Shown here piece by piece: positions 1 through 64,000 of a stretch of 64,000 nucleotides of DNA (position 1 is the first letter of the stretch; every line of letters begins with the position of its first letter). Source of the stretch: Gemmatimonadaceae bacterium (GTDB lineage Bacteria; Gemmatimonadota; Gemmatimonadetes; Gemmatimonadales; Gemmatimonadaceae); NCBI GenBank assembly GCA_019637445.1, contig JAHBVS010000002.1, positions 496,001 to 560,000 on the forward strand. The letters run 5' to 3'. The position numbers and the translations under genes were made by a program. Under the pieces are notes generated by a model. The model made no database searches, was not told the DNA's origin, and worked only from the letters and a program-made list of their open reading frames with translations.

Positions 1-1
1 G

Positions 2-466
2 CCAGTGCTCGGCGCCTGGATGCTCCTGCTCGCGCCGCTGTCGGCGGTCGCACGCCGGCGCACGCGCGTGCCCGCCGCGGTGATGGCCGCGCTCTTCTAC
101 GCGGTCTCGGGAATCCTTGGGCTGTTGCTGCTCGGCATGTGGGTCGGCTCCGCGCACGTCTTCTGGTACGGGAACTACAACCTCCTGCTGTTCTCGCCGC
201 TGGCATTGGTGGCGGCCGTGCTGGCACCACGCGCAATTCTTCGCGGTGAGCTCGACACGCTGGCGCGTCGGATCATCACTGCGGTCGTCGTCATGGCCGC
301 GCTCACGCTGCTGCTCGCGCCGATGGTCCGGCAGGCGCTGGCCGGTCCGCTCCTGCTCGCGCTGCCCGCGCATCTCGGCCTCGCCATCGCGATTTGGCGC
401 CACACGCGGCCCCTGCCGCCCGCGCCCGTCGCTGAGGCCGTCGCGGGCGCTCGAGTTGCCGCGTGA
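2..466 (+). CDS. C-terminal part of a membrane protein, possibly DUF4105-like (5' end outside window)
   Basis: The frame is open from the left edge, so only about 154 C-terminal residues are visible. They contain four to five hydrophobic stretches (around residues 5-15, 25-50, 60-75, 90-110 and 115-130), typical of an integral membrane region. The segment reading HVFWYGNYNLLLFSPLAL resembles the membrane tail of DUF4105 (Lnb N-terminal-like) proteins, in which an Asn-Leu-Leu pattern follows a short loop; this link is tentative. The stop TGA (464-466) overlaps the GTG start of the next gene, suggesting translational coupling, although no functional connection with the oxoprolinase genes is evident. 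Confidence 0.5.
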   Translation, partial: PVLGAWMLLLAPLSAVARRRTRVPAAVMAALFYAVSGILGLLLLGMWVGSAHVFWYGNYNLLLFSPLALVAAVLAPRAILRGELDTLARRIITAVVVMAALTLLLAPMVRQALAGPLLLALPAHLGLAIAIWRHTRPLPPAPVAEAVAGARVAA

Positions 467-2388
467 GCGGTAGCTGGCGCGTCGGCGTCGACGTCGGTGG
501 CACTTTCACCGATCGCGCGGCGCTGGCGGCTGACGGACGCGTCGAGGCGAGGAAGGTGCTGTCCACGCCGGGCGACCAGGGCGAGGGCGTTGTCTCGTCG
601 CTGGGCGCGCTCGATGGCACCGCCGCTCGCATCGTCCACGGCACGACCGTCGTCACGAATCTCCTGCTCGAACGGCGCGGCGCTCGCGTCGTGCTTTGCG
701 CAACCGAAGGCGCCACGGACCTCCTTCGCCTCCGCCGACAGGACCGCGCCGCCCTGTACGATCTCGCGCGCCACCATCCGCCGCCGCTGGTGTCGGATGA
801 CTGCGTCGTCGCCGTACCCGAGCGACAGACGGCGCGCGGCATCGAACGCGCGCTCGACGCAGCGGGCGTGGAATCGGTCGTCGCCAAGGTGCTGGCGCAG
901 GATCCCGACATCGTCGTCATCGCGCTGCTGCACGCCTATGCGGACGATCGGCACGAGCAGCAGCTTGCCACCGCGTTGCGCGCCGCCAGGCCAACGCTCG
1001 AGGTCGTCACCAGCGCCGAGGTCCTGCCCGAGATCCGCGAGTACGAACGCACGGCCACCGCAAGCGCGGAGGGCTACGCGCGCCCCGCGGTGATGCGCTA
1101 TCTGGCACGCCTGAGCGATCGGCTCGCGGCGGCGGGGCATCCTGCACCGTCCGTGATGACGTCGGGAGGCGGGATGCAGCCACCGGAGTCGGCCGCGCGG
1201 CACGCGGCGGCGCTGGCCCTCTCGGGACCGGCAGGCGGTGTCGTCGGGGCCGCCGCGGTGCTGCGCGCGTTGGGCATCATGACGGCGCTGACCATCGACA
1301 TCGGCGGCACCAGCGCTGACGCGGGACTCATCCTCGACGGCGAACCGCTGGTCGAGCCAGGCGGAGAAGTGGCGGGTGTGCCCATCGCGTTGCCACGCGT
1401 TCTCGTGGACACGGTCTCGGCGGGCGGCGGCAGCATTGCCTGGGTGGACGACGGCGGAGCCCTTCGCGCCGGCCCGCAGAGTGCCGGCGCACGTCCTGGT
1501 CCGATTGCATTCGGACAGGGCGGCATCGAGCCCACGGTCACGGACGCGCAACTCGTGCTCGGCCGTATCGCGGCGCGCGCGATGAGCGGCGGCGTGCAGC
1601 TCGACGTCGATGCGGCACGGGCCGGACTCGCCGCGCTCGGATCGGCGCTGGGACGCGGTCCTGAGGACGTCGCCGCCGCCGTCGTGGCCATCGCCGACGC
1701 CGAGATGGCCCGCGCGCTGCGCCGCGTCAGCGTCGAGCGTGGCGTGGATCCTCGCGACTGCACCTTGGTCGCCTTCGGTGGTGGTGGCCCGCTGCACGCC
1801 TGTGCGCTGGCGGACGCCCTGAGCATTCCCAGCGTCTTGGTGCCGCCCTTCGCAGGCGTCCTGAGCGCGGTGGGCCTGGCGCTTGCTCCCGAACGTCACG
1901 AGGCCGCAGCCAGCCTTCTCGACCGTTGCGACGCGCTCTCGGCGCCTGCGATCGCCACGGCCGTCACGGCGCTCGAGGCGAGAGTGCAGGGCAGCGAACG
2001 GCGCACGCTGGCACGCGTGCGCTACGTCGGGCAGGGCCACGAACTCGACGTGTCGGTGCTTCCTGGCGATGACGGCGCCGCGCTCGCGCAGCGTTTCTCG
2101 GCGTCGCATCGGCAGCGCTACGGCTTCGAGCTCGAGCTCCCGGTCGAATGCGTGGCCCTCAGGCACTGGGCCGGCGAGCCCGCGCGCGAGGCGCGCTTCG
2201 TGCGCGATACCAACAAGCCTGTGTTCGATGGTGCTGCGTCGATCGATCACGGCGGGCCGGCGCCGGACGCCGGCGTGCAGGGCCCCGCCACGATCGCGCT
2301 GCCCGACGCCACGCTCTTCGTCGCGCCCGGCTGGCGCGCCGAGGCCTTGGACATCGGCGGCTGGCGCCTCACGAGGAGCGGCCCGTGA
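463..2388 (+). CDS. Hydantoinase/oxoprolinase family protein, A (HyuA) subunit
   Basis: 641 residues, the usual size for a separate HyuA subunit. These proteins use ATP to open cyclic imides or 5-oxoproline together with a HyuB partner. The N-terminus shows the acetokinase/actin-like phosphate loop GVDVGGTFTD (about residues 8-17), and a second ATPase signature, DIGGTSADAG, lies near residue 275-285. The start is GTG overlapping the upstream TGA, and the stop overlaps the GTG start of the B subunit (GTGA at 2385-2388), so A and B are probably made in equal amounts. The substrate (5-oxoproline, hydantoin or another cyclic amide) cannot be told from sequence alone; acetone-carboxylase-type relatives also share these motifs. 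Confidence 0.9.
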   Translation: MSGSWRVGVDVGGTFTDRAALAADGRVEARKVLSTPGDQGEGVVSSLGALDGTAARIVHGTTVVTNLLLERRGARVVLCATEGATDLLRLRRQDRAALYDLARHHPPPLVSDDCVVAVPERQTARGIERALDAAGVESVVAKVLAQDPDIVVIALLHAYADDRHEQQLATALRAARPTLEVVTSAEVLPEIREYERTATASAEGYARPAVMRYLARLSDRLAAAGHPAPSVMTSGGGMQPPESAARHAAALALSGPAGGVVGAAAVLRALGIMTALTIDIGGTSADAGLILDGEPLVEPGGEVAGVPIALPRVLVDTVSAGGGSIAWVDDGGALRAGPQSAGARPGPIAFGQGGIEPTVTDAQLVLGRIAARAMSGGVQLDVDAARAGLAALGSALGRGPEDVAAAVVAIADAEMARALRRVSVERGVDPRDCTLVAFGGGGPLHACALADALSIPSVLVPPFAGVLSAVGLALAPERHEAAASLLDRCDALSAPAIATAVTALEARVQGSERRTLARVRYVGQGHELDVSVLPGDDGAALAQRFSASHRQRYGFELELPVECVALRHWAGEPAREARFVRDTNKPVFDGAASIDHGGPAPDAGVQGPATIALPDATLFVAPGWRAEALDIGGWRLTRSGP

Positions 2389-3902
2389 GCGACGCCCTCT
2401 CTCTTGCCGTCTGGTCGTCGGCCTTCGCCGCCGTCGCGGAGGAGATGGGCAGCGTGCTCGTGCGCGGCTCGCTCTCGCCAAACATCCGCGAGCGCCGTGA
2501 TGCCAGCTGCGCACTGTTCGACGCCGACGGCGAGATGATCGCGCAGGCGGCGCACATCCCCGTGCACCTCGGCGCGCTGCCCGAGAGCGTGCGCGCCGTG
2601 CGCGCGCAGCAGCCACGGCCCGGCGACGTCTTCCTGCTCAACAGCCCCTGGCACGGCGGCTCGCACCTGCCGGACCTCACGATGGTCGAGGCCATCGCCG
2701 ACGAGGGCCGCATCGCGGGCTACGCCGTCGTCCGCGCGCATCACGCTGATGTCGGCGGGATGAGCCCCGGCTCGATGCCGCAGGGTGCCACGGAGTTGGT
2801 GCAGGAAGGGTTGGTGCTGCCTCCCGTGCGCCTGGTGCGCGAGGGCGTGCTGGACGAATCGTTGCTCGGATTGGTCCTGGCCAACGTGCGCACGCCTGAC
2901 GAGCGACGCGGCGATCTCTCCGCGCAGCGCGCCGCCTGCAGCGCCGGCGCCAACGGATGGCGTGCCCTGCTCGAGCGGCACGGACGCGCCACCATGGAGG
3001 CCGCGGGTCAGGCACTGCTGGATTACGCCGAGCGTCGCGCGCGCGCGCGGCTTGAGGGGCTCGAGGGTTCGGAGGGCGTGGCCGAGGACCGGCTCGAGGG
3101 CGATGGTGTCACCGACGCCGACATCCCACTGCGCGTGCGTTTGCGCGTGCGGGACGCATCGCTGCACCTCGACTTCGCCGGAACCTCGCCGATGGTCGCC
3201 GGCAACGTGAACTGCCCGATCCAGGTGACACGCGCGGCAGCGCTCTTCGTACTGCGTTCACTGCTCGACGATGATGTCCCGACGAACGAAGGCATCGCGC
3301 GCGCGATCGAGATCACCACGCCGGACGATTGCTGCATTTCTGCCCGTGCCCCGCACGCCGTCGCCGCGGGCAACGTCGAGATGAGCCAGCGCGTGACCGA
3401 TCTGCTCTTCGCCGCCTTCGCGGCCGCCGGAGTTCCCGTGCCGGCGCAGGGTCAGGGCACGATGAACAACGTGACCTTCGGCGGCCGCGGCTGGACCTTC
3501 TACGAGACCTTGGGCGGCGGGCAGGGAGCCAGCATCGCGGGGCCCGGTCCCAGCGCCGTGCACGTGGGGATGAGCAACACGCGCAACACGCCCATCGAGT
3601 CGCTGGAACTCGCGTATCCCATTGTGATCGAGCGCTACGAACTCCGCCGCGGCTCCGGCGGTTTGGGCCGACACGCGGGCGGCGACGGCATCCTGCGGCG
3701 CTACCGCGTGCTGGAGCCCTGCACGGTCACGCTGCTGACCGAGCGCCGACGGCACGCGCCGCGCGGCGCCGACGGCGGGGCCGACGGCGCCTGCGGCGAG
3801 AACCTGCTCAACGGCGAACCGCTGCCGGCGAAATGCCGGCGCGAGCTCAAGGCCGGCGACCTGCTCGAGATCCGGACCCCGGGCGGCGGCGGCTGGGGCT
3901 AG
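2385..3902 (+). CDS. Hydantoinase/oxoprolinase family protein, B (HyuB) subunit
   Basis: 505 residues from GTG 2385; the open frame runs further upstream but inside hyuA, and family similarity begins at the SDALSLAVWSSAF segment. HyuB is the hydrolytic partner of HyuA. Characteristic stretches are SPNIRERRDASCALFD near the N-terminus and the glycine-rich GGGQGASIAGPGPSAVH and RGSGGLGRHAGGDG segments in the C-terminal half. The final GGGGWG is typical of the family. The gene ends tail to tail with the next minus-strand gene, their stop codons sharing bases 3899-3902, so there is no room for a terminator between them. Confidence 0.9.
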   Translation: MSDALSLAVWSSAFAAVAEEMGSVLVRGSLSPNIRERRDASCALFDADGEMIAQAAHIPVHLGALPESVRAVRAQQPRPGDVFLLNSPWHGGSHLPDLTMVEAIADEGRIAGYAVVRAHHADVGGMSPGSMPQGATELVQEGLVLPPVRLVREGVLDESLLGLVLANVRTPDERRGDLSAQRAACSAGANGWRALLERHGRATMEAAGQALLDYAERRARARLEGLEGSEGVAEDRLEGDGVTDADIPLRVRLRVRDASLHLDFAGTSPMVAGNVNCPIQVTRAAALFVLRSLLDDDVPTNEGIARAIEITTPDDCCISARAPHAVAAGNVEMSQRVTDLLFAAFAAAGVPVPAQGQGTMNNVTFGGRGWTFYETLGGGQGASIAGPGPSAVHVGMSNTRNTPIESLELAYPIVIERYELRRGSGGLGRHAGGDGILRRYRVLEPCTVTLLTERRRHAPRGADGGADGACGENLLNGEPLPAKCRRELKAGDLLEIRTPGGGGWG

Positions 3903-4405
3903 CGCCTGGCGTTGAACGCGTCGACGGCCTGCTGCCGGCGCGCGAAGGCCTCGCGGTTCCAGCGACCCGAGAACATGCCGGCCACGGTGCCCACCGCCAG
4001 GGAACTCGCGATGACCGCCGTGCGGTGTCCGCTGTCCCAGTCGGACAGGCCGTTCTGTCCCGCCACGATCCACCCGACGGCGGCCAGTGTGCTGACGAGC
4101 GACCAGCGCCGTGCCTTGCGCGTGGTCGCGTCAAACTGATCGGCCAGCTGTTCCGCGGCCGCATTGCCGGTGACCGCACTGCGCAACGATCGCGGCGTGA
4201 TCGAGCGGGCCACCACCGTTCCGCCCGGTCCGACCAGCCGATCGCCGAGTACGCGATACTCGATGCGCAACGCGCAGCTGTCGCCCGTGCAACCCGGGGC
4301 CATCTGGGCATCGGCGCGCGGCGCCGCCAGGGCGAGGAGCACCGAGGCCGCGAGTACCGCTCGGAGCGTGCTGCGCCGACCGTCCCGCATGGTGCGCTGC
4401 TGCAT
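3899..4405 (-). CDS. Small secreted or membrane-associated protein of unknown function
   Basis: 168 residues from ATG 4403-4405, chosen because an AAGGAG Shine-Dalgarno sequence (4411-4416 on the minus strand) stands just before it; the longer frame to 4495 has no such site. The N-terminus is a clear signal peptide (basic start, hydrophobic core, APRADA cleavage region). Two cysteines follow (CTGDSC), then two weakly hydrophobic segments near residues 105-150 that could be membrane hairpins. I do not recognise a family. Downstream it meets hyuB tail to tail; upstream lies the Asp-box propeller gene on the same strand, 89 bp away. Confidence 0.65.
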   Translation of the reverse strand: MQQRTMRDGRRSTLRAVLAASVLLALAAPRADAQMAPGCTGDSCALRIEYRVLGDRLVGPGGTVVARSITPRSLRSAVTGNAAAEQLADQFDATTRKARRWSLVSTLAAVGWIVAGQNGLSDWDSGHRTAVIASSLAVGTVAGMFSGRWNREAFARRQQAVDAFNARR

Positions 4406-4494
4406 CAATCCTCCTTGACCTGAGTGGGGACTACGAGGCGACCGCGACGCCCCCAGCGAGGTGATTCTTGCCCCGATGAGGGAGTCGCGCCGCA

Positions 4495-7400
4495 CTACGG
4501 CACAACCGTGGGCGCTCCCCCCACGTTGGGAATGTTCTTCGACCGCAACATCGCGTTCAGCGCGCCGAGGTCCCCGCCGAGCAGCGACTCCAGCGCGTCG
4601 AGATGCCCGCGCAGCTGCGTGCGCAGCAGTGCCTGCACCTCCACCTGCTGGTCCGTCGGCCTGAAGTCATTGCCGGAGAGCCCATTCGCCAGGTAGTTGA
4701 GCTTGCTCAGCAACCGCGAGCCCCAGCGCACCCCGTCCTGGCCCTGGCCCGTCATCCGCAGCTCCACCAACTCCGACTCCACCGCCATCAGCTTCGTCTC
4801 GAGATCGCCCGCCGCGCGCTGCACCTCCGCATCGGACACCCGGGCCTGCAACGCCTTCAACTGCACGCGTACCGCCTCGATGCGTTCCACCGCCACGGAA
4901 CCGGCGTCCATATCGCTGCGGATCTCGTTGAACAGCCGTAGCTGCGCGGCGATGTCGGCTTCGCTGCCACCGGTGTTCGGATCCTTTCGCACCTCCACCG
5001 TGCGCCGCTGTTCAGAATCTCCGACTCTGAGCACAACCGTGTACGTCCCCGGCGCCACCAGCGCACTCTGCCGGCCCGTGCCCGGTGCCGGGCGTCCATC
5101 CTCGTCCATCGCGAAGTCCGGCACGTAGAGCGGCGGCGTGAGCAGCCGCGTCTCGCGCGAGGCCTCGTCGCGCAGGTTCCAGGTCACGCGGTTGATGCCC
5201 GCGCGATTGCTGCCCGTGAGCCGACGCACCACGCGCCCCTGCGCGTCGGAGATCGTGAGCGTCGGCGCACGCGCCGCCGGCGCCTTGAGCCAATAGTTGA
5301 GTGAGGCCCCATAGTCCGGGTCGAAGCCCCGCGTCGGATCATCATACGACGAACTGGGTGCGGTCACCGTGCGGAACCGGTACGCCGCGCGCGGCGTGAA
5401 GAAGTGCGAGCCGGCGTTCAGCACCTCAGGCGTCAACTGCTGCAGCGCCGAGAGGTCGTCGAGGATGAAGAAGCCGCGGCCGTAGGTGGAGATCACCAGG
5501 TCGTTGAAGTGCTCCTGCACCTGGATGCCGCTCACCGGTGCCGCCGGCAGGTTGTTCTGCAACGGCAGCCAGTTGTCGCCGTGGTCATAGGTGACGTAGA
5601 TGGCGTTCTCGGTGCCGAGATAGAGCATGCCGCGCCGCACCGGGTCTTCGTGGATGACCTTGGCGTAGCTCAACTGGCTCTTGGGGATGCCGTTGATGAT
5701 CAATCGCCAGGTGCGCCCGTAGTCCGTGGTGCGATACACCCAGGGGTCGCGGTTGTCCTCCTGGTGCGCGTCCACCGTGAGGTAGGCCGTGGCCGCGTCG
5801 TAGCGCGAGGGCACGATGCTGCGCACCGAGCCCCAGGTCGGGATGCCCGGCAGGTTGCGCGTGAGGTTCGTCCACGTGCGTCCGTCGTCCCGCGTGAGCT
5901 GCACCTGGCCGTCGTTGGTGCCCACCCAGATGGTCCCGCGCTCCAGCCGCGACTCGGCGATCGCGTACACGGTGCCCGCGTACTCCACGCCGATGTTGTC
6001 CGGTGTGAGGCCGCCGGAGCTGCCCATCTTGCTGCGGTCATTCAGTGTGAGATCCGGGCTGATGACCTCCCAACTCTGGCCGGCGTTGCGCGTGCGATGC
6101 ACGTGTTGGCTGCCCACGTAGATGGTGTTGTTGTCGTGCGGCGAGATGGTGAGCGGCGAGTCCCACACGAAACGATAGCGCACTTGCTCCGCCGGCCCGT
6201 TGGACTGCTGCGGCCAGATCTCCACCGTGCGGAACATCCGGCGGTCGACCTCGTAGCGTACCACGATGCCGCCGACCATGCCGGAACCGGATGCCGTGGA
6301 CCACACGATGTTCGGATCGGTGGGATCCGGCGTGGCCCAGCCGCTCTCACCGCCGCCCACCGCGTGCCACTGCCCACGCAGGATACGGCCGCCCTGGAGG
6401 CGACCGTTTGACGGACCACGATACGTCGGTTCGTCCTGCTTGTTGCCGAACACGTTGTAGGGAATCGCGTTGTCCACGGTGACGTGGTAGATCTGCGCGT
6501 TCGTCAGCCGCTGCCGGAACCAGGTCTTCATCCGGTTCTGCGTGATGGACAGGCCCTGGTCGTGTGCGACGATCATCCGGTCCGCGTTGGTCGGGTCGAT
6601 CCAGATGTCGTGGTGGTCGCCCCCGGGCGCGTCGTTGCGCGCGTAGGGCACGATGGTCTTGCCGCCGTCGATCGAGCGCGAGAAGGAGGCCGTGAGGAAG
6701 TAGGTCTCGTCCTCGTCGTCCGGCGCCACGGCCATCCGGGAGTAGTAGTGCGCGCGGCCCATCGCGTTACGGTCCTTGCTGATCAGGCTCCAACTGCGCC
6801 CGCCGTTCGTGGAACTCCAGAGCTGGCCGCTGTCGGTCTCCTGTCCGTTCCACGGCACACCGTCGCCCGTCTCGATCAGCGCGTACACGCGCTGCGGGTT
6901 GGACTGCGAGATGGCCACCGCCACCTTGCCCACTGGGCGCGAGGGCAGGCCATTGCCGCGGAGCCGCGTCCACGTCGAGCCGCCGTCGCGCGAGACGAAG
7001 AGCCCGCTGCCCGGCCCGCCACTCACGCGGCCCCAGGTCTTGATCTGCAACTGCCACATTCCCGCAAAGAGCACCCGCGGGTTCGAGGGATCCATCGCGA
7101 TGTCCGAGCAGCCGGTGTTCGCGTCCACGTGCAGCACGAGCTGCCAGCTCGTGCCGCCATCCGTGCTGCGGTACACGCCGCGCTCCGCCTGCGGGCCATA
7201 GGCCGTGCCAAGGGCGCAGGCGAACACAGTGTTCGCGTCGGTTGGATGCACAACGATGCGCGGGATGCGTCCCGTCTTCTCCAGCCCAGAGAGCGCCCAG
7301 GTCTCGCCACCATCCACGCTCTTGTAGAGCCCCTGGCCCAGCGAGATATGGCTGCGGATCTTGCCTTCGCCCGTGCCGGCATAGACCACGTTGCGATCCG

Positions 7401-7770
7401 AGCGCGCGATGGCCAGCGAGCCGATGGATTGCACGGGATGCCCATCGAACACGGGCTCCCAGTTCACGCCACCATCGGTGGTCTTGTAGATGCCGCCGGA
7501 GGCGGCGCCCACGAGGTAGGTGAGCGGGTCACCCGGCACGCCGGCGGCGGCCGAGAAGCGATTGCCCTCGGGCCCGATGTGACGCCACTCGAGGCCGCGC
7601 CAGGCGCTGGGGTCTGGTCGAGTCGCCGCGACCTGCGCCGCGAGTGTCGCTGCGGCAAGCGTCGCAACAATCGCTGCGGTGACGAGGATCGCACTTCCCG
7701 CGACGACGGCGCGGGAGGCAAGGGTCCACAGGACACGGAAGACCGGCGAAGGACTGTCGGCCAAACGCAT
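4495..7770 (-). CDS. Large exported Asp-box (BNR/sortilin-like) beta-propeller protein
   Basis: 1,091 residues from ATG 7768-7770, preceded by GGAG; the longer upstream frame lacks secretion features. A hydrophobic export segment spans about residues 10-40. The body contains at least nine Asp-box motifs of the S-x-D-x-G-x-x-W type (for example KTTDGGVNW, KSVDGGETW, RSTDGGTSW, VSRDGGSTW, RTTDYGRTW, VTYDHGDNW), which form sortilin/VPS10-like ten-bladed propellers. The region after residue 740 carries an FlgD/Ig-like segment (ISDAQGRVVRRLTGSN), followed by a helical C-terminal region. Such proteins are abundant in Gemmatimonadota and Acidobacteriota and are often annotated as glycosyl hydrolases, but no catalytic residues can be assigned here. 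A role in binding or degrading extracellular polymers is a guess. Confidence 0.85.
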   Translation of the reverse strand: MRLADSPSPVFRVLWTLASRAVVAGSAILVTAAIVATLAAATLAAQVAATRPDPSAWRGLEWRHIGPEGNRFSAAAGVPGDPLTYLVGAASGGIYKTTDGGVNWEPVFDGHPVQSIGSLAIARSDRNVVYAGTGEGKIRSHISLGQGLYKSVDGGETWALSGLEKTGRIPRIVVHPTDANTVFACALGTAYGPQAERGVYRSTDGGTSWQLVLHVDANTGCSDIAMDPSNPRVLFAGMWQLQIKTWGRVSGGPGSGLFVSRDGGSTWTRLRGNGLPSRPVGKVAVAISQSNPQRVYALIETGDGVPWNGQETDSGQLWSSTNGGRSWSLISKDRNAMGRAHYYSRMAVAPDDEDETYFLTASFSRSIDGGKTIVPYARNDAPGGDHHDIWIDPTNADRMIVAHDQGLSITQNRMKTWFRQRLTNAQIYHVTVDNAIPYNVFGNKQDEPTYRGPSNGRLQGGRILRGQWHAVGGGESGWATPDPTDPNIVWSTASGSGMVGGIVVRYEVDRRMFRTVEIWPQQSNGPAEQVRYRFVWDSPLTISPHDNNTIYVGSQHVHRTRNAGQSWEVISPDLTLNDRSKMGSSGGLTPDNIGVEYAGTVYAIAESRLERGTIWVGTNDGQVQLTRDDGRTWTNLTRNLPGIPTWGSVRSIVPSRYDAATAYLTVDAHQEDNRDPWVYRTTDYGRTWRLIINGIPKSQLSYAKVIHEDPVRRGMLYLGTENAIYVTYDHGDNWLPLQNNLPAAPVSGIQVQEHFNDLVISTYGRGFFILDDLSALQQLTPEVLNAGSHFFTPRAAYRFRTVTAPSSSYDDPTRGFDPDYGASLNYWLKAPAARAPTLTISDAQGRVVRRLTGSNRAGINRVTWNLRDEASRETRLLTPPLYVPDFAMDEDGRPAPGTGRQSALVAPGTYTVVLRVGDSEQRRTVEVRKDPNTGGSEADIAAQLRLFNEIRSDMDAGSVAVERIEAVRVQLKALQARVSDAEVQRAAGDLETKLMAVESELVELRMTGQGQDGVRWGSRLLSKLNYLANGLSGNDFRPTDQQVEVQALLRTQLRGHLDALESLLGGDLGALNAMLRSKNIPNVGGAPTVVP

Positions 7771-7886
7771 GCGACGCTCCGAATTGGTGGGGGCGACGCA
7801 GATACTACGAGGCGCTGGCGACGAGCGGAAGGAGACGGGTGTCGCGTTCTCGCGCGGCGCGAACGGGGCCCGCCGGCAGCGCTGCG

Positions 7887-8537
7887 CTAGCCGCCCGCGC
7901 GCTGGATGATGAAATGCGTCGCGGCGTCCGACGCTGCCGTGCGGGTGCACGCGTAGCCTAGCGCTCGCAGGTCGAGCCCAGCGAAGAGCGACTCACCGCC
8001 GCCGAGCAGCACGGGCGACACCGCAATGTGCAACTCGTCGATTAGCGAAGCGGCCAGATACTGCCGAATGACGCTGACACCGCCACCGATGCGCACGTCC
8101 GCCGCGCCCGCCGCCTCGCGGGCCTGCTCAAGGGCCTCCTGGATGCCGTCGTTCACGAAGTGGAAGGTCGTGCCGCCGTCCATCGCGAGCGGCGCGCGTG
8201 GGTGATTCGTGAGCACGAACACCGGCACGTGGTACGGCGGCCGCTCGCCCCACCAACCGCGCCACTGCTCGTCTGGCCAGGGGCCGCGCACTGGGCCGAA
8301 CATGTTTCGCCCCATGATCCAGGCGCCGATGTTCCTGAATCCCCGGGACGCAAACTCGTCGTCGAGCCCGGTCGTCCCATCGCCGTCACCGTGCGCGCGT
8401 TGAAACGTGCGCGTCGGCAGGAACCAGCGATGCAGCTCCTCGCCGTGGAGGCCAAGCGGTCGCTCGAGCGCCTGGTCGCGGCCGGCGCCGTAGCCGTCGA
8501 GCGAGATCGTGAAGCTTTCGACCCGGACGCGTCCCAT
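7887..8537 (-). CDS. Dihydrofolate reductase family protein (RibD C-terminal-like)
   Basis: 216 residues from ATG 8535-8537. The N-terminus (VESFTISLDGYGAG) and the GAWIMGRNMFGP segment are typical of the RibD C-terminal/DHFR-like fold, which binds NADPH. The GGGVSVIRQYLAASLIDELHIAVSPVLLGGG stretch near residue 150 (cut here into its recognisable parts: GGGVSVIRQ, IDELHIAVSPVLLGGG) is the cofactor-binding and dimer region of this group. Members are stand-alone proteins of unknown substrate, distinct from true folA and from riboflavin biosynthesis. It sits on the same strand between the HD-GYP gene and the propeller gene, without overlap. Confidence 0.85.
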   Translation of the reverse strand: MGRVRVESFTISLDGYGAGRDQALERPLGLHGEELHRWFLPTRTFQRAHGDGDGTTGLDDEFASRGFRNIGAWIMGRNMFGPVRGPWPDEQWRGWWGERPPYHVPVFVLTNHPRAPLAMDGGTTFHFVNDGIQEALEQAREAAGAADVRIGGGVSVIRQYLAASLIDELHIAVSPVLLGGGESLFAGLDLRALGYACTRTAASDAATHFIIQRAGG

Positions 8538-8549
8538 TCGCGCCGTGAC

Positions 8550-10544
8550 TCAGCCCTGCGGCGGCGTCATCACCCACGACGTGCGCCGCTTCGTTCCTTC
8601 GCTCGGCGTCACGCGTCGGAACACCTCCGCCTCCGCGAAGGTCTTGAGCAGGTGCGCGTCCACGAAGCCCGACTTCGCCTCGGCCTGCAGGATGTCCAGC
8701 GCCCGCTCCGGCGCCACCGAGCGCTTGTACGGCCGGTCCGTCGCCGTCAGCGCGTCGTAGATGTCCGCGATGGTCATCATCCGCGTCTGGATGGGGATCT
8801 CCTCACCCTTCACACGGCGCGGATAGCCGGAGCCGTCGAGTTTCTCGTGGTGCCCGAACGCGATGTTGGGAATCCCGCGCAGCTCCCGCGTCCACGGGAT
8901 CTGCTCGAGGAAGCGGAACGTGTGCGTCACGTGCGACTCGATCTCGCGGCGCTCGCGCGGGTCGAGGTTGCCCTTGTTGATCATCAGGAACCGCAGCTCG
9001 TCCTCGGAGAGCAGCGGGCGCACGACGCCGTCGAAGTCCACGTAGGTCTGGCGGTGGATCTCCTCCAGCTCGGTGAAGGTGCCCTCGGGCAGGATGGTCG
9101 GCTCGTTCGCCCGCACGATGGCGTCCATCCAGCGCGAAAGCTGGTCGCGCTGCATCCGCCGGTCCACGTCGAGGCGCGTCACGAACTCGCCGTAGTCCCG
9201 CTTCCCGTGCTCGGCCAGGAACTCCGCGCGCTCGCGCTCGTACTCGAGGTCCGCCTGCTGCATCAGGTACTGGAACCGATTGCGCACCAATGCCAGGTCG
9301 TGGTGGTAGAGCTTCTTCTGCTTTACCAGCACCTGCTCACGCACGCCGACCTTGCCGAAGTCGTGCAGCAGTCCGGCGTAGCGCAGTTCCCGCAACTGCT
9401 CGCGGCTGAACGTGACGCCCTTGTACGGCCCCTCGCCGTGGCGGTCCACCGACTCCGCCAATCCGGTCGTGAGCGTCGCCACACGGAACGAGTGGCCCGA
9501 GGTCGTCGGGTCTCGGGCCTCGATCGCCGTGACCGCTGCGGTCACGAAGCCCTCGAACAGGCGCTCGATGTCCTCGTAGAGCCGCGAGTTCTCGATCGCC
9601 ACCGCCGCCTGCGCGGCCAGGGCCGCCACGAGGTCGGCCGAGCGCTGGTCGAAGGGAATGACCTGCGCCTCCACCGCCTCGCGCGAGGTCAGCGGGACTG
9701 CGCCGTCGCGCTTGCGGTTGATCAACTGCAGCACGCCAATCGTCTCGTCCTTCAGCGTGAACATCGGCTGCACGAGCATCGACTTCGTGCGGTAGCCGAA
9801 CTTCTCGTCGAAGCTGCGGTTCTGCCGGTAGCTCACGTTCTCCGAGAGGAGATACACGTCGTCGATCATCAACCGCTCGCCGGTGGCGGCCACGTAGCCC
9901 GACAGGCTCGAATGGTTGATCGGGACCGTGAACTCGGAGAACGGCAGGTCGGGCAGGGTGGTGTTCTGTGAGAGCTTGAAGCGCAGCGCCGTGGCGTTGC
10001 CCTCGCCGTCGAACTCCACGAGGTACAGCGAACCGGCGTCGGCGCTGGAGAGCCGCCGCGCCTGCGTGAGGATCATCCCCAGCAGGGTGTCGAGGTCGCG
10101 CTCGGTAGCCAACGCCGCGCCGACCCGCGAGAGCTCGTTGAGTTCAGTGGCCGATGAGGCCTGCAGGCGTTCGGCGCGCTGCGCCGCCACCAAGGCGCCG
10201 GCGTGCCGCAGGGCCGCCTGCAGCACGGTGCGGCCCGCGCCGGGCGACGCGTCCGCGGGCAGCCATCCCGCCAAGGGTGCCTCGGCGAGCGCGCCCTCGG
10301 GTGTGTCCGCGCCAGGCTCACCCACGCCGACCAGCGCGACGCGTCCCGAGAGTGCCGACAACGCGTCCGCGCCAGCCGCAGCGGCCAGCGCTGCATCGAT
10401 CAACGCCACGACCGGAGCGTCGGCGTCGAGCGCATCCGGTGCCGGCAGCGCGGGCACGCGCCGGACCTCCACCTCGGGATTGGTCTCGAGGCGGTCCAGG
10501 GCCGGAACGGCGCGGCCAACGGGGGCGAGGATCAGCGTGGGCAC
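8550..10544 (-). CDS. GAF domain-containing HD-GYP phosphodiesterase (probable c-di-GMP turnover)
   Basis: 664 residues if started at GTG 10542-10544 (reading VPTLILAPVGR); an upstream TTG at 10577 lies inside a hairpin and is less likely. Residues 1-120 resemble a response-regulator fold without a clear phospho-acceptor Asp. A GAF domain covers about 135-325. The HD-GYP domain has its HD pair in LLHDFGKVGV (about 395) and the canonical HHEKLDGSGYP motif at about 565-575, so both metal ligands and the GYP signature are intact. The two motifs are separated by about 170 residues rather than the more usual 60-70, because of a charged helical insertion (rich in Glu, Arg and Tyr). Family members hydrolyse c-di-GMP to pGpG or GMP. 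Confidence 0.88.
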   Translation of the reverse strand: MPTLILAPVGRAVPALDRLETNPEVEVRRVPALPAPDALDADAPVVALIDAALAAAAGADALSALSGRVALVGVGEPGADTPEGALAEAPLAGWLPADASPGAGRTVLQAALRHAGALVAAQRAERLQASSATELNELSRVGAALATERDLDTLLGMILTQARRLSSADAGSLYLVEFDGEGNATALRFKLSQNTTLPDLPFSEFTVPINHSSLSGYVAATGERLMIDDVYLLSENVSYRQNRSFDEKFGYRTKSMLVQPMFTLKDETIGVLQLINRKRDGAVPLTSREAVEAQVIPFDQRSADLVAALAAQAAVAIENSRLYEDIERLFEGFVTAAVTAIEARDPTTSGHSFRVATLTTGLAESVDRHGEGPYKGVTFSREQLRELRYAGLLHDFGKVGVREQVLVKQKKLYHHDLALVRNRFQYLMQQADLEYERERAEFLAEHGKRDYGEFVTRLDVDRRMQRDQLSRWMDAIVRANEPTILPEGTFTELEEIHRQTYVDFDGVVRPLLSEDELRFLMINKGNLDPRERREIESHVTHTFRFLEQIPWTRELRGIPNIAFGHHEKLDGSGYPRRVKGEEIPIQTRMMTIADIYDALTATDRPYKRSVAPERALDILQAEAKSGFVDAHLLKTFAEAEVFRRVTPSEGTKRRTSWVMTPPQG

Positions 10545-10560
10545 AGGGAAGGATGCGAGA

Positions 10561-10592
10561 GCCGCCGACGCCCCCAAGGGGGCGCCGGCGGC
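10561..10592 (-). terminator. GC-rich hairpin between CsgG-like gene and HD-GYP gene
   Basis: Two 15-nt arms (10561-10575 and 10578-10592) pair with a single mismatch and a tiny loop. The hairpin lies downstream of the 3' end (10635) of the CsgG-like gene on the minus strand and just before the preferred HD-GYP start. The minus-strand sequence after it is only weakly T-rich (CTCTCGCATCCTTCC), so it may terminate imperfectly or act as a processing or attenuating structure for HD-GYP expression. Confidence 0.5.
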
Positions 10593-10634
10593 TCAAAGGT
10601 TATCGTCGCGGGCGGGACTGCCGCCAGTCGGCCA

Positions 10635-11345
10635 TCAGCCGCCGCTCTCGAGCTTTGCCTTCGCCGACTTCGCATCCTCGAAGTCCGGGAAGCGCTCGAT
10701 GGTCTGGTTGAACAGCGTCAGGGCCTCGGCCTTGTTGCCGGCGTCCTGTGCGGACAGCGCTCGGGAATACATCATCACGGCCTGGAAGGGCACCCGGCGC
10801 TGGCGCTCACTGCGCGCCTCGCTGGTCTGCCGCGCCTGCGCCGTCAGCTCCGGCAGCTTCAGCCCGCGGTTCGTCTTCTCGGCCAACTGGTCCACCAGCA
10901 TCAGGAAGTCCTCGGTCTTGCCGCGGTGCATGTCCGTGTAGGCGATGCGGCCCGTCTCCGAGTCGATGGACTTGATGGTGATGACCATCGTGCCCGAACG
11001 ATCGGTCACGAAGGATCCGGTCAGCATGTGCCGGGCGCCCAGCAGCTTGCCCACGCGGGCGGCCGTCGCGTCATCGACGCGGCCGTCACGGGCGAGGTTC
11101 TGCTCCGCCAGGATGCGCTCAATGTTCTCGCGCTCCACGAGGCGGATGCCGGGGTTCTGCGCCATCGAGGTGATGAGCAGGTCGGCGATGCCCTTGGACA
11201 GCGGCGCCAGCTCGGAGTTGGACTGGCCGATGGCGCTGTTCACGAACGGCAGCACCGCGACCGTGGGGCGCATATCGTCCTGTGCGAGCATCGGGGCCGC
11301 GGCGAACGCGAGCACCGCGGTGGCACGGATCATCTGCTTCAGCAT
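10635..11345 (-). CDS. CsgG/FlgO-like periplasmic protein
   Basis: 236 residues from ATG 11343-11345, with GGAGG (11352-11356) six bases upstream; a GTG one codon earlier is possible. The signal peptide ends at MLAQDD. Residues 25-160 match the CsgG/HfaB-type nucleotide-hydrolase-like fold used in curli secretion and flagellar FlgO-type proteins: TVAVLPFVNSA, a central IRLVERENIERILAEQ segment and GARHMLTGSFV. The C-terminal 70 residues form a short TPR-like helical region (AVMMYSRALSAQDAGNKAEAL). It lacks a lipobox, so it is probably soluble in the periplasm. No curli genes are nearby, and its role is unknown. Confidence 0.75.
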   Translation of the reverse strand: MLKQMIRATAVLAFAAAPMLAQDDMRPTVAVLPFVNSAIGQSNSELAPLSKGIADLLITSMAQNPGIRLVERENIERILAEQNLARDGRVDDATAARVGKLLGARHMLTGSFVTDRSGTMVITIKSIDSETGRIAYTDMHRGKTEDFLMLVDQLAEKTNRGLKLPELTAQARQTSEARSERQRRVPFQAVMMYSRALSAQDAGNKAEALTLFNQTIERFPDFEDAKSAKAKLESGG

Positions 11346-11363
11346 CACTTGCCTCCGGAGAGG

Positions 11364-12239
11364 TTAGAGAGTCAGGGACAAGCCCTCCGCGGCGATCATC
11401 ACCTGCAACGATCCGCCACGGTCCTTCACCATCGCCTGGCAATCCGCCAGGCACTGCTCCAACTGGTCGTCGGTGCGGCGGGGCTCGTGATGGAACAGCA
11501 CGAGCGTCCGTACCTCCGCGTCCAGCGCCAGCTCCACCGCCTCGGCATAGGTCGAGTGCCCCCAGCCCTGGTGATGGTCGTACTCGTCCGTCGTGTAGGT
11601 GGTGTCATGGATGAGGACTGTCGCCCCCCTCGCCCAGGTCACCATCCGGTCCCGCCAGTCGGGCGTCGAGGCATAGCGCGGATGTGGCGCCAGCTCGTTG
11701 TCCGACACATACACCAAATCGCCGCCAGGCCGCCCCGGCTGGGAGAACCGATACCCCATCGCTCCCCCCGGATGCTGCACCTCGAACGCCGTCACCTCGT
11801 ACCCCGAGCCCGCCGTGGGTGTGTCCGCCGGCAGGCCCCGGAAATCGATGGTCGCGTCCAGCTCCTCGAACGTCACCGGAAACACGACCGGTGACATCTG
11901 GTCCCGCAACACCTTGTCAAAGCTCCGTTCCAGCGTCTCGGAGCCCCAGATCGTGAAGTGATTCCCCCGGCCGAAGATCGGCGCGAAGAACGGGATGCCC
12001 TGGATGTGGTCCCAGTGGGCGTGCGTCAGGAAGATGTCTCCCTTGATCGGCCCGCCATTGGCCCGCATCAGCAACTCACGCCCCAGTTCGCGAATCCCCG
12101 TTCCGGCGTCCAGGATCACCAGCCACCCGTCGTCGGTTCGCAGTTCCACGCAGGGCGTGTTCCCGCCATAGCGCACGGTCTTGCTGCCAGGGGTCGGGAT
12201 GGACCCACGCGTTCCCCAGAATCGGATGCGCAGGCTCAT
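11364..12239 (-). CDS. MBL-fold metallo-hydrolase
   Basis: 291 residues from ATG 12237-12239, preceded by GGGGA; a GTG four codons upstream is the alternative. The metallo-beta-lactamase metal motif is intact (LTHAHWDHIQG, about residues 71-82), and further ligands are visible in VSDNE, HDTTY and FHHEP. The N-terminus (RFWGTRGSIPTPG, RYGGNTPCVEL) places it in the RNase Z/PhnP-like branch that often includes cyclic-nucleotide phosphodiesterases. The adjacent upstream gene on the same strand is a Crp/Fnr regulator with a cyclic-nucleotide-binding fold, so a cyclic nucleotide substrate is an attractive but unproven idea. Confidence 0.85.
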   Translation of the reverse strand: MSLRIRFWGTRGSIPTPGSKTVRYGGNTPCVELRTDDGWLVILDAGTGIRELGRELLMRANGGPIKGDIFLTHAHWDHIQGIPFFAPIFGRGNHFTIWGSETLERSFDKVLRDQMSPVVFPVTFEELDATIDFRGLPADTPTAGSGYEVTAFEVQHPGGAMGYRFSQPGRPGGDLVYVSDNELAPHPRYASTPDWRDRMVTWARGATVLIHDTTYTTDEYDHHQGWGHSTYAEAVELALDAEVRTLVLFHHEPRRTDDQLEQCLADCQAMVKDRGGSLQVMIAAEGLSLTL

Positions 12240-12323
12240 CGCGTTCCCCACGGCACACCTAAAGATGCGCGGTGCTTCGGCGAGGGGTATAGGCAGGGCA
12301 TCACGGGGTCGCGGTGATAGCGG

Positions 12324-12998
12324 TCACAGGCGCTGCTGCGAGCGCTTCTCCAGTCCGGCGCGATCCGCAATGCGGATGCGCCGCTTCTCGGTCGTAATCC
12401 AGCCCGCTTCCACGAAGTCGCGCATGGCGCGCGACACCGTCTCGCGGCTGGCGCCAATCACGTGGGCGATGGTCTGGTGGGTCAGCGGCTTGGCGATTTC
12501 ATCGCTCCCGCCCTCGGCCGCGGCATCGAGAATGACGCGGGCGATGCGACCGGGGACGTCGAGCAGCACCAGCGAGCCGATCTTGTCGTCCGCGCGGCGG
12601 AGGCGTCGGGAAAGCTCAATCAACAGGGCCCAGGCCACCTGCGGGCTCTGTTCCACCCGCCGCCGGAAGTCCTCGCGGCGGAGCACCAGCAGGGTGCTGT
12701 CTTCCATCGCCACCACGTGGGCCGAGCGGGGCTGGTCGTCAATCAGCGACAACTCGCCGAAGTGCTCGCCGACGCCCAGAATGCCCAGGATCACCTCGCG
12801 ACCATCCTCGGCGACGAGCACGACCTTCACGCGGCCGGCGCGGACCACGAAGAGCGAATCGCCCGGATCATCCTCGAAGAGGATGACGCTGCCCTTGGGA
12901 TACGTCTTTTCCCGCGCCATCGTCGCGAAGTTGGCCACTTCCGCCGGCGCAAGGGTCTTGAAGAGCGGGACGGTCGCGAGAAAATCGGCGGTGTTCAT
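12324..12998 (-). CDS. Crp/Fnr family transcriptional regulator
   Basis: 224 residues from ATG 12996-12998. Residues 10-125 are a cyclic-nucleotide-binding beta-roll ([25 protein letters not shown], given here as the segment [16 protein letters not shown], then [19 protein letters not shown]). A long dimerisation helix follows, then a winged helix-turn-helix with recognition segment [17 protein letters not shown] at about 180-196. No N-terminal Cys cluster of an FNR iron-sulfur sensor is present, so a redox sensor of that kind is unlikely. The effector cannot be assigned. It is divergent from rpmE and is followed by the MBL hydrolase on the same strand. Confidence 0.92.
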
Positions 12999-13043
12999 AC
13001 GGGCGGCGGGCGGTGGGAGGCCGGGAACTACCTGACCGGGGCG

Positions 13044-13072
13044 AAGCTACGTCTGGGGCCAGACGGTGTCAA
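13044..13072 (-). promoter_or_regulatory. Probable sigma-70-type promoter of the Crp/Fnr gene with an internal palindrome
   Basis: On the minus strand TTGACA (13067-13072) and TAGCTT (13044-13049) are separated by exactly 17 bp, close to consensus, and lie 46-74 bp before the ATG. The spacer contains a perfect palindrome GTCTGG-GG-CCAGAC (13051-13064), which could be an operator. It does not match the Crp (TGTGA/TCACA) or Fnr (TTGAT/ATCAA) consensus. Confidence 0.6.
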
Positions 13073-13092
13073 ACGTTCAAACCCTTGTCACC

Positions 13093-13122
13093 TTGCATCT
13101 TACCAGCCATCTCGGCTATCAT
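13093..13122 (+). promoter_or_regulatory. Probable promoter of the rpmE-prfA-prmC-tmk operon
   Basis: TTGCAT (13093-13098) and TATCAT (13117-13122) are spaced by 18 bp, and the predicted transcription start would lie about 28 bp before the rpmE ATG. The region is markedly more AT-rich than its surroundings. It diverges from the Crp/Fnr promoter, the two -35 elements being about 20 bp apart. Confidence 0.55.
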
Positions 13123-13157
13123 TCATTGCTAACTCCGATTCCGCTCCTGAGGCACCC

Positions 13158-13364
13158 ATGAAGGCCGAAATCCATCCTACGTACGCCACCGCGACCGTCA
13201 CCTGCGCCTGCGGCAACACGTTCCAGACGCGCTCGACCGTCGCCGAGATCCATACCGACATCTGCGCCGCTTGCCATCCGTTCTTCACGGGCAAGCAGAA
13301 GCTGATCGACACGGCTGGCCGTGTTGAGCGCTTCCGCCAGAAGTACGGGAAGCAGAGCGCCTGA
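13158..13364 (+). CDS. rpmE: 50S ribosomal protein L31
   Basis: 68 residues from ATG 13158-13160. It is of the zinc-binding type: CACG (two Cys) near residue 16-18 and CAAC near residues 36-39 form the CxC...CxxC ribbon. The C-terminal [22 protein letters not shown] is the conserved L31 tail, and the N-terminus [16 protein letters not shown] is standard. L31 binds the ribosome central protuberance and bridges the subunits. It opens an operon whose next gene, release factor 1, overlaps its stop codon. This rpmE-prfA-prmC order is found in many bacteria. Confidence 0.97.
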
Positions 13365-14437
13365 GTCTCCGCGACCGGCTCGCCGACGCGCTGCGGCGCG
13401 CCGCCGAGGTCGAGCGCGACCTTCTCGATCCCAAGACGGTCCGCGACGCCCGCTTGATGGCGTCGCTGGGCCGTGAGCACCAGCGCCTCGGACAGGTCGT
13501 CGAGCGCGCCCAGCATCTCGAGAAGCTCGAGAACGAGCTCGCGCAGGCGCGCGAGCTCGTTGCGTTTGATGATGCCGACCTCGCCGCCGAGGCCAAGCGC
13601 GAGGTCGAGCGCCTGAGCGGCGACATCGAGGCCGAGGAACTCGCACTGCGGCCGCTGCTGGTCCCGCCGGACCCGCTGCACGACCGCAATGCCATCGTAG
13701 AAATCCGCGCTGGCACCGGCGGCGACGAAGCCGCGCTGTTCGCCGCGGACCTGCACCGCGCCTACTCGCGCTACATCGAGCGGCACGGCGGCTGGCGCGT
13801 GGAGACGATCTCCTACTCCGAGGGCGCCCTCGGCGGGATCAAGGAAGTCATCTTCAAGGTCAGCGGGCCCGGTGCCTTTGGCGCCCTGCGCTTCGAGTCC
13901 GGCGTGCATCGTGTGCAGCGCGTGCCCGCCACCGAGGCCGCCGGCCGCATCCACACCTCGGCCGCCACCGTCGCCGTGCTACCCGAGGCCGAGGAAATCG
14001 ACCTCAAGATCGAGGACAAGGACCTGCGCATCGACGTGTTCCGCTCGTCGGGCCCGGGTGGCCAGTCGGTGAATACCACGGACTCCGCGGTGCGCATCAC
14101 GCACATCCCGACGGGGCTCGTGGTCAGCCAGCAGGACCAGAAGTCGCAGCTGCAGAACAAGCTGAAGGCGATGGAGGTGCTGCGCTCGCGCCTGCTCGAC
14201 CTGCGCATCGCCGAGCAGGAAGCCGAGCGCTCGCGGATGCGGAAGTCGCAGGTCTCCACCGGCGACCGCTCGGCGAAGATTCGCACCTACAACTTCCCGC
14301 AGTCGCGCGTGACCGATCATCGCATCGGCTACACGACGCACGATCTGGCCGGGGTGATGGACGGGGAGCTGGACGAGTTGATGGACGCGCTGCACCTGGC
14401 CGACATCGAGGAGCGGCTGGCGGGTGACGGCGGCTGA
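13361..14437 (+). CDS. prfA: Peptide chain release factor 1
   Basis: RF1 reads UAA and UAG and releases the finished protein from the ribosome. The GGQ catalytic motif ([17 protein letters not shown]) and the PAT stop-codon-reading tripeptide ([14 protein letters not shown]) are intact; PAT is the RF1 rather than the RF2 form. The first ATG (13457) would give only 326 residues and remove the first helix of domain 1. In-frame coding with RF1-like character continues upstream ([21 protein letters not shown]) to a CTG at 13361 that overlaps the rpmE stop (CTGA). Starting there gives 358 residues, the normal RF1 length, so a non-canonical CTG start coupled to rpmE is my preferred reading. TTG 13454 and ATG 13457 are the alternatives. 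Confidence 0.93.
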
Positions 14438-15305
14438 CGCCGACGCGATGACGGTCGGCGAGCTGATGGAATCGCTGTCGCGCCGACTCGTCGGGCCGGG
14501 AGTGCCGCCGGCCCGGGCACAGGCGCGTGACCTCATCGCCGCGGTGCTTGATCGACCGCGGTTCTGGCCTTCCGCCAACGCGGATTCTGCACTTGCCGCG
14601 ACCGACGCCCTGGCGATAGAGGCCGCTGCCGCACGGTTTCGCGAGGGCATGCCGATGCAGTACGCCGTCGGCAAGGCAGGCTTCCGCCAGCTCACCCTCG
14701 CCGTGGATCGCCGCGTGCTGATCCCGCGGCCGGAGACGGAGTTGCTCGTCGAACTCGTGCTCGCGGCCCAGCGTGGGGGGCGGGGCACCGTGGTGGACGT
14801 GGGGACCGGCTCGGGCGCCATCGCCCTAGCGCTCGCCTCCGAGGGCGGATTCGAGCGCGTGATTGCCACGGACATCTCGGCGGACGCCCTCGCCGTCGCG
14901 CACGAGAACCTGGGCGCCATCGCCGAGGACCGCCGCGCCCGCGTGGAGTTCCGGCAGGGCCAGCTCCTGGCCCCCGTGGCCGGAGAGAGGGTGGAGGTGG
15001 TGGTCAGTAACCCGCCCTATATTTCCCCGGCGGAAGCGCGCGAACTCCCGGCCTTGGTGCACGACTGGGAACCCCACCTCGCGCTCTTCGCCGACGACGA
15101 CGGGATGGCGGCCATTCGGGCCCTCGTCCCTGAGGCCGCCGCGGTGCTGTTGCCCGGCGGACTGCTCGCCCTCGAGGTGGACGCCAGGCGCGCCGACCTC
15201 GCGGTGGCGGCCGTCGCGGCGGACCCCCGGTTCACCGAAGTGGAACATCGTCTCGATCTCACCGGCCGCCCGCGTTTCGTGGTGGCCCGACGACAGGAGT
15301 CGTAA
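14424..15305 (+). CDS. prmC: Peptide chain release factor N(5)-glutamine methyltransferase
   Basis: 293 residues from GTG 14424 (overlapping the prfA end by 14 nt); ATG 14448 is a possible alternative. It methylates the glutamine of the GGQ motif in release factors, using S-adenosylmethionine. A helical N-terminal domain (residues 1-90) precedes a Rossmann methyltransferase with motif [17 protein letters not shown] (about 121-136) and the catalytic [12 protein letters not shown] (about 190-202), the NPPY typical of N-methyltransferases acting on planar amides. RPETELLVE is also conserved. Adjacency to prfA, its substrate gene, supports the call. Confidence 0.95.
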
Positions 15306-15658
15306 TGCTGCAGGACAAGGCAGTCGAAGTGGGTCGCCTGATCGGCCAGAGTGCCGAGTACCAGGCGGTGAAGCGGGCCAATGAGGCGCTCAATGGCGAC
15401 CGTGAGGTGGTCACGGCCCTGCAGCGGATGGAGCAGCTCCGCGCCGAAGCGCAGGAGTTGATCGGCCGCGGCGAGCAGCCCAGCGAGCAGATGGAGCAGG
15501 AGCTCGACACGCTGCTGCAAAAGGTGCAGGGCAACTCCCTCTACCAACAGTTTGTCGCGGCCAACGAGAACTTCGACAAGGTGATGGTGCAGGTGAACCA
15601 GTGGATGCTCGAGGGCATCCGGAAGGGTGCGACGAGCTCGATCATCACGCTCGGGTGA
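15305..15658 (+). CDS. YlbF/YmcA family helical protein
   Basis: 117 residues from ATG 15305, which shares one base with the prmC stop (TAATG). Nearly the whole protein is predicted helical and matches the YlbF/YmcA family: residues 10-30 (RLIGQSAEYQAVKRANEALN) and the QGNSLYQQFVAANENFDKVM segment near 75-95. In Bacillus, members of this family form the Y-complex that influences RNase Y and mRNA processing. In other phyla the function is unknown. Its stop overlaps the tmk start, so it is co-translated with nucleotide and translation genes. Confidence 0.85.
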   Translation: MLQDKAVEVGRLIGQSAEYQAVKRANEALNGDREVVTALQRMEQLRAEAQELIGRGEQPSEQMEQELDTLLQKVQGNSLYQQFVAANENFDKVMVQVNQWMLEGIRKGATSSIITLG

Positions 15659-16335
15659 GCAGCGTGTCGCGCGGCCGGCTGTTGGTATTCGAGGGCGGCG
15701 AGGGGGCGGGGAAGACCACCCAGCTCCGTCGACTCGTCGCACGCCTCGAGGCGGCCGGCATTCCGCACGCGATGTTTCGCGAGCCCGGAGGCACGGCCAC
15801 GGGCGATCGGATCCGCGAGCTGCTCTTGCACGCGGACGTGGCGCTCGCACCGGGCGCGGAAGTGGCGCTGTTCATCGCCTCGCGCGCGCAGCTGCTGCAC
15901 GAGATGGTGCGGCCGGCCCTCGCGGAGGGACGGCACGTGCTGCTGGACCGCTACCTGCTCTCGACCTACGCCTACCAGATCCACGGTCGCGGACTGCCGG
16001 AGGACGAGGTGCGCGCGGCAAACCGTCTCGCCATCGCGGATCTGGTACCCGATCTCACCTTGCTACTGCGCGTGCCGGTGGCGGAAGGCTTGGCCCGCGC
16101 CGCGCAGCGCGGTGCGGCCGACCGCTTCGAACGCGCCGACCGCGGCTTCCACGAACGCGTGCTGTCCGCCTTCGACGCCTTCGCGGATCCGGCCTGGCAA
16201 TCCGCGCATCCGGAGTGCGGGCCCATCGTCTCCATCGACGCCGTGGGCAGCGAGGATGACGTCGAGCAGCGCGTGCTGGACACCTTGAACCTGCGCCTGC
16301 CGGCGCTGAGCACCGCCGCCGGAGTCCGCGCGTGA
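15655..16335 (+). CDS. tmk: Thymidylate kinase
   Basis: 226 residues from GTG 15655, which overlaps the YlbF stop (GTGA); a longer frame upstream lies inside that gene. It phosphorylates dTMP to dTDP for DNA synthesis. The Walker A loop is FEGGEGAGKTTQ (about residues 11-22). The DR(Y/H) motif is LLDRYLLSTYAYQ (about 100-112), which contributes to dTMP binding, and the REPGG segment near 40-44 is the other substrate-binding hallmark. The lid AQRGAADRFERA is present. The stop overlaps the start of the C-terminal protease gene. Confidence 0.95.
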   Translation: MSSVSRGRLLVFEGGEGAGKTTQLRRLVARLEAAGIPHAMFREPGGTATGDRIRELLLHADVALAPGAEVALFIASRAQLLHEMVRPALAEGRHVLLDRYLLSTYAYQIHGRGLPEDEVRAANRLAIADLVPDLTLLLRVPVAEGLARAAQRGAADRFERADRGFHERVLSAFDAFADPAWQSAHPECGPIVSIDAVGSEDDVEQRVLDTLNLRLPALSTAAGVRA

Positions 16336-17891
16336 GCAGTCGCCTCCGGCTCCTGCCACCCGCCGCGTTGCTTGGCTTGGGCCTTGCCGCCGGTGTCTGG
16401 CTCGTGGCCCGCGCCGTGAACGGCGACGAACGCCGCGCGCGCGAAGGCGCCCAGCTGCTGGACATCGTGATGCAGCGCGTGCGCGATGCCTACGTGGACT
16501 CGGTGCCCGAGGAGCGGCTCTGGGAAGCCGCGGTGCAGGGCCTCGTCACGCAGCTTGGAGATCCGCACTCGGCCTACCTGACGCCAGAGCGCGTGGAGCG
16601 ACTACAGCGCTCCGTCTCGAACTCGTATCGCGGCGTCGGCCTGCAGGTGGACGTGCGCGATGGTTGGATCACGGTGCTGCAACCGCGGCCGAACTCGCCG
16701 GCGGAGCGCGCCGGCCTGCAGCCGGGTGATCGCCTCGTGGAGGTCGATGGCCGTTCGATGCAGGGCTGGGCCGTGAGCGAGGCCAGCACGGCGCTGCGCG
16801 GACCGCTCGGCAGCACGGTGCACGTGGTCATCGAACGCGGCAGCGGCACGCGCATTCCGGTCACGCTTGAGCGCGCCGACATCCGCGTGGCGGCAGTCAC
16901 GCGGGCCACCGTACTGCCCGACGGCGTCGGCTACGTGGCCGTCGCCAACTTCAGCGATTCCACCGAGGCCGAGCTCATTGCCGCGGTGGACTCGCTGCGG
17001 CGCGTCGGGGCGCGATCCCTCGTGATGGACCTGCGTGGCAATCCCGGCGGACTGCTCGACCAAGGCGTGGGCGTGGCCGATCTCTTCCTGCCCGAGGGCA
17101 AGCAGATCGTCACCACGCGCGGGCGCGTGGCGGAGGCCAATGCCTCGTACATGGACCGATCCGCCGAGCGCTGGGCGGGAATGCCGCTGGTGCTGCTCGT
17201 GAGTGCTGGCACGGCCAGCGCCGCGGAGATCGTTGCCGGCGCCTTGCAGGACCACGACCGCGCGCTGGTGATGGGGCAGGTCACCTTCGGGAAAGGCAGC
17301 GCGCAGGCGGTGTATCCGCTCGAGAACGGCGCCGCCGTGGTGCTCACGCACGCGCGCTGGTTCACGCCGCTCGGGCGCAGTCTCGAGACGCCGCTGCCGG
17401 GTGAGATTCCGCTGGCCGACGCGGACACCGCGCGACCCGTGTTCCGCACCGCGGAAGGCCGGCGCGTCCTCGGCGGCGGTGGCATCGTACCCGATGTGTT
17501 CGCCGGCGACAGCCTGCCGAACCTCGCCGAGCGCCGCTTCTTCGCCGAGTTGGGCGTCGATGTGCCGCGCTGGCGTGAGGCCCTCACCGCCGAGGCTCGC
17601 GCGCTGATTGCCGAGCGGGCCGTCCGTGACTCGATGTTCACGGTGAACCCGGCCTGGCGCAGCCGTGTGCGCGCGCGATTGGCGCAGCTTGGCGTGCGCG
17701 TGAATGCTGCGACCTTCGACGCCGTGCCGTCGCTGGTGGATCGGTCGCTGGGGAATGAGATCGCGCGGCAGGGCTGGGGCATCCCCTACTCGCAGCGTCG
17801 CCTGGTGCGGAACGACGCCGTCGTGGCGCGGGCGGCCGAGTTGCTACGTCGCGCGCGCAGCCCGCGCGACGTCTTCGTCAGCGAAGACTAG
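16332..17891 (+). CDS. S41 family carboxy-terminal processing peptidase
   Basis: 519 residues from GTG 16332 (GTGA overlap with tmk). An N-terminal hydrophobic anchor (about 7-27) exports it to the periplasm. Residues about 95-175 form a PDZ domain ([30 protein letters not shown]) that binds the C-termini of substrates. The catalytic core carries the Ser in [15 protein letters not shown] (about 292-306) and the Lys in [10 protein letters not shown] (about 320), i.e. the Ser/Lys dyad of Prc/CtpA proteases. The roughly 120-residue C-terminal tail after the core is longer than in minimal CtpA proteins and has no recognisable domain. These proteases trim or degrade envelope proteins. Confidence 0.92.
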
Positions 17892-18910
17892 CCGGCGATT
17901 TTCCGCCCGACGGCCTCGGCCACGCGGCGCAGCTGCACCACGGTATCGGCGAACTGCTCTGGCGTCTGCGATTGCGCACCGTCGGACATCGCCTTCTCCG
18001 GCGTCGGATGGACCTCGATCAGGATGCCGTCCGCGCCCGCGGCCACCGCCGCGCGCGACATCGCCAGCACCTTGTCGCGACGACCCGTGCCGTGGCTGGG
18101 GTCCGCGACGATCGGCAGGTGCGAGAGCTGCTGCACCACCGGGATCGCCGTGAGGTCAAACAGGTTGCGCGAGGTCGTGTCGAAGCTGCGCAGGCCGCGC
18201 TCGCAGAGGATCACGTTCGGGTTGCCCTCGGCCAACACGTACTCGGCGGACAGCAGCAGGTCCTGGATGGTCGCCGCCATCCCGCGCTTCAGCAGCACCG
18301 GCTTCTTCAGCTTGCCGACGGTCTTCAGCAGCGAGTAGTTCTGCATGTTCCGCGCGCCGATCTGGATGCAGTCGGCGAACTCTGCCACCATCTCGGCACC
18401 CTGCTCGTCCATCGCCTCGGTGACGATGGGCAGGCCCGTCTCACGCTTGGCCAGCGCGAGCAGCTCGAGGCCCTTCTTGCCGAGTCCCTGGAAGGAGTAG
18501 GGCGACGAGCGCGGCTTGAACGCACCGCCGCGCAGCGCCACGGCACCGGCCTTCTTCACCTGCTGGGCGGCGAGCACGATCTGCTGCTCGTTCTCGACCG
18601 AGCAGGGGCCGGCGATGATCGGCACCTCGTTCGTGCCGAAGCGCACGCCCGGCGCGATCTCGACGACGGTGTTCTCCTTCCGCCACTCCCGCGAGACCTG
18701 CTTGTACGGATTGGAGACGTAGATGATCTCAGCGACGCCGGGGAAGTCCTCCAGCGGCGAGCCATCCACGCGGCCGTCGTTGCCGACGAGGCCGACGGCC
18801 GTGCGCTGGGCGCCCGGCATCGGCTGCGGCGAGTAGCCGCGGTCCTTGATCCACTGGCACACCGCCTCGATCTGCTCGGGCGTGGCGCCCTGCTTCATCA
18901 CCACCAGCAT
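17888..18910 (-). CDS. aroF: 3-deoxy-7-phosphoheptulonate (DAHP) synthase, type I beta
   Basis: 340 residues from ATG 18908-18910, with AAGGA a few bases upstream. A longer frame upstream runs antisense-free through the smc end and is not real coding. It condenses phosphoenolpyruvate and erythrose 4-phosphate in the first step of the shikimate pathway. Residues 1-75 form the ferredoxin-like regulatory domain found in Thermotoga/Bacillus-type enzymes. The barrel follows with [43 protein letters not shown] and [13 protein letters not shown] (metal-binding Cys, His, Glu and Asp positions present). The N-terminal domain suggests feedback inhibition by aromatic amino acids. Confidence 0.95.
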
Positions 18911-18948
18911 CGGTCTGTTCCTTGGGCGATGCCTAGGGCATCCGCCGG

Positions 18949-21900
18949 TTAAGCTGCGTCCTCGTCCACCGCCGGCCCACCGCGCATGCGCACGCTGACC
19001 AGCGACGAGACCCCGGGCTCCTGCATCGTCACGCCGTAGACGGCGTCGGCCGCCTCGGTGGTCGTGCGCGGATTGTGCGTGATCACGATGAACTGCGTCT
19101 TCTTCTTGAACTCGTTCAGCATGCGCACGAAGCGGCCGATGTTCTGGTCGTCCAGGGGCGCGTCCACTTCGTCCAGCAGGCAGAAGGGGCTGGGCTTGGT
19201 GAGGAAGATGCCGAACAGCAGCGAGAGCGCGACCAGCGCGCGCTCGCCGCTGGAGAGCAGGTGGATGCGCTGCGTGCGCTTGCCGCGCGGGCTGGCGTGG
19301 ATCTCGATGTCGCAGTCCAGCGGCTTGTCGGGATCCTCGAGGCGCAGGTCGCACTCGCCACCGCCGAACAGCGTCATGAAGATCTCGCGGAAGTGCGCCC
19401 GCACCTGCGCGAAGGTCGCCAGGAACAGGTCGCGCGCCGTGACGTCGATCTCCTTGATGGCCTGCGTCAGCTTGGCCTGCGCCTCGGTGAGGTCGGCGCG
19501 CTGCGTCGTGAGGAACTCGAGGCGCTTGGTCTCCTCCTCGTGCTCCTCGATGGCCAGCGGGTTCACCGGGCCCAGCGACTCCAACTGCTTGCGCAGGTCC
19601 TCGGCCTCGATGCGCAGGGCATCGTCCTCGGCTTCCACGGGCTGGTAGTCGGCGAAGAGCTCGTCCAGCGGACGGCGCCACTCGGCCTCGAGGCGCTCGC
19701 GGATCGCCGTGCGGCGGCCCGCCAGTTCCGTGTGCCGCAGTTCGGCGTGGTGCAGGGTCTCGTTGGCGCTGCCGGCGTCGGCGCGCGCGCTGTCGAGCGC
19801 CTGGCCGGCGTCGGCGAGCTCCGTGTCCGTGTCACGCACCGTGGCCTCTGCCTCAGCCAACGCCTGCTCGGCCTCAGCCAGCGAGCCGCGCCGCGACTCC
19901 AGCTCCTGCTGCCACACGGTCATCTGCTGCTCGAGCGCGCCATCCTGCTCGGCCAGCGACTGCATCTCACGCTCGAGTGCGGCCAGGCGATCCTGCGCGG
20001 CGTTGCGCTCGCGCTCGAGGCGTTCGCGGCGCTCGGCGGCGACTTGTCGACGTGCCTCAGCCTGCGCGTGCGCCACCTGCTGGGCGGCGCGCGACTCGCG
20101 GGCTTCGTCCTGCGCCCGCTCGGCGGCGGCAAGCAACCCGCGCACGGATCCGGCGGACTCATCGGCCTCGGTGAGACGGCGCGCGAGTTCATCCTGCGCC
20201 GTCAGGCTGGCGTTGACGCGATCGCCGAGCTCGGTGTGGCGGCCGGCGAGCTTCTCGCGCAGGGCCACCGCGTCGGCGAGTTCGCGCGCCGCGCGCTCGC
20301 GCACGCGATCCCGCTCGCCCCGCTGCTGCGCGGCCTGCGCCAACTGCTGCTGCGCGGCGGCGGCGCCGTCGGCCGCCTGCGCCGCGGAGGCTTCGGCCTG
20401 CACGACCTCGTTGTGTACCTGCTGCGCGCGCGCCTGCACGTCGGCGCGGCGCGTGTCCACCGTGGCCAGCGAGGCGCGCAGCGTGTCGAGTTCAGCGCGC
20501 CGCGCCAGCGGGCCGGCGCCGGTATCGCGCGCGGGCAGCCACATCGCACCACGCGCATCGACGAACCCGTTGCCGTCGCCGGTGGCGCGCACCTTGCCGA
20601 GCAGGGCGCGCACCCAGCCGCTGCCTGCACCCTCGGCGCGCACGCGGGCGGCGAGTTCACTGGGATCTGCGTTGCCGCCCTCAGCCTGCAGCGAGTCCAG
20701 CGGCAGCAGCAGGAGGGCACCAGGGTTCACCTCGGCGTGCCAGGCGCGCACGGCGTCGGCCGCCGCACGATCCCGCACGACGACGGCGTGCACCGAGGCC
20801 CCGAGGAAGCGCTCGATCTGAACGGCGGCCTCGGCGTCGGCGCCGATGAAGTCGGAGAGCGGGCCGAGGATGGCATCCTGCGCAAACCGCTCGCGCTCCC
20901 GGATCAGGCGCGCCGCCGCCGGCGCCAGGCCCACGCGCTCCTTTTCGAGGCGCTCCAACGCGGCGAGACGACCCTGCAGCGCCGTGTGCTCCTCCTCGAT
21001 GCGCCGCACATCGGCGCGGGCCGCTCCCTCGCGCTCACGCGCGTCGCGCGCGGCGGCGCGCGCGGCCTGCAAGGCGGCGTCGGCGGCGTCGGAGGCTTCC
21101 TTGGCGATGGCCAGCGACTCGTCGGCGGCCTGCAGCTCGCGCTCGGCGAGGCCCAGGCGGTCCGCCAGCGCTTCGTGCTCGGCCACCAGGGCCTCGCTGC
21201 GCTGAGCGACCTCTGCCAGCTCCCGCTCCGCATTCTCGCGCTCGAGCTCCAGGCGACGCGACTGGTCGCGCAACTCGCGCACGCCGCGGTCGGCGGCGTC
21301 GGCGGCGTTACGCGCCTCGACGACGCCCTGACGGGCCTGCTCCTCAGCCTGCACGCGCTGGCGCAGCAGGTCGTTGGCTTCGTGCAGGGCGGTGGCGCAC
21401 TGCGATTCCTCCGCAGCCGCTGCCTCGGCCTCGCCCTTGAGGCGATCGCCGAAGGCGGCGCCCTCGGCCTGCTCTTGCTGCGCGCGTTCGCGGCGCGTCA
21501 GCGCATTGCGATGGCGCTCCTCGGCCACCGCGAGTTCCTGCTGCAACTCGAGCACGGCCTGCCGTGCGGTTGCGGCCACGGCGGCGCGCTCGTGGCGCTG
21601 CGTCTCAGCGGCGGCACGTGAGGCCTGCGCCGCGTCGCGCGCGACCTCGGCGTCGCGCACGGCCTGCTGGCGCGTGGGCAGCGCCTCGCGCAGCGAGCCC
21701 AGCCGCGACTCGAGGTCGGCGAGCTCGGCCTGCCAGGCGGCCATCTCGCGCGAGGCGAGCGTGAGTTCCACCGAGAAGCGGCGCGCCGTGAGCGTGGCCG
21801 ACTTCTCCGCCTTGTTGCGCTGGCGAAGCAGCGAGCGCACCTGCGTCTGCACCTCAGACATCAGGTCGTCGATGCGAATCAGGTCCGCGCTGGTCGCCTC

Positions 21901-22443
21901 GAGCTGGCGCTCCGTGGTGCGACGGCGATCGCGATACAGGCCCACGCCGGCCGCTTCCTCGAACAGCTCGCGACGGTCGTCGGGCCGGTCGGAGAGCAGG
22001 GCATCGATCATCTTGCTCTCGATGACCACGCCGGAATCGGCACCGAGCCCCGTGCCGCGCACGAGGTCGTGGATGTCGCGGAGGCGGCAGGGCGCGCGGT
22101 TCAGGAAGTAATCGCTCTCACCGCTGCGCGAGAGGCGCCGCGTGATGACGACTTCCTTGAACGGCACCGGCAGCTGGCCGTCCTCGTTCTCGAAGTGCAG
22201 CGAGACCTCGGCGATGTTTGTCGCGCGCCGCGCCGAGGAGCCCTGGAAGATCACGTCCTCCATCTTGCCGCCGCGCAGCAATCGCGCGCGCTGCTCACCC
22301 AGCACCCAGCGCACCGCGTCCGACACGTTCGACTTGCCGCAGCCGTTGGGGCCGACGATCGCCGTCGCCCCGTGGTCGAAGGTGAGGAACACCGGATCCG
22401 CAAACGACTTGAAGCCGTGCAACTCGAGCTTGGTCAACCGCAC
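18949..22443 (-). CDS. smc: Chromosome segregation ATPase SMC
   Basis: 1,164 residues from a GTG start (22441-22443). The architecture is complete: N-terminal head with Walker [19 protein letters not shown] (about 31-48), two long coiled coils (about 170-490 and 660-990, rich in Glu, Ala, Arg and Gln), a globular hinge around 500-650 ([24 protein letters not shown]), and a C-terminal head with the ABC signature [17 protein letters not shown] and Walker [19 protein letters not shown] dimers with ScpA/ScpB compact and organise the chromosome; scpA and scpB are not in this window. The next gene downstream on the same strand is DAHP synthase, 38 bp away. Confidence 0.97.
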
Positions 22444-23838
22444 TTAGAACATTCTCCCGGTTCGATACGCCACGCGCGGGAGTTCTCCCGTCACGTCACG
22501 CAACGTGCTGGCAAGCCAGGCGGCCTGGCCCACCGTCTCGAAGGCGCCCGCATACACGCGCACCCGTCCTGCCTCCTGGCGCAGGGCATAGCTCGCGACC
22601 CCGCGCATCTCCCACTCGGCCACGAGGGCCGACGCTTCCGTCGTGGAGAGCCCGTCGGCGAGCACCAAGGCATACGGCGCCTCGAGCACGCGTCCGACCC
22701 CCTCCCGGACCTCACCCGTGGCGCGTCGCGCCGCGAGCCAAGCCTCGGCTTCGTCGCGGGTCTGCCACGCCCCGGCGAGGGCGCGGTACCACGGGCGCGG
22801 CGTGGCCCCCAAGAGCACGGGCGACACGGTCGCGACCGGCGGTGTCCCGCTCGGAAAGCGAAGCGTGGAATTTGCACTCGTGAGGGTGTTCGCCGCTACG
22901 AGTTCGACCGTGAATCGTTGGGCGGCGAGGGAGTCCGAGGGGTTGACGAGCGGACCCAGCGTCACTTCGAGAATTCGCGGGGCAGGCGCCGTGGCTTCCG
23001 GCGCGGCGCCTTCGCGCTCGGCGCCCGCAGCCGAGTCGGGAATGGGCGCTGGCGCGGCGCTGCTGTCCACCGGCGAAGCGGAGCCCAGTCGTGAGCGCTC
23101 AGCGCGATTGAGCCACCACCAGCCGGTGGCGCCCAGCGCGAGGGTCGCGGCGAGTATCCAGCGGCCCACGCGCCTGGGGCGCTGGCGCAGGCCGCGATGC
23201 AACCTGGGCTGGGTGCCACCGCGCGCACCATCCACTCCGACAGGGCGTGCCTCATCCGCGTCGGCGGCCCGTCCGGCGGCAGGAATGATGGGTGGCAGCT
23301 CAGGTTCCGGGTGATCAACCGTCGCCAGCAGCGGCCAGGCGCGTAGCTCGGCGGGTGGCAGGTCCACCGCGACCACGCCATCCACCTGGGCGATCAACGA
23401 CGCAATCCCTGGCGCGTGAGGCGGCACTACGAGCAGCAGCAGCGCATCGGCCTCACGAAAGCCACCGATGAGCCGCTCCCATCGGCGGCTCTCCATCACC
23501 CAGCGCTCGGCGATCGGACCGTTGCCCGACGGGAGTACGTACACGTCGGCGAGCCCTGGTAGCGCCTGGCCAATGTCCGAGACCGGGTGCCCATCGCGCA
23601 GGCACTCCAGCAATCCGGGTTGGTCCGCCAGCGGGGTGAGGGCCGGAATCCCGCCCACCAAGTCCGCGATGGCCACGCGGCGCTCCGCGGCGTGGGCGCG
23701 TGCGAGGCCCAATGCGACAGCGGCGGCCGCTTCCGGGTCCCGCCCGGTCACGATCGCCGCTGCTACCTCCGCCAGGGCCGGCGCGGCCCGTTGCCCCTCG
23801 TCCGCCCAGAGCGCGGGCGGCAGGCGCTCTGGGCTCAA
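22444..23838 (-). CDS. Single-pass membrane protein with P-loop-less ATPase-like N-terminus and SPOR-like C-terminus
   Basis: 464 residues from TTG (23836-23838), whose TTGA overlaps the stop of the upstream SPOR gene. Residues 15-190 look like a ParA/BY-kinase-like alpha-beta fold (RVAIADLVGGIPALTPL, LPGLADVYVLPSGN, GGFREADALLLLVV), but the place of the Walker A loop reads VTGRDPEAAAAVALG, without GKT/S. A single membrane helix lies at about 228-246 (RWILAATLALGATGWWWLN). The C-terminal 120 residues contain two SPOR-like repeats (WYRALAGAWQTRDEAEAWL; VRVYAGAFETVGQAAWL), a fold that binds peptidoglycan stripped of stem peptides. It ends one base before the smc start, suggesting co-expression with smc. 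Confidence 0.65.
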   Translation of the reverse strand: MSPERLPPALWADEGQRAAPALAEVAAAIVTGRDPEAAAAVALGLARAHAAERRVAIADLVGGIPALTPLADQPGLLECLRDGHPVSDIGQALPGLADVYVLPSGNGPIAERWVMESRRWERLIGGFREADALLLLVVPPHAPGIASLIAQVDGVVAVDLPPAELRAWPLLATVDHPEPELPPIIPAAGRAADADEARPVGVDGARGGTQPRLHRGLRQRPRRVGRWILAATLALGATGWWWLNRAERSRLGSASPVDSSAAPAPIPDSAAGAEREGAAPEATAPAPRILEVTLGPLVNPSDSLAAQRFTVELVAANTLTSANSTLRFPSGTPPVATVSPVLLGATPRPWYRALAGAWQTRDEAEAWLAARRATGEVREGVGRVLEAPYALVLADGLSTTEASALVAEWEMRGVASYALRQEAGRVRVYAGAFETVGQAAWLASTLRDVTGELPRVAYRTGRMF

Positions 23839-25349
23839 GGCACGCCCTCGAACACCCAGTACGAGAGTCGGGAGGTCATGCCGGCGCGCTCGGCATCCTG
23901 CCGTGTGTTGAAGGGCCCGAGCAGCACGCGCCAGACCGGGACGCCGTCGCGGTCACCCGAGACCACGCGCGCGCGGCGGCCGTCCACGATGATCGTTTCC
24001 GCCAGCTGCCGCGCGCGATTCTCGTCGAGCAGAGTGGCGAAGGACACTGTCCAGGTCCCGCGCTCCCCGCGCGTCGTTGCCGGATCGGACGCTGGCTCGG
24101 CGGCAGGCGGAGCCTCTTCCTGCGGCAGTGGCGCGGCGCGCGTGAGGCCCGAGAGGTCGCCGTAGCGCGCCGCGATCAGCGCGGCCAGCGCCGAGTCCGC
24201 ACGTGCCGAGTCCGCGGCAAACTCCTCGAACTCCACCGGGCGGTCCAGTCCGGCGGCGCGCGGGCGGAAGCCGTTCCAACGGATCAGGGCCCAGCGGTCG
24301 CTGGCCCCACCCGCGTACTGCATGCGCTCGCGCCCCGTCTCCGCGTCCAAGAGCACGGCGGCCGCGCTGCGTGCCACGAGGACGTTGCCCTCTGGCGTCA
24401 CCAGCGGCAGGTCGTCGCGCCACTCGGTCACGACCGTGTTCACGACGCGCATCGTGCCGATGGAGATGACAAACACCGAATCGCTGCCGCGCGCGCGCGC
24501 CAGCAGGTAGCGTCCGTCGGGATCGATACGCAGCGCGGTCGCCGGTGCGGGCAGGTCGATCTGGCCGTCGAAGTCCTCCGCGTAGCGGTCCACCACGCGG
24601 ATGCCGTCGTCGGCCGTGGCGAGGAAGACGCGGTCACCACTTGGCGTGGGCACCAAGGCGACGATGGAGTCGCGCAGCGGCAGGCGCAGCACGCGTGCGA
24701 GCTCTCGCGTGCGCAGCGCGATCAGGCCGCTGTCGGTGACCATCCAGAGGCGGTCGCCGGCCGCGGTGCGCGCGGCGAGACGCACCGGCGGCACCTCGGC
24801 CGAGTCCAGCGTGCGGGAGTCCGGCGGGATCAGGCGTCGGACCGTGGTGCGCGTCGCCGACCCACCGAGGACGACCAGCGATCCATCGGGGTTGGGCAGC
24901 AGCGCCGTGGTGCCGCCGCTCCCCGACCAGGTCCAGGTGGCCGAGGGTGTCAGCCGCAGCAGCTTGCCCTGGGCATCGAGACCATAGACCGACGAGCCCT
25001 CCGAGACGGCCTGCGCGCCGAGGCGTTCGCTGCCCAGCGTGTCGAGCGTGCCGAGGCGCAGGTTGATGGAGAGCACGCGTCCGCGCGGGTCGCGCGCGAG
25101 CACGAGCCCGAGGAAATCGTCAAAGCCGAGCAGCTGCTCGGCAGCTGGCACGGCAGCTCGCGACTCCCAGAGCACGCTGTCGCTGCCGGCGCGGTGGGCG
25201 CGCGCGGTGCCGCCGCGCGACGGGACGCGCAGGAGCACGGCGTCCGGGCCCATCACGGCCAGCGCGGAGCCGGACGAACGACGGCCGTCCCCGCAGGCTG
25301 CAGCGGCGAGGACGGCCGTCAGGAAAAGAAGTCGCGAGATCGGGCGCAC
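23835..25349 (-). CDS. Lipoprotein with beta-propeller-like repeats and C-terminal SPOR domain
   Basis: 504 residues from GTG 25347-25349. The lipobox LAAAAC near residue 19 marks it as a lipoprotein. The middle (about 30-370) is made of repeating beta-rich segments in which an Asp-Gly pair recurs (NPDGSLVVLGG, DPDGRYLLARA, TPEGNVLVARS), suggesting a propeller like the YVTN/WD40 group. The final 75 residues (WTVSFATLLDENRARQLAETI ... WRVLLGPFNTRQDAERAG, separate pieces) form a SPOR domain for septal peptidoglycan. Its stop overlaps the start of a second SPOR gene, and smc follows. Envelope function during division is a reasonable guess, not shown. Confidence 0.75.
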   Translation of the reverse strand: MRPISRLLFLTAVLAAAACGDGRRSSGSALAVMGPDAVLLRVPSRGGTARAHRAGSDSVLWESRAAVPAAEQLLGFDDFLGLVLARDPRGRVLSINLRLGTLDTLGSERLGAQAVSEGSSVYGLDAQGKLLRLTPSATWTWSGSGGTTALLPNPDGSLVVLGGSATRTTVRRLIPPDSRTLDSAEVPPVRLAARTAAGDRLWMVTDSGLIALRTRELARVLRLPLRDSIVALVPTPSGDRVFLATADDGIRVVDRYAEDFDGQIDLPAPATALRIDPDGRYLLARARGSDSVFVISIGTMRVVNTVVTEWRDDLPLVTPEGNVLVARSAAAVLLDAETGRERMQYAGGASDRWALIRWNGFRPRAAGLDRPVEFEEFAADSARADSALAALIAARYGDLSGLTRAAPLPQEEAPPAAEPASDPATTRGERGTWTVSFATLLDENRARQLAETIIVDGRRARVVSGDRDGVPVWRVLLGPFNTRQDAERAGMTSRLSYWVFEGVP

Positions 25350-25375
25350 GCGCGAAACTTAGTCGCGCGCGGCCG

Positions 25376-28300
25376 TCAGAAGGACTGCCCCAGCGTCCAG
25401 AACCAATAGCCGTCGCGGCGCACTCCATCGAGCGGGATGGAGTAGTCCCAGCGCACCAGGGCGACGCCAAAGAGGTTCAGACGGATGCCGAAGCCGTAGC
25501 TGCGCAGCGGGTAGCGATCCGACAGGAAGTCATAGTTGGACGGGCGCGCCAGATGCAGCTTCTGGCCCGCGGTCCAGGCCATGCCGAAGTCGTAGAAGAA
25601 CAAGCCGTCCACCGGTGGTAGCGAGATCGGCAGGATGCCGAGATCCACGCGGCGCAGGAGCGGGAATCGCAACTCGGCGTTGGCGTAGGCGACGCGAGAC
25701 CCCAGCAACTGCACGGCCGAACACTGCGTGGGATCGCTGATCGACGCCTCGCAGTCCGCGCCGTAGGTCTCGCGGTCGTAGCCGCGGATGAAATCGGGTC
25801 GGCCGATGTACTTCGGGAACTCGTCCTCGTCCGGGCCGACCGACACGTGCGCGGCGAGGCGCGTGGCGAAGGTCAGGAAGTTGAACAGGATGGCGTCGTA
25901 GCGGCGGATGTCGGCCGAGTACGTGGTCCAGCGCACGGAGCCGGTGGTCTGCTCCAGCTGGAAGCGGTAGCGCCGGCCATAGATGCCGCCCGTGGCGCCC
26001 ATCAGCGCGTTGTCGGAAACGAAGGCGACAAAGGGCGAGAAGTAGTTCAGCGAGCCCTGGCCGACGATGGAGTCGACGAGGTAGCCGCCGCCCGTGCCGG
26101 AGAAGGCATCGTAGGCCGCCGAGATGTACATCAGCGAGCGGTCGATGTTGTTGAACGACGACCCGTACTCGAAGCGCGTGAAGCGGTTCAACGGGTACTG
26201 CCCCATCGCAAAGGCACTGCGGACGATGAAGCGCGAGAGGACCTGCTGCTGCACGATGACACTGCCCTGCTGCAGCTGCTGGAAGCCGGAGAGGAAGAAC
26301 ATCGGATAGTGCTGCAGTCCGATGCCCCACTGGTTGCGGCTGCCGAGGTCGTTGTACTGCAGGAAGAGTTGGGCTTCGCTGAGGCGGCCGTTGATGCCGC
26401 CGGCGATCATCAGGCGCCGATTGCCGACCATGTCGGAGAGCACGATGCCGGTGGCACCGTACACGCCGCGTCCAAAGTTGTCCTGCGAGTAGCCGACCGA
26501 CGGCGTGGCCACGTATTCCGGCGAGAGCTTGGCCCGATAGCGCTCGGTCGTGAAGTCGCTGACGCTTGGCAGCGCCAACTCCGCGCTGTCGAGCAGGGCG
26601 GCGACGCTGACACCGCGCGCGGCAACGGCGGGGGCGACGGCGGAGGGTCGCCAGCCGTCCGCCCCGAGATAGACGGCGCGTCGACGCTCGGGCGTCACAC
26701 GCTGGGTGTTGAGGCGTTGGGCGCCGCTGTCGCCGACGGCGCGGGCAATCTCCGCGATGCGTGCGATCGCGCCGGCGCGGCTGTCGGCGCCTGCCGCGCT
26801 GCTGTCGCTCCCCGCGCCCTCGGCGATGACCGGCATGGCGGCCTTCGGGCTGAAGGGCTCCTTCTTGAGCGACCGCGGGTCGACGATGCTCCAGATCGCG
26901 AACTCGCCGTCATCGTGGTACGTGAAGGCCAGCTTGTCCGCCTGCCGCGCCCAGGTGATGGCCGGGCTGTGCTCCGTGAGCGAGAACACGCCGCCGACGA
27001 ACTTGGTGAGCTGGTAGTGCTGCTTGTCGCCCAGCTCGTAGAGGAATATCTGCGGGATGCCCGTGCGGTCGTTCACGTAGGCAATCGACTGGCCGTCCGG
27101 CGACCACATCGGGTTCAGGCTCTTGCCATCCTGGTTCGGCAGGACCTCGATGTTGCCGGTCTGCAGGTCGTAGATGCTGAGCTGCCAGTGGCCGAAGGAC
27201 AGCGTCTCGAGGTCGGACTGCGGGCCGCGCTCGCTGGCGAACACGATGTAGCGGCCGTCCGGCGACCACTGTGGCTGCACATCGCCGTAGGGGTCCTGCG
27301 TGAGGCGCCGTAGGTTCTTGCCGTCGGCGTCGATGATGTAGAGGTCGCTGGTCCCGCCGGCGATGCCGGAGAACACGATCTGGCGGCCATCCGGCGAGAA
27401 CGAGGGGCCGAGCATCTGGACCAGCGGCGTGTCGAGCCGGCGCGCGGTGCGGTTGCGGCGCACGTCGTGCAGATAGATGACGTCGCGGCCCTGGCGTTGC
27501 GCCGTGAAGGCGAAGAGCCGGCCGTCCGGCGAGAACGCGCCCTGCGAGTAGCCAAAGCGCAGCTCCTCGAACTCGGGGTCCAGTTGGCTCTTCGTCAGTC
27601 GCGCCGTGCGCTTACCGGTGGTCGCATCGGCGAGGTAGAGGTCGAGGAAGACCTCCGCGCGCAGCAGCGAGCCCATCGAGATGAAGGCGATCTGGCGACC
27701 GTCCGGCGAGAGCGAGGGCGCGACGTACACGGGGATCAGGCCGCCGGTGCGGCGCTCGTCCAGCAACGCGTTGGCGACCTTGCGTGGGCGCTCGAGGTTC
27801 GGGATGTCGGGCAGGTACGCGGTCTGCACCGACTCCTTCCATTCGTCGCCGAGGACTTCGAGGTCGGTGCCGGTGTAGCGGCGGAAGGCCCGCTCGATGC
27901 CCAGCGAGGGCACGGCCTGCATGATCTCGCCGATGATCTCGTCGCCCCAGCGCGCGCCGACGTACTTGAAGAACGATTCGCCGAAGCGGTACGGGAAGTA
28001 CTGGTCGGGCCGCTGCGTCATCTGCTCGACGCTGGGGATGTTTCCGTTCAGCGCCGCGTCGCGCATGATGGCATCCGTGTACGGATGCTCGGGGCCGATG
28101 GACAGGTACTCGGCCATGCCTTCCGTGAACCAGAGCGGTGGCCCCACCTGCGCCAGCGCCTGCATGCCGCCGCCGGCGCGGCCGCGCCCGAAGATGTCGT
28201 ACTGGAACACGTGCACCATCTCGTGGGCGAGCACGTGCTCCGATTCCTTCATGTCCCCGGTGAAGAAGAACATGTTGCGCTGGCGGAGCGCGTCGGTGAC

Positions 28301-28651
28301 GCCGCCCGTGCCCTCGCCGGGGTCGCCGATCACGTTGTTCTGGGCGAATTCGTTGCGCGAGCCGTAGATGAGGATGGGCTTGCGCTCGCGGAACTCGTGG
28401 TTGAACACGACCTTGAGCCGCGCGTAGGTCCGCTCCGCCATCTGTCCCGTGTACTGCGCGACGTCCTCGAGCTCGGGATAGTAGTGGACGTCGAAGTGCT
28501 CGGTCTTGAGCACCTGCCAGCGGAACTTGCGGAACTGGACGTGGTTCTGGCCGAAGTACTGGCCCTGCGCGGCGAGCGGGTTCAGCGGGGCGGCGAGTGC
28601 GGCCGCGACGGCAACGAGGAGCAGGGCGGGGAGGCGAACAGGTCGGCGCAT
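25376..28651 (-). CDS. Peptidase MA-like / TolB propeller / Omp85-type outer-membrane chimera
   Basis: 1,091 residues from ATG 28649-28651; the longer upstream frame has no signal peptide, whereas this start gives one at once (cleavage near LAAQGQ). Residues 40-290 carry a gluzincin zinc-protease signature: HEMVH (about 142-146) and a downstream glutamate in WFTEGMAEYLS. Residues 330-620 hold five to six TolB-like propeller blades, each with a SPDGR-type turn (LSPDGRQIAFIS, FSPDGRLFAFT, WSPDGRYIVFAS). From about 740 to the end a BamA/TamA-like beta-barrel follows (GIVLSDMVGNRRLM, FIRGYDRETYG, ending in ...FWTLGQSF with a terminal Phe). The single chain thus reaches from periplasm to outer membrane. 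Confidence 0.85.
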   Translation of the reverse strand: MRRPVRLPALLLVAVAAALAAPLNPLAAQGQYFGQNHVQFRKFRWQVLKTEHFDVHYYPELEDVAQYTGQMAERTYARLKVVFNHEFRERKPILIYGSRNEFAQNNVIGDPGEGTGGVTDALRQRNMFFFTGDMKESEHVLAHEMVHVFQYDIFGRGRAGGGMQALAQVGPPLWFTEGMAEYLSIGPEHPYTDAIMRDAALNGNIPSVEQMTQRPDQYFPYRFGESFFKYVGARWGDEIIGEIMQAVPSLGIERAFRRYTGTDLEVLGDEWKESVQTAYLPDIPNLERPRKVANALLDERRTGGLIPVYVAPSLSPDGRQIAFISMGSLLRAEVFLDLYLADATTGKRTARLTKSQLDPEFEELRFGYSQGAFSPDGRLFAFTAQRQGRDVIYLHDVRRNRTARRLDTPLVQMLGPSFSPDGRQIVFSGIAGGTSDLYIIDADGKNLRRLTQDPYGDVQPQWSPDGRYIVFASERGPQSDLETLSFGHWQLSIYDLQTGNIEVLPNQDGKSLNPMWSPDGQSIAYVNDRTGIPQIFLYELGDKQHYQLTKFVGGVFSLTEHSPAITWARQADKLAFTYHDDGEFAIWSIVDPRSLKKEPFSPKAAMPVIAEGAGSDSSAAGADSRAGAIARIAEIARAVGDSGAQRLNTQRVTPERRRAVYLGADGWRPSAVAPAVAARGVSVAALLDSAELALPSVSDFTTERYRAKLSPEYVATPSVGYSQDNFGRGVYGATGIVLSDMVGNRRLMIAGGINGRLSEAQLFLQYNDLGSRNQWGIGLQHYPMFFLSGFQQLQQGSVIVQQQVLSRFIVRSAFAMGQYPLNRFTRFEYGSSFNNIDRSLMYISAAYDAFSGTGGGYLVDSIVGQGSLNYFSPFVAFVSDNALMGATGGIYGRRYRFQLEQTTGSVRWTTYSADIRRYDAILFNFLTFATRLAAHVSVGPDEDEFPKYIGRPDFIRGYDRETYGADCEASISDPTQCSAVQLLGSRVAYANAELRFPLLRRVDLGILPISLPPVDGLFFYDFGMAWTAGQKLHLARPSNYDFLSDRYPLRSYGFGIRLNLFGVALVRWDYSIPLDGVRRDGYWFWTLGQSF

Positions 28652-28658
28652 ATGGTCC

Positions 28659-29018
28659 CTACGCGGTGACGGCCACGGCCGGGGCGTCCCCCCAGAGCCG
28701 TTCGAGCTGATAGAACGTGCGCAGCGTCGGATGGAAGACGTGCACGACGAAATCGACGTAGTCGAGGAGCACCCAGCGTCCCTGCTCGAGTCCCTCGACG
28801 GAGTGCACCTTGATCCCCTCGGCCTTGAGCGTGTCGACGACGTGGCCGGCGGTGGCGCGCACGTGGGTGTCGGAGGTGCCACTGGCGACGATGAAGAAGT
28901 CGGCCATGTCGGACACGGGGCGCAGGTCGAGCATCACGACGTCGTTCGCCTTGTTGTCGAGCAACACCTGCGCGGCGCGGCGGGCAGCGGTCATCGAATC
29001 CGTGGCGTCAGTGGCCAT
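28659..29018 (-). CDS. rsfS: Ribosome silencing factor RsfS
   Basis: 119 residues from ATG 29016-29018; upstream in-frame codons lie in the non-coding gap. RsfS (RsfS/YbeB/iojap family) binds protein L14 and blocks subunit joining in slow growth. The conserved core is visible: DVVMLDLRPVSDMADFFIVASGTS (read as DVVMLDLRPVSDMADFF then IVASGTSDTHVRA), followed by EGLEQGRWVLLDYVDFVVHVF near residues 75-95. The usual partner nadD is not adjacent here. Instead rsfS is followed, 7 bp away, by the start of the peptidase/Omp85 chimera on the same strand. Confidence 0.95.
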   Translation of the reverse strand: MATDATDSMTAARRAAQVLLDNKANDVVMLDLRPVSDMADFFIVASGTSDTHVRATAGHVVDTLKAEGIKVHSVEGLEQGRWVLLDYVDFVVHVFHPTLRTFYQLERLWGDAPAVAVTA

Positions 29019-29156
29019 CGAGTGGGAGTGCGGTGAATGGGAGAGCCAACCCTGTGGATACCGAAAGGTTCCCGAGTGCTTGGACTCGGGCAAGGGTTTG
29101 GTTGGCATTGGTGTTCGCGTTCTGGTGCCGGGGTTTGGATGGATCTTCTTGAATTA
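29019..29156. other. Intergenic stretch upstream of rsfS (no gene seen)
   Basis: Together with the following repeat element and the rplI terminator this forms the longest gene-free region of the window (29019-29483). This first part holds a short hairpin (CCGAGT 29072-29077 with ACTCGG 29084-29089) within the predicted rsfS leader. I see no ORF with coding character and no convincing promoter, although the rsfS promoter must lie here or within the repeat element. Confidence 0.4.
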
Positions 29157-29391
29157 CCACGGAGACACAGAGACGCAGAGAACTGCGGATGCGGGATCAA
29201 CGGCGAATGCGGGACAACGGCGAGAGGCGATGCCGGAACGACAACTGCTTCTTGGGGGAGCCGCCACGCAGAGATCCGTCCAAGGGCCCTCTTTGAAAGG
29301 CTGTTGCCGTTCCCGCACCGCCGTTCGGGGGTTACCCGCATCCGCAGTCCATTCCGCATCCGCAGTTCTCTGTGTCTCCGTGTCTCTGTGG
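29157..29391 (+). repeat. Inverted-repeat element D: octamer arms with conserved hairpin core
   Basis: Two 38-nt arms (29157-29194 and 29354-29391) are inverted repeats identical at 35 of 38 positions. Each outer arm is three tandem octamers of the form NCACRGAG. Inside, each arm is followed by an 18-nt tandem duplication (29189-29206/29207-29223 on the left; 29336-29353/29354-29371 on the right). The centre (29242-29306) is a 65-nt core beginning CAACTGCT and ending GTTG that is also found, in opposite orientation, in element E near 59.9 kb (51 of 65 aligned positions identical). No protein is encoded. The element lies between rplI and rsfS. Confidence 0.8.
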
Positions 29392-29423
29392 CAAATCGCC
29401 GTTGACCAACCACGGAAACAAAC

Positions 29424-29455
29424 CACGCCCCTGAGCTCCAAAGCCCAGGGGCGTG
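29424..29455 (-). terminator. Intrinsic terminator after rplI
   Basis: A perfect 10-bp stem (29424-29433 with 29446-29455) and a 12-nt loop are followed on the minus strand by GTTTGTTTCC. It is placed 28 bp after the rplI stop and ends the rpsF-rpsR-rplI operon before element D. Confidence 0.8.
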
Positions 29456-29483
29456 ATGTCTCGAGCACGAACGAAAGGGCGGA

Positions 29484-29930
29484 TCAGCCCTTGATGACCC
29501 AGACCTTGATCTCGGGCTTCACGTCCGCGTGCAGGCGGATGGCGACCTTGTAGACGCCCAGCGCCTTGATCGGCTCGTGCAGGTCGATCATGCGCTTCTC
29601 GACCTCCTTGAAGCCCTGCGCCTCGAGCTGGTGGGCGATGTCCGCCGTCGTCACCGAGCCGAAGAGCTTGCCTTCCTCGCCCACCTTGGCCGAGAAGGTC
29701 AGCGAAACCTCCTCCAGGCGCTTGGCGATGGTCGAGGCGGCGTCGCGGCGCGCGTTCTCGGCGGCCTCGAGGCGCTCCTTCTCCTGCGCGATGCGCTTCT
29801 TGTTGCCGGGCGTCGCCTCGTAGGCGATGCCGCGTGGCAGCAGGAAGTTGCGGGCGTAGCCGGACGAGACGTCCACGATGTCGCCCGGGTGGCCGAGGTT
29901 GTCCACGGCCTGACGAAGAATGACTTCCAT
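29484..29930 (-). CDS. rplI: 50S ribosomal protein L9
   Basis: 148 residues from ATG 29928-29930, with a GGAG Shine-Dalgarno sequence inside the end of the upstream gene. L9 binds 23S rRNA through its N-terminal domain. The signature MEVILRQAVDNLGHPGDIV and GYARNFLLPRGIA (about residues 24-36) is complete, followed by the long connecting helix (KKRIAQEKERLEAAENARRD) and the C-terminal domain (GKLFGSVTTADIA). Length and motif order are standard. It is the last gene of the rpsF-rpsR-DUF2232-rplI operon. Confidence 0.97.
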   Translation of the reverse strand: MEVILRQAVDNLGHPGDIVDVSSGYARNFLLPRGIAYEATPGNKKRIAQEKERLEAAENARRDAASTIAKRLEEVSLTFSAKVGEEGKLFGSVTTADIAHQLEAQGFKEVEKRMIDLHEPIKALGVYKVAIRLHADVKPEIKVWVIKG

Positions 29931-29932
29931 GA

Positions 29933-30964
29933 TTACTCCGAACGTTGGGATTTCGGCCGCGCCCGGCGACGCCAGTCGAGCCACGTGTCCCCGACACCGA
30001 GCGCGAGCGCGACGGCACCGACGACTTGTAGGAACAGCACCAGCACGATGGTCCAGAGCACCAGCATCCATCGTCCCGGCTTCAGGAACCAGAGCAGCAC
30101 GCCCAGCCCGCGCAGCACGTACAGGGCGCTGAAGAACACCATCAGGTTGATGCCCACGGCTCGCGCCGCGTCGGGCATCGGAACCACCAGCACCAACAGT
30201 CCCGCGATCACGCCCCACACGAACGCGTCGTGGAAGCGCAACTCCGCCAGCGGGGCCAGCGGCGGCCCCAGCCGGACCCGACCGAAGCGGTGGTAGACCG
30301 CCCAGCCAAGCGCCAGCGCGGCGAGGGACTCCAGGGCCAGCATCGCCGGCACCAGCACCCGCGCCACCTGCGGCAGCACCTCGAACTGCTGCTCCACCTG
30401 GCGGGCAAGCTGATCCGCCGCTGGGTTGTCCCGCACCATCTCCAGCCACTCCGGCCGCGCGGTGAACTGCCGCCACGCCGCCAAGCCAAACTCGGCACGG
30501 CGCGCCACCTCGTCCCCGAGGACCGTCCCCGCCTCCGTCAGCCCACCACTCGCCAGCATCGTGGCGAGCAGCGCCACCGCCATCGCGATCACGATGGCCA
30601 GCAGGGCCTGCGGAAGGAACGAACGCTCCCGGTTGCCGAGCAGCAGCAGCGCGCCGAAGCTCGCCGCCACCAGCACGCCCCACCCGCGGGCCAGGATCTC
30701 GTAGGTGCCCGCCGTGGCCGGCACCCACAGGACCCACACCGCAAAGGCGGTCCAGACCAACGCGAGCGGGAGTCGCCCCCCGGCCCGCCACCCGACCACC
30801 GCAAATGCCGCGAGGGTCGGGGCCAGCAGGAGAAGGGTCTGATCCACCGGCACCAGCATCGCCAGGGGCGGTGCGGCCGGCAGGATCAGGAGCACGAGCG
30901 TGGCGAGGAGCGGTCCCCACCAGCCCTGCTCACGCGGCGGAGCCGCGCCCTCCTCGGACGTCAC
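29933..30964 (-). CDS. DUF2232/YybS-like polytopic membrane protein
   Basis: 343 residues from GTG 30962-30964. About eight hydrophobic segments are visible, for example around 20-45, 48-65, 68-85, 95-110, 118-142, 210-230, 250-270 and 300-335. The position between rpsR and rplI is where YybS/DUF2232 genes are found in many Firmicutes and other phyla, and the overall layout (paired N-terminal helices, a hydrophilic stretch around 150-205, then a C-terminal membrane block) fits that group. The sequence identity is weak by eye, so the family call rests partly on position. Function unknown; the rplI start follows its stop by two bases. Confidence 0.7.
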   Translation of the reverse strand: MTSEEGAAPPREQGWWGPLLATLVLLILPAAPPLAMLVPVDQTLLLLAPTLAAFAVVGWRAGGRLPLALVWTAFAVWVLWVPATAGTYEILARGWGVLVAASFGALLLLGNRERSFLPQALLAIVIAMAVALLATMLASGGLTEAGTVLGDEVARRAEFGLAAWRQFTARPEWLEMVRDNPAADQLARQVEQQFEVLPQVARVLVPAMLALESLAALALGWAVYHRFGRVRLGPPLAPLAELRFHDAFVWGVIAGLLVLVVPMPDAARAVGINLMVFFSALYVLRGLGVLLWFLKPGRWMLVLWTIVLVLFLQVVGAVALALGVGDTWLDWRRRARPKSQRSE

Positions 30965-30977
30965 GAACGCCGGTGGC

Positions 30978-31202
30978 TTACTGCGCCGACTGGCTGTTCG
31001 AGTACGGCAGCAGCGCGAGGTAGCGGGCCTTCTTGATGGCCTTGGCCAGCTGGCGCTGGTGACGGGCGTCCACGCCGCTCAGCCGGCTCGGGAGGATCTT
31101 CCCCGTGTCGGTCACGAAGCGGGACAGGAAGCGCTCGTCCTTGTAGTCGATGTGGCGGATGCCGGCCTCGGTGACCGGGCAGACCTTCTTGTTGCGGCGC
31201 AT
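30978..31202 (-). CDS. rpsR: 30S ribosomal protein S18
   Basis: 74 residues from ATG 31200-31202. It contains the S18 core: [23 protein letters not shown] (seen as [13 protein letters not shown] and [12 protein letters not shown]), then [22 protein letters not shown]. It pairs with S6 on helix 22 of 16S rRNA. One early cysteine ([10 protein letters not shown]) is present without a full zinc-ribbon set of four. It follows rpsF by four bases; the ssb gene that usually lies between rpsF and rpsR is absent here. Confidence 0.97.
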
Positions 31203-31206
31203 GGGG

Positions 31207-31572
31207 CTACTCCTCGTCGTCGTCGTCATCGCCGTCGCGGGCGCGACGGGCGGCGAGCTGCTCTTCGGTCATCGGCGGGGCGCCGAGCTCGTGCTCGTGC
31301 ACCGAGATGAGGTAGCGGATCACGCCCTCGTCGAGCTTGAGTGCGCGCTCGAACTCGGGCAGGACCTTGCCCTCGGCCGTGAAGCGGGCGACGACGTAGT
31401 AGCCGGCTTCCTTGTTCTTGATCTTGTAGGCGAGCTGGCGACGGCCCCAGTGATCCAGGGTCGCGGGCTCAGCGAGTGCCAGGAGCCCGTGGTGCTTCTC
31501 GAGCTTCTCGGCAATGGCGGTGTCTTCGAGTGCGGAATCGAAGATGTACACCGCCTCGTATTCACGAGACAA
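31207..31572 (-). CDS. rpsF: 30S ribosomal protein S6
   Basis: 121 residues if translation begins at TTG 31570-31572 ([14 protein letters not shown]). GGGAGG stands at 31582-31587 on the minus strand, at proper distance for that TTG, while the longer frame (to 31605) would place the Shine-Dalgarno sequence inside the gene. The S6 ferredoxin-like fold is shown by [32 protein letters not shown] (seen as [18 protein letters not shown]) and IRYLISVHE. The C-terminal tail is very acidic (DGDDDDDEE), as in many S6 proteins. It is the first gene of the operon and carries a structured leader. Confidence 0.95.
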
Positions 31573-31601
31573 TGCGGCAATCCTCCCTTTGGTCGTGACC
31601 G

Positions 31602-31628
31602 CCATCCCTGGGTTGCCGACAGGGATGG
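31602..31628 (-). promoter_or_regulatory. Hairpin in the rpsF leader, possible S6:S18 autoregulatory site
   Basis: A perfect 9-bp stem (31602-31610 with 31620-31628) encloses the 9-nt loop TCGGCAACC on the minus strand, about 15 nt before the rpsF Shine-Dalgarno sequence. Bacterial rpsF leaders are known to bind the S6:S18 complex through a structured motif. Position and stability fit, but I cannot confirm the required internal CCG-containing loop, so the assignment is tentative. Confidence 0.4.
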
Positions 31629-31673
31629 AGGGGCGGGGTTTCGGCCCGCTCTGTAAGTTTGGAACAGCCCTTA

Positions 31674-31703
31674 AGCTTAGGTGGGGACAGGGGGTAAGGT
31701 CAA
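31674..31703 (-). promoter_or_regulatory. Possible promoter of the rpsF operon
   Basis: On the minus strand TTGACC (31698-31703) and TAAGCT (31674-31679) are 18 bp apart and about 100 bp before the rpsF start, leaving room for the leader hairpin. The -10 element is weak. The left arm of repeat element A begins three bases upstream of the -35 element. Confidence 0.4.
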
Positions 31704-31705
31704 GG

Positions 31706-31797
31706 GCAGTGGTGAGTTATGAGTTGTGAGTCGTGAGGAGAAGCGGCCGGGCAATCATCGCAATGCTCACGACTCATGACTCACAACTCACGACTGC
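31706..31797. repeat. Element A: 92-bp palindromic element with heptamer arms, no gene
   Basis: Two arms of exactly 32 nt (31706-31737 and 31766-31797) are inverted repeats identical at 28 of 32 positions, with a 28-nt spacer. Each arm begins GCAGT at its outer end and continues as tandem heptamers of the form RTGAGTY. The same arm structure surrounds the four-helix-bundle gene at 33.9-34.4 kb, so this looks like an empty or non-autonomous member of that family. It lies between the rpsF promoter and the 3' end of the TPR gene, 8 bp from the latter, and could serve as a terminator. Confidence 0.8.
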
Positions 31798-31805
31798 GGT
31801 TGCCC

Positions 31806-32738
31806 CTACCGCATTCCCCGTCGAGCAGCCTCGGCGGCCAAGTAGCCGAAAGAAGCCGAGCGCTCCCCGGCGAGGATCTCGGCAAACAGCCGCTCCGCCT
31901 CCGCCCGCCGCCCATTCGCCAGGTACCACTGCGCCATTCCGTTGGCCATCGTCTGGGCCGGGGTGCCGGCGGTCATCTGGCTGCGAATCTGGGCGTCGGT
32001 GCGCTCGCCCTTCATCCAGAGCAGCACCTGGTGGTAGGAGCCGTTCTCGATGATGTCCCAGTCCGCGCGGATGGGGGCGAGCAGGGCCTTGGCCTTGTCG
32101 AGGTCGCCGGCGCGGCCGTGGGCGATCACCGCCCAATGGGTGGCGGCGACGCGATGGTCGAGGTTGCGCGCGAGACGCGCGTCGTCCTCCCAGAGCGCCG
32201 CGGCGCGGGCGAACTCTCCCGTCAGGAAGTAGGCCAGCGCGAGATGGTAGCGGATGTTCCCATGCAGGGTGCTGGTCGGGATGCCGCGCGCGTTGGGTTG
32301 GCCATCGGGCTCGATTTCATCCGGCGCTCCGCCAACGACGCCAAGGGCGCGGGACAGGTCGCGAATCGCCAGCGGGTACTGCCGCAGCGAGATGTAGCGG
32401 TGTCCTCGGTGCCGCAGCAGATGCGGTTCGTCCGGGTGCAGTCGCAGCCCTTCCGTATAGATGACCACCGCATCGGCGAAGGCGCCCGTGTACGCAGTGC
32501 GCCGCCCGAACCAGATGATGGAGTCGACGTTTCGCGGGGAGCGTTCCCAGGCTGCCCGGGCGGCGGGCAGGTCCTGGGGCGGTGCTTGCGCGGCGAGCGG
32601 CGCGCGCACGACGGGCGACGCTGCGAGGAGCATGAGCGCCGCGCCGCGCGCGAAGGCCGCGACGCGCGTGGTGGCGAGGCGCGCGGTGGCGACCGCTAGA
32701 GTCGGCCCCGCCACGTCCCGTTGTTCAGCCTTCGTCAT
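31806..32738 (-). CDS. Secreted TPR-like repeat protein of unknown function
   Basis: 310 residues from ATG 32736-32738. A signal peptide is predicted (hydrophobic block AFARGAALMLLAASPVV, cleavage near LAAQAP). The remainder is helical with several TPR-like units: DLPAARAAWERSPRNVDS, AFADAVVIYTEGLRLHPDEP, YPLAIRDLSRALG, IRYHLALAYFLTGEFARAAALW and AQWYLANGRRAEAERLFAEI. Such repeats mediate protein contacts in the periplasm. I recognise no specific family. It stands between ychF and rpsF in an otherwise conserved ribosomal and housekeeping chain, on the same strand, and seems to be a lineage-specific addition. Confidence 0.75.
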   Translation of the reverse strand: MTKAEQRDVAGPTLAVATARLATTRVAAFARGAALMLLAASPVVRAPLAAQAPPQDLPAARAAWERSPRNVDSIIWFGRRTAYTGAFADAVVIYTEGLRLHPDEPHLLRHRGHRYISLRQYPLAIRDLSRALGVVGGAPDEIEPDGQPNARGIPTSTLHGNIRYHLALAYFLTGEFARAAALWEDDARLARNLDHRVAATHWAVIAHGRAGDLDKAKALLAPIRADWDIIENGSYHQVLLWMKGERTDAQIRSQMTAGTPAQTMANGMAQWYLANGRRAEAERLFAEILAGERSASFGYLAAEAARRGMR

Positions 32739-32762
32739 CCGGCCTCCGTCCTTTGGCGTTGA

Positions 32763-33863
32763 TCAGACGTTGAATCGGAACAGCATCACATCCCCATCCT
32801 GCACCACGTACTCCTTGCCCTCAGCCCGCGCGACGCCCTTCTCGCGCGCGCCCTTCCAGCCACCATTCGCCACGAAGTCCGCGAAGGACACCGTCTCCGC
32901 GCGAATGAAGCCGCGCTCGAAGTCCGTGTGGATCACGCCCGCCGCCTGCGGCGCCGTATCGCCTTGATGAATCGTCCACGCGCGCACTTCCTTCTCGCCC
33001 GCCGTGAAGTAGGTCTGCAGGCCGAGCAGGTGGAAACCGCCGCGGATGAGTCGGTCGAGACCCGCGCTCTCCAGCCCCAGCGACGAGAGAAACTCCGTGC
33101 GATCCTCCGGAGGCAACTCGGCCAGCTCCGACTCGATCTTGGCCGAGAAGGTGACGACCTCGGCCGGCTCGTGGTCGGCGGCGATGGCCGCGCGCAGGGC
33201 CTTCACATGCGCGCCCTCCTCGCCTGTCAGCTCGCCGTCGGTGACGTTGGCCGCGTAGAGGATGGGCTTGAGCGTCAGCAGCTGCAGCGGCTGGAGCGTC
33301 TCGCGCTCCTCCGGCGTCAGCGCCACGTGCCACAGCGCCTTGCCCTCCTGCAGCGGCGCCAGCGCCTTCTCCAGCACCCCCGCCTCGGCCGCTGCCGCCT
33401 TGTCGCCCGTCTTGGCCGTGCGCTTGGACTTGTCGAGTCGCTTCTCCACCACGCCGAGGTCGGCGAGGGCGAGTTCGAACTCGATCGTCTCGCGGTCGCG
33501 GGCCGGGTTCACCGAGCCGTCGACGTGGATGACGTCGGGATCGTCGAAGCAGCGCACGACGTGCACGATGGCGTCGGTCTCGCGGATGTTGCTGAGGAAG
33601 GCGTTGCCGCGGCCTTCACCCTTGCTGGCGCCCTTCACGAGGCCGGCGATGTCGACAAACTGCACGGCGGCGGGGACGGTGCGCTCTGGACTCACGATCT
33701 CCGCGAGCTTGTCGAGGCGGGGATCGGGGACGTTCACCACACCCACGTTCGGGTCGATGGTGCAGAAGGGGTAGTTGGCGGCTTCGGCTTTGGCTGCCGT
33801 CAGCGCGTTGAAGAGGGACGATTTGCCGACGTTGGGGAGGCCGACGATGCCTAGGCTGAGCAT
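32763..33863 (-). CDS. ychF: Redox-responsive ATPase/GTPase YchF (OLA1 type)
   Basis: 366 residues from ATG 33861-33863; the start is fixed by the family N-terminus [22 protein letters not shown]. It is an Obg-related P-loop NTPase preferring ATP that binds the ribosome and influences oxidative-stress responses. The G1 loop is [10 protein letters not shown]3 is [14 protein letters not shown], the G4-like segment is NVTDGE, and the C-terminal TGS domain ends in [15 protein letters not shown]. The 32-nt arm of a repeat element ends only six bases before the ATG, so no Shine-Dalgarno sequence is visible. In most genomes ychF follows pth directly; here hppA and a repeat element separate them. Confidence 0.97.
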
Positions 33864-33967
33864 ATAACTGCAGTCGTGAGTTGTGAGTCGTGAGTTGTGA
33901 GGGGAAAGGTAACTGGAGGCGGGATGCGGATGATGGGATGCGGGAGGCGGAGGCGCAGCGTTCGCGC

Positions 33968-34354
33968 ATGCAACCGTTTCGACGTCTCGCGGTGTGGGAG
34001 AAGGCGCACGAGCTGACGCTGCGTGTGTTTCGGCTCGCGGAGGAAGGAGGACTGCGGAGGTTTCCTGGCCTCAGTGCCCAGCTGTGTCGGTCCGCCGCCG
34101 CCATCCCGACGAACATTGCGGAGGGCAGTGGCCACGTCTCGCCAGCGCAGTTCAAGCGCTTCCTTGAGATCGCCCTCGCCTCGGCCTGCGAGACCGACTA
34201 CCAACTACTCCTTGCGCGCGACCTCGACCTCATAGGCTCGAAGGAGTATGCGCAGCTGGAGGCGCGCCTGAGCGAAGTGCGTGCGATGCTGATGGGGCTG
34301 CGAAAGCGAGTCGCCGAAAAGGCAAAAAACCCGCATCCTGAGGCCCGCAAATGA
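33968..34354 (+). CDS. Four-helix-bundle protein (S23/23S rRNA intervening-sequence protein family)
   Basis: 128 residues from ATG 33968 ([16 protein letters not shown]); ATG 33938 would add ten residues, but family members begin like the shorter form. Diagnostic segments are [18 protein letters not shown], the very conserved [14 protein letters not shown] (about residues 43-56) and [19 protein letters not shown] (about 63-81), giving four amphipathic helices. Relatives include proteins encoded in 23S rRNA intervening sequences and the Avd accessory protein of diversity-generating retroelements; no reverse transcriptase or variable repeat is present here. It is the only plus-strand gene in this 10-kb minus-strand region and sits between 32-nt inverted arms. 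Confidence 0.9.
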
Positions 34355-34355
34355 A

Positions 34356-34386
34356 GAGGGGGAAGAAGCCAGGCTTCTCCCCCCTC
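34356..34386 (+). terminator. Hairpin directly after the four-helix-bundle gene
   Basis: Arms 34356-34370 and 34372-34386 pair over 14 positions with one bulged A, beginning one base after the stop codon. No T-run follows. The hairpin probably protects or ends the element transcript. Confidence 0.55.
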
Positions 34387-34428
34387 CGCATTCAAAGACT
34401 CATAACTCACGACTCATAACTCACAACT

Positions 34429-34460
34429 GCAGTTGTAAGTCGTGAGTTGTGAGTCATGAG
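34429..34460 (+). repeat. Extra 32-nt heptamer arm (C2) forming a palindromic junction with arm C
   Basis: Positions 34429-34460 form a third arm of the family (26 of 32 identical to arm B), facing away from arm C and sharing the central CTGCAG with it. Together 34399-34460 make a long near-perfect palindrome. It lies 14 bp past the hppA stop and could act as its terminator. Confidence 0.75.
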
Positions 34461-34474
34461 TGAACGGCAACGAC

Positions 34475-36535
34475 TTACCCGATGAACCAGGGAGCCAGCA
34501 CGAGCGAAACGACGCTCATGAGCTTGATGAGGATGTTCATCGCGGGGCCGGAAGTGTCCTTGAACGGATCGCCCACCGTGTCGCCGACGACGGCCGCCTT
34601 GTGCACGTCGCTGCCCTTGCCGCCGTGGATCCCGCCCTCGATCGCCTTCTTGGCGTTGTCCCAGGCACCGCCGGCGTTGGCCATGAACAGCGCCATCATC
34701 ACACCCGTCACCGTGGCGCCAGCCAGCAGGCCGCCGAGCGCCTGCACGCCGAACAGCTTGCCGACGATCACCGGCAGCGCGACCGACGCGACGCCGGGCA
34801 CGATCATTTCCTTGAGCGCGGCCGAGGTCGAGATGTCCACGCAACGCGCGGAGTCGGGCTTCACGCCCTCCTTGCCCTCGAGCAGGCCGGGGATCTCACG
34901 GAACTGGCGGCGGACTTCCTCCACCATGCCCTGCGCGGCGCGACCCACCGCGGTCATCGTGTTGGCGCCGACAAAGAACGGCATCACGCCGCCGATGAAC
35001 AGGCCGATGACGACCATCGGGTCGACCAGGTTGAGGCCGGTCTCACGCAGGCCCACCGCCGAGGCGTAGGCCGAGAACATCGCCAGCGCGGTCAGCGCCG
35101 CCGAGCCAATCGCGAAGCCCTTGCCGATGGCGGCCGTCGTGTTGCCCAGCGCGTCGAGGCCGTCGGTGATCTTGCGGACTTCCGGACCCAGGTGGCTCAT
35201 CTCGCTGATGCCACCGGCGTTGTCGGCAATCGGGCCGTAGGCGTCCACGGACATCGTCACGCCGACCGTGGCCAGCATGCCGACCGCGGCAATCGCCACG
35301 CCGTAGAGACCCGCGCTCTGCACGGCCACATACGTGGCGCCGCAGATCAGCAGCACGGGGACGATCGTGGACTCCATGCCCACCGCCAGGCCGGCGATGA
35401 TGTTCGTCGCGGGGCCGGTCTTGGACGACTCGGCGATGCGCAGCACGGGGCCGGCCGCCGTGTAGTACTCGGTCACGAGGCCGATCGCGATGCCCGACAC
35501 GGTACCGGCGAGCACGGCGAAGAACGGTCCGAGCGCCGGCAGCACGCGGCCGGTGTCGGGGTCGACCATGTTCAGCGGCATCGCCTTCGTCAGGAAGAAC
35601 GCGAAGGCGAGGAACAGCGCGGCGGCGATGAACGTCACCAGACGCAGCGCGTTGGCCGGGTCACCCTTGGCCAGCACGCGCATCACGAGGATGCCGACCA
35701 GCGAGGCGACGAGGCCGGAGGCGATATAGGCCACCGGCAGCAGCACGGCCGTGAGGCGCGCCGTGTCGGGAATAAGCGTCGAGGTGGCAGCCAGCGCGAT
35801 GGTCGCGATGGTCGCACCCACGTACGACTCGAAGATGTCGGCGCCGAGGCCGGCCACGTCACCCACGTTGTCACCGACGTTGTCGGCGATGGTCGCGGGG
35901 TTGCGCGGGTCGTCCTCGGGGATGCCGGCCTCGACCTTGCCCACGAGGTCGGCGCCGACGTCGGCGGCCTTGGTGTAGATGCCGCCGCCCACGCGGGCGA
36001 ACAGGGCGATCGAGCTGGCACCCATCGCGAAGCCGGAGATGATCTCGCCGAACTCCTTGAAGCCGCTGTCGCCGAAGAGCAGGCCCTTATGCATCATGAA
36101 CACGACGGCGATGCCGATCAGGCCGAGCGCCGCGACGGCGAGCCCCATCACCGCGCCGCCGCCGAAGGCGACGCGCAGCGCGGCCGCCTGGCCGTTGGCG
36201 CGCGCGGCCTCGGAGGTGCGCACGTTGGCACGCGTGGCCGAGGTCATGCCCGCCCAGCCGGCGGCGACGGAGCAGAGGCCGCCGATGACGTAGGCGACGG
36301 CGGTGTTCCAGCCCACCGCGAAGCCGAGCAGCGCGGCGACGAGGAGCAGGAAGGGCATCAGCACGGTGTACTCGCGCTTGAGGAAGGCCATCGCGCCAAG
36401 CTGGATCTGCTCGGCGAGGTCGCGCATCGTCTGCGAGCCGGCGGACTGGCGCACGATGCCCTGGTAGGTCAGCACGCAGGCGATGAGCCCGACAATGCCA
36501 ATCCCGAGGGCGTACAGCGTCAGATTCTCGATCAT
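34475..36535 (-). CDS. hppA: Membrane-bound ion-translocating pyrophosphatase, K+-dependent type
   Basis: 686 residues from ATG 36533-36535, with about 15-16 membrane helices. It hydrolyses pyrophosphate to pump H+ or Na+. The catalytic signatures are [22 protein letters not shown] (seen as [14 protein letters not shown] and [22 protein letters not shown]), the second acidic motif [15 protein letters not shown], and the C-terminal [17 protein letters not shown]. The segment [18 protein letters not shown] has Ala where K+-independent enzymes have Lys, so it should require potassium. Whether the pumped ion is H+ or Na+ cannot be decided by eye. It sits between pth and ychF, which are adjacent in most bacteria. 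The leader is pyrimidine-rich without a clear Shine-Dalgarno sequence. Confidence 0.96.
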
Positions 36536-36569
36536 TGGGGGAGTGGGGAGAGGGTTACTGTGGTGAACG

Positions 36570-37142
36570 TCAGCGGTTGAACGCGTTCATCACGCGCAGA
36601 ATGCCTTCCGCGGTCCAGAGGCGCAGGGCCTCCTCGAGGGTGGGGAGCAGGTCGCGAACGGTCGCGGCCTCCGCCTTCCCGAACCGATCCAACACGTAGT
36701 CGGCCAAGTCGCCGATGCGCCGCTGCGGGTCGCTAGGTCCGACGCCGATCCGCAGCCGCGCATACTCCTGGCCCTTGAGCGCCTGCTCGATGCTCTTGAG
36801 CCCATTGTGCCCGCCGGCGGAGCCGCGGGCCCGGAACCGGTAGGTCCCGGTCTCCAACTGCACTTCGTCCGACACGACCATCAGGTCGGTGGCCGCGGCC
36901 CAGAAGGGGCGCCGCAGCCAGGGCTTGAGGACGGCACCGGAGAGATTCATGAAGGTCTGTGGCTTGACCAGCCGGACCTTGATGCCGTCCACGGTGCCCG
37001 AGGCCGTCATCGCCTCGCCGTCCTTTCGCCATCCGTCCATCCGCCACTGGTCGGCCAGGTGGTCCAGCATCCACCAGCCGACGTTGTGGCGCGTATCGGC
37101 GTACTCCTGCCCGGGGTTGCCGAGCCCGAGGATGACCTTCAT
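36570..37142 (-). CDS. pth: Peptidyl-tRNA hydrolase
   Basis: 190 residues from ATG 37140-37142. It rescues tRNAs from drop-off peptidyl-tRNAs. The N-terminal motif [21 protein letters not shown] has the catalytic His, and the conserved [10 protein letters not shown] (about 60-69), [29 protein letters not shown] (seen as [11 protein letters not shown] and [12 protein letters not shown]) and RLRIGVGPS segments follow. The usual Asp of the catalytic site in the VVxDD(L/V) motif appears here as VVSDEVQLE, a Glu after the Asp, which is a modest variation. The gene follows rplY by 36 bp, as usual. Confidence 0.96.
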
Positions 37143-37178
37143 CGCGGGACCCTGCGCGCCAGCGGGCGGACGAGGGTC

Positions 37179-37829
37179 TTACTTCTCCTCGGCCTCGTCC
37201 TCGTCCTTCGTCTTGCGGATGAGCTCCGGCTCGGCGGCCGCAGCTTCCTCGGTCGCGGCCGGCGCGGCCTCGACCTTCGGGGCAGCGCAGACGCAGAGCG
37301 TGGCCTCGGCATCGGTGAGCAGCTCCACGCCTTCGGGGAGAGGCACCTCACCCGCGTGGATGGAGTGGCCGATGGTCAGCGGCGTCACGTCGACATCGAT
37401 GCGCGACGGGATGTTCGACGGATCCACCGAGATCTCGAGCTCGTGGAGGATCTGGTCGAGCACGCCACCGCCGTGCCGCACGCCGTCGGGCGTGCCCACG
37501 AAGTGGATCGGCACCTCGACGGAGACCTTCTCACCGGCGACGAGTTCCTGGAAGTCCACGTGGATGATCTGCTTCTTGAACGGATGGCGCTGGATCTCGC
37601 GGATCAGCGTGCGCGCCGTGCCGCCCTCGATGGCGAGCTCGATGACCGTGCTCTGGTAGGGCACCTTCTCGAGCAGCAGCGTGAGCTCGTGCGCGTTCAG
37701 CGACAGCGACTGCGGCTCGCGGGCGTGTCCGTAGATGACCGCGGGGACCTCACCGGCGGCGCGCAGCTTGCGGGCGACACCCTTGCCGGTGGTCGAGCGG
37801 GACTTGGCGTTCAGGTTGGCGGTAGCCAT
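37179..37829 (-). CDS. rplY: 50S ribosomal protein L25/CTC (long form)
   Basis: 216 residues from ATG 37827-37829, with a leader containing AGAAGGA. The N-terminal half (residues 1-90) is the 5S rRNA-binding L25 domain (SRSTTGKGVARKLRAAGEVPAVIYG, seen as TGKGVARKLRAAGEVPAVIY). The second half is the TL5/CTC beta domain (VPIHFVGTPDGVRHGGGVL, IDVTPLTIGHSIHAGEVPLP). A low-complexity acidic tail of Glu, Ala and Lys ends the protein. The long form is typical outside the enterobacteria. It stands between prs and pth, the standard order. Confidence 0.95.
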   Translation of the reverse strand: MATANLNAKSRSTTGKGVARKLRAAGEVPAVIYGHAREPQSLSLNAHELTLLLEKVPYQSTVIELAIEGGTARTLIREIQRHPFKKQIIHVDFQELVAGEKVSVEVPIHFVGTPDGVRHGGGVLDQILHELEISVDPSNIPSRIDVDVTPLTIGHSIHAGEVPLPEGVELLTDAEATLCVCAAPKVEAAPAATEEAAAAEPELIRKTKDEDEAEEK

Positions 37830-37922
37830 TGCTTCGGTTCCTTCTGGAAATGTTGTGGTCGGTTACGTGGGTTCCCGGCGAATCCGGACCAGCGCCGACC
37901 TACGGTGCTGCAACAACTGTCA

Positions 37923-38876
37923 CTACTCGAAGAGCGAACTCACACTCTGGTCGGAGTGCGTAAAGCGAATCGCCTTCGCCAGCAGTTCGCCCACCCCCAG
38001 CACCGTGAGGGAGGGGAAACGCCGGTCCTCCGGGATGGCGATCGAGTCCGTCACCGCGACTTCGCGGATCGGGGCGTTCGACAGCCGTTCGACGGCGGGA
38101 CCCGAGAGCAACGCGTGCGTCGCGCAGACGTAGATGTCGCGCGCGCCGAGTGCCTTGAGGGCCTTCGCCGCCTCCGAGACCGTGCCCGCGGTGTCGATCA
38201 TGTCGTCCGCGAGGACGCAGTCCCGGCCTTCCACTTCACCCACCACGTTCACCACCTCGGCCACGTTGGCCGTGGGGCGACGCTTGTCGATGATCGCCAG
38301 CGAGGCGTTGAGACGCTTGGCAAAACCACGCGCCATCTTGGCCGAGCCGACGTCCGGCGCGACGACCACCGGGTCCACGAGTCCCTTCTTCCGGTAGTGC
38401 GCCGTGAAGACGGGGGCCGCGTAGAGGTGGTCCACCGGGATGTCGAAGAAGCCCTGCAGCTGGTGAAAATGAAAATCGAGTCCGAGGATGCGGTCCGCAC
38501 CCGCGGTGATGATCATGTTCGCCATCAGCTTGGCCCCGATGGCGACGCGTGGCTGGTCCTTGCGGTCCTGCCGCGCGTAGCCGAAGTACGGGATCACACA
38601 GGTGATGCGTGCTGCCGACGCCCGCTTGGCCGCGTCCACCAGGAGCAGCAGCTCCATGATGCTCTCGGCCGGCGTGTTGGTCGGCTGTACGATGAACACG
38701 TCCGCCCCGCGCACATTCTCGTCGAGCCGCACAAACACCTCGCCGTCGGCGAAGCGCGTGACCGTGGCCTTCGAGAGTTCGACGTCCAACTGCTTGGCGA
38801 TGCCCTCGGCGAGGGCACGGTTCGCATTCCCCGTGAGGATGCGAAAGCCGTGTACGGGAACTGCAAGTCCGTCCAT
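37923..38876 (-). CDS. prs: Ribose-phosphate pyrophosphokinase
   Basis: 317 residues from ATG 38874-38876; upstream in-frame codons are not conserved. It makes PRPP from ribose 5-phosphate and ATP for nucleotide, His and Trp synthesis. Motifs present: FADGEVFVRLDENVRGADVF (as FADGEVFVRLDENVRG), IPYFGYARQDRKDQPR (ATP-binding flexible loop), DFHFHQLQGFFDIPVDHL, VVAPDVGSAKMAR and the PRPP-binding loop DDMIDTAGT (about 219-227). The length is that of class I enzymes, which require phosphate and are inhibited by ADP. The divergent rfbABDC operon begins 176 bp upstream. Confidence 0.97.
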   Translation of the reverse strand: MDGLAVPVHGFRILTGNANRALAEGIAKQLDVELSKATVTRFADGEVFVRLDENVRGADVFIVQPTNTPAESIMELLLLVDAAKRASAARITCVIPYFGYARQDRKDQPRVAIGAKLMANMIITAGADRILGLDFHFHQLQGFFDIPVDHLYAAPVFTAHYRKKGLVDPVVVAPDVGSAKMARGFAKRLNASLAIIDKRRPTANVAEVVNVVGEVEGRDCVLADDMIDTAGTVSEAAKALKALGARDIYVCATHALLSGPAVERLSNAPIREVAVTDSIAIPEDRRFPSLTVLGVGELLAKAIRFTHSDQSVSSLFE

Positions 38877-39052
38877 CGGAAGTCGAGTGGGTGTAAGAGG
38901 CGAACGCCGTTGGAGATAGCCTGTGTCCACGTCCCTCGAAACGAGGGGTCGCGGGACAGCCTCGAAAGCTACGGCAACCCGGCCCAAAATGGCAGGGGGA
39001 AGGCCCCGGGCGGAGTGGCTCGGCCGGGGCGCCGTCGGTATCCTTGGGGACG

Positions 39053-39934
39053 ATGAAAGGCATCCTGCTCGCCGGGGGGGCCGGGACCCGCCTCGCGCCG
39101 ATGACGCGGGTGGTCTCCAAGCAACTGCTCCCGGTCTACGACAAGCCGCTGGTCTACTATCCGCTGAGCACCCTGCTGCTCGGGGGCGTGCGGGACATCC
39201 TGGTCATCTCCACGCCCGAGGACCTGCCGCGCTTTGAGGCTCTGCTGGGCGATGGAGCGCCGTGGGGGATCTCGCTGCGCTACCAGGCGCAGGCGGCGCC
39301 GGAGGGGTTGGCGCAGGCGTTTGTGCTCGGCCGCGAGTTCGTCGGCCGCGACCCGGTCAGCCTGATCCTCGGCGACAACCTGTTCTTCGGGGCAGGGATG
39401 GGGGCGCGGCTTCGGAACGCGGTGCGTCGCGTGACGGACAGCGGCGGGGCGACCATTTTCGGCTATCCGGTGCGGAACCCGGAGCGCTATGGCGTCGTCG
39501 ATGTGGATCGCGAGGGGCGCGTGCGTGGGATTGTCGAGAAGCCGGCCAAGCCCGCGTCGAGCGTCGCCGTGACCGGGCTCTACTGCTATGACAATCGCGT
39601 GCTCGACATCGCCCGTGACCTCAGGAAATCCGGGCGCGGCGAGTACGAGATCACCGACGTGAACGCGGCGTACCTCGCCGATGGCTCGCTGACGCTCGAG
39701 CAACTGGGGCGCGGCATGGCCTGGCTCGACACCGGCACGGTGACGGCGATGCAGGAAGCCGCGCAGTTCGTCCAGGCCATCGAGGCACGGCAGGGGCTCA
39801 AGATTGGCTGCCCCGAAGAGGTTGCGTTCCGCATGGGATTCATCACGCGGGAGCAGTTGGAGGCGTTGGCCGCGCCGTTGGCGACCAGCGAGTACGGGCA
39901 GTACCTGCAGCGGGTCGCGGCGGAGCAGGCGTGA
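39053..39934 (+). CDS. rfbA: Glucose-1-phosphate thymidylyltransferase
   Basis: 293 residues from ATG 39053. It joins glucose 1-phosphate to dTTP, giving dTDP-glucose, the first step of dTDP-L-rhamnose synthesis. The nucleotide-binding GILLAGGAGTRLAPMTRVVSKQLLPVYDKP (seen as LLAGGAGTRLAPMT and SKQLLPVYDKPLVYYPL) is canonical, with the catalytic Arg and Lys present, and LILGDNLFFG and the VEKPAKPASS segment follow. The length is standard. The stop overlaps the rfbB start (GTGA at 39931-39934). The cassette is on the plus strand, opposite to the flanking tRNA-Gln and prs. Confidence 0.96.
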   Translation: MKGILLAGGAGTRLAPMTRVVSKQLLPVYDKPLVYYPLSTLLLGGVRDILVISTPEDLPRFEALLGDGAPWGISLRYQAQAAPEGLAQAFVLGREFVGRDPVSLILGDNLFFGAGMGARLRNAVRRVTDSGGATIFGYPVRNPERYGVVDVDREGRVRGIVEKPAKPASSVAVTGLYCYDNRVLDIARDLRKSGRGEYEITDVNAAYLADGSLTLEQLGRGMAWLDTGTVTAMQEAAQFVQAIEARQGLKIGCPEEVAFRMGFITREQLEALAAPLATSEYGQYLQRVAAEQA

Positions 39935-41001
39935 CGACGATTCTCGTCACCGGTGCTGCCGGGTTCATTGGCGTGAATACGGTGGCGTGGCTGCTGCGCG
40001 AGCAGCCGCAGGTGACGGTCATCTCGTACGATGCCTTCACCTACGCGGCGCATCCCGAGAGCCTGGCGATGGTGACGGCCGGGCACGAGAGCCGGCACTT
40101 CCTCATTCGCGCCGACGTGCGTGATGGCGACGCGCTGCGTCGGGTGCTCGCGGGCGAGGCACGCGATGCTGCCGGCCGCGCGGTGCCGCGCCCCGACACG
40201 GTCTGGCACCTCGCCGCCGAGACGCACGTGGACCGCTCGATCCTCGATCCCGCGGTGTTCGTGGACACGAATGTCATCGGCACGCTGCGGCTGCTAGAGG
40301 CGCTGCGGGAACGCGGCGATGCGGGACAATCGCTCCGGTGCGTGCACGTGAGCACGGACGAGGTCTACGGCTCTCTCGGGCCCGACGAGGCACGCTTCAC
40401 CGAGTCGCGCGCGCTCTCGCCGAGTTCGCCCTACGCCGCGTCGAAGGCCGCGGCGGACCTCTTGGTACAGGGTTGGGCCCAGACCTTCGGGATCAACGCC
40501 GTCATTACGCGCTGCTCGAACAACTACGGGCCGTTCCAGTTTCCCGAGAAGCTGATTCCCCTGATGGTCACGCGCGCGCTCGCCGGCGAGTCGCTGCCCG
40601 TGTACGGCGATGGGCGTCAGGTACGCGATTGGCTGCACGTGTCGGATCACGCCGCCGCGCTGTGGGCGGTATCCGAGAGCAAGGCTTCCGGTGGCCACGT
40701 GTTCAACATTGGTGCGGATGGCGAGCGCGAGAATCTCGCGGTGGTGCATTCGATCCTCGACGCGCTGGGGCGTGATCACTCGCTGGTGAGCCACGTGCGC
40801 GACCGACCCGCCCACGACCGCCGCTACGGGATGGACGCGACGCGACTGCGTGCGGAGCTCGGTTGGTCTCCACGCGTGCCCTTCGAGCGCGGCCTCGCCG
40901 AGACGGTGCAGTGGTACGTGGAGCACGAGGCCTGGTGGCGCGCAGTGCAGCGCGAGGCATCCCGTGCGGCCGAGGCGCTCTACGTGACGCCAAGGGCGTG
41001 A
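39931..41001 (+). CDS. rfbB: dTDP-glucose 4,6-dehydratase
   Basis: 356 residues from GTG 39931, coupled to rfbA. It is an NAD-dependent short-chain dehydrogenase converting dTDP-glucose to the 4-keto-6-deoxy sugar. It shows the Rossmann motif VTGAAGFIGVNTV (about 6-18), the HLAAETHVDRS segment, the STDEVYG motif (Thr-Asp-Glu catalytic triplet), and the YAASKAAAD Tyr-Lys pair near residue 169-177. The substrate-binding RCSNNYGPFQFPEKLIP is also conserved. It is slightly longer than the common 340-350 residues because of an extended loop near residue 60-75. Confidence 0.96.
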   Translation: MTTILVTGAAGFIGVNTVAWLLREQPQVTVISYDAFTYAAHPESLAMVTAGHESRHFLIRADVRDGDALRRVLAGEARDAAGRAVPRPDTVWHLAAETHVDRSILDPAVFVDTNVIGTLRLLEALRERGDAGQSLRCVHVSTDEVYGSLGPDEARFTESRALSPSSPYAASKAAADLLVQGWAQTFGINAVITRCSNNYGPFQFPEKLIPLMVTRALAGESLPVYGDGRQVRDWLHVSDHAAALWAVSESKASGGHVFNIGADGERENLAVVHSILDALGRDHSLVSHVRDRPAHDRRYGMDATRLRAELGWSPRVPFERGLAETVQWYVEHEAWWRAVQREASRAAEALYVTPRA

Positions 41002-41068
41002 CATCGCGCCGTTCGGGCACTCGCGGCGTGCCGGTGGCGCGCGCGGCGCGGCCGCTGCCGACCCGCGT

Positions 41069-41932
41069 ATGAAGGTCCTCCTCTTCGGTGGCACGGGCTT
41101 GCTTGGCTCGGCGCTTCGCGATTCAGTTCCGTCCGGTGTGACGGTGATCGCGCCGCCGCGTGGCGAGCTCGACATCACGAATGAGAACGCCGTAGCCGCT
41201 GCCGTCTCTGCCGCGCGACCTGATTGGATTGCGGTCTGCGCAGCGTACACGGCGGTGGATCGCGCCGAGTCCGAGCCGGAGCTGGCTCGCGTGCTGAACG
41301 CGACGGCGGTCGCCCACGTCGCGCGCGCGGCGGCAGATGTAGGCGCGCGCGTGTTGTTGCCGAGCACCGACTACGTGTTTCAGGGCGATCCCGGCCGCCC
41401 CTGGCGCGAGGATGACGCGCCCGACCCCCACGGTGCCTACGCGACATCGAAGCGCGACGGTGAGTTGGCGCTCGAGGCCAGCGGTGCCGCGCACGTGATT
41501 GTGCGGACGAGTTGGGTGTTTGGGCCCGGCCGCCGCAGCTTCCCGCGCGCAATGTGGGAGCGGGCCATTCGCCGCGAGGCGGCGCGCGTGGTCGCCGATC
41601 AGCGGGGCACGCCAACGGCTGCGGTTGATCTCGCTAATTGGTGCTGGACGCTTATGGCGTCCGAGGCGCGTGGTGTCTTGCACGGGAGCAATCGCGGTGA
41701 GACCACGTGGTTCGAGGTGGCACGACGCGCGTTCGCACACGCGGCATTCGCCGAGGGCGTCACACCGGTCGCCAGCGCGGACTTCCCGACGCCGGCGCGT
41801 CGGCCGCTCTACAGCGTGCTGGACTGCTCGCGGCTCGATGCGCTGCTCGCCGCGGCAGGCGCGCCACCGCGGCGCTCGTGGGAGGACGCGCTGGACGAGT
41901 ATCTTGCCACGCTCAAGCCGAACGACTCGTGA
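41069..41932 (+). CDS. rfbD: dTDP-4-dehydrorhamnose reductase
   Basis: 287 residues from ATG 41069. It carries out the final reduction to dTDP-L-rhamnose. The glycine-rich FGGTGLLGSALRDS (about 5-18), the AAYTAVDRAESEPELA segment and STDYVFQGDPGRPWREDD are typical; the YATSKRDGE motif near 127-135 gives the Tyr/Lys pair, and VRTSWVFGPG follows. It is 67 bp after rfbB, a gap without recognisable features, and 78 bp before rfbC. Confidence 0.94.
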   Translation: MKVLLFGGTGLLGSALRDSVPSGVTVIAPPRGELDITNENAVAAAVSAARPDWIAVCAAYTAVDRAESEPELARVLNATAVAHVARAAADVGARVLLPSTDYVFQGDPGRPWREDDAPDPHGAYATSKRDGELALEASGAAHVIVRTSWVFGPGRRSFPRAMWERAIRREAARVVADQRGTPTAAVDLANWCWTLMASEARGVLHGSNRGETTWFEVARRAFAHAAFAEGVTPVASADFPTPARRPLYSVLDCSRLDALLAAAGAPPRRSWEDALDEYLATLKPNDS

Positions 41933-42010
41933 CGGCGCGAGCATCACAACGCCTTTGCGTCCATCAACTCCGCTAACTCGCTGCCTCCAGCCCTCGCTCT
42001 CGTCGCCCGA

Positions 42011-42577
42011 ATGCCCGTCACCCTCGAGCCCACCGACATCCCCGATCTCGTGATTGCGCGCGTCACAGCGTATCCCGACGCGCGTGGCTCGTTTCGCGAA
42101 CTGTTCCGGGCCGACCACTTCGCGGCGTCCGGTTTGCCGTCGCAGTTCGCACAGATGAATCACTCACGCTCGGCGCTTGGCGTGGTGCGTGGCCTGCATT
42201 TCCAGTTTGAGCCGCCGATGGCCAAGCTGATGCGCGTGGCGAAGGGGCGGGCGTTCCTCGTCGCCGTGGATATCCGCCGCGGCAGTAAGACCTGTGGGCG
42301 CGCGTGGTGGCGCGAGACGCGGGCAGACGAAGACCTATGGGTATTCGCGCCGGCAGGGTTTGCCCGCGGGCTGCAGGCGCTCGAGGATGGCACAGAGGTG
42401 GAGTACCTCTGCACCGCGACCTACTCCGGTGCCGGCGAGGCGGGCATCCGCTTCGACGATCCCGCGCTGGGGATCCCCTGGCCGCTCACTGCGACTGAAG
42501 TCTCCCCCAAAGACCGAGCGGCCCCGACGCTCGCCGAATGGCTCGCGGGGCCGCAGGGTGGGGTGTTCGCCGTCTAG
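42011..42577 (+). CDS. rfbC: dTDP-4-dehydrorhamnose 3,5-epimerase
   Basis: 188 residues from ATG 42011. It epimerises C3 and C5 of dTDP-4-keto-6-deoxyglucose, the step between RfbB and RfbD. The cupin core shows PDARGSFRELFRADHF, QMNHSRSALGVVRGLHFQ with the catalytic His near residue 63, VAVDIRRGSKTCG and FAPAGFARGLQAL. The highly conserved FxxK-type pocket and the catalytic Tyr in the VEYLCTATYS segment (about 137-146) are visible. It closes the cassette in the order A, B, D, C and converges on tRNA-Gln. Confidence 0.95.
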   Translation: MPVTLEPTDIPDLVIARVTAYPDARGSFRELFRADHFAASGLPSQFAQMNHSRSALGVVRGLHFQFEPPMAKLMRVAKGRAFLVAVDIRRGSKTCGRAWWRETRADEDLWVFAPAGFARGLQALEDGTEVEYLCTATYSGAGEAGIRFDDPALGIPWPLTATEVSPKDRAAPTLAEWLAGPQGGVFAV

Positions 42578-42585
42578 CTGAAGAG

Positions 42586-42656
42586 TTGCCCCTGGTGGAT
42601 TCGAACCACCATTCTCGCATCCAAAGTGCGATGTCCTGCCATTGGACGAAGGGGCA
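42586..42656 (-). tRNA. tRNA-Gln (anticodon TTG)
   Basis: A full cloverleaf is visible on the minus strand: a 7-bp acceptor (TGCCCCT with AGGGGCA), a D arm, anticodon stem TCGCA/TGCGA around the loop CTTTGGA (anticodon TTG, reading CAA/CAG), and TPsiC arm TGGTGGTTCGAATCCACCA. The discriminator is A; no CCA is encoded. It follows ispE by 17 bp on the same strand, in the position where this tRNA is found in many bacteria (ispE-tRNA-Gln-prs). Confidence 0.95.
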
Positions 42657-42673
42657 GTACCACTGCGGGGAAG

Positions 42674-43552
42674 CTAATCGAGCAGCTTCACCTGTGCGAC
42701 GCTCGTGGACGTCCGCGTGTGGACGAGCGTGGTGCCGTCGGGGAAACCGCTGGGTTCGGGCATCGGGCGGCGATCGAAGACGCCGAAGGCCGTGGAGCCG
42801 GAGCCGCTCATCCGCGCGATCTTCGCGCCCGCCGCGGCCAGACGCTCCACGCATTGCTGCACGGCCTCGTGCCGCGCGAAGACCACGGGTTCGAGGTCGT
42901 TAATCGCCAGCGGCGCGATGTTGTCCCAGCGGTCGAGGTCGTCGAGTGTGAGCGGCGGCGGTGCGGCGGCCGGGGTGCCATCGCCTTGGGCGGCGTGCCA
43001 CTTGAATGCCGCCGCCGTTTCGACACCGAAGCCTGGCAGCGCGAGCAGCACCTCGCGCGCGGGAAGCGGGCGTAGCGCGAGCAGGCGCTCGCCGCGGCCC
43101 CAGCCCAAGGCCAGTGCGGCATCCGTGGCGAGGAAGGGCACGTCGGCGCCGAGTTGTAGGGCCAGCGACATCAGGCGGGCGCCGTCCAGCGGCTTGGGCG
43201 CGAGTGCGTTCAGCGCGCGGAGCACGGCACCGGCATCCGCGCTGCCGCCGCCCAGTCCGCCACCGGCCGGGATACGCTTCTCGATCTTGATGTCGAACCC
43301 CGTCGGCCAGCCAGCGGCCTCGGCGAACGCGACGGCCGCGCGAAAGGCGAGGTTGCGTTCCGCGGGGAGGTCGACGCCGGGGCAGTCCAGCGTGCGCGCG
43401 GACGTATCGGTGGCCACGCGCACCGCGTCCGAGAGATCGATGCGGACGAATAGCGATTCAAGCTGGTGATAGCCCGACGCTTCGCGCGCGAGCACGCAGA
43501 GTCGCAGGTTGAGTTTTGCCTGCGCGTCGACGCTGGCGGCGGTCGCGGTCAC
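42674..43552 (-). CDS. ispE: 4-diphosphocytidyl-2-C-methyl-D-erythritol kinase
   Basis: 292 residues from GTG 43550-43552 (overlapping the stop of the upstream gene). It is a GHMP kinase of the non-mevalonate isoprenoid pathway. The N-terminal AQAKLNLRLCVLARE contains the catalytic Lys region, GYHQLESLFVRIDLSD contains the substrate His, and the ATP loop is IPAGGGLGGGSADAGAVLRALN (seen as IPAGGGLGGGSADAGAVL, about 92-109). The third motif is KIARMSGSGSTAFGVF. Length is standard. It is coupled to the YbhN-like gene and followed by tRNA-Gln. Confidence 0.96.
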   Translation of the reverse strand: MTATAASVDAQAKLNLRLCVLAREASGYHQLESLFVRIDLSDAVRVATDTSARTLDCPGVDLPAERNLAFRAAVAFAEAAGWPTGFDIKIEKRIPAGGGLGGGSADAGAVLRALNALAPKPLDGARLMSLALQLGADVPFLATDAALALGWGRGERLLALRPLPAREVLLALPGFGVETAAAFKWHAAQGDGTPAAAPPPLTLDDLDRWDNIAPLAINDLEPVVFARHEAVQQCVERLAAAGAKIARMSGSGSTAFGVFDRRPMPEPSGFPDGTTLVHTRTSTSVAQVKLLD

Positions 43553-44592
43553 GCGTCGGGGCCCTGCGCCTCACCGACGTGCGCGGCCTCTTCCTTCGCA
43601 TCCTTGATGTCCGCCAGGTGCAGGTCGAGTCGCGAGAAGTACCAGGCCCCGAGCACCGTGATGGGGATGAACGAGAGCAGGTGGAATCCCAGCGCCCAGC
43701 TGACCGCATCCGCGTCGCTGACGCCGTACAACGAGAGTCCTGCCTTGCCCGCGAGTTCAAAGATGCCGAAGAATCCCGGCGCCGAGGGCAGGGACACGCC
43801 GATGCCGATCAGTCCCTGCGTGAACAGCGCGGCCGAGAACGGCGCGGCAATCGCGAGCGCTTTGAAGCCCAGCCAGAACGCGAAGGCGTTCATCAGCCAA
43901 TGCAGGATGGCCCACCAGAGGACCTCGAGCGCCAGCTTCGGATCGCGCATCACGCCGAGGCCACCGATGGCGCCTTCGAGCATGCCGCGGATCTTCGGCG
44001 CCAGTCCCGGCAGCACCGCGCCCCAGATGCGATCGGAGAGGGCCAGGAAGAACGTGGGCGCGTAGGCCAGCAGCGCGAGCACCACGAACACGGCCGCCAA
44101 GACCGTCGCCGCGGAGGCGGCGATGCTCCAGGCCGTGGCGCCGAACACCGTGGCGTCGGCGGGGAAACGCGGATCCATCGTGGCCAACAGCATCAGGCCG
44201 AGCACCACCGTCCCGTCGAACAATCGATCCACGGCCAGCGAGGCGAACGCGGCGGTGAATCGTAGCTCACGCCGCTCGCGCGTGAGCGCGTAGGCGCGCG
44301 CCGGCTCGCCCGCGCGCATCGGCAGCACGTTGTTCACCATCATGCCGATGGCCGTGCCGCGCCACAGCGGTCCCAGCGGCAGGCGACCGGCCACCGGAGC
44401 CAACAGCGCCTGCCAGCGCCGCGCGCGCAGCGGAAAGATCAGCGTCGCCGCGACCGTCGACGCGATCCATAGCGGAATGCTCGAGGTCGAGAGCACCGTC
44501 CAAACCTCGTGCAGGTCCACGCCACGCAGCGTGAACCAGAGCAGCAGGACACTGAGCGCAATGCCGAGCAGTCCGCGCCATCCGAGGCGCAC
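43549..44592 (-). CDS. YbhN/UPF0104 family membrane protein (LPG synthase transmembrane domain-like)
   Basis: 347 residues from GTG 44590-44592. Eight or so membrane helices are visible (about 5-22, 38-55, 75-95, 115-140, 150-185, 230-250, 262-285 and 290-320). Family marks are NNVLPMRAGEPARAYAL (about 82-98), AVDRLFDGTVVLGL and GVSLPSAPGFFGIFELAG near 255-272. This is the transmembrane module found alone in YbhN-type proteins and fused to a catalytic domain in MprF-type lysyl-PG synthases. The catalytic domain is absent, so lipid flipping is the more likely role. It overlaps ispE by 4 nt and follows the Hpt-like gene. Confidence 0.88.
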   Translation of the reverse strand: MRLGWRGLLGIALSVLLLWFTLRGVDLHEVWTVLSTSSIPLWIASTVAATLIFPLRARRWQALLAPVAGRLPLGPLWRGTAIGMMVNNVLPMRAGEPARAYALTRERRELRFTAAFASLAVDRLFDGTVVLGLMLLATMDPRFPADATVFGATAWSIAASAATVLAAVFVVLALLAYAPTFFLALSDRIWGAVLPGLAPKIRGMLEGAIGGLGVMRDPKLALEVLWWAILHWLMNAFAFWLGFKALAIAAPFSAALFTQGLIGIGVSLPSAPGFFGIFELAGKAGLSLYGVSDADAVSWALGFHLLSFIPITVLGAWYFSRLDLHLADIKDAKEEAAHVGEAQGPDA

Positions 44593-44597
44593 GCGGC

Positions 44598-46235
44598 CTA
44601 CTCCACCGCCGCGAGCTGCAGCAGGTCGTAGAGTTCGGCGAGGGTGTCGTCGTCGGGCGTGCTGGCGGCCTGCCGCAGCGTCTCGCCGATCTCGATGGCG
44701 CGCCTGAGCGCGTCCTTCCCGCGGTAGAGCAACTCCTCGATCGGGATGACGTCGTCGTCCTCGCCGATCACGGGATCGGCGAGCCGCACTTCGTCGAGCG
44801 GCGCGAGTCCGGCGATGCCCACGGCGAGCAAGTCGCGCAGGGCGGCGCCGGAGGGCGGCGAGCCGGCACCACCGGCATTGCCAACAGCGGGCATCGACGC
44901 GGGTGTTGCGGTTCGCGTCGCGGCCGGCGTCGGCGTGCGGGTGGCTGTCGAGCCACGGGCGGGGGTGGGCATACGCTCCGCTCCTACGGCCGCCATCTCA
45001 CCGGACGACGCGCGTTTGGCGACCACAGCGGCGACTGACGGCGTCATCGCGCGCGGGCGCTCGGTGGCCAGGGAAGACATCAAGGCCGCGAAGTCGGCGT
45101 CGAGCGTGTCCGGCGCGGCATCACTCGCGCTCAGGCGCTGCGCGGCGCGATCCAGCACGCCGAGCGTCTCCGGCTGCAATGCCGCGGCGCCGCGTTCAGC
45201 GGCCAGGAACAACTCGGCGATCGGCGTCGCGCCGAAACTCTGTGCAGCGCGGGCGAGACTGCGCACCGCCGCGCGCACCTCGCGCGTAAGCCGCTCTTTC
45301 GTGGCGCCATCCTGCGCGCGGCCACCATCGTGCACGAGGCGCCGCAGATGCTCCGCCTGGCTGACGACCTCGAGCCGGAATCGCTGCGCAGCCGTCGTCG
45401 GCGGGTTGGGCGCCGCCTGCACGGCGTCCGGCACGTCCTCCAGCAGCGAGGCAATCGGCACCACGTGGTCGGCGTCCTGCTGCGCGCCAAGTGCGGCAGC
45501 GGCGAGCGTGAACTCCTGCACGGCCGCCGAGTTGAGCGGCGGCGCTCCACCCATCCGGATGGCGTCGCCGCCTTCGAGCAGCACCTTCGCGGCGGTGCGC
45601 AGCAGCCGACGACGTTCGGCGGTCGCTTCGGTGAGCCCGAGCTCCAGCGGCTTGGCCGCCGCGTCCACGGCGTCCACGACCTCGGCCAGCGGCGGCAGGT
45701 CGGCCAGCGCCGCCACGCCGCGCAGCGCGCGCACCTTGCCCATCACCAGCGTGAAGTGCTGCGGCGAACCCGGGCTCTCCACGTACTCGAGCAGCGCCGC
45801 GGCCGCCTCGGCCGCCGCCTTCGCCAGATAGTTGCTCGCCTTTCGCGACTCCGCCGAGGCACTCTCCGGCTTGGGCGCGATGCGCTCGATCTCATCCACG
45901 CGCGCGGCCGCACGCTGCGTCTGCGCCGAGCCCCAGTTGCGCACGCCACGGATGAGGATTTTGGCGTCGTCCACCGCGGCGATCGCGACCCCACGGGTCT
46001 CCGTGTCCCAGGCCAGCTTGCCGTCGCGCACCTGCTTGGCGAGGCGCTCCATTGCGGAGGCCAACTCGGCGATGCCATCCACCTTGGCCATCGTGGCGCT
46101 GCCGCGAAGGGCGCGCAGTGCCCGGGCGAAGGGCTCGGGTTCCGGCGGCGACGACGTGGCCCGCGACACCAGGCCGTCGAGCTGCTCGACGTATTCGCTG
46201 GCTTCGAGGGTGAAGAAGTCGAGCAGGCCGCTCAT
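44598..46235 (-). CDS. Hpt-like signalling protein lacking the phospho-accepting histidine
   Basis: 545 residues from ATG 46233-46235. The N-terminus (LDFFTLEASEYVEQLDGLVSRA, then FARALRALRGSATMAKVDGIAELASAME, given as ALRALRGSATMAKVDG) has the layout of a histidine phosphotransfer helix bundle, in which the motif normally reads H-x-L-K-G. Here it is R-A-L-R-G, so the histidine is replaced by Arg. Similar helical segments follow up to residue 400. A Thr/Pro/Ala-rich linker (about 410-450) joins them to a C-terminal helical domain (DDVIPIEELLYRGKDALRRAIEIG). It could be a scaffold or a competitor in a CheA-like system; no chemotaxis gene is present in this window. Confidence 0.6.
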   Translation of the reverse strand: MSGLLDFFTLEASEYVEQLDGLVSRATSSPPEPEPFARALRALRGSATMAKVDGIAELASAMERLAKQVRDGKLAWDTETRGVAIAAVDDAKILIRGVRNWGSAQTQRAAARVDEIERIAPKPESASAESRKASNYLAKAAAEAAAALLEYVESPGSPQHFTLVMGKVRALRGVAALADLPPLAEVVDAVDAAAKPLELGLTEATAERRRLLRTAAKVLLEGGDAIRMGGAPPLNSAAVQEFTLAAAALGAQQDADHVVPIASLLEDVPDAVQAAPNPPTTAAQRFRLEVVSQAEHLRRLVHDGGRAQDGATKERLTREVRAAVRSLARAAQSFGATPIAELFLAAERGAAALQPETLGVLDRAAQRLSASDAAPDTLDADFAALMSSLATERPRAMTPSVAAVVAKRASSGEMAAVGAERMPTPARGSTATRTPTPAATRTATPASMPAVGNAGGAGSPPSGAALRDLLAVGIAGLAPLDEVRLADPVIGEDDDVIPIEELLYRGKDALRRAIEIGETLRQAASTPDDDTLAELYDLLQLAAVE

Positions 46236-46298
46236 CGCGTCTCCATAGGAACGCTAAGGTTCGCCCGCCGACCGCCCGTGGTCAACGGGGCGACGGGG

Positions 46299-47033
46299 CT
46301 AGCCGCGCGCACGGTCCATGGCCTCGCGCATGGCCCGCACGGCCTCGGCAAGGCCGACGAAGACGGCGTGACTGACAATCGCGTGCCCGATGTTGAGTTC
46401 CTCGCACTCGGGGATGGCCGCGACCGGCCCAACGTTCTCGAGCGTGAGCCCGTGGCCGGCGTGGACGGCGAGGCCACGCGCCTTGGCGTCGCGGGAGGCG
46501 TCCTGAAGCGCGCGCAGGTGCTCGGGCTGCTCCGGGTGGTGACAGTAGCGTCCGGTGTGCAGTTCGATGGCGGGCACGCCAAGCTCCGCGGCGCGGGCGA
46601 TCTGCCGGAGGTCGGGGTCAATAAAAAGCGATGTGCGGATGCCGGCGGCGCCGAGCGCGTCGATGGTGGCCTGCAACCTGGCGGGGTTGGCGAAGAGGTC
46701 GAGCCCGCCCTCGGTGGTGATCTCCTCGCGCTTCTCCGGCACCAGCGTGACCTGGTGCGGCTTGAGCGCGATGGCGATGCCGGTCATCTCCGCGGTGGCC
46801 GCCATCTCCAGGTTGAGCGGCGTGCGCACGACCTTGGCCAGGCGCTCGACATCGCGGTCCTGGATGTGTCGTCGATCTTCGCGCAGGTGCACGGTGATGC
46901 CGTCCGCGCCGGCATCCTCACAAATCTGCGCGGCGGCGACCGGATCGGGATAACTCGCGCGTCGCGCCTGCCGCAATGTCGCGACGTGATCGATGTTGAT
47001 GTAGAGGCGCTGCGCGGGCATCTTGTCGGACAT
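46299..47033 (-). CDS. pdxJ: Pyridoxine 5'-phosphate synthase
   Basis: 244 residues from ATG 47031-47033, close behind an AAGGAAAGG sequence; ATG 47019-47021 is the alternative. It closes the pyridine ring of vitamin B6 from 1-deoxyxylulose 5-phosphate and 3-amino-2-oxopropyl phosphate. The barrel shows [15 protein letters not shown] with active-site His, the [17 protein letters not shown] segment, NLEMAAT, the [20 protein letters not shown] segment (as [19 protein letters not shown]) with catalytic Glu, and [10 protein letters not shown]. Length agrees with the family. It is divergent from the small lipoprotein gene. Confidence 0.96.
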
Positions 47034-47060
47034 CCTTTCCTTCATCGCAGAGGGTCAATC

Positions 47061-47537
47061 GTGAGACGCGTGTTGCCGATCGGGGCGTTGCTGCTGGCAG
47101 TGGTGGTCGCGGGCGCGTGCCGGCGCTCGACTGGTGGGGGCGACACGGGTACACGGACGTCGCCGGAAGCGGTGGTGCAGTTCCTCGATGCCGCGCGGGC
47201 GCGCGACCTCGACCAGATGTCTGCGGTGTGGGGCAACGCGGCACGCCCGACGCGTGACGAGGTCAGCCGACAGGAGCTCGAGCAGCGCTTGCTGGTGATG
47301 ATCTGCCTGCTGCGGCACGATGAGTCTCGGTTGGGCGTGGCGTCGCCGGGTGAAGCGGGGCGGCAGGTCTATCGGGTGGAGCTCAAGCAGGGCGACAAGC
47401 TGGCAACGACGACCTTCACGACCGTGCAGAACGCGCGGACGAACCGCTGGTTTGTCGAGGAGTTCGACCCGCGCCCGCTGCGGGACTTCTGTAGTTCACC
47501 AAATGCACCCGTTCGACCGGGTTCCGGTCGGGATTAA
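47061..47537 (+). CDS. Small lipoprotein of unknown function
   Basis: 158 residues from GTG 47061 (RRVLPIGALLLAVVVAGACRR). The longer frame upstream is antisense to the Hpt-like gene and pdxJ and is not real. The N-terminus is a lipoprotein signal with lipobox AGAC at about residues 17-20. The mature part (TSPEAVVQFLDAARARDLDQMSAVWGN, seen as PEAVVQFLDAARARDLDQM; YRVELKQGDKLATTTFTTV; NRWFVEEFD) resembles NTF2/DUF4878-like cone folds, common in small secreted proteins, but I cannot name a family. Its stop overlaps the tail of the methylmalonyl-CoA epimerase gene on the other strand. Confidence 0.7.
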   Translation: MRRVLPIGALLLAVVVAGACRRSTGGGDTGTRTSPEAVVQFLDAARARDLDQMSAVWGNAARPTRDEVSRQELEQRLLVMICLLRHDESRLGVASPGEAGRQVYRVELKQGDKLATTTFTTVQNARTNRWFVEEFDPRPLRDFCSSPNAPVRPGSGRD

Positions 47538-47944
47538 TATTCACTGAGTTCGACGAGCACGCCGTTCGTGGCGCGCGGATGCAAAAAGGCGATGCGCTTG
47601 CCCTCGGCGCCGATGCGCGGTGTCTCGTCGATGAGTTGGATGCCCTGGGCCTTGCAGCGCGCGAGCGTGCCGTCGAGGTCGTCCACGGCGAAGCAGATGT
47701 GATGGATGCCGGGTCCTCGCTTGGCGAGGAACTTCCCGATGGGGGAGTCGGATTCTTTAGGCTCAAGCAGTTCGACGAGGGATTCGCCGGCTGCGAGGGC
47801 TGCGATGCGGGCCCCGTCGGCGTCGTCGACGGGAACCTCGGGCAGGCCGAGTAGGTCGCGGTAGAAGGGCAGGATCGCCTCGAGGCTCTCGACGGCGATG
47901 CCGAGGTGGGCGATGCGGGTGCCGCGCGGAGTGGAAGCAGACAT
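47534..47944 (-). CDS. mce: Methylmalonyl-CoA epimerase
   Basis: 136 residues from ATG 47942-47944. It interconverts the R and S forms of methylmalonyl-CoA in propionate and odd-chain metabolism. It belongs to the vicinal oxygen chelate fold, with paired beta-alpha units. Metal ligands are visible in RIAHLGIAVESLEA (His near 13), SLVELLEP (Glu near 60), GIHHICFAVDDLDG (His near 84) and VLVELSEY at the C-terminus (Glu near 132). Length is standard. Other genes of the pathway are not in this window. It is convergent with the small lipoprotein gene. Confidence 0.92.
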   Translation of the reverse strand: MSASTPRGTRIAHLGIAVESLEAILPFYRDLLGLPEVPVDDADGARIAALAAGESLVELLEPKESDSPIGKFLAKRGPGIHHICFAVDDLDGTLARCKAQGIQLIDETPRIGAEGKRIAFLHPRATNGVLVELSEY

Positions 47945-48054
47945 AGCAAGGTGTGGACGGTGCGTTCGGCGACCGCAGTCGCATCGAGCAAAAACGTAAT
48001 CGCGGAAGTGGCCGGCGCGAGCGCCGGGCTCCGCATCATAAGGAGAGGGAGCCG

Positions 48055-48381
48055 ATGTCGAAGACGATGGCCGTGACCGACGACTCGTTCGCGAACGAAG
48101 TGGAGCAGCACAAGGGACTCGCCGTGGTGGACTTCTGGGCCACCTGGTGCGGCCCCTGCCGGATGATCGCGCCGATCCTCGAGCAGCTGAGCGAGGAGTT
48201 CGACGGCCGCGTGAAGGTGACCAAGCTGGACGTGGACGCCAACCAGAAGACGGCGATGCGCTTCCAGGTGCGCTCGATCCCCACGCTGCTGTTCTTCAAA
48301 GACGGCAAGCTGGTGGACCAGGTGATCGGGGCCGTGCCGAAGCCGGCGCTGGCCGCGAAGTTCGAGCAGCACGCCGCCTGA
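48055..48381 (+). CDS. trxA: Thioredoxin
   Basis: 108 residues from ATG 48055, preceded by a strong AAGGAGAGGG site. The active centre is FWATWCGPCRMIAPILEQL (about 28-46), with the classical WCGPC. The buried Asp (VVDFWA) and the cis-proline RSIPTLLFFKDGK near residue 74-86 are present. It is the general cytoplasmic disulfide reductant, working with thioredoxin reductase, which is not in this window. The next gene starts 20 bp downstream. Confidence 0.97.
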   Translation: MSKTMAVTDDSFANEVEQHKGLAVVDFWATWCGPCRMIAPILEQLSEEFDGRVKVTKLDVDANQKTAMRFQVRSIPTLLFFKDGKLVDQVIGAVPKPALAAKFEQHAA

Positions 48382-48401
48382 CGCGCTAAGTTCGGGGGGC
48401 G

Positions 48402-49382
48402 ATGCCGGGAATCCGCGACGCCATCCGTTATCCCGCCAAGCGGGTCCTGTTGCAGAGGACTCGCTTGGCGTACGTGCATCTACGGAACCTGCTCACCGAC
48501 GCCAAGCGCGACCGCGCGGCGCGCGTGGCCGGCTATGTGGCCTGCTGGCTCCCCGAGGAGCTGATCTGCCTCTACCTCGAGGAAGGCGAGGTGGTGAACG
48601 CCACCACCAGCAGCGACGGCTTCGCGTTCTCGCCCATCGCCATCAGTGATGCCATCGGCCGCGTGCCGACGGCCGCCGAGTATGGGAGCATCTGTTTCCA
48701 CGAGGCGGACAACGAGCAGCTGGACCTGATGTACGCCTCGCAGACGCGCGAGCCGCTGCCTTGGCCGCGCGAGCTGGACGTCAGTACGCTCGACCCCATC
48801 ATCTCGTACCTGCACGGCACGATGCACGACGGCGCCGTGGAGTTGATGGTGGACGGGATGGTGAACTTCGTGTCCGTCTCCAGCGGGCAGATATCGCGCG
48901 GCTACTTCGTGGACCCTCGGCCGGGCGAGCCGGTGGCGCTGATGCGCGGCTTGCTGCACGGTGGGGCGCACGCGACTCCGCCCGTGCTGCGCCTGTGGCC
49001 GACACCCGACCCCCTGCCGGCGCAGGCGTCGCCGGCGCTGATCCAGGCGTATCGCGAGCTCATGGGCGCGCTGACGGCGCGCTTGGAGAGCGCGGGCAAG
49101 GCGCACGCCAGCGAGGTGAGCGAGGGTGCGCGACGGGCCTTGGTGCAGAAGCACCCCACACTGGACCGCTTCTCGCCGGCGCTCGAGCGCCTCAAGGATC
49201 CGGTCACCGACGCCAACACGCTGACCAAGGCGATCGGCGCCTGGGTCGCGGACATTCTGTGGGCAGCGGCTCCCGACGACGTCACGCCTGAGGACCTGCT
49301 GCGCGAGCTCACCGCCTCGCGCCGCCACGTGTTCCAGTCGGCGGGTCTCTACGATGCCCTGCCGTGGAAAGTGAAGTGGTGA
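48402..49382 (+). CDS. Conserved hypothetical protein
   Basis: 326 residues from ATG 48402. No signal peptide or membrane segment is evident. The N-terminal part contains VACWLPEELICLYLEEGEVVNATTS (as LICLYLEEGEVVNATT), similar in feel to the small beta domain found in DUF4388/PATAN-type proteins, in which a beta hairpin precedes a Gly-Glu-x-x-x-Ala turn; this is only a suggestion. A second beta-rich region (GAVELMVDGMVNFVSVSSGQISRGYFVD, seen as ELMVDGMVNFVSVSSGQ) lies near residue 150, and the rest is helical. The stop overlaps the rsmI start (GTGA). I do not know its function. Confidence 0.7.
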   Translation: MPGIRDAIRYPAKRVLLQRTRLAYVHLRNLLTDAKRDRAARVAGYVACWLPEELICLYLEEGEVVNATTSSDGFAFSPIAISDAIGRVPTAAEYGSICFHEADNEQLDLMYASQTREPLPWPRELDVSTLDPIISYLHGTMHDGAVELMVDGMVNFVSVSSGQISRGYFVDPRPGEPVALMRGLLHGGAHATPPVLRLWPTPDPLPAQASPALIQAYRELMGALTARLESAGKAHASEVSEGARRALVQKHPTLDRFSPALERLKDPVTDANTLTKAIGAWVADILWAAAPDDVTPEDLLRELTASRRHVFQSAGLYDALPWKVKW

Positions 49383-50224
49383 GCGGCGCGCTCACCGACG
49401 ACAATCGCCCGGGCACTCTCTACATCGTCAGCACACCGATCGGGAATCTCGGGGACCTGAGTCCGCGCGCCGTGGACACGCTGCGCGCGGTGGCTGCCGT
49501 GCTCGCGGAGGACACGCGGCACTCGCGCGTTCTTTGCGAACGGTTTGAGATTAGGACGCCGTTGCTGGCCTACCACGAGCACAACGAGGCGCAGGCCACG
49601 CCAACGTTCATCGCGCGGCTGCAGGCGGGTGAATCATTGGCGCTGATCAGCGATGCCGGGACGCCGCTGCTCTCCGACCCCGGCGCACGCTTGGTGCGCG
49701 CGGCCATCGACGCCGGCATTCCGGTCTCGCCCGTACCGGGCGCCTCGGCGCTGCTCGCCGCACTGGTCGGCTCCGGGCTGGCCGCCGACCGCTTCACCTA
49801 CCTGGGCTTCCTGCCGCGGAAGGGTGGGGAACGGCAGCAGATGCTCGGCCTCGTGGTCGGCTCGCCGCTCACGTCGGTGCTGTACGAAGCGCCCAACCGT
49901 GTGGCCGCCACGCTGGCCGATTTGGAGGCCGCCGGCGGCGGGGAACGAGCAACGGTCGTCGCCCGGGAACTGACCAAGCAGTATGAGGAGTTTCGTCGCG
50001 GAACGGTCCGCGAACTCGCTGCGTACTACGGGCAGCACGAGCCCCGGGGAGAAGTCGTGATCGTAATTGCCGGAGCGGAGGCGGCGCCCATCGACGAGGC
50101 GCAGCTCCGTCAGCGCGCCGCCACGCGGCGTGGGGAAGGCGCGTCCGCGCGGGACGTGCAGCGCGAGCTGCAGGCGCTCGGCGCGCCGCGCAATCTGGCC
50201 TACCGGTTGGCGCACGAGGATTGA
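49379..50224 (+). CDS. rsmI: 16S rRNA 2'-O-ribose C1402 methyltransferase
   Basis: 281 residues from GTG 49379, which overlaps the upstream stop; a longer frame extends into that gene. RsmI methylates C1402 in the decoding centre. It belongs to the tetrapyrrole methylase fold, with TLYIVSTPIGNLGDLSPRAVDTL (seen as LYIVSTPIGNLGDLSPRA, about 13-30), AEDTRHSRVL, YHEHNE, SLALISDAGTPLLSDPG (about 86-102), PVPGASALLAALVGSGL and FLGFLPRK-like YLGFLPRKGG. All hallmark segments are intact. Its last base is shared with the DUF4159 start (TGATG). Confidence 0.96.
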   Translation: MSGALTDDNRPGTLYIVSTPIGNLGDLSPRAVDTLRAVAAVLAEDTRHSRVLCERFEIRTPLLAYHEHNEAQATPTFIARLQAGESLALISDAGTPLLSDPGARLVRAAIDAGIPVSPVPGASALLAALVGSGLAADRFTYLGFLPRKGGERQQMLGLVVGSPLTSVLYEAPNRVAATLADLEAAGGGERATVVARELTKQYEEFRRGTVRELAAYYGQHEPRGEVVIVIAGAEAAPIDEAQLRQRAATRRGEGASARDVQRELQALGAPRNLAYRLAHED

Positions 50225-50889
50225 TGCGGTCCCGACTGCTTCTCCTGCTGCTGCTTGCCGTGACCCTTGGCGCGGGCTCTGGCCCCCGACTCACCGTCGC
50301 CCGGCTCCAGTACGACGGCGACGACTGGTACGCGAACCCGTCCAGCCTGCCGAATCTCATCCGCGCCATCCAGCAGCGCACCACGCTGGCGGTCGAGCCC
50401 ACGGAAGTCCGGCTGACTCTCATGGACGAGCGGCTCTGGGACCACCCGTTCCTGCACATCACCGGACACGGCAACATCCGGCTGAGCGACGCCGAGGTGC
50501 AGCGCCTGCGCGAGTACCTGCTGCGCGGCGGCTTCCTGCACGTGGACGACAACTACGGACTGGACCAGAACTTCCGTCGCGAAATCGCCAGGGTGTTCCC
50601 CGACCGGGCGCTGGTGGATGTTCCGCTGGAGCATCCGATCTACCGCATCGTGTACCCGTTCCCGCAGGGCGTGCCGAAGATCCACGAGCACGACGGCAAG
50701 CCGCCGCGCGGACTGGGCATCTTCATCGGGGAGCGCTTGGCGGTCTACTACTCGCACGAGGCGGACCTGGGGAATGGCTGGGAGGACATCGGCACGTATC
50801 CCGAGGACCCGCCGGCGCTGCACGAGACGGCGCTGCGGATGGGCGTGAACCTGTTCGTGTACGCGGTGACCAGCGGGGTGGCGCGATGA
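50224..50889 (+). CDS. DUF4159 protein (exported, glutamine-amidotransferase-like fold)
   Basis: 221 residues from ATG 50224 (sharing a base with the rsmI stop). A signal peptide is present (LLLLLLLAVTLGAGSGP). The mature protein matches DUF4159: VARLQYDGDDWYANPSSLPNL (as ARLQYDGDDWYANPSSLP), HPFLHITGHGNIRLSDAEVQRLREYL (as FLHITGHGNIRLSDAEV), GGFLHVDDNYGLD and LAVYYSHEADLGNGWED. These genes usually occur with MoxR, DUF58 and DUF4175 genes; here DUF4175-type and TPR genes follow, but MoxR and DUF58 are absent. The ATGA of a mini-ORF overlaps its stop. Confidence 0.85.
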   Translation: MRSRLLLLLLLAVTLGAGSGPRLTVARLQYDGDDWYANPSSLPNLIRAIQQRTTLAVEPTEVRLTLMDERLWDHPFLHITGHGNIRLSDAEVQRLREYLLRGGFLHVDDNYGLDQNFRREIARVFPDRALVDVPLEHPIYRIVYPFPQGVPKIHEHDGKPPRGLGIFIGERLAVYYSHEADLGNGWEDIGTYPEDPPALHETALRMGVNLFVYAVTSGVAR

Positions 50890-50927
50890 GCGTTCGCCGT
50901 CGCGATTGCGTTGAGGTGGCACGATGA
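50886..50927 (+). CDS. Thirteen-codon mini-ORF between the DUF4159 and DUF4175 genes
   Basis: ATG 50886 overlaps the DUF4159 stop (ATGA) and its own TGA (50925-50927) overlaps the ATG of the next gene. It would encode MSVRRRDCVEVAR. The sequence around its start repeats imperfectly around the next start (GGTGGCGCGATGAGCGT and GGTGGCACGATGAGCGT), as if the junction had been duplicated. It may simply relay ribosomes to the large downstream gene. Confidence 0.4.
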   Translation: MSVRRRDCVEVAR

Positions 50928-53900
50928 GCGTCCTCTCCGTCGTGCGCCGCGAAGCGGCTCGCTTGCGCCGGCTCGGTTTCATTCCGCGCCTGCTGCTGCC
51001 GATTGCGCTGCTGCTCGGCGCGCTGAGCGCCGCGGCCGGATGGTTCGACGGCGGCCGCTGGCTCACGCTGCCGGCCGCGACGCCGCTGCTCGTCTGGGTC
51101 GCGGCGATCGCCGCCGCCGTGGGATTCGGTGCGTTCCTCGCCCTGCGCCTCGGCCGGCGCGCCTCGCCGCACCACGTCGCAGAGTCCATCGAGACAGAGC
51201 AGGGCATGCGCCGCGGCGCCCTCACGGGCCTGCTCGAGGTTGCGCATACCGGCATCTTCGCCGAACACGCCGCCGAGTTGCTCGGCGCACAGTTGCGCGA
51301 GGCCACGCGTCGGCCGGCCCCGCGGTTGCGCCGCCGTATCCTGCGCGCGGCGCTGCTGTCGCTGTTTGCCTTTGCGCAGATCTTCACGCTGGCCTCTTCG
51401 TCCTGGGCGCGGCGCCCCGAGGGCTGGTCGGCGCTGCTGCATCCGATCGAGGCTTGGCGCGGTGCACTCGTCGCGCCCCTGCGCATCGCCGACGCGCCTG
51501 AGCGTGCGATGCGTGGCTCGGCCATCGACCTCGGCATCGAGGCGCCGGGGCGTCGCGTGGTGCAGATGCGCTGGCGTGCCACGGGCGGTGGCTGGCAGCA
51601 GGAGATGTTGCTCGTCGATTCCACCGGCCGCGCAGCACTGCGGATTCCCTCGGCCGATGCCGATCTCGTGGTGCTGGCCTCCGACGGCCGTGCGGGCAGC
51701 GACTCGATCGCCATTCGTGTCGTGGACCGGCCCTTCGTCGGAAACGTGACGGTGTTGGCCGAGTATCCGGCGTATCTGGAGCGCGCCCGCGAACGCCTGC
51801 CATCCGACGCACCGCTGCGCATCCCGGCAGGCACGCGACTCTCGATTGAAGGCAACGCCTCCGAGCCGCTCGCCGCCGTCGCGCTGCGCGGCGAGACGGC
51901 GCGCGTGGCGATGGTGGCCGATGGCTCGCACTTCCGCGGGGCGTTCACGCCGCGCGGGCGCGATGTCTACGCCTGGGACGTGACCAGCGCCGCGCAGCCG
52001 ATCCTCGACGTGCCGCCGCCGCTGGACATCGAAGTGCTGCCGGACTCCGCGCCGCACGCCGACATCCTGTCGCCGACAGGTGAGCTGCTCGTCGAGCCCG
52101 ACGTCGCGGTGCTTCTCGACTTGCTCGCGCAGGACGACAACGGCCTCACCGGCGTGTGGCTGCGACTGCGCAAGAGCGGCAGCGAGTCCGCGCCGCGCGA
52201 GATTCGCCTGAGCGACGGGCGCGACGCGCTCTGGAGCGGCTCGGCCGCGGCGGACCTCAGGCCCTTCCGCCTGCAGCCTGGCGACGCCGTGGAAGTTCAA
52301 CTTGTCGCGCGCGACGCGGCGCCCGGTGCGCGTGAAGGCCTGAGCGCGCCGCTCACGCTGCGTGTGCCGACCGCGGATCAGGCCCGCGCCGCGGCACGTG
52401 CCGCCGCTGACGCCGCTGTTGGCGCGGCCGAAGCCGCCGCCGCCGCGCAGGCCGCGCTCGCCGAGCAGACCGCCAACGAGGCGCGCACTCGCGCCGACCG
52501 TGGCGCCAACGCCGAGAACCGCGACGCGCCACCGAACGCCCAAGGCCAGCAGCAGGGCGCGCAGAACGCGCAGCCCAATGCCAACGCGCCGCGTGAAGGC
52601 CTGAACTACGACAGCGCCGAACGCGCCCGCGACATCGCCGAGCGGCAGCGGCAGATGGCCAACCAGGTGGAGCAGCTCGAGGACGCGGCGCGCGAGCTCG
52701 AGGATCGCCTGCGCAGCGCCGGTGCGCTCGACAGCTCGCTCGCGCGCCAACTGCAGGACGCGCAACGGATGCTGCGCGACGCGATGACGCCGGAAATGAT
52801 GGCGGCGATGGAGAACCTCGAGCAGTCTACGCAGGAACTCGACGGCCAGCGCACGCGCCAGTCGATGCAGCAGCTCGCCGAACAGCAGCGTCGCCTGCGC
52901 GAGACGCTGGAGAAGAGCGCCGAGATGCTCAAGCGCGCGGCGATGGAAGGGCAGATGCAGACCGTCGCCGACCAGAGCCGCGACCTCGCCGAGCGGCAGC
53001 GGCAGATGGCGGACAGTGCGCAGAGCCGTCCGCCATCGCCGGATCAGGCACAGCAGATGCAGCGCGAGGCGTCGGACCTCGCGAAGATGGCGCAGCAGTT
53101 GGCCGAGCGCCTGCAACAGGCCGGCGCGCAGACCGGCGCGCAGCAGATGCAGCAGGGCGCGGAGCAGGCGCAGCAGTCGGCGCAGCAGATGCAGCAGGCG
53201 GGACAGGATCCCAACGCCGCCGCGCAGGCCGCGCAGTCAATGGAGAAGGCCGCCGACGCGATGTCCGATGCGCGTCGCCAGCAGGTCGGCGAATGGAAGG
53301 CCGAGCTGACCGAGGCGCTCGACCGTTCGGTGCAGGAGATGCTGCAGATGGCCCGCGAGCAGGACGCGCTGGCCGACCAGGCGCGTGGCGAGCAGGATGC
53401 CTCGCAGATGCGCGGGGCGCAGTCGGCGCTGCAGCAGGGCGTGCAGGCGGCGCAGCAGCGTCTCGAGGAGGAGAGCCGTCGCTCCACGCTGGTCACGCCG
53501 CGCACGCAGGAGCTGATGGATCGCGCCGAGCAGCGCGCGGCGCAGGCCACACGCGATGCGGCCGAGGGTCGCCGCGGGCAGACCGAGCAGGCCATGCGCG
53601 AGGCCGCCGATGCCCTACGACAGGCCGCCGCGCAGCTCACGCGCGATCGCGAGCGCGCCGGTTCGGCGCGTTCCGCTACCGGTATCGCTGAACTGTTGGA
53701 GCAGCTGCAGCAGTTGGCGCAACAGCAGGGTGGGCTCAACAACCAGATGCTGAGCCTGCTGCCGATGGCGCAGCGCCAAGGCGGCGCGTCGCAGATGGAT
53801 GCGGCCACGCGCGAGCAGGCGCGGCAGTTGGCCCGCGCGCAGCGGGATGTGGCGCGGCAGCTCGACGACGTTGCCGACGCCGACCCCACGGGTCGCGCCG

Positions 53901-54238
53901 AGGAGATGGCGCGCGAGGCGCGTGCGCTGGCGCTCGCGCTGGACCAGGGCGCGGTGGATCCCGCCACGCAGGCGAGGCAGGAGCGGCTCTTCCGTCGGAT
54001 GCTCGATGCGGGTCGCTCGCTGGAGCAGGACCAGCGCGACGAGAGTGCCAGGCGCGAGGCGCGGGCCGCGCGGACCACCGAGAGACTGCGCCCCAGCGGC
54101 GACGGCAAGGGTGAGCCGGGCGAGCGCTACGCGGTGCCGAGTTGGGACGAGCTTCGAGGGTTGAGTGCGGAGGATCGCCGACTGGTGATCGAGTACTTCC
54201 GGCGCCTCAACGCCGCGGCCACCGCGGGTCGGCCGTGA
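50924..54238 (+). CDS. DUF4175-like membrane protein with long Gln-rich coiled coil
   Basis: 1,104 residues from ATG 50924. Three hydrophobic segments occur near residues 24-40, 50-72 and 145-165. Residues 180-480 form beta-rich domains (RSAIDLGIEAPGRR-like SAIDLGIEAPGRRVVQMRW; VTVLAEYPAYLERARERLP). From about 490 to 1,030 the sequence is almost entirely Gln, Ala, Glu, Arg and Met (for example QMANQVEQLEDAARELEDRL, MQQGAEQAQQSAQQMQQAG), predicted as extended coiled coil. The C-terminal tail (VPSWDELRGLSAEDRRLVIEYFRRLN, as WDELRGLSAEDRRLVIEY) is conserved in the group. It is flanked by a DUF4159 gene and a TPR gene, a typical neighbourhood in several phyla; the function is unknown. Confidence 0.8.
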   Translation: MSVLSVVRREAARLRRLGFIPRLLLPIALLLGALSAAAGWFDGGRWLTLPAATPLLVWVAAIAAAVGFGAFLALRLGRRASPHHVAESIETEQGMRRGALTGLLEVAHTGIFAEHAAELLGAQLREATRRPAPRLRRRILRAALLSLFAFAQIFTLASSSWARRPEGWSALLHPIEAWRGALVAPLRIADAPERAMRGSAIDLGIEAPGRRVVQMRWRATGGGWQQEMLLVDSTGRAALRIPSADADLVVLASDGRAGSDSIAIRVVDRPFVGNVTVLAEYPAYLERARERLPSDAPLRIPAGTRLSIEGNASEPLAAVALRGETARVAMVADGSHFRGAFTPRGRDVYAWDVTSAAQPILDVPPPLDIEVLPDSAPHADILSPTGELLVEPDVAVLLDLLAQDDNGLTGVWLRLRKSGSESAPREIRLSDGRDALWSGSAAADLRPFRLQPGDAVEVQLVARDAAPGAREGLSAPLTLRVPTADQARAAARAAADAAVGAAEAAAAAQAALAEQTANEARTRADRGANAENRDAPPNAQGQQQGAQNAQPNANAPREGLNYDSAERARDIAERQRQMANQVEQLEDAARELEDRLRSAGALDSSLARQLQDAQRMLRDAMTPEMMAAMENLEQSTQELDGQRTRQSMQQLAEQQRRLRETLEKSAEMLKRAAMEGQMQTVADQSRDLAERQRQMADSAQSRPPSPDQAQQMQREASDLAKMAQQLAERLQQAGAQTGAQQMQQGAEQAQQSAQQMQQAGQDPNAAAQAAQSMEKAADAMSDARRQQVGEWKAELTEALDRSVQEMLQMAREQDALADQARGEQDASQMRGAQSALQQGVQAAQQRLEEESRRSTLVTPRTQELMDRAEQRAAQATRDAAEGRRGQTEQAMREAADALRQAAAQLTRDRERAGSARSATGIAELLEQLQQLAQQQGGLNNQMLSLLPMAQRQGGASQMDAATREQARQLARAQRDVARQLDDVADADPTGRAEEMAREARALALALDQGAVDPATQARQERLFRRMLDAGRSLEQDQRDESARREARAARTTERLRPSGDGKGEPGERYAVPSWDELRGLSAEDRRLVIEYFRRLNAAATAGRP

Positions 54239-55986
54239 GGCGTTGGGGGATGTGGAAGGCGGCGCGTTGCGTCGCGAGTGCCTCTGTGCGTTTGCCTGTG
54301 AAGGCTGGTGCGTTGTTGCGTTGTGCGGCTCTGACCATTGCAGCACTCGCCTCTCTCTCCTCGACGTCCCGCGCGCAGACACAGCAGGACGCCGCCGGCA
54401 CGCTGATCTCCAAGGCCATTGAACACGAGAACGCCGGCCGCCTGCTCGACGCCGCGAACGCCTGGAAGGAAGTCGTCGCCTCCGGCGCGACACTCTCCGG
54501 GATGCTCGGCCTCGAGCGCACGTATGCGATGATGGGCGAGGAAGCCGAGCTGCTGCCGCTGCTCGACTCGCTGATTCCCATCACGCCGAGCGAGCCGCAG
54601 TTGCGCTCGGTGCAGCTGCGCACCCTCCTCGCGCTGGGCCGCGACATTGATGCGCGGAAGGCCTTCGCGGCCTGGCGCGACCTGCGGCCGGGCGACGTTA
54701 CGCCCTACCGCGATTACGCACGCGTGCTGCTCTACAACAATCGCACGGCCTCGGCGGACTCGGTGCTGCGCGAGGCGGCCGGCGCGCTGGGCAATACGCG
54801 ATCGCTGCTACTGGAGTCCGCACAGCTGCGTGCCGCGCTCGGACGATGGGGCGAGGCCGCCGAGGCCTGGCGCGAGACGATGCGCGACCAGGCGTACTAC
54901 GAGTCCGCGACCGTGTTCTCGCTGCAGGGCGCGCCGTCGGACTACCGCGATGCCATCCGCCGCGAGCTGACGGTGACGGACGCCCCGTTGGGCGCGCGGC
55001 AGGCGTTGGCGCTGCTGGAACTCAGCTGGGGCGCGCCGCGCGACGGGTGGCGCGTGCTGGCCGAGCTGCCGGCCTCGGACACCGTCGTCGCCGTCTGGCG
55101 CGCTTTTGCCGAGGAAGCCGAGCGCGCGCAGGCCTGGGCCGCGGCGCGCGATGCGTTGGTGGCAGTGCAGGGCGCCAAGCCCGACGCCGCCATCGCCAAG
55201 CGCGGGGCCACGGCTGCGCTGCGTGCCTCGGATGCGACGACCGCGCTGCGCCTCGCGCAAGTCGCGCGGCAGCCCGGCGCCATCGACGAAGAATTGCTGG
55301 GCATCGAGCTCGACGCACTCGCCCGACTTGGCCGCGCCACGGACGCTGAGCGTGCGCTGGCAAACTCTGGCTTGAATTCCGAGGGCCAGCGCCGCTACGC
55401 CCGCACGGTGGCCTGGGCCTGGATCCGCGCCGGCGACGTGCCCAAGGCGCGCGCCGCCTTGGCCGGTGCGCCGCTCGACGCCGAGGATGCCGTCGCCGGA
55501 TGGCTGGCGCTGTTCGATGGCGACCTGGCCGGCGCCCGTGTGGCATTGCGCAACGGCGATCTGAGCGCGGCCGAGGCCGTGAATGCGCTGGCATTGCTCT
55601 CGCGCACCACGGCGACACGCTCGGTCACCGTGGGTCGCGCCTTCCTCGAACTCGCGCGCGCCGACACCAGCAAGGCGGTCGCTGCCTATCTCGAGGCGGC
55701 CGGCGAGCTGGCCGAGGCCGCGCCCCTACTCGTGACGATGGCCGCGCGCCTGGAAACCTCGCGCCGCGCCGACGCCCGTGCGCTGCCGCTGTGGTCCAAG
55801 GTCGCGCTGGAGCACTCGAGCGCACCCGAGGCCGCCGAGGCACGGCTGGAGTGGGGCCGCATCCTCGTGCGCGGCGGCGATACGCGCGGCGCGCGCGAGC
55901 AGTTCGAGGAGTTGATCATCACCTACCCGCGCTCGGCGCTGGTGCCGCAGGCGCGGCGCGAGCTGGACGCGCTGCCGCGCGCTTAG
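54235..55986 (+). CDS. Exported TPR-like repeat protein
   Basis: 583 residues from GTG 54235, overlapping the upstream stop; ATG 54250 is an alternative. An N-terminal signal peptide ends near SRAQTQ. The rest is a chain of helical hairpins with TPR-like spacing (IEHENAGRLLDAANAWKEVV, DARKAFAAWRDLRPGDVTPYRDYARVLLYNN as AFAAWRDLRPGDVTPYRDYA, ALGRWGEAAEAWRETM, ARAALAGAPLDAEDAV and a YbgF-like terminal unit RGGDTRGAREQFEELIITYP). It is encoded in a tight operon with DUF4159 and DUF4175 proteins and probably works with them in the periplasm. Confidence 0.8.
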   Translation: MRRWGMWKAARCVASASVRLPVKAGALLRCAALTIAALASLSSTSRAQTQQDAAGTLISKAIEHENAGRLLDAANAWKEVVASGATLSGMLGLERTYAMMGEEAELLPLLDSLIPITPSEPQLRSVQLRTLLALGRDIDARKAFAAWRDLRPGDVTPYRDYARVLLYNNRTASADSVLREAAGALGNTRSLLLESAQLRAALGRWGEAAEAWRETMRDQAYYESATVFSLQGAPSDYRDAIRRELTVTDAPLGARQALALLELSWGAPRDGWRVLAELPASDTVVAVWRAFAEEAERAQAWAAARDALVAVQGAKPDAAIAKRGATAALRASDATTALRLAQVARQPGAIDEELLGIELDALARLGRATDAERALANSGLNSEGQRRYARTVAWAWIRAGDVPKARAALAGAPLDAEDAVAGWLALFDGDLAGARVALRNGDLSAAEAVNALALLSRTTATRSVTVGRAFLELARADTSKAVAAYLEAAGELAEAAPLLVTMAARLETSRRADARALPLWSKVALEHSSAPEAAEARLEWGRILVRGGDTRGAREQFEELIITYPRSALVPQARRELDALPRA

Positions 55987-55995
55987 CTTTCTGTG

Positions 55996-57321
55996 ATGCT
56001 CGCTCGCTCTCGAAACGTCTGTAGCACCGGCCTTGCGCAGAGGTCGCGTCTGGCCCGATTCACGCGGTTTGTCGCGGCCGGGCTCGTCAGCGCGGTGCTG
56101 GCGGTTGCGCCCCTCCGCGCGCAGCACCTCCTGCTGCCGATGGACGAGTCGCAGACCAACCATCTCAAGGCCTACGGCGTCACCTTCTCGGCGCTCACCG
56201 AAGGGATGCGCAGCGAGTGGCTGCTCAACTTCCGCGGCGGCAGCTTCCTGCTGCTCGACACGCCGGCCATCCGCCGCGCGGCGCTGCTCGCCGGCGTGAC
56301 CTTCGAGGCGCTGGACGGCAACGCCCTGGCGGCCGTCCGCCGGCAGATCAACGACGGCAACATGGACGCCGTGCCGCTGGAGCGTGCGCCGCGCATCGCC
56401 GTGTACTCGCCGCCGCAGTCGATGCCCTGGGACGACGCCGTCACGCTGGCGCTGACCTATGCCGGCATCCCGTACCAGACCATCTGGGATGACGACGTCA
56501 TCACGACGGACCTCTCGCAGTTCGACTGGATCCATCTGCACCACGAGGACTTCACGGGCCAGCAGCACAAGCTCTACCTCGGCTTCCGTGACGCACCCTG
56601 GTACGTGCAGGCCCGCGAGCGCGATCTGCAGACCGCGCGCAAGTACCAGATGCGCGACATCCCCGAGTTGAAGAAGATGGTCGCGGAGCGGCTGCGTGCC
56701 TTCGTGGAGCGCGGCGGCTTCCTCTTCGCGATGTGCGGCGCGACGGAAACGCTTGAGATGGCCGTCGCCGGCTTCGGCGTGGACATCGCGGCCGCGCAGA
56801 CCGACGGCACGCCGATGGACCCGGCGGCGGAGTCCAAGCTCGACTGGACGCGCACCTTCGCCATCCAGGGCGCGCACCTGGAGTATGGCGGCGGCGTGAA
56901 CGCGATGAGCGACATCGACGGACACCAGGTGAATGTGCCGTCGCGGCGCCAGCCGCTGGGCACCTTCTCGCTGTTCGGCTTCTCCGCCAAGTTCGATCCC
57001 GTGGCCACGATGCTCGTGCAGAACCATCGCGCCGTGCTGCGCGACTACTACGGCGTCACGACTTCCTTCACGCGCAAGACGCTGAAGCCGGGTGTCACCA
57101 TCCTCGCGCACGAGGAAGGCGCGCCCTGGGTGAAGTACATCCACGGCTCGTACGGGCGCGGCAGCTTCACGTACCTGGGCGGGCACGACCCCGAGGATCC
57201 GCAGCACAGCATCGGCGCGCCGCCGACGGACCTGGCGCTGCACCCCAACTCGCCGGGCTATCGGTTGATCCTCAACAACGTGCTCTTCCCGGCGGCCAAG
57301 AAGAAGCCGCTCAAGACGTGA
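55996..57321 (+). CDS. Exported protein of the group often misnamed asparagine synthetase B
   Basis: 441 residues from ATG 55996; GTG one codon earlier is possible. A signal peptide precedes APLRAQ. The mature N-terminus LLLPMDESQTNHLKAYGVTFSAL (as LLLPMDESQTNHLKAYGV) and SEWLLNFRGGSFLLLD are characteristic of a secreted family which, as far as I recall, is labelled asparagine synthetase B in automatic annotation, although no amidotransferase or AMP-binding domain is visible. Other conserved-looking parts are FDWIHLHHEDFTGQQHK, GGFLFAMCGATETLE, VNVPSRRQPLGTFSL and SYGRGSFTYLGGHDPED. The fold recalls class I glutamine amidotransferase-like domains (GGFLFAMCGATE with a nucleophile-like Cys), but this is unproven. 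The stop overlaps the helicase start. Confidence 0.7.
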   Translation: MLARSRNVCSTGLAQRSRLARFTRFVAAGLVSAVLAVAPLRAQHLLLPMDESQTNHLKAYGVTFSALTEGMRSEWLLNFRGGSFLLLDTPAIRRAALLAGVTFEALDGNALAAVRRQINDGNMDAVPLERAPRIAVYSPPQSMPWDDAVTLALTYAGIPYQTIWDDDVITTDLSQFDWIHLHHEDFTGQQHKLYLGFRDAPWYVQARERDLQTARKYQMRDIPELKKMVAERLRAFVERGGFLFAMCGATETLEMAVAGFGVDIAAAQTDGTPMDPAAESKLDWTRTFAIQGAHLEYGGGVNAMSDIDGHQVNVPSRRQPLGTFSLFGFSAKFDPVATMLVQNHRAVLRDYYGVTTSFTRKTLKPGVTILAHEEGAPWVKYIHGSYGRGSFTYLGGHDPEDPQHSIGAPPTDLALHPNSPGYRLILNNVLFPAAKKKPLKT

Positions 57322-59819
57322 CAGGGGAGACCGGGCGCCTGACGCCCGGTGCCCAAGCCGCCGTCCGCTCCGCCATCCGCCTCGCCGGCGGGCGCGAAGT
57401 GTGCTTCGTCTGCACGATCAACGACGAGGGCGTTGTGCAGTCGGCGCGCGTGGTGGCCCGCGGCGATGTCTCAAGCGTGCTGGCATTGCCGGGCTTCGCC
57501 AATCGCGGCGAGCTGCTGCTGCACAACCACCCGAGTGGCTGGCTGGAGCCGTCCGATGCCGACCTCGCGGTGGCGGCCAAGCTGCACGATGATGGCATCG
57601 GCTTCGCCATCACGGACAACGAAGGCGCTCGGCTCTATGTGGTGGTCGAGGTCCCACGGGCCGCCAAGGTCGCTGCACTCGCGCCGGGCGACGTGGCCGG
57701 CGCGCTCGGTCCCGACGGCCCGATCGCCGCGCATCTCAAGCGCTACGAGGACCGGCCAAGCCAGCGCGAGATGGCGCGCATCGCCGCACAACTGTTCACC
57801 CGCGGTGGCGTGGGGCTGATCGAGGCCGGCACGGGCGTGGGCAAATCACTGGGCTACCTGGTGCCGGCGCTGCGATGGGCCGCCGAGAGTGGCGAGCGCA
57901 CGGTGGTGTCGACGAACACCATCACGCTGCAGGAACAGCTCACGAGCAAGGACCTGCCCTTCCTGAAGGAAGCGCTCACGGACCAGGACGTGCGCTTCGC
58001 GCTGCTCAAGGGCTGGCGCAACTACCTCTGCCTGCAGCGGCTTGAGCAGGCGCGCGCGCAGGCGCCGGTGCTCTTCGATGACGACGCATCTTCCGCGGAT
58101 CTCGCGATGCTCGAGGCCTGGGCCGAGAAGACCAAAGACGGGTCACTGGCCGACCTGACGAGCCCACCGCGCGGTGAGGTCTGGGACGAAGTGGCGGCGG
58201 AAGGCGATTTGTGCACGCGACTCAAGTGTCCGCACTTCGACAAGTGCTTCGTGTTCAAGGCGCGGCGTGCGGCGGCGCAGGCGGACGTCGTGGTGGTGAA
58301 CCATCACCTGCTGATGGCCGACATCGCGGTGCGGCGGGCTTCGGGCCGCTGGGACGAGGCGGCGGTGCTGCCGGCCTACAAGCGCTTGGTGATTGATGAG
58401 GGTCACCATCTCGAGGACGCGGCCGCCGCGCACTTGGGGCAGACGGTCTCACGCCGCGGCCTCGAGCGGCTCTTCGCACGGCTCGAGCGCCGCGGCAAGG
58501 GCCTGCTGCCGGCGCTGGAACGCAAGCTTGCGTCGGGCTCGGATCTCTACAGCGTCGCGAGTCTGGACCTGTTGCGCGCGCGGCTCGTGCCTTCGCTCAA
58601 CACGGCGCGCGAGAAGTCGCAGCAGCTCTGTGACCTGCTCACCGAATGGATGCGTGATCGCAGCGATTCCGTGGTGCGGCTGACGGAAGCCTTCGACGAT
58701 GAGCCAATCTGGAAGGCGGGGCTCGACGTGGCGCTGGACGACCTGCTGGCCGAGGTCGAGCTCTTGGCTGACGGCCTGCGGATGGTGCGCGAGCGCCTGG
58801 AATCCGACGAAGGCCGCGCCGAGGAGCTGGCGCCCTTCCTGAACGAAGTGCGCGGCGTGACGCGCCGCCTGCAGACGGCGGGCGACGCGCTGCGCTCGGC
58901 GCTGCGCCCGAGCCGCGAGGGCGCGCCGAAGGTGCGATGGTTGGAGCTACGCGGCTCAGGCGAGCGCAACGTGGGCGCCACGTCGGTGCCGCTGGACCTG
59001 GCCCCGATCCTCCGCGAGGACCTCTTCCGCCGCGTGGAGACGGCGGTGGTCACGAGCGCGACGCTGGCCGTGGGCGACGGCTTCGACTTCATCACGAAGC
59101 GCCTCGGCCTGGACGACGAGGAGTTGGAGCCGGTGACGGCCTCGCTGGCCTCGCCCTTCGACTACCCGCGTCAGGCGATGCTTCTGATCCCCAGCGACTT
59201 CCCGGCGCCGAACGCGGACGGGGCGGGGCACTTCAAACGCACGGTGGCGGCAGCGCAGGACTTGATCGAAGCCGCCGAGGGCGGGGTGTTCCTGCTCTTC
59301 ACGAGCCACCGTGACGTGCGCGAGGCGGCGTCGGCGCTCCGGGCGGCGGGCGTGGAGTCCAAGTACCCGCTGCTGGTCCACGGCGAGTCCGCGCGCGACG
59401 AACTCCTGCGCCGCTTCCGCGAGCACGGCGACGCGGTCCTGATCGGCACGGCGAGCTTCTGGGAGGGCGTGGACGTCCCCGGCCGTGCGCTGCGCGGGAT
59501 GGTGATCGGCCGGATCCCCTTCCGCGTCCCGACGGAGCCAATCACGGCGGCCCAGTGCGAGGCCATCGAGGCCGCCGGCGGCGACCCCTTTGGCCAATAC
59601 ATGATCCCGCACGCGGCCCTGCGCCTCAAACAGGGCTTCGGCCGCCTGATCCGCACGGCTTCGGACCACGGCGCGGTCATCATCTGCGACCCGCGCGTGG
59701 TAACCAAGTCCTACGGCCGCCGTCTAACCGAAGGTCTGCCTCCCGCGACTCGTCTCCAAGGGCCCTGGGCCATGCTTCGGGACGAGCTTCGGGCGTTCTA
59801 TCGCTTGGATAGAAACTGA
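57318..59819 (+). CDS. DinG/XPD-like iron-sulfur helicase with N-terminal JAB (JAMM) domain
   Basis: 833 residues from GTG 57318 (GTGA overlap). Residues 1-110 form a JAB/RadC-like domain: EVCFVCTINDEG, then HNHPSGWLEPSDAD (about 73-86) with the JAMM metal-ligand pattern His-x-His...Asp. The helicase begins near 150: Walker A EAGTGVGKSLGYL (about 169-181), STNTITLQEQL, four cysteines suited to a 4Fe-4S cluster (WRNYLC, DLC, KCPHFDKC), the DEAH-type box VIDEGHH, SATLAVGDGFDFI, GTASFWEGVDVPG and GFGRLIRTASDHG (motif VI). DinG helicases unwind 5'-tailed DNA, R-loops and G-quadruplexes. The fused JAB domain is unusual. Confidence 0.92.
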   Translation: MTGETGRLTPGAQAAVRSAIRLAGGREVCFVCTINDEGVVQSARVVARGDVSSVLALPGFANRGELLLHNHPSGWLEPSDADLAVAAKLHDDGIGFAITDNEGARLYVVVEVPRAAKVAALAPGDVAGALGPDGPIAAHLKRYEDRPSQREMARIAAQLFTRGGVGLIEAGTGVGKSLGYLVPALRWAAESGERTVVSTNTITLQEQLTSKDLPFLKEALTDQDVRFALLKGWRNYLCLQRLEQARAQAPVLFDDDASSADLAMLEAWAEKTKDGSLADLTSPPRGEVWDEVAAEGDLCTRLKCPHFDKCFVFKARRAAAQADVVVVNHHLLMADIAVRRASGRWDEAAVLPAYKRLVIDEGHHLEDAAAAHLGQTVSRRGLERLFARLERRGKGLLPALERKLASGSDLYSVASLDLLRARLVPSLNTAREKSQQLCDLLTEWMRDRSDSVVRLTEAFDDEPIWKAGLDVALDDLLAEVELLADGLRMVRERLESDEGRAEELAPFLNEVRGVTRRLQTAGDALRSALRPSREGAPKVRWLELRGSGERNVGATSVPLDLAPILREDLFRRVETAVVTSATLAVGDGFDFITKRLGLDDEELEPVTASLASPFDYPRQAMLLIPSDFPAPNADGAGHFKRTVAAAQDLIEAAEGGVFLLFTSHRDVREAASALRAAGVESKYPLLVHGESARDELLRRFREHGDAVLIGTASFWEGVDVPGRALRGMVIGRIPFRVPTEPITAAQCEAIEAAGGDPFGQYMIPHAALRLKQGFGRLIRTASDHGAVIICDPRVVTKSYGRRLTEGLPPATRLQGPWAMLRDELRAFYRLDRN

Positions 59820-59822
59820 ATG

Positions 59823-59943
59823 CCACAGAGGCACAGAGACACAGAGAACCACAACGGCCTTCAAGGGGGTCCCCTGGACAGATCCCCGCGGCGCGGACCC
59901 CCCAAGAGCAGTTGCAGTCCTCTGTGTCTCTGTGCCTCTGTGG
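59823..59943 (-). repeat. Inverted-repeat element E: octamer arms with conserved hairpin core
   Basis: Perfect 24-nt inverted arms (59823-59846 and 59920-59943), each three tandem octamers NCACAGAG, enclose a core (59852-59914) that in reverse complement aligns with the core of element D (51 of 65 positions identical, two gaps). The core folds on itself: eight consecutive base pairs (GGGGGTCC with GGACCCCC) and closing CAAC/GTTG. It begins three bases after the helicase stop and may terminate that transcript. The FAH-family gene starts 48 bp beyond it. Confidence 0.8.
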
Positions 59944-59991
59944 CCAGCAGTTAGCAAACTCTCCCGGCCGAACAGGGTAAATTCACCGTCA

Positions 59992-60603
59992 ATGAGACCG
60001 AGCAAAATCGTCTGCGCCGGACGCAACTATCGCGAGCACGCCAAGGAACTCGGCAACGAGGTCCCGGCGGCGCCGCTGATCTTCTTGAAGCCGCCGAGCA
60101 CCGTGATCCAGAACGGTGACGCCATCGTGCTACCGGCGGACGCCGGACGCGTGGATTTTGAGGGCGAGATCGGCGTTGTCATCGGCTCCAAGATCCGGAA
60201 GGCCACGGCTGAAGAAGCCGCCGAAGCCGTGCGAGGCGTCGTGGCCGTGAACGACGTCAGCGCGCGCGATTGGCAGAAGGCCGACGGCCAGTGGTGGCGC
60301 GCCAAGGGGTCCGACAGCTTCTGCCCCATCGGGCCCGAGAAGCAGGGCCGCGTCGACCTCACGGCACTCGAGGTCGTCACCCGGCTCAACGGCGAGGAAG
60401 TGCAGCGCGGCCACGCCCGCGAGATGGTCTTTCCCATCGCCGAGCTCATTGCCCACATCACCACCGTGATGACCCTCGAGCCCGGTGATGTCGTGCTCAC
60501 GGGCACCCCCGCCGGCGTGCGCGCGCTCTCGCCCGGTGATGTCGTCGAGGTCGAGGTGCCGGGCTGGAGCAAGGTGTCCAACCCCGTGAAGGCGGACGAG
60601 TAG
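59992..60603 (+). CDS. Fumarylacetoacetate hydrolase (FAH) family protein
   Basis: 203 residues from ATG 59992. Members cleave carbon-carbon bonds in acylpyruvates or related keto acids, or tautomerise oxaloacetate. The single FAH domain shows IVCAGRNYREHAKELGNEV (as CAGRNYREHAKELGNE), PLIFLKPPSTVI, the metal-binding Glu pair in VDFEGEIGVVIG (about 58-69), VVAVNDVSARDWQ, KGSDSFCPIGP and the LEPGDVVLTGTPAGV segment (about 164-178). The short length fits acylpyruvase/YcgM-type hydrolases. It precedes an unknown gene by three bases. Confidence 0.93.
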   Translation: MRPSKIVCAGRNYREHAKELGNEVPAAPLIFLKPPSTVIQNGDAIVLPADAGRVDFEGEIGVVIGSKIRKATAEEAAEAVRGVVAVNDVSARDWQKADGQWWRAKGSDSFCPIGPEKQGRVDLTALEVVTRLNGEEVQRGHAREMVFPIAELIAHITTVMTLEPGDVVLTGTPAGVRALSPGDVVEVEVPGWSKVSNPVKADE

Positions 60604-60606
60604 GCA

Positions 60607-61503
60607 ATGGCCAAGAAGCGCATCCAACTGCTGCCCAAGCGGCGCTCCGGGGATCCCCGGGCGTCCGTGGCGGCGTTGGTCGCGCAATTGATGCTCCTCG
60701 CCATCCTCGTGCCGGCCTTCCTGGTGCCCGTGGCGCTCGATTTCCTGCGTGACGATGCTGGCGGGGCCATCATCCCCGAGCGCATCAGCTTCCAGGTGAT
60801 CTTGCCCACGGAGGGTCCGGCCGAGCGACGGCCTGCGCGCGCGGGTGGCGACGGACGCGAGGCCACCGAGACGCCCGCCGAGGCGCCGCCCATCGTGGCA
60901 CCGACCAATGTGCCGGGCAGCGTGCCGGTCACGCCGCCGAGCACCGAGGACCGCGGCGGCAGCGGCCCCATCATCGGGGGCGGCGGTCCGCTGCAGGGCA
61001 TCCAGCCCTCGTTCACCGACCAGCGGCTCTGGGTGCAGCACGGCAACGAGATCGTCTCGCCCATCGTGCCGATGACCCGCGCCGACACGCTGCGCCAGAT
61101 GCTCGCCGAGCGGATCTACTACCTCGACGACTCCATCGCGCGGCTCGGGGGCGATGACGAGCGGCGGCCCGGCGACTGGACCTTCGACCTCGGCGGTCGC
61201 AAGTACGGCATCGATCGCGGCATGATCCGGCTCGGGCGATTCTCGCTGCCCACCGCGGCGCTCGCGATGCTGCCGCTCAACGTGCAGGCCAATCCGATTG
61301 CGATGGAGCGCGCGCGGCGGCTGGAGTCGATGCGCGCGGAGATCCAGTCGCAGGCGCTGCGGGCGATGCGTGAGGACCAGTTCTACGCGGCGGTGCGGGC
61401 GTTGAGAGAGCGCAAGGAGCGCGAGCGGCGCGAGGCGCAGGCGCGGGGCGAGGAACCGCCGCCGAGCACGCCGCCGCCTTCGACGGTTCCGGGTCGACCG
61501 TAA
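60607..61503 (+). CDS. Single-pass membrane protein of unknown function
   Basis: 298 residues from ATG 60607, three bases after the FAH stop. A basic N-terminus (KKRIQLLPKRRSGDPR) precedes one membrane helix at about 22-45 (VAALVAQLMLLAILVPAFLV). A Pro/Thr/Gly-rich linker follows (about 65-130, e.g. TPAEAPPIVAPTNVPG, GPIIGGGGPLQG), then a short folded region containing WTFDLGGRKYGIDRGMIRLGRF (as FDLGGRKYGIDRGMIRLG) and a charged helical C-terminus ending in a Pro-rich tail. The layout recalls TonB-type or anchored periplasmic proteins, but no family is recognisable. Confidence 0.6.
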   Translation: MAKKRIQLLPKRRSGDPRASVAALVAQLMLLAILVPAFLVPVALDFLRDDAGGAIIPERISFQVILPTEGPAERRPARAGGDGREATETPAEAPPIVAPTNVPGSVPVTPPSTEDRGGSGPIIGGGGPLQGIQPSFTDQRLWVQHGNEIVSPIVPMTRADTLRQMLAERIYYLDDSIARLGGDDERRPGDWTFDLGGRKYGIDRGMIRLGRFSLPTAALAMLPLNVQANPIAMERARRLESMRAEIQSQALRAMREDQFYAAVRALRERKERERREAQARGEEPPPSTPPPSTVPGRP

Positions 61504-61570
61504 GCGGTTCGCCGCGCCAATCCGATCGCGGCACTAGGCCGCTGGCTGCGCGATGCAGCGCGGCGCACGT

Positions 61571-62206
61571 TCAACCAGCTTCGTCATCCTGCGCGCGCGT
61601 GAGCGTCACGCGCAGCACCGCGGCCAGCGGCCCAAGAATGCGCACCGTGTCCGCCCCGGCGATGATGTCCTGCGTGCCGGGCGCTGGCGCCAACAGCCGC
61701 ACCGTCGTGCCGCGCCGCTCCATCTGCCGCACGAAGATCTGCAGGCCGACCCGCGCCACCACCGCGCCGCCCTCCGGCACGCGCGCGCTCGGCGCCACAA
61801 GAATCAAGTCGCCCTCTCGCACACCGACCCGCGGCGCGTCCTCCGTGTTGGCCCGCACCAGGAAACAATCGTCCGCGGGGAGCAGCGAGCGGTCGAACGT
61901 GAGGTGCTCCTCGGTGAGCATCGTGCCATCTGGCGACCATCGCACCACGGGCACGGGCTGCGTGCCGCGCGCGCCACTGACGCCATCGAGCACAACGCCA
62001 CGCGAGCGGCCGGGCGCGCGCCGAACGTAGCCCTTCCGTTCCAGCGCCTTGATCAGGTCCGAGACCGTACGGGTGGACGGGATGCGCAAATGCCGCGCAA
62101 TCTCACGAATGCTCGGCTGGTAGCCGTGCGAGGCCAGGTGGTCGAGCAGATGATGCCAAACGCGCTGCTCGACAGCAGTGAGCGGCGCGCGCGGCGTGTC
62201 AGGCAT
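61571..62206 (-). CDS. LexA-like repressor with apparently inactive self-cleavage domain
   Basis: 211 residues from ATG 62204-62206. Residues 1-70 match the LexA winged helix (VEQRVWHHLLDHLASHGYQPSIREIARHL, as LLDHLASHGYQPSIREIARHL shortened to GYQPSIREIARHLRI; STRTVSDLIKALERKGYV). The C-terminal S24-like domain is recognisable (LPADDCFLVRANTED, REGDLILVAPSARVPEGG, QIFVRQMERRG), but the usual Ser of the GDSM motif is missing and the catalytic Lys of TVKR reads FVRQ (Arg). No clear Ala-Gly cleavage site is seen either. It may therefore repress without RecA-driven cleavage. Its 5' end overlaps the gltX stop by 8 nt. Confidence 0.8.
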   Translation of the reverse strand: MPDTPRAPLTAVEQRVWHHLLDHLASHGYQPSIREIARHLRIPSTRTVSDLIKALERKGYVRRAPGRSRGVVLDGVSGARGTQPVPVVRWSPDGTMLTEEHLTFDRSLLPADDCFLVRANTEDAPRVGVREGDLILVAPSARVPEGGAVVARVGLQIFVRQMERRGTTVRLLAPAPGTQDIIAGADTVRILGPLAAVLRVTLTRAQDDEAG

Positions 62207-63656
62207 TCGTCGCCGCCAAATACGACACGGCGCGCGCGATGCGCGACACACAGGCCTCTCGGCCGAGCAGCACCATCACCTCGAAGATGCCGGGCGAGGC
62301 CGCCGAGCCGACCAGCGCGACCCGCAGGGGCTGGAGCAGCTTGCCGGCGCCCACGCCGCGCGACTCGGCCAACGCGCGCATCGCGACTTCAATCGATGAC
62401 TCGTCGAAGGGCTCAAGCGAAACCAGCGCCTCACGCGCCGCAGCGAGATGCCCAGTCGCGGCCGCGGCATCCTTCCACTGCTTCGCGACCGCATCCGGCT
62501 CGTAGGCGAAATCGTCCTTGAAGTAGGCGTAGGCCTGCGTGACGATCTCGTCCGTGAGCCGCGCGCGCACGCGCAGCAGCTCGAGCAGCTTCTCGAGCCA
62601 GGCGCGCTTGCCGGCCAGCTCGGTCGCCGTGGCGAGCCCCGCCTTCACGAGCAGCGGCGAGACTAGCGCCACCACATCGCCAATCGGCATCCGCGCCAAG
62701 TGCTGCCCGTTCATCCACTCCAGCTTGGCCGGGTCGAACACCGCCGCCTTCTTGAGGAGCCCATCGCCGCTGAATGACTCCACCAGCTGCGCCATCGACA
62801 TCACCTCGTCGAAATCGCCGCCGGGCGACCAGCCGAGCAGGGCGAGGAAGTTCACCATCGCCTGCGGCAGGATGCCCTGGTGCTGGTAGTCGCCCACGGC
62901 CGTGGCGCCGTGGCGCTTGGAGAGCTTCTTCCCGTCGGTGCCGTGGATCATCGGCAGGTGGGCGAACTGCGGCTGCGCCGCGCCCAGTGCCTCGTAGAGC
63001 AGGATCTGCTTCGGCGTGTTGGAGATGTGGTCGTCGCCGCGCATCACGATGGAGATGCGCATCGCGATATCGTCGGAGACCACCGCGTGGTTGTAGATCG
63101 GCGAGCCGTCCGAGCGCAGGATGATGAAGTCGTCGATGTCCTTGTTCGGAAAGCTGATGCGGCCGTGGACGAGATCGTCCCAGGCCGTCTCGCCATCGCG
63201 CACGCGGAAGCGGATGGTGAAGGCCTCACCCGCGGCGGCACGACGCTCGGCCTCCTCGGGCAGGATGCGATCGCAACGGCGGTCGTAGGCAAAGGCGCCA
63301 CCCGCGGCCTCGGCGGCGGCGCGGCGCTGCGCGAGGTCATCGGCCGTGCAGAAGCAGCGGTAGGCCTTCCCCTCGAGCAGCAGGCGCTCGGCGTCCGCGC
63401 GATGGCGCGCGAGGTTGGCACCCTGGAAGACGACTTCCTCGTCCCAGTCGAGGCCCAGCCAGGTCATCCCCTCGAAGATCGCGCGCGTGGACTCCTCGGT
63501 GGAGCGCGCGCGGTCCGTGTCCTCGACGCGCAGCAGGAACTGGCCGCCGAGCTTGCGGGCGAGCAGCCAGTTGAAGAGCGCCGTGCGCGCGCCGCCCACG
63601 TGGAGGTAGCCCGTGGGGGAAGGCGCGAAGCGAAGGCGTGGGGGCGAGGCAGTCAT
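62199..63656 (-). CDS. gltX: Glutamyl-tRNA synthetase
   Basis: 485 residues from ATG 63654-63656; the extra upstream frame covers a hairpin and is not coding. It charges tRNA-Glu (and in some bacteria also tRNA-Gln). The HIGH motif appears as APSPTGYLHVGGARTALFNW (as SPTGYLHVGGARTALFNW), and the KMSKS motif as GKKLSKRHG near residue 245. FLLRVEDTDRARST and RGDDHISNTPKQ are also diagnostic. The zinc Cys region of some GluRS has CFCTADD. The C-terminal anticodon-binding helical domain is complete. A terminator-like hairpin stands 28 bp upstream, between this gene and tRNA-Ser. Confidence 0.97.
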   Translation of the reverse strand: MTASPPRLRFAPSPTGYLHVGGARTALFNWLLARKLGGQFLLRVEDTDRARSTEESTRAIFEGMTWLGLDWDEEVVFQGANLARHRADAERLLLEGKAYRCFCTADDLAQRRAAAEAAGGAFAYDRRCDRILPEEAERRAAAGEAFTIRFRVRDGETAWDDLVHGRISFPNKDIDDFIILRSDGSPIYNHAVVSDDIAMRISIVMRGDDHISNTPKQILLYEALGAAQPQFAHLPMIHGTDGKKLSKRHGATAVGDYQHQGILPQAMVNFLALLGWSPGGDFDEVMSMAQLVESFSGDGLLKKAAVFDPAKLEWMNGQHLARMPIGDVVALVSPLLVKAGLATATELAGKRAWLEKLLELLRVRARLTDEIVTQAYAYFKDDFAYEPDAVAKQWKDAAAATGHLAAAREALVSLEPFDESSIEVAMRALAESRGVGAGKLLQPLRVALVGSAASPGIFEVMVLLGREACVSRIARAVSYLAATNA

Positions 63657-63683
63657 CAGGGCGGGAACGGACGGAAACGAGAA

Positions 63684-63718
63684 GCGGGCCCGACCGGAGA
63701 AGGTACCGGCGGGCCCGC
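63684..63718 (-). terminator. Strong hairpin between tRNA-Ser and gltX
   Basis: Stems 63684-63692 with 63710-63718 (9 bp) and an inner CCGG/CCGG pair surround an 8-nt loop. On the minus strand CTTCTCGTTTCCG follows. It is placed four bases after the tRNA 3' end and most likely terminates the tRNA-Ser transcript, possibly letting some polymerase read into gltX. Confidence 0.6.
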
Positions 63719-63721
63719 ACA

Positions 63722-63812
63722 CGGAGACGGAGGGATTCGAACCCTCGATACAGGTGTAACCCCGTATAACGGTTTAGCAAACCGCCGCCTTCAGCCTCTC
63801 GGCCACGTCTCC
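63722..63812 (-). tRNA. tRNA-Ser (anticodon GCT)
   Basis: A 91-nt type II tRNA on the minus strand. The acceptor stem is GGAGACG with CGTCTCC, followed by discriminator G (as in bacterial serine tRNAs). The D arm GGCCGAGAGGCTGAAGGC is typical of tRNA-Ser, the anticodon loop is TTGCTAA (GCT, reading AGC/AGU), a long variable arm is present, and the TPsiC arm is GAGGGTTCGAATCCCTC. CCA is not encoded. Confidence 0.95.
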
Positions 63813-63870
63813 AGCGCACTCGGGCGTGTCCGAGCGTCGACAGGGAATCTCGCCCCGAGCGGGGGGTGAA

Positions 63871-64000
63871 TCAAGGTCGGCGCAGCTCGTAGGTCACGCG
63901 AGCGAGCTCGGCGCGCCAGGTAGTGGGACCGGTGCGGATCCAGCGATAGCTGCCCCGGCCCGGCGTGGTGCTGGCGAAGCTCACGGTGTCGGCGACGACG
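63871..64000 (-). CDS. C-terminal end of an unknown protein (5' part outside window)
   Basis: On the minus strand an open frame enters from the right edge and ends at TGA 63871-63873, giving 42 residues (VSFASTTPGRGSYRWIRTG, then PTTWRAELARVTYELRRP). The alternation of polar and aromatic residues suggests a beta-rich, perhaps secreted, domain. The stretch is too short to name. Codon use agrees with the genome and the other frames are broken, which is the basis for calling it. Confidence 0.45.
   Translation of the reverse strand, partial: VVADTVSFASTTPGRGSYRWIRTGPTTWRAELARVTYELRRP

What the first reader, a model, noticed from the sequence alone, without database searches (positions are those of the whole stretch)
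33870..34460. Four-helix-bundle gene packed inside 32-nt inverted arms made of heptamers
Arms B, C and C2 are each exactly 32 nt, start with GCAGT at the outer end and continue as heptamers RTGAGTY. B and C (29/32 identical, inverted) enclose a plus-strand S23/IVP-type four-helix-bundle gene with its own terminator-like hairpin, in a region where every other gene is on the minus strand. The element splits pth-hppA from ychF in an otherwise conserved order. This looks like a compact mobile unit consisting of an RNA- or DNA-binding helical protein and palindromic ends, without any transposase. Which protein moves it, and whether the helical protein recognises the heptamer arms, is unknown.
Basis: partly seen in the sequence, partly recalled or inferred. 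Interest (0 to 1): 0.72.

Follow-up and report, generated by a model that had tools for sequence, protein, structure and literature searches.

The report
Hairpin-packaged mobile gene with heptamer arms
A small gene of the widespread, unexplained IVP/S23 family sits between two mirror-image arrays of a 7-letter DNA word; the same packaging recurs around these genes across bacteria and some archaea, with a different word in each lineage, and the unit behaves like a mobile element although it encodes no transposase.

Summary
The protein is a 23S_rRNA_IVP/S23 four-helix bundle (PF05635), nearest in fold to XCC0516, BT_0352 and DGR Avd. Some 90% of 105 IVP loci in its family (Gemmatimonadaceae) and 74% of 77 loci from many phyla lie between inverted tandem arrays of a 7-nt (sometimes 8-9-nt) unit, against 1-3% of controls. 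The unit differs between species and between IVP genes of one genome, yet both arms of a locus match, and gene-less palindromes elsewhere usually repeat the unit of a resident IVP gene; five IVP-less genomes have almost none. At ychF|hppA the gene is old and shared by the genus, so it is no recent insertion; other genera acquired IVP genes there independently. Cyanobacterial plasmids give an empty site at 97% identity with a 5-bp target duplication. An Azospirillum IVS inside 23S rRNA has the same arms. No Y1 transposase or reverse transcriptase was found in five carrier genomes. Best reading: a hairpin-ended mobile element whose IVP protein probably recognises its own heptamer hairpins. Protein-arm binding and the strand-joining enzyme are not shown.

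The parts
33968..34354 (+). IVP / S23 / four-helix-bundle gene (128 aa from ATG 33968; the longest ORF starts at GTG 33890)
   Evidence: PF05635 101 bits, TIGR02436; start set by homologues; AlphaFold pLDDT 95, best PDB matches 2GSC and 2RLD, then Avd 4DWL
33863..33901 (+). left arm: AACTGCAGT plus heptamers YRTGAGT
   Evidence: inverted repeat I1, 39 nt, 90%; shuffle test
34399..34437 (-). right arm, inverted copy of the left arm
   Evidence: inverted repeat I1; the RNA minimum-energy fold pairs the two arms, z = -5.95 for the whole element
34429..34461 (+). C2: extra arm abutting the right arm through the self-palindrome AACTGCAGTT; can form a small hairpin with the right arm
   Evidence: repeats I2, I3 and D1
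34356..34387 (+). GC-rich hairpin after the IVP stop codon, beside the hppA end; terminator-like
   Evidence: sequence; similar GGGGAGGCC..GGCCTCCCC hairpins at the orthologous place in congeners
31693..31810 (.). gene-less palindrome with the same heptamer between rpsF and the TPR gene

Best explanation
The feature belongs to a large class of hairpin-ended mobile elements: one IVP (Avd-like) gene between inverted tandem arrays of a 7-9-nt unit. The arms are the ends of the mobile unit. Most likely the IVP protein, probably a ring like its relatives, binds hairpins made of its own unit and promotes copying or insertion of such hairpins, including gene-less copies, with strand breakage and joining by a host enzyme not yet identified. 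In transcripts the arms form a long stem that could be trimmed by RNase III, as in rRNA IVSs, which would keep insertions harmless. Ongoing turnover of copies would make both arms and the genome-wide family drift together, giving each lineage its own heptamer. Shown here: the packaging, the matching families, movement as a unit, a target duplication at one site, purifying selection on the protein. Inferred: binding, mobilisation in trans, RNA processing.
For: Packaging: 105 Gemmatimonadaceae IVP loci, arm score >15 in 90% against 3% of mismatched flanks, best period 7 in 70 of 94; 57 of 77 loci from many phyla score >13 against 1% of controls and 0% in flanks shifted 750 nt outward. Species-specific units: our pattern has 72 hits in G000 and 0 in 14 of 16 congeners; G149's unit has 51 hits there and 0 in G000. 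Gene-less palindromes match arms of the same genome best in 19 of 31 cases, 6.8 expected. IVP carriers have 38 tandem-type palindromes in 1.12 Mb, IVP-less genomes 1 in 0.80 Mb. Arms at the junction match within species (median 22.8) but not between (7.0), permutation p = 5e-5. IVP genes are under purifying selection, dN/dS 0.06-0.19. Mobility: empty site with GTAAT duplication; two homologous elements (82.8% over 419 nt) at different sites with similarity ending at the arms; at least 5 independent occupations of ychF|hppA. The same architecture lies inside 23S rRNA in Azospirillum.
Against: No movement has been observed in this species. Only one target duplication is clear; a second candidate is 3-5 bp and imperfect, and other empty sites are too diverged or altered. 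G138 has a palindrome family (GACGGAT) that matches neither of its IVP genes, although the sister species G143 has IVP arms of GACGGAA. About a quarter of IVP loci outside the family lack detectable arms. The comparison of genomes with and without IVP is not corrected for relatedness or genome size, and a few of the 38 counted palindromes are short GC-rich ones that may be chance. The IVP fold has no known catalytic site, so another enzyme is required.
Confidence: 0.6

Rival explanations
1. The palindromes are MITE- or REPIN-like elements moved by an unrelated host transposase; the IVP gene is a passenger captured in the loop.
For: The element encodes no transposase; gene-less copies outnumber IVP copies; a 5-bp target duplication fits a cut-and-join enzyme; PDDEXK_3 genes sit in comparable octamer arms, so the cargo can differ.
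Against: No Y1 transposase in five carrier genomes while the controls ring (other transposase families were not searched); a passenger would not be expected inside matching arms in most phyla, nor several IVP genes of one genome each with its own unit and gene-less family.
Confidence: 0.17
2. A non-mobile RNA device: the arms are maintained as a long double-stranded stem for processing or insulation between neighbouring genes, with IVP as an RNA chaperone; matching units arise by arm-to-arm conversion.
For: Arms stay complementary while the unit changes; RNA fold z = -5.95; rRNA IVS stems are cut by RNase III (PMC4990558); Nostoc trnL introns keep a 7-nt-repeat stem while one repeat class replaces the other (PMC4476775).
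Against: Empty sites, a target duplication, element-sized homology at different sites and repeated independent occupation show insertion; genome-wide sharing of the unit is not explained by local conversion.
Confidence: 0.15
3. Retro-mobility: IVP works like Avd with a reverse transcriptase acting in trans on the hairpin RNA.
For: The fold matches Avd, including Avd in the DGR ribonucleoprotein (8UBE, 8UB7).
Against: No RVT_1 domain in five carrier genomes, while 3 control genomes ring.
Confidence: 0.04
4. Ordinary slippage-prone tandem repeats, paired by chance around a gene.
For: Tandem 7-mers are known in many genomes (PMC4679880, PMC4692102).
Against: Controls at 0-3% against 74-90%.
Confidence: 0.02

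Closest known systems
23S rRNA intervening sequences (IVS) with S23p/IVP ORF, e.g. Coxiella burnetii (PMC4990558)
   Same: IVP-family ORF between complementary ends that form a long stem; compact, about 430 nt; described as selfish; a mobility role for the ORF has been suggested in the literature cited there
   Different: Here it is intergenic, not in rRNA; the arms are tandem heptamers; gene-less copies with the same unit are spread over the genome
REPIN/RAYT system (PMC3116915, PMC8266576)
   Same: lineage-specific palindromic intergenic family apparently tied to a gene elsewhere in the genome
   Different: No Y1 (RAYT) transposase in five carrier genomes; the associated gene is an Avd-like helical protein; the arms are tandem arrays; several gene-unit pairs per genome
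Cyanobacterial heptamer repeats, Nostoc trnL P6b 7-nt repeats (PMC4476775), Beggiatoaceae TAACTGA repeats (PMC4679880)
   Same: intergenic or stem-forming heptamer repeats; trnL Class II NNTGAGT equals our unit; replacement of one whole repeat class by another is reported
   Different: those reports, as far as searched here, do not link the repeats to IVP genes
Avd of diversity-generating retroelements (PDB 4DWL, 8UBE, 8UB7)
   Same: fold (TM-score 0.71-0.74 by query, 0.82-0.87 by target)
   Different: no reverse transcriptase found; sequence identity about 11%

Membership tests
23S rRNA IVS element | IVP/S23-family ORF | tested here: met
23S rRNA IVS element | complementary ends forming a long stem | tested here: met
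23S rRNA IVS element | located within an rRNA gene | tested here: not met
   intergenic between ychF and hppA; met by the Azospirillum relative L206
23S rRNA IVS element | excised by RNase III | not testable with these tools
   literature only, for rRNA IVSs (PMC4990558)
REPIN/RAYT | Y1 tyrosine transposase (RAYT) in the genome | tested here: not met
   0 of 5 carrier genomes, controls ring
REPIN/RAYT | genome-wide palindromic intergenic repeats specific to the lineage | tested here: met
MITE | target-site duplication | tested here: inconclusive
   5 bp GTAAT at one cyanobacterial site; a second site imperfect; not available for this locus
MITE | parent transposon sharing the ends | tested here: inconclusive
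   none recognised; an IS256-like gene lies inside one palindrome of G149 but was not examined further
DGR (Avd) | reverse transcriptase | tested here: not met
   0 of 5 genomes
DGR (Avd) | Avd-like four-helix fold | tested here: met

The most novel reading that the evidence does not exclude
IVP-family proteins are the dedicated factors of a pan-bacterial class of mobile hairpins that use neither a classical transposase nor a reverse transcriptase. Each protein recognises its own 7-9-nt unit and also spreads gene-less copies, so rRNA IVSs, cyanobacterial heptamer repeats and intergenic IVP genes are one system. A parallel class with a PDDEXK_3 (GxxExxY) protein and octamer arms uses the same design.
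Probability: 0.35. Interest if true: 0.93.

Novelty: new variant of a known kind. Interest (0 to 1): 0.85.

Why it matters
IVP/S23 ('four helix bundle protein') genes are common and unexplained, and so are the heptamer repeats of cyanobacteria and other bacteria. The data connect the two with the rRNA IVS and suggest a directly testable code: one protein, one heptamer. If the protein drives copying, this is a way for DNA to move without a classical transposase.

Tried and rejected
A conserved terminal motif AACNGC: present at 29 of 188 ends in the family against 4 in controls, but at 0 of 74 ends in other phyla, so it is a local detail. RAYT and reverse transcriptase as movers: not found in five carrier genomes. 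A recent insertion at this junction: rejected, because the gene is shared across the genus. Phage origin: no match in the phage collection at the sensitivity used. A first dN/dS script used wrong coordinates and was redone. The first period-7 scan was too strict for our degenerate unit and found no paired array in 400 kb of the own genome; better detectors replaced it. Two other filled/empty pairs (Nostoc C052, the RNR operon) gave no clean junction. Paper searches found no work linking IVP genes with heptamer arrays, but most subscription papers are not held.

Full report
Observation. The arms, their lengths, GCAGT outer ends and 29/32 agreement are as described; the pairing extends to 39 nt. 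Shuffled flanks never exceed a score of 13 against 29 observed. The heptamer pattern occurs 108 times in the genome and 0 times reversed, mostly as short gene-less palindromes, one of them in this window at 31693-31810.

The protein. It is a PF05635 member. The predicted model (pLDDT 95) matches XCC0516 (2GSC) and BT_0352 (2RLD), then Avd alone and in the DGR ribonucleoprotein. It is conserved as a protein: dN/dS is 0.06-0.19 among orthologues (dS is near saturation in several pairs, so the values are rough).

Recurrence. Of 179 family genomes 146 carry IVP genes. The family is Gemmatimonadaceae: G073's contig C3 (1,106,233 bases) has the length of the Gemmatirosa kalamazoonensis plasmid and the IVP match at the same coordinates. 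In 105 loci, 90% have inverted arms (score >15; controls 3%, which include near-duplicate loci), with period 7 the best in 70 of 94. In 77 loci from many phyla, including archaeal Methanophagales, 57 score above 13 against 1% of controls; best period 7 in 42, 8 in 13, 9 in 2. Most cyanobacterial plasmid loci show the same. In Azospirillum lipoferum the unit lies inside an LSU rRNA match and has AGAGGAC-type arms, so an rRNA IVS and the intergenic element share one architecture.

Units differ but match. At ychF|hppA most congeners carry the gene, nearly all with their own unit, both arms agreeing: GTGAGTY here, GTGAGAT in G149, TTGAGAC/GTGAGAC in G138, GGAAGAC in G143, CTGAAGG-like in G137 and G142. 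Within-species arm scores have median 22.8, between-species 7.0, permutation p = 5e-5; close relatives sometimes pair as well with each other, and G044 and G139 have weak arms. Genome-wide, our unit has 72 hits here and none in 14 of 16 congeners; G149's unit has 51 there and none here.

Gene-less families follow the genes. In sampled DNA, five IVP carriers have 38 tandem-type palindromes in 1.12 Mb and five IVP-less genomes 1 in 0.80 Mb. A palindrome's best match lies in the arms of its own genome in 19 of 31 cases, 6.8 expected; arms of PDDEXK_3 genes are counted with the IVP arms in three genomes. In G083 several different IVP genes have matching gene-less palindromes. The exception is G138's GACGGAT family, which matches neither of its IVP genes, though the sister species G143 uses GACGGAA at its IVP gene.

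Movement. The protein tree puts the junction genes of this genus in one clade (100/95) but those of other genera elsewhere: at least five independent occupations of the same place (few columns, bootstrap not fully settled). In Nostocales plasmids, Trichormus variabilis has a 428-bp longer junction than relatives at 97% identity: AAAAAGTAAT[element]GTAATTAAC against AAAAAGTAATTAAC, a 5-bp duplication. The Aulosira element is 82.8% identical to it over 419 nt at a different site, similarity ending at the arms. A second filled/empty pair (Nostoc ATCC 53789 against C052) shows an imperfect 3-5-bp duplication at a TAATG stop-start. Congeners differ in which neighbouring gaps carry gene-less palindromes.

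Mechanism. Y1 transposase and RVT_1 domains were not found in five carriers, so the RAYT and DGR routes lack their enzyme there; other transposase families were not searched. RNA folding pairs the arms (z = -5.95), and rRNA IVSs are cut by RNase III (PMC4990558). The matching of one gene to one unit to one family is most simply explained if the IVP protein reads its own hairpins. That binding, and the enzyme that joins strands, are not shown.

Known context. That an IVS ORF might serve mobility was proposed for rRNA IVSs (cited in PMC4990558). Seven-nt repeat stems with replacement of one class by another are known in Nostoc trnL introns, one class being NNTGAGT (PMC4476775). I found no paper joining these to intergenic IVP genes, but only open-access papers were searchable, so novelty is stated with that limit.

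Noticed in passing
window 29151-29397 and 59814-59952; L381, L377, L379, L380: A second palindrome family with an octamer unit (CACAGAGR). PDDEXK_3/GxxExxY (PF13366) genes in this genome and congeners are flanked by similar octamer arms, a parallel to the IVP system with an unrelated protein.
   Followed up: partly
L032 (G000:C1:1832234): The second IVP gene of the genome lies between GATGCGG-type arms; the motif GGATGCGGG is frequent in the genome (24 in 400 kb against 1 reversed) and also occurs in the loops of our palindromes and beside the gene in the window.
   Followed up: partly
L201, L209, L204: IVP genes inside CRISPR-Cas operons on cyanobacterial plasmids: cas6-IVP-cas4 in Pseudanabaena and Anabaena with different heptamers, and cas10-IVP-cmr3 in Picosynechococcus.
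   Followed up: no
L217 2395-3630: An IS256-like transposase gene appears to lie within a heptamer palindrome in G149, between the TPR gene and ychF.
   Followed up: no
G138 samples L417-L423: An orphan palindrome family (GACGGAT) without a cognate IVP gene; the sister species G143 has GACGGAA arms at its IVP gene.
   Followed up: partly
L386 (Nostoc sp. C052 plasmid pC052_E): A truncated IVP remnant with heptamers at the same site as the Trichormus element, probably a decaying copy.
   Followed up: no
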